From Mycobacterium sp. (lineage in GTDB: Bacteria; Actinomycetota; Actinomycetes; Mycobacteriales; Mycobacteriaceae): DNA of 39,077 bases. A program made the translations under genes and the position numbers. Shown here one piece after another: positions 1-39,077 of the stretch. Every line of letters begins with the position of its first letter. The stretch's first letter is position 1. The stretch spans positions 1-39,077 of the forward strand of contig JAOPWT010000619.1 of assembly GCA_025965555.1 (NCBI GenBank), written 5' to 3'. The notes under the pieces are model-generated. The model searched no databases and had not been told where the DNA came from. It was given only the letters and a program-made list of their open reading frames with translations.

Positions 1-456
1 GTCGGCTCCTCCGACGCGGGCGCGGTGGCGCGCCACTTCACCGACGTTGGTGTCCCAGAGACCGAAGTCGCTGGCATAGACGCCGGTGAAGATCTCGCGA
101 ACGAACTTCGCGCCGGTGGCGACCGCCAGGTCGATCGACGCCCGGCCATCCCACAACACGTTCACGCCGTAGGGGACCTGGAATGAGGGGAGCAGCTCGC
201 CGATGATCCTGGCCATCGTGATCGCGGTGATCGGCTCGGTCCTGGTGAGATACGGCAGGCTGAATTCATTGGAGACCATCACGCCGTCCACGCCGCCGGC
301 CTGCAGTTCGTCGAGTTCTTCGCGCGCACGTGCGACGACGGCGGCGATGCCGCCCGCGCTGTCGTATCCGGGGTCGCCAGGCAGGGCGGACAGATGGAGC
401 ATGGCGATGACGGGTTTTCTGACGCTGAAGACCTCGTCGAGCCAGGTGGTGGTCAC
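1..456 (-). CDS. BtpA/SgcQ family protein (partial, runs off left edge)
   Basis: Minus-strand reading from GTG at 456: VTTTWLDEVFSVRKPVIAMLHLSALPGDPGYDSAGGIAAVVARAREELDELQAGGVDGVMVSNEFSLPY..., characteristic BtpA-family N-terminus; open to the window edge. Confidence 0.8.
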   Translation of the reverse strand, partial: MTTTWLDEVFSVRKPVIAMLHLSALPGDPGYDSAGGIAAVVARAREELDELQAGGVDGVMVSNEFSLPYLTRTEPITAITMARIIGELLPSFQVPYGVNVLWDGRASIDLAVATGAKFVREIFTGVYASDFGLWDTNVGEVARHRARVGGAD

Positions 457-502
457 GGTAGTGCCTTTCTCGGTGATGTTGCCGTACAAGTCATTTCGCT
501 CA

Positions 503-1276
503 CTAGTCCATGTAGGCGCCGCCGTTGACGGCCAGCGCCTCGCCGGTGATGAAGCGGGCATCGGGGGAGAGCAGGAAGGCCACCGACTTGGCGACGTCCT
601 CCGGCTGCTCGAGTCGTCGCAGTGGAGTGTCCTCGATCATCATGGCGCGAACACCATTGGTGGTGATGCCACGCAGCTGCGCCTCCCACTCGAGTTCCCT
701 TGCCTGCATGGGTGTTTCGACGTAGCCGGGACACACGCAGTTGACCGTGATGCCGTGCTCACCCAGTTCGTAGGCCATTGCCTGGGTGAGGCCGACGACG
801 CCGAACTTGGACGCGACGTAGTCGGAGAGGAACGGCACCCGACCCTGCTTGCCCGCCATGGAGGCGGTGTTGACGATCGCGCCCGCCGTACCGCTTCGCA
901 CCATCGCCCTAGCGGCGGCCTGACCGCACACGAAGACGCCCTTGAGGTTGACGTCCATCGTCTGGTCGTAGCGTGCGATGGGTGCCTCGAGGAAGCTGTG
1001 CATGAACGAGATGCCCGCGTTGCTGACCCAGGCGTCGAGCCCGAGGCGGTCGGTCACGTCGAAGGCGACGGTCGCTGCGTCGGCGGGCGAACTGACGTTG
1101 AGTATCGCAGATTCGTGCTCGACTCCGCCGTCCGCAGGCAGCGTGGCGGCGACGTCACGTGCGGCGTCGCCGTCGATGTCGGTGACCACGACCTGCCAGC
1201 ACCGTTCGGCGAGGGTCGTCGCGATGGCACGGCCGATTCCGGACCCGGCGCCGGTGACCACAACTGTCTTCGTCAT
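503..1276 (-). CDS. SDR family NAD(P)-dependent oxidoreductase
   Basis: TGAGSGIGRA nucleotide-binding motif, SNAG, YVASK catalytic motif; 4-nt overlap with upstream ATPase gene. Confidence 0.93.
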   Translation of the reverse strand: MTKTVVVTGAGSGIGRAIATTLAERCWQVVVTDIDGDAARDVAATLPADGGVEHESAILNVSSPADAATVAFDVTDRLGLDAWVSNAGISFMHSFLEAPIARYDQTMDVNLKGVFVCGQAAARAMVRSGTAGAIVNTASMAGKQGRVPFLSDYVASKFGVVGLTQAMAYELGEHGITVNCVCPGYVETPMQARELEWEAQLRGITTNGVRAMMIEDTPLRRLEQPEDVAKSVAFLLSPDARFITGEALAVNGGAYMD

Positions 1277-2373
1277 CTCTGTACTTGGTTCCCATCGATC
1301 GTGTTTTCTTGGCTGGTGCCAACGATGCGTTGGCCGGTCTGTGTGTCGAAGACGTGTGCGGCACCGGGCCGGACGGCCAACGCGACCTTCGTGCCTTCGG
1401 TGATTCCGGACATCCGCGAGGATTCGACGACGCTGGTCAGCTCGGTGCCCTTGGCGTCAATGGTGACGATCGCCCGCGGGCCCAGTAGTTCGATGAGCCT
1501 CACCGTCGCGTCGGCCTCGTCCGTGGCGGTGGGAACCAGGTCGTCGGGTCGCACCCCGAGCGTCACGGCGCCGCGGGCCACCGACTGTTCGACGGTCAAT
1601 GCGAAGCCATTTGGCAGGGTGAAGGTCTGGCCGGTGAGCTCGCCGTCGACGAGGTTCATCTTCGGGCTTCCGACGAAGGCGGCGACGAACGTGTCGACCG
1701 GCGCGTTGTACACCTCGAGCGGTGTGCCCACCTGCGCGGCTCGCCCGTCGCGCATCACCACCATCCGGTCCGACAGGGTCATCGCCTCCTCCTGATCGTG
1801 CGTGACGTACAGGCAGGTGATGCCGAGCCGGCGCTGGATCTGTAGCAGCTCGGTACGTGTCTCGACGCGCAGTTTCGCGTCGAGATTGCTGAGCGGTTCG
1901 TCGAACAGGAAGACCGACGGTTCGCGGATGATCGCCCGGCCGATCGCCACCCGCTGCTGCTGGCCACCACTGAGGTCTTTTGGCTTGCGCCCCATAAGTT
2001 TCGAGAGGCCAAGCGACTCGGCAACCGCGTCCGCCCGCTTGAGTGCCTGCGCGCGGGGCTCCTTCGCGGCGCGCAGCGGAAAGGCGATGTTCTCCCGCAC
2101 GGTGAGATGCGGGTACAGCGCGTAGTTCTGGAACACCATGGCCACGTCGCGCTCACGCGGCTGCAGGTGGGTGACGTCGTGGTCGCCGATCGTGATGGTG
2201 CCCGAGGTGACGGACTCGAGGCCGGCCAGCATCCGCAGCGACGTCGACTTTCCACAGCCGGACGGGCCGACGAGAACGGTGAACGACCCGTCGGACAGTT
2301 CGAGGTTCAGATCGCTGACCACGGCGATGGAGCCGTAAGCCTTGTTGACACTTGAGAATCGGACGATTGCCAT
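1273..2373 (-). CDS. Sugar ABC transporter ATP-binding protein (MalK/UgpC type)
   Basis: Walker A GPSGCGKST, signature LSGGQQQRVAIGRA, Walker B FLFDEPLSNLDAKLR, C-terminal TOBE-like regulatory region. Confidence 0.95.
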   Translation of the reverse strand: MAIVRFSSVNKAYGSIAVVSDLNLELSDGSFTVLVGPSGCGKSTSLRMLAGLESVTSGTITIGDHDVTHLQPRERDVAMVFQNYALYPHLTVRENIAFPLRAAKEPRAQALKRADAVAESLGLSKLMGRKPKDLSGGQQQRVAIGRAIIREPSVFLFDEPLSNLDAKLRVETRTELLQIQRRLGITCLYVTHDQEEAMTLSDRMVVMRDGRAAQVGTPLEVYNAPVDTFVAAFVGSPKMNLVDGELTGQTFTLPNGFALTVEQSVARGAVTLGVRPDDLVPTATDEADATVRLIELLGPRAIVTIDAKGTELTSVVESSRMSGITEGTKVALAVRPGAAHVFDTQTGQRIVGTSQENTIDGNQVQR

Positions 2374-2394
2374 GAGTGGGGAGTGACCTACCTT

Positions 2395-3210
2395 CTAGAA
2401 CTTCACCGCGCCGCCGCTGATGCCCTGCACCAGCCTGCGCTGAATGAAGAAGCTCGCGATGACGACCGGGACGACGGCGATCAGGATGGCGGCGCTCATC
2501 GAGCCGATCTGAACGCCGCGGAACGTGTTGAAGCCTGCGATGGCCACCGGCAGGATGGCCGCCTTGCCGGGGGCCAGGATCAGCCCGTAGAACAGGTCGT
2601 TCCACGACAGCGTGAAGCCGAAGATGGCGGCCGCTCCCATGCCGGGGAACACCTGCGGGAGCACGACAAGGCGGAACGCCTGGAACCTGGTGAATCCGTC
2701 GACCTGCGCCTGCTCCTCCAACGAGCGGGGGACTGCCTCGAAGAACCCGATGAGAAACCAGGTCACCACCGGCAGGACGAAACTCAGGTGGGCGAAGATC
2801 ACCGGGATCAGGGTGTCGTTGAGACGCAGCGCGTAGGCCATCGTCAGGAACGGGAACACCAGCACGGCAGGCGGAAGCACCTGCGCGGCGAGCATCCCGA
2901 ACCGCGTCGCGGTGCCGCCGGCCCGGAAGCGGGCAATGGCGTAGGCGCCCATGCTGCCCACCACGATGCTGATGCCGACGGTGGTGAGCGCGACGATGGC
3001 GCTTCGCCCCGCCGCCTCGAGGATCCCGGAGTCCAGCACGTTGCGCCAGGCGGCCAGCGTGGGGGTGAAGGACAGCAGGAACGGATCATTCAGTTCTTCC
3101 GGGCTTTTCAGGCTGGCCAGGGCGATCCACGCCACCGGGAACAGCACCGAGATGGCCGCCGCCCACAACAGGGCCACGCGGCAGATGGTCAGCGCGAGCG
3201 AACTCCTCAT
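2395..3210 (-). CDS. Carbohydrate ABC transporter permease (MalG-like)
   Basis: Hydrophobic protein starting MRSSLALTICRVALLWAAAISVLFPVAWIALASLKSPEEL; EAA-type loop (EEQAQVDGFTRFQAFRLVVLPQVFPG). The listed longer ORF start is probably too far upstream. Confidence 0.92.
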   Translation of the reverse strand: MRSSLALTICRVALLWAAAISVLFPVAWIALASLKSPEELNDPFLLSFTPTLAAWRNVLDSGILEAAGRSAIVALTTVGISIVVGSMGAYAIARFRAGGTATRFGMLAAQVLPPAVLVFPFLTMAYALRLNDTLIPVIFAHLSFVLPVVTWFLIGFFEAVPRSLEEQAQVDGFTRFQAFRLVVLPQVFPGMGAAAIFGFTLSWNDLFYGLILAPGKAAILPVAIAGFNTFRGVQIGSMSAAILIAVVPVVIASFFIQRRLVQGISGGAVKF

Positions 3211-4067
3211 GACTGCTTGGCCTTCTCCATCCGGCGGAACGCGATGACGATGACCGTCAGCACGACCAGCAGCACGACGAAGGCCATGGACGAGGCGGAT
3301 CCGAGGCGGAAGAACTGAATTCCGGTCTGGTACACGAAGTACTGCAGGGTCTGGGTCTCTGTTCCTGGTCCGCCGCGGGTGGTGGCGAACACGTACTCGA
3401 ACACCTTCATGGCGTCCAGGCAGCGCAGCAGAATCGCCACCACCAGCACCGGCGCCAACAACGGCAGCGTCACTCGTCGCAGCACGTACCAGCCGCCTGC
3501 ACCGTCGACCCTGGCCGCCTCGAGCGGCTCCTTGGGAATGGACTCGAGGCCTGCCAGCAGCAGGAGCACCATGAAAGGCGTCCACTGCCAGACGTCGATG
3601 AAGGCGAGGGTGAACAGGGCATTGCCGGGACCGAAGAAGTCGTAGTCCAGGCCGATGGCGTGCAACAGATGCGGGATGGCCCCGATTTGGTCGTTGAGCA
3701 GAAACCGGAAGATCAATCCGACGGCGATCGGCGTGATGAACATCGGGGCAAGCAACATCGAGCGCGTGAGATCGCTTGCCCAGCGCTGCTTTTGCAGGGC
3801 TAGCGCAATGGCCAGACCGATCAGGAGTTCCAGCCCGACGGCCACGCCGACGAAGATCGCCGTGGTGCCGAACGCCTGCCAGAATTCACCGTCGCCCAGG
3901 GTGGCGACGTAGTTGTCCGCGCCAACCAGCTTCGGTGTGCCGCGACTGGTCAGCTTGTAGTTGGTGACGCTGAGGTAGAACGCGTAACCAAGGGGGAAAC
4001 CGACCACCCCGACGAAAAGTGCAACGAGGGGGGCGACCATGCCGTGTTTGAACTTCATGGTCTTCAT
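3207..4067 (-). CDS. Carbohydrate ABC transporter permease (MalF-like)
   Basis: Multi-TM protein with EAA loop (EPLEAARVDGAGGWYVLRRVTLPLLAPVL); 4-nt overlap with next permease. Confidence 0.93.
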   Translation of the reverse strand: MKTMKFKHGMVAPLVALFVGVVGFPLGYAFYLSVTNYKLTSRGTPKLVGADNYVATLGDGEFWQAFGTTAIFVGVAVGLELLIGLAIALALQKQRWASDLTRSMLLAPMFITPIAVGLIFRFLLNDQIGAIPHLLHAIGLDYDFFGPGNALFTLAFIDVWQWTPFMVLLLLAGLESIPKEPLEAARVDGAGGWYVLRRVTLPLLAPVLVVAILLRCLDAMKVFEYVFATTRGGPGTETQTLQYFVYQTGIQFFRLGSASSMAFVVLLVVLTVIVIAFRRMEKAKQS

Positions 4068-4099
4068 CGCTCCTTTCGTGGGGTGGTCGGTTTCATGTG

Positions 4100-4126
4100 G
4101 GCTAGCCCCGGGGGGACGGGCTAGCC
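4100..4126 (-). other. Intercistronic stem-loop between solute-binding protein and permease genes
   Basis: GGCTAGCCC (4100-4108) / GGGCTAGCC (4118-4126), 9-bp perfect inverted repeat with 9-nt loop; includes the stop codon of the solute-binding protein gene. Confidence 0.6.
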
Positions 4127-5455
4127 TTGGATCTTCTCGGCGGCGGCCTGCGCTGCGGCCAGCGCGTCGTCGACGCTCTTGGTGCCTGCTACGGCCTCGT
4201 TGAGTTCGGTGCCGACGGCCTGGATCATCTCCTCGCCGCTGGGTCCCTGGCTCAGGGGTGCCGCATTGGCCAGCATCTGCTCGACCGTCTTGTAGTAGTC
4301 GGAGCCCAGCGGTCCGTTCAGAACTGCCGGATCCTTCAGCGTGCTCTGCCGGATGGCGGCGCCACCCTTCTCGGTGCGCTCAACGTCATGAGGCTTCGAG
4401 GTGAGCCACGACGCGAACGCCCATGCCGCATCGGGGGCGCCGGAGTTGGTCGGGATCGCCCAACTCCACGAACCGAGTACCTGCTTGCCGCCCGGGATCG
4501 GCGCCAGCTTGAACTTGCCCGCCGATGGTCCCGATCCTGGCGCGTTGAGTGCGGGGAGGTTCCAGTTGTAGCTGATCATCGATGCCGCCTGATCACTGGA
4601 CACCGAGCGGAACGCCTCGTCGAAGGCCCAGTTCAGGCTGTTCGGGGGGGCCGCTGTCCGGTAGGTGTCGATGTAGGCGTTGAGCGCTCGCTTGGCCTGC
4701 GGGGTGTTCAGCGTCGGCTTGCCGTTGTCGTCGTAGATCGAGCCGCCCGCGGCGAACAGCCAGTTGCCCCATTCCTCGAAGATCTTGTAACCCCGCTGTG
4801 GTTGCATCGCAATGCCCGCGCGGTCGCCGACCTTCAACGCCTTCGACGTGCTCACCAACTCGTCGAGGGTAGTGGGCACCGGCAGCTTGGCCTCGGCCAG
4901 ATCGTCGGTGTTGTAGAGGTACCCGAGCGCGTAGTTGTAGAACGGCACGCCGTAGCGAACACCGTCGACGGTGGTGATGTCCGTCAGTGGCTTGAAGAAG
5001 TCGGCGGCGTCGTAGTCGGGAGTGCTGTCGATGCGAGAGTCCAACGGCTGCAAGAACTTCGCCTTGGCGAAGTCCACCATCCACGGGTTGTCCACGATGA
5101 TCAGGTCGTAGGTGGGCGACGACGACTGGAACGACGACACCAGCTTGTCGCGCATCTGGTCGTAGGTCAGCGTCTCGATGTCGACCTTGACGTTCGGATA
5201 GTCCTTGTTGAACTCGGGAACCATCGCCTTGACGATGTCGGAGTCCGGCACGTTCTCCATGAGGATGCGGACGGTCCCCGAGACGTCCTTGGCGACCGCA
5301 CCGGTGCCCGTCGCCGTGGTCTGCTCGGGTCCACCGCCGCCTGCGCAGGCACTGATGAACAGGGCGAGTACAGCCAGGAGTGCGAATACCGGTGCGGCAA
5401 GGAACTGCCGCCTCCGCCGGGGTGTCGTGGTCTTCGTGCTTTCCATGTCCTTCAT
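4121..5455 (-). CDS. Extracellular solute-binding lipoprotein (sugar ABC transporter)
   Basis: Lipobox FALLAVLALFISACAGGG, family 1 SBP-like sequence; next to permeases. Confidence 0.93.
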   Translation of the reverse strand: MKDMESTKTTTPRRRRQFLAAPVFALLAVLALFISACAGGGGPEQTTATGTGAVAKDVSGTVRILMENVPDSDIVKAMVPEFNKDYPNVKVDIETLTYDQMRDKLVSSFQSSSPTYDLIIVDNPWMVDFAKAKFLQPLDSRIDSTPDYDAADFFKPLTDITTVDGVRYGVPFYNYALGYLYNTDDLAEAKLPVPTTLDELVSTSKALKVGDRAGIAMQPQRGYKIFEEWGNWLFAAGGSIYDDNGKPTLNTPQAKRALNAYIDTYRTAAPPNSLNWAFDEAFRSVSSDQAASMISYNWNLPALNAPGSGPSAGKFKLAPIPGGKQVLGSWSWAIPTNSGAPDAAWAFASWLTSKPHDVERTEKGGAAIRQSTLKDPAVLNGPLGSDYYKTVEQMLANAAPLSQGPSGEEMIQAVGTELNEAVAGTKSVDDALAAAQAAAEKIQG

Positions 5456-6966
5456 TGCGGCACAGTTCCTTTCACTTCTCGGGATTCTCGGTTACTTCTT
5501 GCCATCGCATGGGATATCGGCATCACCGCCGCTCCGAGGTCACGCCAGTTCTGGTAGGCGTCGTCGTAGACCGTCCGCCGGGTCGGATCGGGGACGACGG
5601 GTGGGTCGAGCGCGATGAAGCGGGCGGCGTCGGACCAGTCGTCGAGGGCGCCAACGCCTATCGCGGCGATCACCGCCGCGCCGAGAGAGGCTCCCGGATG
5701 GCCGCGGACGGGCAGCATCTCGATGCCGAGGACGTCGGCGTGGATCTGTTTCCACAGCGTGGACTTCGACCCGCCGTTGGTGATCATGACCCGGCTCGGT
5801 CGGATGCCGATGTCGGTGAAAACGTCGACGTGGTGCCGGAATCCGAACGCGATGGCCTCCAGCACCGACCGGTACAGGTCGGCGCGGCCGTGCCCGAGAT
5901 GCATGCCGGCGAACACGCCACGCAGGTCTGGGTCGTGCAGCGGGCTCTTCTCGCCGAGGAAGTACGGCAGGCACAGCACTTCGGCGGGCGACGACGACGT
6001 GGCCTCGTCGTCGAGTTCGGTGAGCTCGACGCCGCCGATCAGCGCCTGGAACCAGCGGATCAGGCTGCCACTGGTGGCCATGCAGCCGTTGGGCAACCAG
6101 TGGCCAGGGACCGGATGTGCGTCGAGGTAAAGCCTTTCATCGACCACCCTGGTGTCGCTGGCGACCAGGATGTCTCCTGCACCGCCGAGTTTCACCAGCG
6201 CATCGCCCGGTGCGTTGACACCTGCGGCGAAGGCCGACAGGACGTGATCGGCCCCACCGACGATCAGGGGGGTGCCCGCCGACAATCCCGTCGACTCGGC
6301 TGCCGCACTGCTCAATTCGCCGACCTTGGCGCCGGGGCGATGAACCGGAGCGAGGACCCTCGGGTCGAGGCCGGCGGCCGCGACGACCGCCTGCGCGACG
6401 GCTCCGTCGATGGTGAACAGCCCGGACTCCAGTGCCCAGTTCTGTTCGACGTGGACGTCTGCGCCGAGCGCGATGAGCACCCAGTCGTAGGAGCCGACGT
6501 AGTGCGCCGTGCGGTCGTAGACGTCGGGTTCGTGCGTGCGCAGCCACGCCGTGGTCGGTGCGACCGACTGCTGCGTCAGTGCAGAGCCCGTCATCGTCAC
6601 CAGGTCGACGCCATCGAGCGCCGACGCCAGCTCCGAGACCTCGCGGTGAGCTCGGGCGTCGTTCTGGAGGATTGCGCGGCGTAGCGGAGTGCCTCGGCCA
6701 TCGAGCGGCACGACCGCAGGCACCATGCCCGAGACTGCCACCGCATCCACGGCGTCACCGCGAATTCCGCTGGTGCTCAGTATCTCTCGGATCGACTCGA
6801 TGACGTTCCGGTACCACTGACCGGTGTCGGCCTCGGCGAAACCGGGACTCGGCGAGTGCAGCGTCGTCTCCCGGGACGCTTGCGCGACGATGCCGCGCTC
6901 CGTGTCGAGCAGCACGGTCTTGGTGCCCGTGGTGCCGATGTCGATCCCGATCGTGTGGGCTTTCAC
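5452..6966 (-). CDS. FGGY-family carbohydrate kinase (xylulokinase-like)
   Basis: IGIDIGTTGTKTVLLD N-terminus, GGAGDILVAS and ITNGGSKSTLWKQIHADVLG motifs. Confidence 0.92.
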   Translation of the reverse strand: MKAHTIGIDIGTTGTKTVLLDTERGIVAQASRETTLHSPSPGFAEADTGQWYRNVIESIREILSTSGIRGDAVDAVAVSGMVPAVVPLDGRGTPLRRAILQNDARAHREVSELASALDGVDLVTMTGSALTQQSVAPTTAWLRTHEPDVYDRTAHYVGSYDWVLIALGADVHVEQNWALESGLFTIDGAVAQAVVAAAGLDPRVLAPVHRPGAKVGELSSAAAESTGLSAGTPLIVGGADHVLSAFAAGVNAPGDALVKLGGAGDILVASDTRVVDERLYLDAHPVPGHWLPNGCMATSGSLIRWFQALIGGVELTELDDEATSSSPAEVLCLPYFLGEKSPLHDPDLRGVFAGMHLGHGRADLYRSVLEAIAFGFRHHVDVFTDIGIRPSRVMITNGGSKSTLWKQIHADVLGIEMLPVRGHPGASLGAAVIAAIGVGALDDWSDAARFIALDPPVVPDPTRRTVYDDAYQNWRDLGAAVMPISHAMARSNRESREVKGTVPQ

Positions 6967-7778
6967 AGCGACTCCGCCTCGCTCGGTGCCGAACCGAGAC
7001 CGGCGACGCAGATCACGTCGACCCCCGCCGCACGGGCCGCGACCAGAGCCGGGTGTCCGGGATCTCCGTCGGTGATGATCACGTGAATCTCGGAAAGGGT
7101 GGCGATGCTGGTGAACGTCACCCGGCCGAGCTTGCTCTGATCGGCCGCCACGATCACCCGGTCCGCGCGCTTGCTCGCCGCACGCTTCACTCGGCTGTCG
7201 GCCTGGTGGTAGTCCGAGATGCCGCGGTTGCCGTCGATGCCCGCGACGCCCATGACGAAGGTGTCGCAGTTGTAGTTGGACAGGGTGTCCTCGGCGGCGG
7301 GACCGATGAGGCTCAGCTCACCGGGGCGCAACTCCCCGCCAGTGAGTACGACGGTGGTGTCCTCCTCATCGATCAGTTCCAGCGCGGCGAGCACGCTGGG
7401 GGTGAGAACCGTCAGACCGAGCCGACGCCCACGCAGGGACTGCGCGACGGCCAGAGCGGTGCTGCCCGAGTCGAGGATCAGGGTCTCGCCGGGACCGATG
7501 AGGTCGGCCACCGCGTCGGCGATGTGGCGCTTCTCCTCCGCGGCGTCGGCCACTCTGGTCTCGAACGAGGGTTCGTTGTCCTTGCCCTTCAACGCGATCG
7601 CGCCACCGACCACCCGCCGGACCACGCCGAGCGCCTCGAGCGCCTCCATGTCCCGGCGGATGGTCATCTCGGAGACGTCGAACTCGGCGGCCAACTCGGC
7701 GTAGCGGACTTCACGCTCCACGCGAACGCGCTCTTCGATGTGGTCCCTACGGGTCTTGGCATCCATGCTCAGATCCAC
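6963..7778 (-). CDS. DeoR/GlpR family transcriptional regulator
   Basis: RRDHIEERVRVEREVRYAELAAEFDVSEMTIRRDMEALEALGVVRRVVGGA DeoR HTH; DSGSTALAVAQSL sensor-domain motif. Confidence 0.94.
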   Translation of the reverse strand: MDLSMDAKTRRDHIEERVRVEREVRYAELAAEFDVSEMTIRRDMEALEALGVVRRVVGGAIALKGKDNEPSFETRVADAAEEKRHIADAVADLIGPGETLILDSGSTALAVAQSLRGRRLGLTVLTPSVLAALELIDEEDTTVVLTGGELRPGELSLIGPAAEDTLSNYNCDTFVMGVAGIDGNRGISDYHQADSRVKRAASKRADRVIVAADQSKLGRVTFTSIATLSEIHVIITDGDPGHPALVAARAAGVDVICVAGLGSAPSEAESL

Positions 7779-7784
7779 TCAATG

Positions 7785-7799
7785 TGTGGAAATTTCACA
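7785..7799. promoter_or_regulatory. Candidate operator palindrome 1
   Basis: TGTGGAAATTTCACA: inverted repeat with one mismatched pair around a central base. Confidence 0.45.
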
Positions 7800-7847
7800 G
7801 CGATGAACTCCAGTTCCGGCACGAATAGCCATGATCAGCGGATGGGA

Positions 7848-7859
7848 TGTGAATTTACA
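7848..7859. promoter_or_regulatory. Candidate operator palindrome 2
   Basis: TGTGAATTTACA: one mismatched pair, resembles site 1. Confidence 0.4.
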
Positions 7860-7867
7860 ACAGCTTG

Positions 7868-7882
7868 GTGTGGAGTGCACAC
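7868..7882. promoter_or_regulatory. Candidate operator palindrome 3
   Basis: GTGTGGAGTGCACAC: one mismatched pair around a central base. Confidence 0.4.
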
Positions 7883-7979
7883 ATTTCGCGCGAGATCGGT
7901 CAGACGGGTGATCTCAACCTGGTGACACGGGCCACGCGCCACATGCGGCGCAGTGGCGGGTGTGGTGGGATCAACCCCT

Positions 7980-10900
7980 ATGGGTATCAAGGTGGCGCTG
8001 GAGCATCGCACCAGTTACACGTTCGACCGACTGGTAGAGGTCTTTCCACACGTCGTCCGTCTGCGTCCGGCGCCGCACTCGCGCACCCCGATCGAGGCGT
8101 ATTCGCTCCAGGTCGAACCCGCGGATCACTTCATCAACTGGCAACAGGACGCGTTCGGAAACTTCCTGGCCCGACTGGTGTTTCCCACCCGCACGCGAGA
8201 GCTCACCATCACGGTCGGGCTGATCGCCGACCTGAAGGTCATCAACCCGTTCGACTTCTTCATCGAGGACTTCGCGGAGAAGTGGCCCTTCGAATATCCG
8301 AAGGCGCTGCTGGAGGATCTCAAGCCGTACCTGCGGCCGGTCGACGAGGACGGGGAGGGCTCCGGCCCCGGTGAGCTCACCACGGACTGGGTCAAGAACT
8401 TCTTCGTGCGCCCCGGGACGCGCACCATCGACTTCCTCGTCGCGCTCAACGGCGCGATCAATGCCGACGTGGGTTACAGCGTGCGCATGGAACCCGGTGT
8501 GCAGACGCCGGACCACACTCTGCGGACCGCCATCGGCTCTTGTCGGGACTCGGCCTGGCTGCTGGTGTCGGTGCTGCGCGAGCTGGGTCTGGCCGCCCGC
8601 TTCGTTTCCGGTTACCTCGTCCAACTGACTTCGGACGTGAAGGCAATGGACGGCCCTTCGGGGCCCATCGCGGACTTCACCGATCTGCACGCCTGGACCG
8701 AGGTGTACATCCCAGGGGCGGGCTGGATCGGCCTCGATCCCACGTCGGCCCTGTTCGCAGGTGAGGGGCACATCCCGCTTTCGGCGACGCCGCACCCGGC
8801 ATCCGCCGCGCCGATCACGGGCGCCACCGAGCCGTGCGAGACGACGCTGGACTTCTCCAACGTCGTCACCCGTGTGCACGAGGATCCGCGTGTCACGCTG
8901 CCCTACACGCCGGCAGCGTGGGATTCCATCGTCGAGTTGGGGGCTGCCGTCGACGCCAGGATGGCCGCCGGTGACGTCCGGCTGACGATGGGCGGCGAGC
9001 CCACGTTCGTCTCGATCGACAACCAGGTCGATCCCGAGTGGACGACCGACGCCGATGGACCGCACAAGCGGGAACGCGCGTCCGTGCTGGCCGCCCGGCT
9101 CAAGTCGATCTGGGCGCCGCAGGGCCTGGTGCAGCGCAACCAAGGCAAGTGGTATCCCGGAGAGCCATTGCCGCGGTGGCAGATCGGTCTGCACTGGCGG
9201 ACCGACGGGCTGCCGCTCTGGGCGAACGACGCGCTGCTGGCCGATCCGTGGGCAGAGCAGCCGAGCGCCCCGGTCGCTCCTGATGCGGGTCAGCAGGTCC
9301 TCGGCGCCATCGCCGCCGGGCTCGGGCTGCCCGCCTCGCAGGTGCGACCCGCCTACGAAGACCCGCTCAGTCGGCTGGCTGCGGCCGTCCGCCAACCCGC
9401 AGGCGAACCGGTCGCCGCAGTCGACGATCTCGAGGCGGACGCGCCCGACGCCAGGGCTCAGCTGCTGGTCCGGTTGGACCAGTCGGTCGCCCAACCCGCC
9501 GCCTACGTGCTCCCGTTGCATCGTCGGGAGGACGACAGTGGCTGGGCCAGTGCAGATTGGCAACTGCGCCGGGGTCGGATCGTCTTGTTGGAAGGGGATT
9601 CACCGGCCGGGCTGCGACTGCCGCTGAATGCCATCAGTTGGCGGCCGCCCCGCGCGTCCTCCACCGCCGATCCGCTCGCCCCTCGCGGCAAGCTGATGAG
9701 TGACGTCGAGCCCGAGGACGCCGAGATCGAAGAGGCCGACGGTGCGCCAGTCACGGCAATGGTCGCCGAGGTCCGCGACGGGGTGCTGTACGTCTTCCTG
9801 CCTCCGACGGAGGAACTCGACCACTTCGTCGACATCGTCACGCGCCTCGAGGCGGCCGCGGCCAAGGCCGACTGCCCCGTGGTGGTGGAGGGCTACGGCC
9901 CGCCGCCCGACGAACGACTCACGTCCATGTCGGTGACCCCCGACCCCGGTGTCATCGAGGTCAACGTCGCGCCGACGGTCAGCTTCGCCTCGCAGCGGGA
10001 ACAGCTCGAAACCCTTTACGAACAAGCACGATTGGCGCGCCTGTCGACGGAGTCGTTCGACTTCGACGGCACGCACGGTGGCACCGGCGGTGGCAACCAC
10101 ATCACTCTCGGCGGGATCAGCCCCGCCGAATCGCCGATGCTGCGCAGGCCCGATCTGCTGGTGTCGATGCTGACGTACTGGCAGCGCCACCCGTCCCTGT
10201 CGTACCTGTTCTCCGGACGATTCATCGGCACCACCTCGCAAGCTCCGCGCGTGGACGAGGGACGCACCGAGTCGCTCTACGAGCTGGAGATCGCCTTCGC
10301 CGAGATCGACCGGCTGACAAGAGGTTCCGGCTCTGCGAAGCCATCACATGGTCACTCCGCAAGCTCCGTTCCGTGGGTCACCGACCGCGCGCTTCGCCAC
10401 CTGCTGACCGACATCACCGGCAACACCCACCGCGCCGAGTTCTGCATCGACAAGCTCTACAGCCCGGACAGCGCACGCGGTCGGCTGGGGTTGTTGGAGC
10501 TTCGTGGGTTCGAGATGCCGCCGCACTTCCAGATGGCGATGGTCCAGTCGTTACTTGTGCGCGCACTGGTGGCCTGGTTCTGGGACGAGCCGCTGCGTGC
10601 CCCGCTCATTCGGCACGGAGCCAATCTGCACGGCCGGTATCTGCTGCCGCACTTCATCATCCAAGACATCGCCGACGTCGCCGCCGATCTGCGGGCGCAC
10701 GGCATCGACTTCGACACCAGCTGGCTCGACCCGTTCACCGAGTTCCGCTTTCCGCGTGTCGGCACCGCGGTGTTCGATGGCGTCGAGATCGAACTGCGTG
10801 GCGCCATCGAACCGTGGAACGTCCTCGGTGAGGAGTCGACGGCGGGGGGCACGGCTCGGTACGTCGACTCGTCGGTCGAGCGGCTCCAGGTCCGCCTGAT

Positions 10901-11324
10901 CGGCGCCGACCGGCACCGCTACGTCGTGACCGCCAACGGCTACCCGATCCCGCTGCTGGCCACCAGCAACTCCGACGTCCAGGTCGGCGGTGTCCGGTAC
11001 CGGGCGTGGCAGCCGCCGAGTGCACTGCATCCCACCATCACCGTGGACAGTCCACTCCGGTTCGAGCTCATCGACACCGCCACCGGAACGTCGCGCGGCG
11101 GCTGCACCTATCACGTCAGCCATCCCGGCGGCCGGGCATACGACAATCCGCCGGTCAACGCCGTCGAGGCTGAGTCGCGGCGCGGCAGGCGCTTCGAGGC
11201 AACCGGATTCACTCCCGGGCAGGTCGACATGTCCGACATTCGGGAGAAGCAGGCCCGTCAGTCCACCGACGTGGGCGCGCCGGGCATCGTGGATCTGCGC
11301 CGGGTGCGTACCGTTCTGCGTTGA
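7980..11324 (+). CDS. Transglutaminase-like domain + DUF2126 putative amidoligase (large protein)
   Basis: ATG at 7980 (MGIKVALEHRTSYTFDRLVEVFPHVVRLRPAP); transglutaminase triad contexts GSCRDSAW / DLHAWTEVYI / GLDPTSALF; DUF2126-like RLTMGGEPTFVSIDNQ and NHITLGG...SPMLRRPDLL. Confidence 0.93.
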   Translation: MGIKVALEHRTSYTFDRLVEVFPHVVRLRPAPHSRTPIEAYSLQVEPADHFINWQQDAFGNFLARLVFPTRTRELTITVGLIADLKVINPFDFFIEDFAEKWPFEYPKALLEDLKPYLRPVDEDGEGSGPGELTTDWVKNFFVRPGTRTIDFLVALNGAINADVGYSVRMEPGVQTPDHTLRTAIGSCRDSAWLLVSVLRELGLAARFVSGYLVQLTSDVKAMDGPSGPIADFTDLHAWTEVYIPGAGWIGLDPTSALFAGEGHIPLSATPHPASAAPITGATEPCETTLDFSNVVTRVHEDPRVTLPYTPAAWDSIVELGAAVDARMAAGDVRLTMGGEPTFVSIDNQVDPEWTTDADGPHKRERASVLAARLKSIWAPQGLVQRNQGKWYPGEPLPRWQIGLHWRTDGLPLWANDALLADPWAEQPSAPVAPDAGQQVLGAIAAGLGLPASQVRPAYEDPLSRLAAAVRQPAGEPVAAVDDLEADAPDARAQLLVRLDQSVAQPAAYVLPLHRREDDSGWASADWQLRRGRIVLLEGDSPAGLRLPLNAISWRPPRASSTADPLAPRGKLMSDVEPEDAEIEEADGAPVTAMVAEVRDGVLYVFLPPTEELDHFVDIVTRLEAAAAKADCPVVVEGYGPPPDERLTSMSVTPDPGVIEVNVAPTVSFASQREQLETLYEQARLARLSTESFDFDGTHGGTGGGNHITLGGISPAESPMLRRPDLLVSMLTYWQRHPSLSYLFSGRFIGTTSQAPRVDEGRTESLYELEIAFAEIDRLTRGSGSAKPSHGHSASSVPWVTDRALRHLLTDITGNTHRAEFCIDKLYSPDSARGRLGLLELRGFEMPPHFQMAMVQSLLVRALVAWFWDEPLRAPLIRHGANLHGRYLLPHFIIQDIADVAADLRAHGIDFDTSWLDPFTEFRFPRVGTAVFDGVEIELRGAIEPWNVLGEESTAGGTARYVDSSVERLQVRLIGADRHRYVVTANGYPIPLLATSNSDVQVGGVRYRAWQPPSALHPTITVDSPLRFELIDTATGTSRGGCTYHVSHPGGRAYDNPPVNAVEAESRRGRRFEATGFTPGQVDMSDIREKQARQSTDVGAPGIVDLRRVRTVLR

Positions 11325-14020
11325 TGGTCCTTCGCCCCAGCGGCCCGCCGGAGCCCAGTCCTGCCATTACCGGTGCAGGCTTCTACAACGAAGCCCGCGC
11401 CGACGACTTGTTGGCCCAGTACCGCGCGGCCCGCGCGCAGGAGCCGCTCTTCGACGTCCGCGGCGGGGCCAGCGGTGGCTATGACGAGTTCGTCGACGCG
11501 GCAGGCAACGTGCGGCCGGCGTGGCAGGAGCTGGCCGAATGTGTCAAGGAGCGTGGCCGATTCGGGCTCGACCGGCTCCGCTCGGTAGTGCGAGGACTGG
11601 TCGACAACGACGGCATCACCTTCGTCCAGGTCGATCACTCGGTCGGACGGCCGGCCACTGACGCCGTGACCAACGGGGACGGGACCCAGGTTCCCGGTCC
11701 GTGGCACCTCGACGGGCTGCCGTTGCTGATTTCGTCGGCGGACTGGGACACCCTGGAGTCCGGGCTGGTGCAACGCTCCCGGTTGTTGGACGCGGTCCTG
11801 ACCGACCTCTACGGGGAGCGCCGGTCAATCACCAGTGGGGTGCTGCCGCCGCAGTTGGTCTTCTCCCACCCCGGCTACCTTCGCGCCGCACGCGGCATCG
11901 AGGTGCCGGGCCGCCATCAGCTGTTCATGCACGGTTGTGACATCAGCCGTCACGGGTCGGGTGAGTTCCTGGTCAACGGTGACTGGACGCAGGCACCGTC
12001 GGGCGCCGGCTACGCGCTGGCCGACCGGCGCGTGGTCGCGCATGCGTTCCCCGATCTCTACGAGCGGATCAGCCCGAGACCTGCGTCCCCTTGGGCGCAG
12101 GCGTTGCGGTTGGCGCTCATCGACGCGGCACCGGAATCGGCAGAACAACCCGTCGTCGTGGTGCTCAGTCCCGGTATCCACTCCGAGACTGCATTCGACC
12201 AGGCGTACCTGGCCAGCGTGCTGGGTTTCCCGTTGGTGGAGAGCGCCGACCTCGTGGTGCGCGATGGCAAGCTGTGGATGCGCTCGCTCGGCACGCTCAA
12301 GCGCGTCGACGTGGTACTGCGCCGGGTCGACGCCGCCTACGCCGATCCGCTTGACCTGCGGGCGGATTCGCGACTCGGCGTCGTCGGCCTGGTCGAGGTG
12401 CTGCGCCGCGGAGCCGTCACGGTCGTCAACACCCTGGGCAGTGGGATTCTGGAAAGTCCTGGGCTGCAGCGCTTCTTGCCCCAGCTTGCCGAACTTCTGG
12501 TCGGCGAGGTGCCGCAGCTGAACATGGCACCGATGTATTGGGGCGGTATCGATCTCGAACGATCGCATCTGCTGAGTCACCTGTCCACTCTGCTGATTCG
12601 CCCCGTCACCGGAGGTGAACCGATCGTGGGCCCGGCGCTGTCGAACGGGGAGCGCGACGAACTGGCGGCGCGCATCGGCGCCACCCCGTGGCAGTGGATC
12701 GGGCAGGAATTGCCGCAGTTCTCGTCGGCGCCGACGGATCATTCGCGCAACGGCTTGTCGCCCGGCAGCGCGGGCATGCGCCTGTTCACCGTCGCGCAGC
12801 GCGGCGGATACGCGCCCATGCTCGGCGGTCTCGGTTATCTCTTGGCGCCCGGCAATGCCGCCTACCGGATGAATACCGTTGCGGCCAAAGATATCTGGGT
12901 CCGCACGCCGACGAGGGTGACGGCCGAGCGCACGCCGGTACCGTCGGTGGAACTGCCTGCGATCACGCCGAGCCCGACCCGCGCCGTCAGCTCGCCGCGC
13001 GTGTTGTCCGACCTCTTCTGGCTCGGCCGCTACTCCGAACGCGCGGAGAGCATGGCCAGGCTGCTCAACGTGACGCGGGAGCGCTACCACGAATTCCGGT
13101 ACCGGCAGGACATGCCGGGCAGTGAGTGCGTGCCGGTGCTGCTGGCCGCGCTCGGGCGCATCACCGGCACCGACACGGGGGCTGCTGGCGACGACGCCGA
13201 GGTGATCGCGATCGCGCCGACCACGCTGTGGGCGTTGACGGCCGACCGACATCGCGCCGGGTCGTTGGCGCAGTCGGTGGAGCGGCTCGGGTTGGCCGCC
13301 CGCTCGGTGCGCGACCAGATGTCGAACGACACGTGGATGGTGCTGGCCGCGGTCGACCGCGCCGTGATGCGCCCGTCGGTGACGCCGCCGGATTCACACA
13401 CCGAGGGCGAGAGCTATCTCGCGGCCGCGCACAGCCAGACGCTGGCGGGCATGCTGGCGTTGTCCGGGGTGGCAGCCGAGTCGATGGTGCACGACGTCGG
13501 CTGGACGATGATGGACATCGGCAAACGCATCGAACGGGGCATCTGGCTGACCGCGCTGATGCGTGCGACCCTGAACAAGGTTCGCAGTCCCGGCGCCGAG
13601 CAGACCATCACCGAGTCCACGTTGGTGGCGTGCGAGTCGTCGGTGATCTATCGCAGGCGCACCCTCGGCCGGGTGAGCGTGGCCGCGGTGGCGGACCTGG
13701 TGCTGTTCGACGAGGAGAACCCGCGCTCGTTGGCGTACCAGTTCGAACGGCTGCGCGTGGATCTCAAGGCCCTTCCCTCGTCATCCGGGTCGACCCGTCC
13801 CGAGCGGCTCATCGACGAGGTCGGCGCGCGGCTGCGCAGGCTCGATCCCGCCGACTGTGAGGACATCACCGACGGCACGCGGGCCGAGCTGGACGGTCTG
13901 CTGATGAGCATCCACACCGACCTTCGCGATCTGTCGCGCCTGATCACCGCGACGCACCTGTCGCTGCCCGGCGGAATGCAGCCACTGTGGGGTCCGGACG
14001 AGCGGAGGGACCTCCCGTGA
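11321..14020 (+). CDS. Circularly permuted ATP-grasp (DUF404/DUF407) fused to alpha-E (DUF403) domain
   Basis: ATP-grasp part: GIHSETAFDQAYLASVLGFPLVESADLVVRDGKLWMRSLGTLKRVDVVLRRVD...NTLGSGILESPG; alpha-E part: LSDLFWLGRYSERAESMARLLNVTRERY; 4-nt overlap with previous gene. Confidence 0.93.
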   Translation: MMVLRPSGPPEPSPAITGAGFYNEARADDLLAQYRAARAQEPLFDVRGGASGGYDEFVDAAGNVRPAWQELAECVKERGRFGLDRLRSVVRGLVDNDGITFVQVDHSVGRPATDAVTNGDGTQVPGPWHLDGLPLLISSADWDTLESGLVQRSRLLDAVLTDLYGERRSITSGVLPPQLVFSHPGYLRAARGIEVPGRHQLFMHGCDISRHGSGEFLVNGDWTQAPSGAGYALADRRVVAHAFPDLYERISPRPASPWAQALRLALIDAAPESAEQPVVVVLSPGIHSETAFDQAYLASVLGFPLVESADLVVRDGKLWMRSLGTLKRVDVVLRRVDAAYADPLDLRADSRLGVVGLVEVLRRGAVTVVNTLGSGILESPGLQRFLPQLAELLVGEVPQLNMAPMYWGGIDLERSHLLSHLSTLLIRPVTGGEPIVGPALSNGERDELAARIGATPWQWIGQELPQFSSAPTDHSRNGLSPGSAGMRLFTVAQRGGYAPMLGGLGYLLAPGNAAYRMNTVAAKDIWVRTPTRVTAERTPVPSVELPAITPSPTRAVSSPRVLSDLFWLGRYSERAESMARLLNVTRERYHEFRYRQDMPGSECVPVLLAALGRITGTDTGAAGDDAEVIAIAPTTLWALTADRHRAGSLAQSVERLGLAARSVRDQMSNDTWMVLAAVDRAVMRPSVTPPDSHTEGESYLAAAHSQTLAGMLALSGVAAESMVHDVGWTMMDIGKRIERGIWLTALMRATLNKVRSPGAEQTITESTLVACESSVIYRRRTLGRVSVAAVADLVLFDEENPRSLAYQFERLRVDLKALPSSSGSTRPERLIDEVGARLRRLDPADCEDITDGTRAELDGLLMSIHTDLRDLSRLITATHLSLPGGMQPLWGPDERRDLP

Positions 14021-14997
14021 CGGACGGTGCCGGCGGTCCCCCCACTCGCGGGGGAGAGCGCAGCGACCGCGGATACGAGGTGGGTCCGACTTCCGTGGCG
14101 GGCGCTAGGTCATACGAGGTCACGCACCGGACGATGTACCACTACTCCGACGACGTGACCAGCTCCTACGGCCGTGGCTTCCTCACCCCGCGGGACTCGA
14201 CGCGCCAGCGGTGCCTGTCCCACGAGCTGGTCATCGATCCCGAGGCGTCCGACAGTTCGACGAGTCGCGACGGCTACGGCAACGTCAGCTCCTACTTCCA
14301 CGTCACCGAACGTCATCGGGCCCTGACGATCACCAGCCACTCGGTTGTCGAGGTCGACCCGCCGCCCGCCGGGCTGTATTCGAGCGGGTCGGCCCTCGCG
14401 CCGTGGGAGATCTCCCGACCCGTCGGCACCGACGGTGCGTTGGCCGTCGAGTTCACACTCGACCTGCAGAAGCCCGAGATCACCGATGCGCTTCGCGACT
14501 ACGCCGCGCCGAGCTTTCAAGCCGAGCGACCGCTGATCGAGGTACTCCGAGACCTGAACACCAGGATCAATCACGACTTCACCTCTCGCTCGGGATCGAC
14601 GACGGTTTCCACCAGGGTTGGCGAGGTTTTGGCGGCAGGCGAGGGGGTATGTCAGGATTTCGCCCGGCTCGCGATCGCTTGCCTGCGCGCCAACGGTCTC
14701 GCCGCCAGCTACGTGTCCGGCTATCTCGCGACGGACCCCCCTCCTGGAAAGGAACGCATGGTCGGGATCGACGCGACCCACGCCTGGGCATCGGTGTGGA
14801 CGCCGCAGAATCAGTGGCTGGAGTTCGACCCGACCAACGACCAGATGGTCGACGAACGTTACGTGGTGGTCGGATTCGGCCGCGACTACGCCGACGTGCC
14901 ACCGCTGCGCGGCATCATCTACACCGACTCGGAGAGCAGCAAGATCGACGTGTCCGTCGACGTGGCGCCCTTCGAGGGAGGAATCCTTCGTGCGTGA
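14017..14997 (+). CDS. Transglutaminase family protein
   Basis: GTG at 14017 overlapping the previous stop by 4 nt; YEVTHRTMYHYSDDVTSSYGRGFLTPR N-terminus; triad contexts GEGVCQDFARL / DATHAWASVW / EFDPTNDQ. Confidence 0.93.
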   Translation: MTDGAGGPPTRGGERSDRGYEVGPTSVAGARSYEVTHRTMYHYSDDVTSSYGRGFLTPRDSTRQRCLSHELVIDPEASDSSTSRDGYGNVSSYFHVTERHRALTITSHSVVEVDPPPAGLYSSGSALAPWEISRPVGTDGALAVEFTLDLQKPEITDALRDYAAPSFQAERPLIEVLRDLNTRINHDFTSRSGSTTVSTRVGEVLAAGEGVCQDFARLAIACLRANGLAASYVSGYLATDPPPGKERMVGIDATHAWASVWTPQNQWLEFDPTNDQMVDERYVVVGFGRDYADVPPLRGIIYTDSESSKIDVSVDVAPFEGGILRA

Positions 14998-16051
14998 CTT
15001 CATCTGCCCTAACTGTGGGCAGCACCTGGCGTTCGAGAACTCGGTTTGCCTGAACTGCAAGAGCAAGCTTGGATTTTCGCTCGACGACAGGGCGTTTCTC
15101 GTCATCGCGTCAGGCGCCGAGAGCGAGCACGGCGGCGCCGTCGATGCCAGCGAGTACCAACTGTGTGCGAATCTGCATGCGGCCGAGTGCAATTGGTTGG
15201 TCAGGGTGGCTCCGGTACGGCAGTTGTGCACGTCGTGTGCGCTGACCAGGATCCGGCCCAACGATGCCGACAAGAAGGCAATGGCGTCCTTCGCCATCGC
15301 CGAGAAGGCCAAGCGCCGGCTGATCGTCGAACTGGTGGATCTCAAGCTGCCCATCGTCGGCCGGGACGAGGATCCGAACTACGGCCTGGCCTTCGATCTA
15401 CTTTCGAGCGAGCTCGAGAAGGTGTTCACCGGCCACGAGAACGGGGTCATCACCCTCGACCTCGCCGAGGGCGACGACGTGCATCGCGAGCAGTTGCGCG
15501 TCGCGATGGCCGAGCCGTACCGCACGCTGCTCGGGCACTTCCGCCACGAGATCGGGCATTACTACTACTACCGGCTGGTGGGCACCGCCTCGGAATATCA
15601 GCAGACGGCCCGCGAACTGTTCGGCGACGCGGAGGCCGATTACCAGGCTGCGCTGGACCGCCACTACAGCGAGGGCGCGCCTCCCGGGTGGGAGTCGAGC
15701 TACGTCTCGTCGTATGCCACCATGCATCCCGCCGAGGACTGGGCGGAGACGTTCGCGCACTACCTGCACATCCGGGACACCTTGGACACTGCCGCCGCGT
15801 TCAGCTTCGCGCCTGCCGCGGCGACGTTCGAGCGAAGAAACCTCGGCCCCAGCGGATTCGACTCGATCATCGAGATGTGGCTGCCATTGTCGTGGGCGCT
15901 CAACATGGTCAACCGGTCCATGGGCCACGACGATCTCTACCCGTTCGTGCTGCCTGCGAAGGTGCTGGAGAAGATGCGGTTCATCCACACCGTGATCGAC
16001 GAGGTGACCTCGGATCCGGCCAAGCTGGCGGCTGCCAGCGGCACCGGCTAG
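14990..16051 (+). CDS. Putative zinc-binding metallopeptidase with N-terminal zinc ribbon (COG4307-like)
   Basis: GTG at 14990: VRDFICPNCGQHLAFENSVCLNCKSKLGF; second Cys pair LCTSCAL; HExxH motif RHEIGHYYYYRLVG; downstream HPAEDWAETFAHYLHI. Confidence 0.87.
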   Translation: MRDFICPNCGQHLAFENSVCLNCKSKLGFSLDDRAFLVIASGAESEHGGAVDASEYQLCANLHAAECNWLVRVAPVRQLCTSCALTRIRPNDADKKAMASFAIAEKAKRRLIVELVDLKLPIVGRDEDPNYGLAFDLLSSELEKVFTGHENGVITLDLAEGDDVHREQLRVAMAEPYRTLLGHFRHEIGHYYYYRLVGTASEYQQTARELFGDAEADYQAALDRHYSEGAPPGWESSYVSSYATMHPAEDWAETFAHYLHIRDTLDTAAAFSFAPAAATFERRNLGPSGFDSIIEMWLPLSWALNMVNRSMGHDDLYPFVLPAKVLEKMRFIHTVIDEVTSDPAKLAAASGTG

Positions 16052-17076
16052 CCACGCACCAATCCGCCGTCGAGCAGGCTCTCGGCGGTGGCCACCAACG
16101 TGTCGGCCACCGGACGTGGTTGCCAGCCAAGCACTTCGGTGGCCTTGGTGGCGTGGATCCGCTTGGGCTCGCCGAGCAGGCCTGCCAGTTCGCGCAGCGC
16201 GGGAACCACACGGGCAGCCGCACGGACGGCCCAGTCGGGTGCCGTCAGCCGTGGCACCCGACGGCCAGCGGAACCCAGCCGGCTGCGCAGGATGGCGGCG
16301 ATTTCCGGCAAGGTCACGGGCTGACCGGCCGCGGCCAGGAATCGCTGGCCCACGGCGTGGGGATTCGCCAGCGCCATGACGTGCAGAGCGGCGACGTCGC
16401 GGACGTCGACCATCGCGAACGAGGCCATGGGGAGAACGGGCGGCGTGCCCCGCAACAGTCCCTTGACGATAAGTACCGACGTGGCGAGGTCGGTGCCGAG
16501 CACGGGTCCGAAGATGCCGACGGGATTGATCACCGTCAACTCGATGTCGTTGGCGGCGGCAAAGTCCCATGCGTCGCGCTCGGCGAGTGTCTTGGACTTC
16601 ACGTAGGGGGAGTTGGGTGCGGACGGGTCCGTCCAGTCGGTCTCGTCATAGGCCCCGCCAGACGGTTTGGCGCTGTAACCGATGGCGGCGAACGACGAGG
16701 TCATCACGATTCGTCGCACCCCGACCTCGGCGGCGGCCCGAAGAACCCGAAGCGTGCCCTCGCGCGCCGGACCGATGACGTCGTTCTCGTCCACCGGCTG
16801 TCGTGCGGGAAACGGTGAGGCCACGTGCATCACGGCGTCGCAGCCCTGCGCGGCCGCTACCCAGCCGTCGTCTGCGGTGAGGTCGGCCGTGGCGAATTCC
16901 AGCCCAGCGGTGTCGGCGCCCGCCCGATGCAGCGCAGCACGGACGTCGGCCTCACGCCGCGGCGAGCGGACGGTCGTGCGCACGCGGTAGCCGTCGGCCA
17001 ACAATTGCAGGATGACATGTCCGGCAACGAATCCCGAGCCGCCAGTGACCAGCACCCTGTCGCCGTGTTCAGCCAC
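16048..17076 (-). CDS. NAD-dependent epimerase/dehydratase (extended SDR, dihydroflavonol-reductase-like)
   Basis: VLVTGGSGFVAGHVILQLLADGYRVRTTVRSP; YVKSK catalytic motif; convergent 4-nt overlap with the metallopeptidase gene. Confidence 0.92.
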   Translation of the reverse strand: MAEHGDRVLVTGGSGFVAGHVILQLLADGYRVRTTVRSPRREADVRAALHRAGADTAGLEFATADLTADDGWVAAAQGCDAVMHVASPFPARQPVDENDVIGPAREGTLRVLRAAAEVGVRRIVMTSSFAAIGYSAKPSGGAYDETDWTDPSAPNSPYVKSKTLAERDAWDFAAANDIELTVINPVGIFGPVLGTDLATSVLIVKGLLRGTPPVLPMASFAMVDVRDVAALHVMALANPHAVGQRFLAAAGQPVTLPEIAAILRSRLGSAGRRVPRLTAPDWAVRAAARVVPALRELAGLLGEPKRIHATKATEVLGWQPRPVADTLVATAESLLDGGLVRG

Positions 17077-17548
17077 GAGCGGCCCCTTCGTCCTCGAGCA
17101 GGCGAGAGCCGAGGTCCATCACCGTTGCGATGATCTCCCGCTCGGCCTCGGCGTCACCGTCCTCTCTGGCTGCCCACATCCTGGCCTTCGCCGTGACGTA
17201 GCGCTCCCGCAGCCGCAGTCGGGTGATCTCGTCGTGCAGCCTGGCCGCGTGTGCTTCGAACAGCCTGCGCTGATCGGCGGTGGCCTCGGCCCCACGTCTG
17301 ATGTTGGCCACGTAGCTCCTGATGTCCGCGACCGACATCCCGCTTCCCCGCAGACAACTCAGGGACTCGATGGCGCCGACCAGGTCGGCGGGATACCGAC
17401 GGTGCCCGCTGCTGGCGTCCCTCGGCACGGCGTCGATCAGGCCGATGCGCTCGTAGTACCGCAAGGTCGACTCCGCCAGTCCGGTGCGGCGGGACACCTG
17501 CTGGATGGTCAGATCGCGATCGGCCGTTCGGATCGTGTCAGTGGTCAT
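17069..17548 (-). CDS. MerR family transcriptional regulator
   Basis: LTIQQVSRRTGLAESTLRYYERIGLIDAVPRDASSGHRRY MerR HTH. Confidence 0.94.
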   Translation of the reverse strand: MTTDTIRTADRDLTIQQVSRRTGLAESTLRYYERIGLIDAVPRDASSGHRRYPADLVGAIESLSCLRGSGMSVADIRSYVANIRRGAEATADQRRLFEAHAARLHDEITRLRLRERYVTAKARMWAAREDGDAEAEREIIATVMDLGSRLLEDEGAARG

Positions 17549-17564
17549 GACACCACTCTGCCGA

Positions 17565-17582
17565 ACTTGAAGCGCTTCAAGT
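17565..17582. promoter_or_regulatory. MerR-type operator within the predicted merR promoter
   Basis: ACTTGAAGCGCTTCAAGT, perfect 18-bp palindrome; minus strand TTGACT-N19-CAGAGT surrounds it. Confidence 0.75.
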
Positions 17583-17635
17583 CAAGCGCGTGTCTGTGCT
17601 TGACCTGTGACAAAGCTTGGAGCAGCATCACGCGC

Positions 17636-17941
17636 ATGATCCGTACTCGTGGTGTCCGCCTCGGCGCCGCCCTCTTCATCGGTGTCGCCGTCCTTGGCCT
17701 CAGTGGCTGTGGAAAGGTGATCGACGCCGACAGTGCGCAGAAGTCGGTCACCGACTTCGTCGCCCAAAACACGGAGTTCACGCCGAACGACGTGAAATGC
17801 CCGTCGGGTACGGACGCGAAGGTCGGCGTCGAGTTCGACTGCACCTTCACCGGTCCAGACGGCGACTACATCGCCCACCTGAAGATCACCAAGGTCGATG
17901 GGTCCGCGGTGCTCTACGACATCGAGACGAAGCTCGCCTAG
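17636..17941 (+). CDS. DUF4333 domain-containing lipoprotein
   Basis: MIRTRGVRLGAALFIGVAVLGLSGCGKVIDADSAQKSVTDFV... lipobox LSGC and DUF4333-like sequence. Confidence 0.85.
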   Translation: MIRTRGVRLGAALFIGVAVLGLSGCGKVIDADSAQKSVTDFVAQNTEFTPNDVKCPSGTDAKVGVEFDCTFTGPDGDYIAHLKITKVDGSAVLYDIETKLA

Positions 17942-18019
17942 ACCGACTCCGAAACGGCTGCGACAACGGCAAATTGGACCTGACGCGATCGGATCGCCCT
18001 CGTTCGCGAAGCGACGCGC

Positions 18020-18514
18020 TCACAGGGCTCGGCCCCTCACACCGGACGACAGCAGGTGCCGCGCGTCGGTCCCGCCGTCGAGCGCGCGCGTGGTGCGGCG
18101 CACGAACTGCCAGCGTCCGTCCCTGCGGTGCAACCGAAAGTGGTTGGCGCCTGCGCGGTACACGGCGAAACCCTTGGTGCTCTTGATCAGTAGCGCAGAC
18201 TCACACACCGCCACCGCGTCGTCCCCATCGACGGTGACGACCGCAGGGCCCAGGAAGTGGCAGCAGCCCCGTGCGATCAGCCCCTGGTGGGCGTCCGACC
18301 TGACCATCGCCGCGACGTCGTCACGGCTACGCATCGGCCAGCCCTCGACGTCGTAGGTACCGTCGACGGCCCACAGACCTGCAGTGGCATCGGCCTCGCC
18401 TGCGTCGACCAGCGGACCGTAGGACGCGATCAGTCTCTCGATTTCGCGTTCGTCCTCGATGCGCCTCAGTCGTTCCGCAAGGGCGGCCAGTTCGACCTTG
18501 TCGTCCTCAGCCAC
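18020..18514 (-). CDS. SnoaL-like/NTF2-fold domain protein
   Basis: GTG start at 18514; ELAALAERLRRIEDEREIERLIASYGPLVDAGEADATAGLWAVDGTYDVEG, SnoaL_4-like. Confidence 0.82.
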   Translation of the reverse strand: MAEDDKVELAALAERLRRIEDEREIERLIASYGPLVDAGEADATAGLWAVDGTYDVEGWPMRSRDDVAAMVRSDAHQGLIARGCCHFLGPAVVTVDGDDAVAVCESALLIKSTKGFAVYRAGANHFRLHRRDGRWQFVRRTTRALDGGTDARHLLSSGVRGRAL

Positions 18515-18684
18515 GGGGTCACTCCTCGGTGTCGTCGGCCAGCGCACGAAGCGCTGCAAGTTGGTCGCAGTAGTGATCCGGGCGGTCGGGTGCGAGCACC
18601 ATGTCGAATTCCCTTCGGAACCTCAAGGGTGACATGCGAACAGCGGGGCCGTTAGCGTGTCGGCCAGATGGGTAGAGCCAATTC

Positions 18685-19054
18685 TTGTTGATGGCGGAAA
18701 GCGCAATGACGATGGTCGACCGCTTGACCTCGGTCATCGACGTCTTCGAGGACGCACCGCATCCTCGGGCATCTGGTCCGGCTGAAGTGGCTGTGCCACA
18801 ACGAACGTGGCTACGGACTGAGTGCCAGAGCGATGTCGTGGGGTGCGGGCGACGATGCGGCCGATCTGCGACTGCGCGAGGCCGCCGCACCGGCACTACA
18901 GCAAACTCCACATTCGCAGCTCGGCCGTCGTCCATACGGCGTGCTCGACCTCGGCGAGGTGGTACACGTCGACAAGGTGGGTGGGCACGCGCCTCCCAGC
19001 CGAGAGCGTCGCCCTTGGCTTCGCGGTGCTCGCCATGCTGCCGCCGTTGGAATA
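18685..19054 (+). pseudogene. Degenerate IclR-family regulator
   Basis: Fragments in successive frames: MTMVDRLTSVIDVFEDAP | RILGHLVRLKWLCHNERGYGLSARAM ... LREAAAPALQQ ... GVLDLGEVVHVDKVGG | ESVALGFAVLAMLPPLE*; HTH core missing, at least two frame changes. Confidence 0.7.
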
Positions 19055-19242
19055 GTCCTGCCTGACAACATATCTGGTGATCGCTATCTACCGCCGGCGC
19101 TTGATGCGGCGGGTTACATCCGACGCGCGCTGGCGCAGCGGGCGCGGAAGTTGTCCACAGTTGCGAGTTCGTCCACAGGCGGCCGGCCTTGGGGTGTCTG
19201 AGGCGGCGGTGGGAGTCGTGGGCGGCGAATAGCGTCGCTCAT

Positions 19243-19380
19243 ATATTCGATCATCTTGTTGCCGAGGTCCGCTCCGCCGGTGGGGCGGCGGCGGTTGGTG
19301 GGTGGGCGTGGGCGGAAGCCGCCGCGTGTGCACGCCGGCTGCAGGCGATGGTGGCCGCAGCCGCGCCTGATCCGATGAGG
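19243..19380 (+). pseudogene. N-terminal fragment of 13E12/DUF222 (HNH endonuclease) family protein
   Basis: IFDHLVAEVRSAGGAAAVGGWAWAEAAACARRLQAMVAAAAPD resembles the 13E12 N-terminus with ATA in place of the expected start codon; no downstream continuation. Confidence 0.65.
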
Positions 19381-19424
19381 CAGGCGTCGAGGTCATCGAC
19401 GGTGGCCGCAAACGGCTCCGAGTT

Positions 19425-19522
19425 GTCATCGCCGCGGACTTCGCACTCGCCGGTGTGCAACCCGGCGCGCACCTGGATGCCGAGCGCGAGCACCGCGTCG
19501 CGAAGATGGCGCCGGTAAGCTT
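19425..19522 (-). pseudogene. Fragment of class III adenylate/guanylate cyclase catalytic domain
   Basis: Minus-strand AYRRHLRDAVLALGIQVRAGLHTGECEVRGDD matches the cyclase RAGLHTGE.E.RGDD motif; similarity stops at both ends. Confidence 0.65.
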
Positions 19523-19591
19523 TCGCAACTGGTGAACCAGTTCGGCACAGATCCGCTATCGTGCGCGCACCGATAGTCGCAGATCCGGAGT

Positions 19592-20599
19592 GTGCCAGTG
19601 AACAAACTCACGTTTGGCTATCTCTACGATTTTCGCAACCCACAGCTCTGGCAGCGGCCATGGCCCGAGTTGTATGCCGACATCCTCGACTTCGTCGAAT
19701 GGAGCGAAAGCATCGGGTTCGAAGGCGCCTGGGTGCCCGAACATCATGCCGCGGAGGATGGATATCAGCCTTCGCCGCTCGTCCTGTTGGCGGCGTTCGC
19801 GGCGCGCACGGAGCGACTCAAGCTGGGCGCAGGCGTTGCGCTCGCGCCGCTGTATCACCCCGTGCGATTCGCCGAGGATTGTGCGGTACTCGACATCCTG
19901 TCGAACGGGCGGCTCGAAATGTCGGTGGCCGTGGGATACCGGCGGCGCGAAGCCGAAGGATACGGCGTCGATTTCTCTAAGCGCGGCAGACGGACCGACG
20001 AGTTCCTCGAGATCGTGCAGCGGTTGTGGGCGGGCGAGACCGTCACCTTCGAAGGAAAGCACTTTCAGCTGAAGAATGCATGCATCAATCCGACGCCGCT
20101 ACGCGGGCGAGTGCCTCTTTATCTCGGCGGTTTCAACGATAAGGCCGTCGAGCGCACCGCCAAATTCGGCGATGGATACTTCGGCAACATGGAATTCGTC
20201 GATCTGTACGTCGAGAAGCTCCGCGCTTGCGGCAAGGATCCGGCGAGCGCTCGCGTGCGCATCCAAGGGCTGTTCTACGTGGTCGCGCATGATCGCGACA
20301 AGGCGCTCGATGAGCTGGCGCCGTATTTCCTGCACGTGAACAACTCGTATGGGCAGTGGCTAAACGAGGACCGGGCTGCGACCGGTGTGGGTGATACGAC
20401 CGCTCTCAAGCCAATCACGCTCGAGGCGTTCAAGAGGAGCGGCATCTTGCAGATATTGACGCCTGCCGAGGCGATCGCGCTATTCAACGGCATGCGGGCG
20501 AAGGCACCCGTCGAGCACTTCACGATGATGTTGCCGCCGGGCCTGCCGCCCGCGCACTTCACGCCGTACGCAGAGGTTTTCGCGTTGCCCCTACCATGA
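19592..20599 (+). CDS. LLM class flavin-dependent oxidoreductase (luciferase-like monooxygenase)
   Basis: FGYLYDFRNPQLWQRPWPELYADILDFVEWSESIGFEGAWVPEHHAAEDGYQPSPLVLLAAFAART, GVALAPLYHPVRFAED, RRREAEGYGVDFSKRGRRTDE; visibly less GC-rich codon choice than flanks. Confidence 0.92.
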   Translation: MPVNKLTFGYLYDFRNPQLWQRPWPELYADILDFVEWSESIGFEGAWVPEHHAAEDGYQPSPLVLLAAFAARTERLKLGAGVALAPLYHPVRFAEDCAVLDILSNGRLEMSVAVGYRRREAEGYGVDFSKRGRRTDEFLEIVQRLWAGETVTFEGKHFQLKNACINPTPLRGRVPLYLGGFNDKAVERTAKFGDGYFGNMEFVDLYVEKLRACGKDPASARVRIQGLFYVVAHDRDKALDELAPYFLHVNNSYGQWLNEDRAATGVGDTTALKPITLEAFKRSGILQILTPAEAIALFNGMRAKAPVEHFTMMLPPGLPPAHFTPYAEVFALPLP

Positions 20600-20627
20600 G
20601 GGCCTTCCTCGTTGTTGGGAGGCACTC

Positions 20628-21008
20628 ATGACCCAATCGGCTACATCCCTCTATCAGCGGATGGGCGGCTACGACGTGATCGCGGCCGTCATCGACGATC
20701 TCTTCGCTATTTTGCATGACGACCCCGCTTTTGCTCGCTTCTTCGGTGGCCGCAGCAATGACTCGGTCATTCGCAGTCGGCAGCTCTTGATCGACCAGAT
20801 GTGTGCGCTAAGCGGCGGGCCATGCAGTTACATTGGGCGCGACATGAAGACATCGCACAGCGGACTCGGTATCACTGACGTTGAGTGGGAATCGAATATG
20901 AGAGCTTCGGATGCAGCGCTAGCCAAGAACGGCGTGGGCGACGCGGAGCGAGCCGACTTCCTCGCACTGTTCGAGCGTTACCGCGACGACATCGTCGAGG
21001 CAGACTGA
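20628..21008 (+). CDS. Group I-like truncated haemoglobin
   Basis: SLYQRMGGYDVIAAVIDDLFAILHDDPAFARFF ... RQLLIDQMCALSGGPCSYIGRDMKTSHSGLGIT with proximal (F8) His; 28-nt gap after LLM oxidoreductase. Confidence 0.92.
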   Translation: MTQSATSLYQRMGGYDVIAAVIDDLFAILHDDPAFARFFGGRSNDSVIRSRQLLIDQMCALSGGPCSYIGRDMKTSHSGLGITDVEWESNMRASDAALAKNGVGDAERADFLALFERYRDDIVEAD

Positions 21009-21024
21009 CTAGCAACTGGCCTGC

Positions 21025-21273
21025 ATGTTGCGGGGCCGGCCTAATCGTTCTTACCCCGTGTTCGCGGCGGTGCTCGACGCGCAGGTTGCCGAACTGGCCA
21101 AACGCGCCGGGCCCGTTCGTCGGCCCGTCGACCCCGCCGAGGCGGTCAGAGACCTGATGCCCGGCGCGTGCCGGCACGTGTGCGGCACCCGACCGACGAG
21201 CACCTTCACGTGCCGGTCACTGATCGGTCACGGATTCGGCGCGGCGGCGGACTATCGATGGCGATCTTTCTAG
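21025..21273 (+). pseudogene. Possible TetR-family C-terminal remnant
   Basis: SYPVFAAVLDAQVAELAKRAGPVRRPVDPAEAVRDLMPG has the feel of a TetR ligand-binding C-terminus; no HTH upstream; low certainty. Confidence 0.25.
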
Positions 21274-21283
21274 GCTCGCTGAC

Positions 21284-22120
21284 GTGAACGATCGATACGG
21301 CTCCGACGTCCTTGCCCGAAACCCGCACACCCCAAAACGGGTGCGGTCCACCGAGATGGCAGCCCAGATCGGTCTCGTCGTCGAGGACGCTCAGACCGGA
21401 TACGTCGGCGCGATCGTGCGCGTCGAGTACGGACGCATGGAGCTCGAGGACTTCGACGGCCACCGGCGCCCGTTCACCGTCGGTCCCGGCTATCTCGTCG
21501 ACGGGAAGCCGGTGATCCTCACCCCGCCGAAGGCCAAGGCGGCGGCATCCCCGGCGCGGACGGCATCGGGTTCGGTGGCCGTGGCGGGCGCTCGGGCGAG
21601 GACCGCGCTGGCAAGTCGCATCTACGTCGAGGGGCGCCACGATGCCGAACTCGTCGAGCAGGTCTGGGGCGCCGATCTTCGCGTCGAGGGAGTCGTAGTC
21701 GAATACCTCGGTGGCATCGACGATCTCGCCGCGATCGTCCGCGACTTCGATCCCGGCCCCGGCCGTCGGCTCGGCGTTCTCGTCGACCACCTCGTCACGG
21801 GGTCCAAGGAGTCGCGCATCGCCGACTCGGTGGCGCGCGGCCCCGGCGGCCAGCACACGCTGGTGGTGGGCCACCCCTACGTCGACGTCTGGCAGGCAGT
21901 GAAGCCCGAGCGTCTGGGGCTGAAGCAGTGGCCGGTGATCCCGCGCAACGTCGAGTGGAAGCACGGCATCTGCGACGCCCTCGGCTGGCCGCACGGAAGT
22001 CAGGCCGACATCGCCGCGGCCTGGCGACGGATCCGGGGCACGGTCCGCGACTGGAACGACCTCGAGCCCGCCCTCATCGGTCGCGTCGAGGAACTGATCG
22101 ACTTCGTCACCACCCCTTAG
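21284..22120 (+). CDS. DUF3097 family protein
   Basis: RYGSDVLARNPHTPKRVRSTEMAAQIGLVVEDAQTGYVGAIVRVEYGRMELEDFDGHRRPFTVGPGYLVDGKPV; IYVEGRHDAELVEQVWGADLR Toprim-like motif. Confidence 0.9.
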   Translation: MNDRYGSDVLARNPHTPKRVRSTEMAAQIGLVVEDAQTGYVGAIVRVEYGRMELEDFDGHRRPFTVGPGYLVDGKPVILTPPKAKAAASPARTASGSVAVAGARARTALASRIYVEGRHDAELVEQVWGADLRVEGVVVEYLGGIDDLAAIVRDFDPGPGRRLGVLVDHLVTGSKESRIADSVARGPGGQHTLVVGHPYVDVWQAVKPERLGLKQWPVIPRNVEWKHGICDALGWPHGSQADIAAAWRRIRGTVRDWNDLEPALIGRVEELIDFVTTP

Positions 22121-22701
22121 CCGGCGAGAAAGGCCTTGCCGCGCGGTGAGATTCGGTAGCCGATGTCGAGGCTGATGGTCAGGCCGAGTCCCTTCAACTG
22201 CCGCACCCGGCGCTTGAACGGCGCGGTCGCCATGCCCATCTCGATGGCGAGATCGGGCGCTCGCACCGCCTCGTTGGCGGCGATCAGCCGCAGATACTGC
22301 CGCGTCCACGGTCCCGTCGTGCTCGCCACATCCCACCGATCGAGCCGCTCGGCGATGACGCGAATGTCGGCCGCTGTCAGCGCGTCGTCCGCAGCAAGAT
22401 CCGGACGCTCGTCGGGCGCGAGGTAGGACACTTTGATTGCATAAACGTGCTTGGCGGGCCTGCGATCGAGGTCGGCCTGCGCGGTCGCGGCGTCGGAATA
22501 TCCTGCGGCCCTGGCCTGGGCTGCCGTCACGCGGTGCCCGCTTCGGTACTCGGTGACGTCCTCGATTCTGATCGTCCCGGCCGGAGTTCGTTGCGTGCCA
22601 CCCCTTTTGGCCCGCGGCGCATCCCAGCTCCGCAGCACCAGGGTGATGGAACCGTCGGCGATACCCTCTGCCGTCGCCTTGTTGATCAGCACGACACCCA
22701 T
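22117..22701 (-). CDS. Conserved hypothetical protein, ASCH-like N-terminus plus C-terminal winged-helix-like region
   Basis: ATG at 22701 gives 194 aa: GSITLVLRSWDAPRAKRGGTQRTPAGTIRIEDVTEY ... NEAVRAPDLAIEMGMATAPFKRRVRQLKGLGLTISLDIGYRISPRGKAFL. Confidence 0.7.
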   Translation of the reverse strand: MGVVLINKATAEGIADGSITLVLRSWDAPRAKRGGTQRTPAGTIRIEDVTEYRSGHRVTAAQARAAGYSDAATAQADLDRRPAKHVYAIKVSYLAPDERPDLAADDALTAADIRVIAERLDRWDVASTTGPWTRQYLRLIAANEAVRAPDLAIEMGMATAPFKRRVRQLKGLGLTISLDIGYRISPRGKAFLAG

Positions 22702-22790
22702 CGTTGCGCACCGGGCGCGCTTTCTGAGAATCAACGATGGACGCGCGCGCAATGGTGGACGTGGACAGGGGAATGGGACATCATCCGTGG

Positions 22791-23210
22791 ATGTCAGTGC
22801 CTCCGCCGCCGTACGGATCGGATCCGCCGTACCCGCCGCCCTACGGATCGGATCCGTCGTTGCCTCCGCCGGTCGGCGCATACGGCGCCCCGCAGCCCCC
22901 ACCTGGCCCCTACGGGGCGCCTCCGCCATATGGCTATCCACCACCGCAGTATCCGGGTGCGGGGTTCGGGGTCGACGCCTACGGGCGGCCACTCTCGGAC
23001 AAGAGCAAACTGGTCGCGGGCTTGTTGCAGCTGTTCCTCGGCTCGTTCGGGGTGGGCAGGTTCTACCTCGGCTACAACGGCATCGGCGTGGCACAGATCG
23101 CCGTGACATGGCTGACGTGCGGAATCGGAGCCATTTGGCCACTGGTCGACGCGGTCCTGATCCTCGTGGGCAAGGTGCCGGACTCGAACGGACGCACGTT
23201 GCGGGAGTGA
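22791..23210 (+). CDS. TM2 domain-containing protein with Pro/Tyr/Gly-rich N-terminus
   Basis: MSVPPPPYGSDPPYPPPYGSDPS... then KSKLVAGLLQLFLGSFGVGRFYLGYNGIGVAQIAVTWLTCGIGAIWPLVDAVLIL (TM2). Confidence 0.9.
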   Translation: MSVPPPPYGSDPPYPPPYGSDPSLPPPVGAYGAPQPPPGPYGAPPPYGYPPPQYPGAGFGVDAYGRPLSDKSKLVAGLLQLFLGSFGVGRFYLGYNGIGVAQIAVTWLTCGIGAIWPLVDAVLILVGKVPDSNGRTLRE

Positions 23211-23259
23211 CGCATTGACCCGGTTCGGCCACGTCGTCATGGCGTGGTAAGCCTGTCCC

Positions 23260-24591
23260 GTGGCCGATGGTCTGTTCGACGTGACTCCCGAGCCGGGCGA
23301 CGGTGAGGGCATTCCCGGCGGCGGGCCGTCATCCCCGCTCGCCGTCCGGATGCGACCCGCAGGCCTCGACGAGGTGGTCGGCCAGGACCATCTCCTGCGC
23401 GACGGCTCGCCGCTGCGGCGACTCGTCGACGGGTCCGGCGCGGCATCGGTCATCCTCTACGGACCGCCTGGCACCGGCAAGACGACGCTGGCGTCGCTGA
23501 TCTCCCAAGCGACCGGACGTCGGTTCGAGGCGCTCTCGGCGTTGTCGGCGGGAGTCAAGGACGTTCGAGCCGTCATCGACGTGGCACGGCGGGCTGCAGT
23601 ACACGGGAAGCAGACCGTGCTGTTCATCGACGAGGTGCACCGGTTCTCCAAGACCCAACAGGACGCCCTGCTGGCCGCCGTCGAGAACCGCGTCGTGCTG
23701 CTGGTCGCGGCGACCACCGAGAATCCGTCGTTCTCGGTCGTCGCGCCGCTGCTGTCCCGTTCGCTGATCCTGCAGTTGCAGCCGCTCGGCGCCGACGCGG
23801 TACGCACGGTCGTCGAGCGGGCCATCGCCGATCCGCGCGGTCTCGACGGGTCGGTCTCCGTCGACGCCGATGCCGTCGAACTGCTCGTGCAACTCGCCGC
23901 GGGGGATGCCCGACGCGCGCTGACCGCTCTGGAGGTCGCCGCCGAGGCAGGCGAGCACGTGACCGTCGAGGTCATCGAACAGTCGTTGGACAAGGCCGCC
24001 GTGCGCTACGACCGCGACGGCGATCAGCACTACGACGTCGTCAGCGCCTTCATCAAGTCGGTGCGCGGGTCCGACGTCGACGCCGCTCTGCACTACCTCG
24101 CCCGCATGCTGACCGCGGGGGAGGATCCCCGCTTCATCGCGCGACGGCTGACGATCCTCGCAAGCGAGGACATCGGGATGGCCGATCCGACGGCGTTGCA
24201 GACGGCCGTGGCCGCCGCGCAGACGGTGCAGTTGATCGGCATGCCCGAGGCGCAGCTGACACTGGCGCACGCCACGGTGCACCTGGCCACGGCGCCGAAG
24301 TCCAACGCGGTGACGATGGCGCTGGCGGCGGCGATGGGGGACATCAAGGCGGGCAAGGCGGGGCTGGTGCCCCCGCATCTGCGGGACGGCCACTATTCCG
24401 GGGCGGCGGCGCTGGGCAATGCCCAGGGCTACTCGTACCCTCACGATGACCCGGATGGCATAGTGCCGCAACAGTATGCGCCCGACGAGTTGGTCGGCGT
24501 CGACTACTACCGGCCCACGACGCATGGCGCCGAGCGGGACATCGCCGGACGGCTCGACAAGCTGCGGGCGATCCTCCGCAGGAGGCGCTAG
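23260..24591 (+). CDS. rarA: Replication-associated recombination protein A (AAA+ ATPase)
   Basis: [17 protein letters not shown], Walker [10 protein letters not shown], Walker [20 protein letters not shown]-terminal MgsA region. Confidence 0.96.
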
Positions 24592-24669
24592 CTGCGCTGC
24601 CAAGGCTCGATGCGTTGCCGGCGGGCGCCTGATGGAAGGGACCCTCGTGCAGCGGGGCGTTGCCGCCGG

Positions 24670-24807
24670 GGCTGCCGACGTCTCGATCGTGATGGGGGCA
24701 CGATGTTCGAGTTCGCCGATCCCGACGGCAACGCGTGGGTGGTGCAGCAGATCAAGGTACGGGCGGGAAACCCCTTCTGCCGCACCAGCCGGACTAGCGG
24801 CGCATGA
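24670..24807 (+). pseudogene. C-terminal fragment of a VOC (glyoxalase/bleomycin resistance) family protein
   Basis: DGGTMFEFADPDGNAWVVQQIKVRAG matches the VOC C-terminal F.DPDGN.W.VQ motif; the rest of the domain is absent upstream. Confidence 0.6.
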
Positions 24808-25081
24808 TGCCCGTCCGTCGGCGTCCGGTCACGCCTGCGACCAGAGCCACGCCGAGCGCGGCGACGATGACCTGGACGAGCAGTTCCATCCAGTCGATGC
24901 CGCTGGTGGCGGTGGGGATGCCGAGCTGACGAGCCAGCCACGTACCGATGAGCGCCGACACGATGCCGACCAGGATCGTGACGAGCATGCCGATCGGCTG
25001 CTTACCTGGTACGACGAGGCGCCCAAGCACGCCGATGACCGCGCCGATCAGGATGGCGGTGATGATGCCTGTGGGTGTCAT
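24794..25081 (-). CDS. GlsB/YeaQ/YmgE family stress-response membrane protein (transglycosylase-associated)
   Basis: MTPTGIITAILIGAVIGVLGRLVVPGKQPIGMLVTILVGIVSALIGTWLARQLG. Confidence 0.93.
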   Translation of the reverse strand: MTPTGIITAILIGAVIGVLGRLVVPGKQPIGMLVTILVGIVSALIGTWLARQLGIPTATSGIDWMELLVQVIVAALGVALVAGVTGRRRTGIMRR

Positions 25082-25132
25082 TGCAGTTTCACTTTCGTTC
25101 GAGGTGTGAGGCGCATTGAGCTGGAACAGCAG

Positions 25133-25156
25133 TACCCCTGGGGCGGCGAAATAAAC
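25133..25156 (-). promoter_or_regulatory. SigF-type promoter upstream of glsB-like gene
   Basis: Minus strand GTTT-N15-GGGTA (GTTTATTTCGCCGCCCCAGGGGTA), matches mycobacterial SigF consensus GTTT-N15-17-GGGTA. Confidence 0.75.
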
Positions 25157-25194
25157 GTCGGCGTGAATAAGGCCGGGGCCGTACCCTCGCCCAG

Positions 25195-25596
25195 GTGAAC
25201 ACCGAGCTGATCAACGTGGACACCTCCCGCCGCCGCACGGTAGATCTGACCGACGCCGTCCGGGCGTTCTGCGCCTCCCGCGGTGACGGGTTGTGCAGCG
25301 TGTTCGTGCCGCACGCGACGGCAGGTCTCGCCATCCTCGAGACGGGGGCTGGTTCCGACGACGATCTGGTCGACGCCCTGGAGAGACTGTTGCCGCGCGA
25401 CGATCGCTACCGGCACTCCCACGGTTCGCCGGGCCACGGCGCCGACCACGTCCTTCCCGGGATCGTGGCGCCGTCGGTGACCGTGCCGGTTCAGGCTGGT
25501 GAACCGCTGCTCGGCACCTGGCAGAGCATCGTGCTCGTCGATCTCAACAGGGACAACCCACGACGTTCCGTGCGAATGAGCTTCATCGCCGGCTGA
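25195..25596 (+). CDS. Secondary thiamine-phosphate synthase enzyme / YjbQ (UPF0047) family
   Basis: GLCSVFVPHATAGLAILETG ... HSHGSPGHGADHVLPGIVAPSVTVPV ... LLGTWQSIVLVDLNRDNPRRSVRMSFI. Confidence 0.94.
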   Translation: MNTELINVDTSRRRTVDLTDAVRAFCASRGDGLCSVFVPHATAGLAILETGAGSDDDLVDALERLLPRDDRYRHSHGSPGHGADHVLPGIVAPSVTVPVQAGEPLLGTWQSIVLVDLNRDNPRRSVRMSFIAG

Positions 25597-25755
25597 GCCG
25601 TATTGGCGGCCCCGGTACGGGTCCGGCCCGCGCCTTGCAGGGCGATCAACCCGGGCCGGTACTGTGGTGCGGTTGAGAACGGCACCCGGCCCGGGCCGGA
25701 ACCAAGACCGCAACCACGCCCCCCGAACGATGGTTCGAAAGACAAAGGACAGCAC

Positions 25756-28446
25756 GTGCAGACACACGAGATCAGGAAGCGCTTCCTCGATCACTTCGTG
25801 AAGGCGGGCCACACCGAGGTGCCGAGTGCGTCGGTCATCCTCGACGATCCCAATTTGCTGTTCGTCAACGCAGGCATGGTCCAGTTCGTGCCCTACTTCC
25901 TCGGTCAGCAGAAGCCACCGTGGAACCGTGCGACCAGCGTGCAGAAGTGCATCCGCACGCCCGACATCGACGAGGTCGGCATCACCACCCGCCACAACAC
26001 CTTCTTTCAGATGGCGGGCAACTTCTCCTTCGGTGATTACTTCAAGAGGGGCGCGATCGAGTTCGCCTGGACGCTGCTGACCAATCCGCAGGACCAGGGC
26101 GGCTACGGTTTCGACCCCGAAACACTCTGGGCGACCGTCTATCTCGACGACGACGAGGCGATCACGCTGTGGCAGGAAGTGGCCGGGCTTCCGCTGGAAC
26201 GCATCCAGCGTCGCGGCATGGCCGACAACTACTGGTCGATGGGCATTCCTGGTCCCTGTGGGCCGTCCTCGGAGATCTACGTCGACCGCGGGCCCGAGTA
26301 CGGCGTCGACGGTGGTCCGGAAGCCAACGAGGACCGCTACATCGAGATCTGGAACCTCGTGTTCATGCAGAACGAGCGGGGTGAGGGCACCGGCAAGTCC
26401 GACTTCGAGATCCTCGGTCCGCTGCCGCGCCAGAACATCGACACCGGCATGGGTGTCGAGCGGGTTGCCTGCCTGCTGCAGGGCGTGGACAACGTCTACG
26501 AGACAGACCTGGTGCGCCCGGTCATCGATCTGGTCGCAGGCATCGCGCCGCGGGGGTACGGCGTCGGCAACCACGAGGATGACGTCCGCTACCGCATCAT
26601 CGCCGACCACAGCCGTACCGTGGCGATCATCATCGGCGACGGCGTCAGTCCCGGCAACGACGGTCGCGGCTACGTGCTGCGCAGGCTGCTGCGTCGCGTC
26701 ATCCGGTCGGCCAAGCTCCTCGGCATCGACACCCCGATCGTGGGGGAGCTGATGCGATGCGTCCGCGACGCCATGGGCCCGTCGTATCCCGAGCTCGTCA
26801 CCGACTTCGATCGGATCAACCGCATCGCCGTCGCCGAGGAGACGGCGTTCAACCGCACGCTGGTGTCCGGCTCGCGACTGTTCGAGGATGCGGCCAACTC
26901 CACCAAGGCATCCGGCGTCTCGGTGCTGTCCGGTACCGATGCGTTCACGCTGCACGACACCTACGGCTTCCCGATCGAACTCACCCTGGAGATGGCGGCA
27001 GAAACCGGCCTGACCGTCGACGAGGAGGGCTTCCGCGGCCTGATGGCCGAGCAGCGTCAGCGCGCCAAGGCCGACGCCGCCGCCCGCAAACACGCGCACG
27101 CCGACCTGTCGGTGTACCGAGACTTGGTCGACGCCGGCCCCACCGAGTTCACTGGCTTCGATGAATTGACCTCCGAGGCAACCATTCTCGGCATCTTCGT
27201 CGACGGCAAGCGGGTTCCCGTCGTCGCCCACGACGGGGCCGCCGCGGAGCGCATCGAGTTGGTGCTCGACCGCACGCCGCTGTACGCCGAATCCGGCGGC
27301 CAGATCGCCGACATGGGGTCCATCACCGGAACCGGGTCCAGCGGCGCGGCCAAGGCCGCCGTCGCCGACGTTCAGAAGATCGCGAAGACGCTGTTCGTCC
27401 ATCGCGTCAACGTCGAGTCCGGCGAGTTCGTCGAGGGCGACACCGTCGTTGCGACCGTCGACCCGAAGTGGCGTCACGGCGCCACCCAGGGCCACTCCGG
27501 CACGCACATGGTGCACGCGGCCCTGCGACAGGTGCTCGGCCCCAACGCCGTTCAGGCCGGCTCCCTGAACCGGCCCGGCTACCTCAGGTTCGACTTCAAC
27601 TGGCAGGGTGCGCTGAGCGACGAGCAGCAAGAACAGATCGAAGTGGTCACCAACGAGGCCGTCGAGGCCGACTATGCGGTGAACACCTTCCACACCAAGC
27701 TGGAGAAGGCCAAGGCCATGGGTGCGATGGCGTTGTTCGGCGAGGCGTATCCCGAGGACGTCCGCCTCGTGGAGATCGGCGGACCGTTCTCCCTCGAGTT
27801 GTGTGGCGGCACGCACGTGCACAACTCGGCTCAGATCGGACCGGTGACGATCCTCGGTGAATCCTCCGTCGGCTCGGGCGTGCGCCGCGTCGAGGCCTAC
27901 GTCGGCCTCGACTCGTTCAAGTACCTGGCCAAGGAGCGCGCGCTGATGGCAGGGCTGGCGTCGTCGCTGAAGGTGCCGTCGGACGAGGTGCCCGCCCGCG
28001 TCGCCAATCTCGTCGAGCGGCTCAAGGTCGCCGAGAAGGAACTCGACCGGTCCAGGTTGGCAAACGCGCGAGCGGCCGCAGCGAACGCCGCCGCAGGCGC
28101 AGAGCTCGTGGGTAAGGTGCGTGTCGTGGCACAGCGCATGGCCGGGGGCACATCGGCCGCGGATCTGCGCAGCCTGGTCGGCGACGTCAAGGGAAAGCTC
28201 GGTTCGGAGCCCGGCGTGGTGGCTCTGATCGCCGAGGGTGACGGCGATACCGTCCCGTTCGTGGTGGCGGTCAACCCGGCCGCCCAAGACCTCGGACTGA
28301 GCGCCAACGACCTGGTGAAGGTGCTGGGTGCGGCAGTGAACGGACGCGGCGGAGGCAAGGCCGATCTCGCGCAGGGCTCGGGCAGCGGAGCGTCGAACAT
28401 CGACGCGGCGCTGTCGGCGTTGCTCGCAGAGATTGCCCGGAGTTGA
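25756..28446 (+). CDS. alaS: Alanine--tRNA ligase
   Basis: GTG at 25756: [60 protein letters not shown]-terminal DHHA1-like glycine-rich end. Confidence 0.97.
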
Positions 28447-28967
28447 CTCGGTTGGCCGAGACCGTAGACCGTCAGCCGGACCGGCCGGGCGGTGACGACC
28501 CCGGACGCGGTCGTCGGCTCGGGGTCGACGTGGGCACGGTGCGCATCGGTGTCGCCATCAGTGACCCCGACGGCGTCCTGGCTACCCCCGTCGAGACCGT
28601 GGCCCGTGACCGCAGGAACCTCAAGGGCACCCACATTCGCCGACTCGCCCAACTCGCCGACGAGTACGGCGTCGTCGAGGTCGTCGTGGGCCTGCCACGC
28701 ACCCTCGCCGATCGGACCGGGCCGTCGGCATTGGACGCGATCACGGTCGCCGATGCCATTGCCACCAGGATCGCCCCGGTGCCCGTGCGGCTGTCCGACG
28801 AAAGGCTCACCACCGTCACCGCCCAGCGGTCGTTGCGCGAGGCGGGCGTCCGCGCGAAGGGACAGAAATCGATGATCGACCAGGTGGCTGCCGTCGGCAT
28901 CCTGCAGTCCTGGCTGGATCAGCGGCGAACCGCTCTGGCGGAGAACAGCGGAGCGGCCGATGCCTGA
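28443..28967 (+). CDS. ruvX: Holliday junction resolvase RuvX/YqgF family
   Basis: TTG start overlapping alaS stop; [46 protein letters not shown]. Confidence 0.94.
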
Positions 28968-30213
28968 CGATTGGGTTCGCGAGCGCACCGAACCGGAAGC
29001 GGTCGGGCGGCCGCGCAGGACGATGAGCCGCACGCAACGGGCCCGCGCCAACCGCAACCGCCGCAGGCGCAGGAACATCACCGTCCTCTCCGTGGTGGCG
29101 CTCGTCGTTGTCCTCGTCGGCGCCGTCTTCCTCGGCTCGAAGATGTGGCACGGGATGTTCGGCACCCCGAGCGACTACGAGGGTGACGGCGTCAAGGACG
29201 TCGTCGTGCAGGTCCACACCGGCGACTCGACGACCGCGATCGGCAAGGCACTCACCGACGGTGGCGTCGTTGCCACGTCGCAGGCCTTCGTCGATGCCGC
29301 GGCAGGGAATGCGGCGATCTCCGCGATCCAGCCGGGGTTCTACAAGGTGCGCACCGAGATCTCGGCGGCGAATGCCGTATCCCGGCTTGCGGATCCACTG
29401 AACCGGGTCGGCAAGCTGGTGATCCCCGAGGGGCGTCAACTCGACGACATCGCCGACGTCAAGACCAATGCCGTCACGAAGGGCATCTTCTCGCTCGTCG
29501 CCGACGCGACCTGCGTGAACCTCGACGGTCAGCAGAAGTGTGGTGTCACCGCCGACGACCTGAAGAAGGCAGCGGGTGCCGCCGATCCGTCGGCCCTGTC
29601 GATCCCCGCGTGGGCGGCCGATCCGGTCAAGGCGCTGGGTGCCGATCACCGGCGCATCGAGGGGCTGATCGCGCCGGGCACCTGGAACATCGACCCGTCG
29701 GCGCCCGCCGAGGACATCCTGTCGACCCTGATCGCCGCCAGCACCACGCAGTACGAACAGAACGGCCTACTCGAGGCGGGCAACGCCGAGAACCTCTCGC
29801 CCTACCAGATCCTCGTCGTGGCGTCGCTGGTGCAGCGTGAGTCGAAGCCGCAGGACTTCGCGAAGGTGGCCAGGGTCATCTACAACCGGTTGATCGCACC
29901 CGATCACCGCCGACTGGAGTTCGACTCGACGGTCAACTACTCGCTGGACCGGCAGGAGGTCGCCACCACCGATGCCGACCGCGGCAGGGCCACGCCGTGG
30001 AACACCTATGTGCGCGACGGACTTCCGGCAACGCCGATCTGTTCGCCCGGCCAGCCCGCCCTCGCGGCGGCAGAGAGTCCCGAGCCGGGTGACTGGCTGT
30101 ACTTCGTGACCATCGACATGCAGGGCACCACGCTCTTCACGCGTGACTACCAGCAACACCTGGCCAACATCGAGCTAGCCCGACAAAACGGTGTGCTCGA
30201 CAGCTCACGATGA
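28960..30213 (+). CDS. mltG: Endolytic transglycosylase MltG
   Basis: Single N-terminal [59 protein letters not shown] (YceG-like). Confidence 0.95.
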
Positions 30214-31058
30214 CTCGAAAGGCCGCGGTCCTCGGGTCGCCCATCGCGCACTCCCGCTCACCGCAACTGCACTTGGCGGCCTACCGAGCCCTCGGACTGG
30301 TCGACTGGACCTACGAGCGCATCGAGTGCACGGGCGACGAATTGCCCTCACTGGTGGGCGGATTCGGCCCCGAATGGGTCGGTCTTTCGGTGACGATGCC
30401 CGGCAAGTTCGCGGCGCTGCGGTTCGCCGACGAGCGGACCTTCCGCGCTGAGCAGATCGGCTCGGCGAACACTCTGGTCAGGACGTCCTCGGGCTGGCGG
30501 GCGGACAACACGGACATCGACGGGGTGACGGGAGCCCTCGGTGCTGTGTTCGGAGGGCAGGAGCGAAGCGACCGGGGAAGTGGGATCGGAGGGCAGGAGC
30601 GAAGCGACTCGGGAATGAACATCGGCACCGCGGCGGTGCTGGGCTCAGGCGGCACCGCGCCTGCTGCCGTCGCCGGACTCGCCGAGCTTGGCGTGCAAGA
30701 GATTTCGATCGTCGCGCGCAACCGCGACAAAGCCTCGGCGCTACTCGAGCTCGGCACCCGGCTGGGCGTTGAGACCAGGTGGGTCGAACTGGGTACGCCG
30801 CTGACCGACGTCGGCGTCGTGGTCAACACGATCCCGGCCGACGTGGCCGCGCGGTATGCCGACACCGTCACGACTGCTTCGGTGCTGCTCGACGCGATCT
30901 ACGACCCATGGCCCACGCCGCTGGCCGAAGCCTTCGCCGCCGGGGGTGGGCGAGTCATCAGCGGCCTGCAGATGCTGCTGAACCAGGCTTTCGCGCAAGT
31001 CGAGCAGTTCACCGGTCAGCCCGCGCCGAAAGAGGCGATGATCGCCTCGCTGGGCTGA
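30210..31058 (+). CDS. aroE: Shikimate dehydrogenase
   Basis: AVLGSPIAHSRSPQLHLAAYRALGL, SVTMPGKFAAL, NTDIDGV, VLGSGGTAPAAV, LQMLLNQAFAQVEQFTG. Confidence 0.95.
   Translation: MTRKAAVLGSPIAHSRSPQLHLAAYRALGLVDWTYERIECTGDELPSLVGGFGPEWVGLSVTMPGKFAALRFADERTFRAEQIGSANTLVRTSSGWRADNTDIDGVTGALGAVFGGQERSDRGSGIGGQERSDSGMNIGTAAVLGSGGTAPAAVAGLAELGVQEISIVARNRDKASALLELGTRLGVETRWVELGTPLTDVGVVVNTIPADVAARYADTVTTASVLLDAIYDPWPTPLAEAFAAGGGRVISGLQMLLNQAFAQVEQFTGQPAPKEAMIASLG
30551..30622 (+). repeat. In-frame tandem repeat, 2 x 36 bp within aroE
   Basis: CGGAGGGCAGGAGCGAAGCGAC at 30551-30572 and again at 30587-30608; encodes GGQERSDRGSGI / GGQERSDSGMNI. Confidence 0.9.
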
Positions 31059-31073
31059 CCCTAGGCTTCTCCC

Positions 31074-31499
31074 GTGGGGGAAGCGGCGGCCGTGGCAGGT
31101 GCTTTGACGTGGTTGGCGGCACTCAGCATCTACGACGTGAGGCAGCGGCGGCTCCCCAATGCGCTGACGCTGCCCGGCGCGGTCGTCGTGCTGCTCGTCG
31201 CCGCGCTCGCTGGGCACGGACCCGCCGCGCTGCTCGGGGCGATCGCGTTGACCGCGCTGTATCTCGTCGTTCATCTGATCGCGCCAACTGCCATGGGCGC
31301 CGGTGACGTAAAGCTGGCAATGGGCGTGGGTGCGCTGACGGGCACCTTCGGGGTCGACGTGTGGGTGCTGGCCGCGGTTGCGGCGCCACTGCTGACCGCG
31401 CTGTGGGGCATCCTCGCCCCAAGGTCGCAGGGCACGGTGCCGCACGGCCCGTCCATGTGCGTGGCGGCGGCCGCAGCGGTCGCCATGGTGGTCGTCTAG
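31074..31499 (+). CDS. Prepilin peptidase (A24 family), short form lacking the methylase domain
   Basis: YDVRQRRLPNALTLPGA ... PTAMGAGDVKLAMGVGALTG (two Asp motifs, GAGDVKL). Confidence 0.9.
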   Translation: MGEAAAVAGALTWLAALSIYDVRQRRLPNALTLPGAVVVLLVAALAGHGPAALLGAIALTALYLVVHLIAPTAMGAGDVKLAMGVGALTGTFGVDVWVLAAVAAPLLTALWGILAPRSQGTVPHGPSMCVAAAAAVAMVVV

Positions 31500-31533
31500 C
31501 CCTACCGTCGAGAGCGGGAGGGAACATCGGACC

Positions 31534-32028
31534 ATGCCGACACGCAGCGGGACATCACAGGACCTGGACGCCATCGCCGAGATCTACGCCCACTACGTCC
31601 TGACCAGCGTCGCCACCTTCGAGCTCGATCCGCCCGATCGAGACGAGTGGCAGCGGCGCTTCGACGCGCTCGGCGAGGCTGGGCTGCCCTTCCTCGTCAC
31701 CGAACGCGACGGAGCGGTCGCCGGGTACGCCTACTGCGCGCCGTGGAAGACCAGGCCCGCGTACGCAGCCACCGTGGAGGACTCGGTATACGTGTCGCCG
31801 TCGGCGGTCGGGCGGGGTTGCGGCACCGAATTGATCCGCGATCTCCTTGCCGCCTGCGACTCGGCGGGCATCCGAGAGGTGATCGCGGTGATCGCCGATA
31901 CCGGCGATCCGGCGTCGGTCGAACTGCACCACCGGTTCGGCTTCACCGACGCAGGCCGCTTGACTCGCGTCGGCTACAAGCACGACCGCTTCGTCGATAC
32001 GTTGCTGCTGCAGCGCAGCCTGGCTTGA
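31534..32028 (+). CDS. GNAT family N-acetyltransferase (phosphinothricin acetyltransferase-like)
   Basis: IAEIYAHYVLTSVATFEL, AGYAYCAPWKTRPAYAATVEDSVYVSPSAVGRGCGTELIRDLL, LHHRFGFTDAGRLTRVGYKHDRFVD. Confidence 0.93.
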   Translation: MPTRSGTSQDLDAIAEIYAHYVLTSVATFELDPPDRDEWQRRFDALGEAGLPFLVTERDGAVAGYAYCAPWKTRPAYAATVEDSVYVSPSAVGRGCGTELIRDLLAACDSAGIREVIAVIADTGDPASVELHHRFGFTDAGRLTRVGYKHDRFVDTLLLQRSLA

Positions 32029-32061
32029 CGGATTACGTCAGGTCGAGGGCGTCGTGGGAAG

Positions 32062-33266
32062 ATGGGACGCGTGTTGCGATGGATCACAGCTGGTGAATCT
32101 CACGGCCGCGCGTTGGTGGCCGTGGTCGAGGGCATGGTCGCCGGCCTCCAGATCACGACGGAGGACATCGCCGGGCAGCTGAAGCGTCGCAGGCTCGGCT
32201 ACGGACGAGGCGCACGGATGAAGTTCGAGGCCGATGCCGTCACCGTGCTGGCCGGGGTGCGCCACGGGCTGACGCTCGGCGGCCCGATCGCCATCGAGAT
32301 CGGCAATACCGAGTGGCCCAAGTGGGAGACCGTGATGGCCTCCGACCCGGTCGAGCAGGCGGAGCTGGACGGGGCGCGCAATGCGCCACTAACCCGCCCA
32401 CGGCCGGGGCACGCGGACTACGCGGGCATGCTCAAGTACGGCTTCGACGACGCCCGCCCCGTCCTCGAGCGCGCGAGCGCCCGCGAGACCGCGGCACGGG
32501 TCGCTGCGGGCACCGTCGCCAGGGAGTTTCTGCGCCAGGCACTCGGTGTCGAGGTGCTCTCGCACGTCATCTCCATCGGTGCCTCCAAGCCCTACGACGG
32601 GCCGCCGCCGCGCCCGGAGGATCTGGACGCGATCGACGACAGCCCGGTCCGCGCGTTCGACCAAGACGCCGAGGCTGCCATGATCGCCGAGATCGAAGCC
32701 GCCAAGAAGGACGGTGACACGCTCGGCGGCATCGTGGAGGTCGTCGTGGACGGCCTGCCCATCGGGCTGGGGTCGTTCACCAGCGGCGACAACCGGCTCG
32801 ACAGCCAACTCGCAGCCGCCGTCATGGGGATTCAGGCCATCAAGGGCGTCGAGATTGGTGACGGCTTCGAAACGGCACGACGCCGCGGCTCGGTCGCGCA
32901 CGACGAGATCTATCCCGGCCCCCACGGTGCGATCCGCTCGACCAACCGAGCAGGTGGTCTCGAGGGTGGCATGACGAACGGTCAGGCGCTGCGCGTCCGT
33001 GCCGCGATGAAGCCGATCTCGACGGTCCCCAAGGCGTTGGCCACCATCGACATGAGCACCGGCGACGAGGCCGTCGCGATTCACCAGCGCTCCGACGTGT
33101 GTGCGGTGCCCGCCGCGGGCGTCGTCGTCGAAACGATGGTGGCACTCGTGCTGGCACGCGCGGCTCTGGAGAAGTTCGGCGGCGACTCGCTGGCCGAGAC
33201 GAAGGCCAACGTCGAGGGTTACCTGGCCTCGATCTCCACCCGAGATCCCGCTCAGGCGTCACGCTG

Positions 33267-33267
<1 letters not shown>
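32062..33267 (+). CDS. aroC: Chorismate synthase
   Basis: [62 protein letters not shown]; true start may be GTG at 32071. Confidence 0.97.
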
Positions 33268-35410
<2,143 letters not shown>

Positions 35411-35414
<4 letters not shown>

Positions 35415-35971
35415 GGGCGTTCTTCGACCCTGGTCGGTGCGGTCTCGCCTGCGGAGACCGTCGCGCCCTCTTCGACGCGGTCGTCACGCACGGCCTCGAA
35501 CACGTCCGTGTCGGCGCGGTCGCCGTCTGGGCTGCGCCGCTGGATGGGAGGGGCGTTGCGGTCCACCAGGGCGCGGCCCAGTGCCACACCGGCGATGGCG
35601 AAGACGAACATCAGCAGCGCGGTGAACGCGGCGAACGTGGTCACCTCGTTGAGCAGCCCCTGGGCGTACAGATTTTCGTAGAAGAGCGAGATGAACCAGG
35701 CGACGAAGCCGCTGAGTATGCCTGCGAATAGGCCGGCCAGGAGCCAGGTCATCGCGAGATCGCCTCGGCGGTCGGGGTCCGGGTGGGCCTGCGCGTCGGC
35801 GCGGCCGTCCATCAGACCCCAGATGAACGCTGCAATCGCGAACACCGCGACCAGGACGATGCTGATCCACAGCGCCTGGCTTTCCATCATGTTGATCAGG
35901 GCTCCCTGAAGCAACCGGACGATGACCATCAGCGCCGCGAACACCAGTCCGCGCAGCAACCACTTACTCAT
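35411..35971 (-). CDS. B-4DMT family transporter-like membrane protein
   Basis: Four-TM pattern [23 protein letters not shown]... [33 protein letters not shown]; position next to aroQ/pepQ. Confidence 0.82.
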
Positions 35972-36004
35972 GGGGGCACAGCGTAGCGAGTACCGTCATG
36001 CGCT

Positions 36005-37096
36005 GTGACGATTTCCCAGCGCAGGGCTCGCTTGCGTCGCAGACTGGCGGCTGCCGAACTGGACGCGATGTTGGTAACGGACCTGGTCAACGTCCGATAC
36101 CTGTCCGGGTTCACCGGTTCGAACGCCGCGCTTCTCATTCGTGCCGACGACGAGATTCCGGTGCTGGCGACCGACGGCCGGTACGTCACGCAGGCCGCAC
36201 AGCAGTCTCCCGATGCCGAGATCGTCATCGAGCGGGCCTGTGCGCCCCATCTGGCGGCCTCTGCGGCTGCGCGCGGAGTGCGGCGACTGGGCTTCGAGAG
36301 TCACGTCGTGACCGTCGACGGCCATGCGCTCTTGACGAAGGCGGCCGGCGACGTCGAACTGGTCAGGGCGGCCGGCGCCGTGGAGGCCCTGCGGGAGGTG
36401 AAGGACGCCGGCGAGATCGCCCTGCTGCGGTTGGCGTGCGAGGCCGCCGACGCAGCGCTCGCCGATCTGGTCGCGGCGGGAGGGTTGCGGCCCGGGCGGA
36501 CCGAGAAGGAGGTCGGCCGCGACCTGGAGTCGCGGATGCTCGACCACGGCGCCGACGGCGTGTCGTTCGAGACGATCGTCGCGGCCGGTGCGAACTCGGC
36601 GATCCCTCATCACCGTCCGACCGACGCCGTGCTCGCCGCGGGCGACTTCGTCAAGATCGACTTCGGTGCGCTGGTCGCGGGCTACCACTCCGACATGACC
36701 CGCACGTTCGTGCTCTCACCCGTCGCGCAGTGGCAAGTTGATGTCTACGACCTGGTGGCGACCGCGCAGCGACTGGGCCGGGAGGCATTGGCGCCTGGCG
36801 TGTCACTGTCCGGGGTGGACGGGGTGTCGCGGCAGGCCATCGCCGATGCAGGGTTCGCGGAGAACTTCGGGCACGGCCTCGGTCACGGGGTCGGCCTGCA
36901 GATCCACGAAGCGCCGGGAATCAGCGCGTCATCCGCCGGTACACTGCTTGCTGGCTCTGCGGTCACCGTGGAGCCCGGTGTCTATCTGCCCGGCCACGGC
37001 GGCGTCCGCATCGAGGACACGCTGGTCGTGGGCAGTGATGAGGCACCCACACCCGAGTTGCTGACCCGGTTCCCCAAGGAACTGGCAGTGCTCTAG
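36005..37096 (+). CDS. pepQ: Xaa-Pro aminopeptidase/dipeptidase, M24 family
   Basis: MLVTDLVNVRYLSGFTGSNAALLI; metal-ligand motifs KIDFGALVAGYHSDMTRTF and GHGLGHGVGLQIHEAPG. Confidence 0.93.
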   Translation: MTISQRRARLRRRLAAAELDAMLVTDLVNVRYLSGFTGSNAALLIRADDEIPVLATDGRYVTQAAQQSPDAEIVIERACAPHLAASAAARGVRRLGFESHVVTVDGHALLTKAAGDVELVRAAGAVEALREVKDAGEIALLRLACEAADAALADLVAAGGLRPGRTEKEVGRDLESRMLDHGADGVSFETIVAAGANSAIPHHRPTDAVLAAGDFVKIDFGALVAGYHSDMTRTFVLSPVAQWQVDVYDLVATAQRLGREALAPGVSLSGVDGVSRQAIADAGFAENFGHGLGHGVGLQIHEAPGISASSAGTLLAGSAVTVEPGVYLPGHGGVRIEDTLVVGSDEAPTPELLTRFPKELAVL

Positions 37097-37129
37097 GCAC
37101 TGACATAGAGAGCTAGGAGTAGTACCCCC

Positions 37130-37693
37130 GTGGCATCGACCGCCGACTTCAAGAATGGGCTCGTCCTGCAGATCGACGGCCAGTTGTGGCAGATCACCGA
37201 GTTTCAGCACGTCAAGCCGGGCAAGGGTCCCGCCTTCGTGCGTACCAAGCTCAAGAACGTGCTGTCCGGCAAGGTCGTCGACAAGACGTACAACGCAGGC
37301 GTCAAGGTCGAGACCGCCACCGTCGACCGTCGCGACACGACATACCTGTACCGCGACGGCAGCGACTTCGTCTTCATGGACGCTCAGGACTACGAGCAGC
37401 ACCCGCTGTCCGAGACCCTGGTCGGCGACGCGGCGAACTACCTTCTCGAAGGCATGCCGGTCCAGGTGGCGTTTCACGACGGTGCACCGCTGTACCTCGA
37501 ACTGCCGGTCACCGTCGAACTGCTCGTCGCCAGCACCGAACCCGGTCTTCAGGGCGACCGCTCCAGTGCGGGCACCAAGCCGGCCACCATGGAGACGGGC
37601 GCCCAGATCAACGTGCCGCTGTTCATCAACACCGGTGACAAGCTCAAGGTCGACTCCCGCGACGGCAGTTACCTCGGACGTGTCAATGCCTGA
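37130..37693 (+). CDS. efp: Elongation factor P
   Basis: [54 protein letters not shown]-terminal [20 protein letters not shown]. Confidence 0.98.
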
Positions 37694-37698
37694 CCGCA

Positions 37699-38193
37699 TT
37701 GGTGGCCGACCCCGTGCCTGACCGTCGCGGGGACCGTGGCCGCCACCAGGCCCGCAAGCGCGCCGTCGACCTGCTCTTCGAGGCCGAGGCTCGCGGTCTG
37801 ACCCCCGCCGAGATCGCGGACGGCCGCACCACGCTGGCGGAGGGGGACTCCGAGATCTCCTCACTGAACCCCTACACCGTGACGGTCGCGCGCGGCGTCA
37901 CCGAGCACGCCGCGCACATCGACGACCTGATCTCCGCGCACCTGCAGGGCTGGACGCTGGAACGGCTGCCTGCCGTCGACCGCGCCGTCCTACGGGTCGC
38001 GGTGTGGGAACTGCTGCACGCCGACGACGTTCCCGAGCCGGTCGCCGTCGACGAGGCGGTGGAACTGGCCAAGAGCCTGTCGACGGACGAATCGCCCGGG
38101 TTCGTCAACGGCGTCCTCGGTCAGGTGATGCTGGTGACCCCGCAGATACGCGCTGCCGCGGCGGCCGTCCGGAGTACCCCCGAGGGTTCGTGA
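37699..38193 (+). CDS. nusB: Transcription antitermination factor NusB
   Basis: [74 protein letters not shown]; exact start among TTG/GTG codons uncertain. Confidence 0.95.
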
Positions 38194-38225
38194 TGAGCGC
38201 TCGCGCGAAGAACAGTCGAGCCTGA
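38193..38225 (+). other. 10-codon micro-ORF ([10 protein letters not shown]) bridging nusB and the next gene
   Basis: nusB TGA overlaps the ATG (TGATG) and its TGA overlaps the next ATG (TGATG). Confidence 0.4.
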
Positions 38226-38767
38226 TGGCGGTACCGCAGGACTGGGCGCCCTACAGCACGCTCGAGGAGGCCGCCAGGGTCTACCTGCGGGATCCCGAGA
38301 TGGCGCTGGACCAGCTGCGGTCGCTGGTGGACTTCTCCGCCGTCAAGTCATTCATCATGTCCCGTGGTGCGAGCGAGGACGCCTGGGGCGAGGCCGTCTG
38401 GCAGGAGGTCCTACTCACCGACGGTCGCCGCCTCATCATGTGGCGCGCCGACGACGAACTGTCGACCGAGGAGGGGCGTGAGCCGCGGCGGCTCCTGGAC
38501 GCCTCGGTGCGGACCATCCTGCTGTCGACCATCACCGACCACATCCTCACCACCGAGTTCGAGGTCCTCGACGACGGCACCCGCAGACTCGCCGAGGTCC
38601 GCCTGCGGATGTACACGCAACTATTGACCAGGACGCGGCAGAAGTCCGCGGTCGACACCGACCTGTTCTGCGAGTCGTTCCGCTACACCAAGACCGTCGA
38701 CAACGGTGGGCTGGCGCAGATGCAGCGGCTGCTGCAGTTCGGTCGCGTGCTCTCCCACTCGATGTGA
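38225..38767 (+). CDS. Conserved hypothetical protein (downstream-of-nusB type, Rv2532c-like by position)
   Basis: ATG at 38225; WAPYSTLEEAARVYLRDPEMALDQLRSLVDFSAVKSFIMSRGASEDAWGEAVWQEVLLTDGRR; coherent 180-aa ORF in nusB context. Confidence 0.8.
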   Translation: MAVPQDWAPYSTLEEAARVYLRDPEMALDQLRSLVDFSAVKSFIMSRGASEDAWGEAVWQEVLLTDGRRLIMWRADDELSTEEGREPRRLLDASVRTILLSTITDHILTTEFEVLDDGTRRLAEVRLRMYTQLLTRTRQKSAVDTDLFCESFRYTKTVDNGGLAQMQRLLQFGRVLSHSM

Positions 38768-38768
38768 A

Positions 38769-39077
38769 TCAGTCCGACGACGCCAGATCGTAGTCGGGCA
38801 GATCGATCGAATCGGCCGTCGTCAAGAACCTCTTGGCCGCGAACGAGCGAAATGGCCAGCGCTGCATCCACTTCATCACCAAGGCGGTGATCACGATGTC
38901 GGAGTTCGACATCGGCGCGTACCCGTCGATTCCTGCGGGGAGCGCCTGGCACTTGTCGATGTAGGGCCGCATCAGCCTGCCGTAGCCCGAAAGCGCGCGT
39001 TCGACGTGCTCCTCGCTCAGAGCCCTTGGCGCGGAGCCCAATTCACCGGCCAGAAGGTAGGCGCCGACGAGCGCGAG
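38769..39077 (-). CDS. FAD-dependent monooxygenase/oxidoreductase, C-terminal part (runs off right edge)
   Basis: Frame stays open to the window edge: LALVGAYLLAGELGSAPRALSEEHVERALSGYGRLMRPYIDKCQ..., typical C-terminus of FAD-binding monooxygenases. Confidence 0.75.
   Translation of the reverse strand, partial: LALVGAYLLAGELGSAPRALSEEHVERALSGYGRLMRPYIDKCQALPAGIDGYAPMSNSDIVITALVMKWMQRWPFRSFAAKRFLTTADSIDLPDYDLASSD

Follow-up and report, generated by a model that had tools for sequence, protein, structure and literature searches.

For bacterial systems that join an ATP-grasp enzyme, an alpha-E protein and a transglutaminase, a role in making peptides, or in tagging with them, was predicted in 2009, and no substrate has been found. 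This prediction of peptide synthesis or tagging goes back to Iyer et al. 2009, in the part of that work accessible through later papers (PMC6376114, PMC5666114). As far as the same part describes it, the ATP-grasp/alpha-E/transglutaminase/Anbu operon encodes a circularly permuted ATP-grasp, an Alpha-E domain and a protein with Bact_transglu_N and Transglut_core, and combines predicted peptide synthesis or tagging with a peptidase. The peptide-synthesis or tagging idea for the cluster that we describe here is that of Iyer et al. 2009 and is not new. The cluster lies in a stretch of 39,077 nucleotides from Mycobacterium sp., which was analysed whole (the window); the genome belongs to a mycobacterium closely related to Mycolicibacterium hodleri. 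Pfam matches and alignments show in it a circularly permuted ATP-grasp, an Alpha-E domain fused to it and a transglutaminase with intact Cys-His-Asp. It is most likely a variant of this known kind in which a zinc-ribbon metallopeptidase takes the place that Anbu has in related operons. What is new here is the measured tight partnership of Peptidase_Mx with the fused ligase system; a search by family names, covering literature other than the original paper by Iyer et al. 2009, returned no published description of a metallopeptidase-ligase link.

Gene content of the four-gene locus

Four open reading frames follow each other on the plus strand, g1 (7980, ATG, to 11324), g2 (11324-14020), g3 (14017-14997) and g4 (14990-16051). 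Among the mycobacterial loci that we examined, this cluster is conserved. In all four frames G+C is strongly biased to the third codon position, as expected for real genes, and, together with the Pfam matches given below, this bears out the four genes and domains proposed by the first-pass annotation; a search of the cluster against NCBIfam gave no matches. The annotation also proposed overlaps at the three junctions. Those of 4 nt between g2 and g3 (14017-14020) and of 8 nt between g3 and g4 (14990-14997) are correct and are kept in most collinear Mycobacteriaceae loci. The 4-nt overlap placed between g1 and g2 (11321-11324) has to be corrected to 1 nt, because comparison of relatives gives the ATG at 11324, in a TGATG/TAATG context, as the conserved start of g2, whereas the alternative TTG at 11321 is not conserved. 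Outside the cluster, a DeoR/sugar operon on the 5' side and an epimerase on the 3' side both run on the opposite strand, and we consider them unrelated to it.

The first protein, g1 (7980-11324, plus strand), begins with transglutaminase-like domains (Bact_transglu_N, 7995-8225; Transglut_core, 8415-8741) and continues with a DUF2126 putative amidoligase (8829-11300), whose Pfam profile match reaches 1147.9 bits. Its M. tuberculosis orthologue, Rv2566, was placed in the carboxylate-amine ligase class (PMC2588565). The predicted model of DUF2126 is poor (pLDDT 69), and a fold search with it returned several glutamine synthetases among weak matches (E ~0.5), none of them significant; a profile search of the PDB found no relative. 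We found three separate losses of the DUF2126 gene, each with the remaining three genes retained, and the gene is missing from 8 of the 23 clusters in the order, so it is dispensable for the cluster. The second gene, g2 (11324-14020, plus strand), encodes the circularly permuted ATP-grasp (11720-12835; CP_ATPgrasp_1/2, 402/417 bits) fused to Alpha-E (12995-13960; 228 bits). Its nearest PDB entry, 3n6x (E=2e-90), carries the annotation putative glutathionylspermidine synthase, and a related ATP-grasp from Yersinia bercovieri releases phosphate from ATP (PMC6376114).

The third gene, g3 (14017-14997, plus strand), codes for a stand-alone transglutaminase/papain-like enzyme with Bact_transglu_N and Transglut_core domains, and has its Cys212, His255 and Asp271 codons starting at 14650, 14779 and 14827. 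The Cys, His and Asp are invariant in the transglutaminase domains of g1 and g3 across 18 sequences, in agreement with the earlier remark that both catalytic sites look intact. The recombinant g3 orthologue of M. tuberculosis, Rv2569c, was reported to cleave casein and E-cadherin, to be inhibited by AEBSF and PMSF and to localise to the cell wall (PMC11081392), which would make g3 an exported serine protease and the cluster a system of extracellular proteolysis. We consider this extremely unlikely, as the transglutaminase core of g3 carries an invariant Cys-His-Asp, inspection of its sequence shows no evident signal peptide and the gene lies next to those of ATP-using ligases; furthermore, the words "catalytic", "triad" and "active site" are missing from the text of that report.

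The last gene, g4 (14990-16051, plus strand), combines a zinc-ribbon (14999-15265; Zn_ribbon_DZR_6, 79.5 bits) with a Peptidase_Mx domain (15284-15994; PF15887, 339 bits) that contains the HExxH motif at 15545-15559. H186, E187 and H190 of this motif, together with D250 and E253, are invariant in 22 sequences, so that the predicted active-site residues are conserved in the peptidase as they are in the transglutaminase domains. A fold search with Peptidase_Mx gave no match at E <= 0.001; the best one was 4l7a, an uncharacterised Bacteroides metallopeptidase (E=4e-3), and the others have in common only the general HExxH peptidase fold.

Upstream element and partnership of the metallopeptidase with the fused ligase

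Alignment of the upstream regions of 31 relatives revealed a conserved element at 7943-7979 on the plus strand, made of a -35-like ATGCGG (7943-7948), 17 nt and a -10-like TGGGAT (7966-7971). Its core, TGTGGTGGGAT at 7961-7971, contains the TGGGAT and ends 8 nt before the ATG of g1, and the start of g1 at 7980 is supported because this spacing is conserved. There are 25 exact copies of the core in 597 kb of mycobacterial loci, every one directly 5' of a cluster unit; the element was also searched in five whole mycobacterial genomes. We propose that it may be a leaderless promoter. No GlnR-type boxes were found upstream of g1 in 32 upstream regions. In slow-growing mycobacteria the transglutaminase-peptidase pair is inverted, and in about half of these loci the element, otherwise specific to the cluster, precedes both halves.

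The order survey comprised 81 genomes, 24 with Peptidase_Mx and 57 without, and a Peptidase_Mx gene was counted as linked when it lay within 5 kb (<=5 kb) of an alpha-E gene. Linkage to the fused ATP-grasp/alpha-E gene was found in 15/23 cases and to the stand-alone alpha-E paralogue in 0/42, and the fused ligase gene occurs in 19/24 genomes with Peptidase_Mx vs 4/57 without it (Fisher 1.8e-10). In a sample of the phylum, alpha-E was present in 7/7 genomes with Peptidase_Mx vs 20/120 overall. Where the peptidase is unlinked, as in the 18 named genomes tested, which include Serratia, Pseudomonas and a Bacteroidota, alpha-E is nevertheless encoded in 18/18 and the fused form in 15/18. The link between metallopeptidase and ligases on which the first-pass annotation depended is thus seen both in gene proximity and, when proximity is lost, in gene content. 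Also, many actinobacterial genera show this linkage, even where peptidase identity has fallen to about 45-50%, which is more than chance.

The peptidase could instead be a general zinc protease that is linked to the ligases by descent and shares no function with them. It is true that the fused ligase is missing from some genomes with the peptidase (5/24 in the order), which may thus have a role outside this system as well, and that other genomes encode the two far apart; the neighbours of stand-alone copies recur only among close relatives, and a second function is not derivable in this way. However, alpha-E is present in all 18 genomes with an unlinked copy, the linkage state switched at least five times on the peptidase tree, and in part of the loci the upstream element also stands before the inverted transglutaminase-peptidase unit, which makes a general protease very improbable. 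Since they co-occur whether linked or not, stay together after inversion and partly have a common upstream element, the data support that the metallopeptidase and the ATP-grasp/alpha-E/transglutaminase genes behave as a functional set.

A putative make-and-cut system for an amide or peptide linkage

We propose, with a probability of about one half, that the cluster encodes enzymes which make and cut an amide or peptide linkage inside the cell. This reading builds on the observed gene content, catalytic residues, co-occurrence, linkage, common upstream element and dispensability of g1. As to the ligase chemistry and the order of the steps, we infer that g2 would activate a carboxylate with ATP and then join it to an amine, that g3 would transfer or hydrolyse amide bonds of the product, and that g4 would be a dedicated peptidase that trims or dismantles it. 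The first protein, with its transglutaminase and its putative glutamine-synthetase-like DUF2126 ligase, may be an accessory second ligase, lost in some lineages. In this sense, the single make-and-trim pathway suggested earlier is partly supported: peptidase, ATP-grasp/alpha-E and transglutaminase behave as a functional set, but the data do not support one obligate pathway with both ligase modules, given the repeated loss of DUF2126.

Another possibility is protein tagging, in which cellular proteins would receive an amino acid or a short peptide from the ligases and lose it again through g3 and g4, by analogy with pupylation and with what was proposed for Anbu operons. DUF2126 was assigned to the ligase superfamily of the Pup ligase PafA (PMC2588565), and tagging was already proposed for Anbu operons (PMC6376114). 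We regard it as unlikely: the overlaps between the genes leave no space for a small tag gene within the cluster, although a tag might be encoded elsewhere, a conserved Pup-like ORF near the DUF2126 family was not found (PMC2588565), and the putative PafA-like ligase is precisely the component that gets lost.

Homologous clusters of other organisms, and not the present one, provide the data on nitrogen. The related cluster of Burkholderia cenocepacia is NtrC/sigma54-dependent (PMC5491218), the transglutaminase-like gene PP2686 of P. putida and its neighbours are induced by nitrogen limitation (PMC3325844), SCO1086, from a related cluster, is ArgR-repressed (PMC3293853), and related clusters co-vary with urea genes (PMC3597751). 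A nitrogen-related role of the cluster may be suggested on this basis. The nitrogen-limitation or NtrC control and the co-variation with urea metabolism would also fit salvage, and so would two papain-like domains plus a metallopeptidase vs one retained ligase. In such a salvage route, cells short of nitrogen would use the enzymes to break down nitrogen compounds with amide or gamma-glutamyl linkages, and the ATP-grasp would make no more than an intermediate for subsequent cleavage. That account appears doubtful to us, as the regulation was described in clusters other than ours and no transporter or aminotransferase is encoded within the cluster itself.

For the make-and-cut reading, the naming of a peptidase partner, the dispensability of DUF2126 and the common upstream element narrow the question to a three-enzyme core, open to deletion and assay in M. 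smegmatis. Rv2567 is one of ten proteins in a table of those that are abundant during chronic infection with M. tuberculosis (PMC2978697).

Comparison with known systems

In comparison with the operon of Iyer et al. 2009, as the accessible part of that work presents it, the present cluster has the ATP-grasp/Alpha-E fusion and an added transglutaminase-DUF2126 protein, and a zinc-ribbon metallopeptidase in place of the Ntn-hydrolase Anbu. The same genome contains elsewhere a second, related three-gene cluster (L137, 3630-7240), which also encodes CP_ATPgrasp, Alpha-E and a transglutaminase but is of the stand-alone type, has an ATP-grasp 34% identical and lacks DUF2126, the metallopeptidase and the upstream element. 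No Anbu or proteasome-family gene was found in the cluster or adjoining this paralogue, and PF00227 matches in this genome are limited to two neighbouring genes on a different contig, which we read as a PrcB/PrcA pair. As a separate observation, in Serratia a weak PF00227 match adjoins a stand-alone alpha-E gene.

Besides Rv2566, the remaining cluster families are presumably represented in M. tuberculosis by Rv2567-Rv2569c. The Rv2566-Rv2569c locus has the same families as ours (Rv2566 in PMC2588565) but is convergent, as in slow-growing loci, whereas the present cluster is collinear and overlapping.

A two-way logic of this type has a precedent, the proposed one being possibly analogous to that of glutathionylspermidine synthetase/amidase. 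There, one amide is formed by an ATP-grasp ligase and opened again by a papain-like amidase; however, the papain-like peptidase belongs to a different family, and neither Alpha-E nor a metallopeptidase takes part. Tentatively, bacteria may have two parallel systems: a stand-alone ATP-grasp/alpha-E/transglutaminase type, which some lineages combine with Anbu, and a fused type with which Peptidase_Mx would work in trans even when unlinked, with DUF2126 as an optional and not a core component and, in mycobacteria, a promoter element specific to the cluster.

Organization and conservation of the four-gene cluster

The cluster g1-g4 (7980-16051, plus strand) is real and conserved, and the support for it exceeds what the first-pass annotation could show. 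The genome carrying it is a mycobacterium, and among named sequences the g4 peptidase matches that of Mycolicibacterium hodleri best (91% identity). The four open reading frames lie where that annotation had placed them, all with codon bias of the coding type, and their domains were confirmed: transglutaminase (TG) plus DUF2126 in g1, circularly permuted ATP-grasp plus Alpha-E in g2, a second TG in g3 and a zinc-ribbon plus Peptidase_Mx metallopeptidase in g4. Overlaps of 4 nt (g2/g3) and 8 nt (g3/g4) had been described correctly and are kept in most collinear mycobacterial loci. The 4-nt overlap proposed for g1/g2 has to be replaced by a 1-nt TGATG overlap; the g2 start ATG at 11324 is kept as TRATG in most mycobacterial relatives, and the alternative TTG at 11321 shows no conservation among them. 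The collinear arrangement is found in most fast-growing mycobacterial loci, Mycobacteroides and Nocardia, and in a mostly slow-growing set of compared loci (L060, L064, L065, L067-L070, L072, L073, L077, L078) the TG-peptidase and DUF2126/ATP-grasp pairs point towards each other.

The cluster is preceded by a sugar ABC transporter/kinase/DeoR operon and followed by an NAD epimerase gene, both on the opposite strand. Between the DeoR gene and g1 lie GTGTGGAAATTTCACAG and GTGAATTTACAAC (window 7784-7861), two palindrome-like sites rich in A+T that probably act as operators for the divergent sugar-transport operon and not for the cluster.

The Cys, His and Asp residues earlier judged intact in both TG domains are invariant in 18 sequences from several families. 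In g4, HExxH, E253, D250 and the zinc-ribbon cysteines C6, C9, C20, C23, C59, C67 and C80 are kept in 22 sequences; its predicted model is confident (pLDDT 87) and gave no significant match to solved structures. The g2 ATP-grasp has a match in 3n6x (E=2e-90), which is annotated as a putative glutathionylspermidine synthase.

Co-occurrence of peptidase and ligase genes

The first-pass annotation had tied its pathway to co-occurrence of metallopeptidase and ligases across genomes, and this is what we found. Among 81 genomes of the order, alpha-E genes, sorted manually by score, open-frame length and genomic context, comprised 23 of the fused type (ATP-grasp and alpha-E in one gene) and 42 of the stand-alone type. 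Peptidase_Mx lay within 5 kb of 15/23 fused genes and 0/42 stand-alone ones, and peptidase presence was associated with fused-gene presence (19/5/4/53, Fisher 1.8e-10, a p-value of the kind that shared ancestry inflates). In the phylum sample, all 7 genomes with an above-cut-off peptidase have alpha-E, against 20/120 overall; in two of these 7, which fall outside the window's class and both belong to family f41, peptidase and alpha-E lie within 5 kb.

As a linkage-independent test, we took 18 named genomes with the peptidase away from the cluster, including Serratia inhibens, Pseudomonas and the Bacteroidota Pareuzebyella. Alpha-E is encoded in each of the 18, in 15 as the fused type, and 11 have DUF2126. 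The linked or unlinked state changed at least 5 times on the peptidase tree; such repeated gain or loss of linkage with co-occurrence kept speaks for a shared function. As a separate observation, the Serratia inhibens Peptidase_Mx (locus L098, 10001-10987) shares 63% identity with its mycobacterial counterpart and groups with actinobacterial sequences, being a candidate case of horizontal transfer.

The proposal of two co-equal ligases was not borne out. The TG-DUF2126 gene was lost three separate times within Mycobacterium, being missing or fragmentary in L053 (a metagenome assembly), L055 and L077 (isolates), which keep the ATP-grasp/alpha-E, TG and peptidase genes and the upstream element; in L055 a deletion fused the g1 start region directly onto the ATP-grasp frame. 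Since DUF2126 is also absent from 8/23 fused clusters in the order, the core consists of ATP-grasp/alpha-E, TG and peptidase, with DUF2126 as an accessory part.

A conserved element upstream of the cluster units

Upstream regions of g1 and its relatives contain an 11-base core, TGTGRTGRGAT, 5-9 nt ahead of the start codon, and a CTGCG-like (-35-like) block about 17 nt ahead of TGRGAT. This element would fit a promoter with the transcript beginning at the start codon. All 25 core copies on the two strands of 597 kb of mycobacterial loci lie at a cluster unit (the DUF2126/ATP-grasp or the TG-peptidase pair) and none elsewhere. This absence elsewhere is independent of how the core was defined; its presence upstream of g1, where it was defined, is by construction. 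Of 11 matches in five whole genomes, 6 fall at cluster units; in one convergent genome both units have one. Among 12 convergent loci, 3 exact and 3 one-mismatch core copies precede the TG-peptidase unit, compared with 0/19 in collinear loci and a rate of about 0.5% for random 150-nt stretches; on the TG side the copies come without the -35-like block, and in 6/12 convergent loci this second unit has no close core copy.

Proposed function and relation to known systems

The best-supported reading, which we infer from chemistry classes assigned to g1-g4 by homology, is that g2 would form an amide bond in an ATP-dependent manner, g3 would transfer or hydrolyse, and g4 would trim or remove. The related ATP-grasp of the Yersinia bercovieri Anbu operon released phosphate from ATP, and no peptidase activity was detected for Anbu itself (PMC6376114). 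A nitrogen role is plausible, given nitrogen-linked regulation or co-variation of related genes elsewhere: related clusters are under NtrC/sigma54 control in Burkholderia cenocepacia (PMC5491218); P. putida PP2685-PP2687, with PP2686 annotated as transglutaminase-like, rose 6.6- to 11.1-fold in one tabulated nitrogen-limited comparison and 2.6- to 4.6-fold in the other (PMC3325844); related domains and urea genes vary together across marine metagenomes (PMC3597751); and in Streptomyces the transglutaminase gene SCO1086 carries a strong ARG box and is under repression by ArgR (PMC3293853).

The g3 orthologue Rv2569c was published as a cell-wall serine protease on inhibitor tests (PMC11081392), and a word search of that text gave no pointer to a catalytic mutant. 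Cys-His-Asp is conserved in its family, which is encoded next to ligases, and the serine-protease claim seems worth re-testing.

This kind of system was already predicted by Iyer et al. 2009, as cited in PMC6376114 and PMC5666114, and Rv2566 has been classed as a ligase (PMC2588565). The window's own genome carries elsewhere (L137, 3630-7240) a second, stand-alone-type ATP-grasp/Alpha-E/transglutaminase cluster that, unlike g1-g4, has no metallopeptidase, DUF2126 or upstream element. In Serratia, the stand-alone alpha-E gene is followed about 0.9 kb downstream by a weak proteasome-family match, the position expected for Anbu, and the fused system and zinc peptidase are located away from that gene; this placement, in one genome, suggests a separate peptidase for each type.
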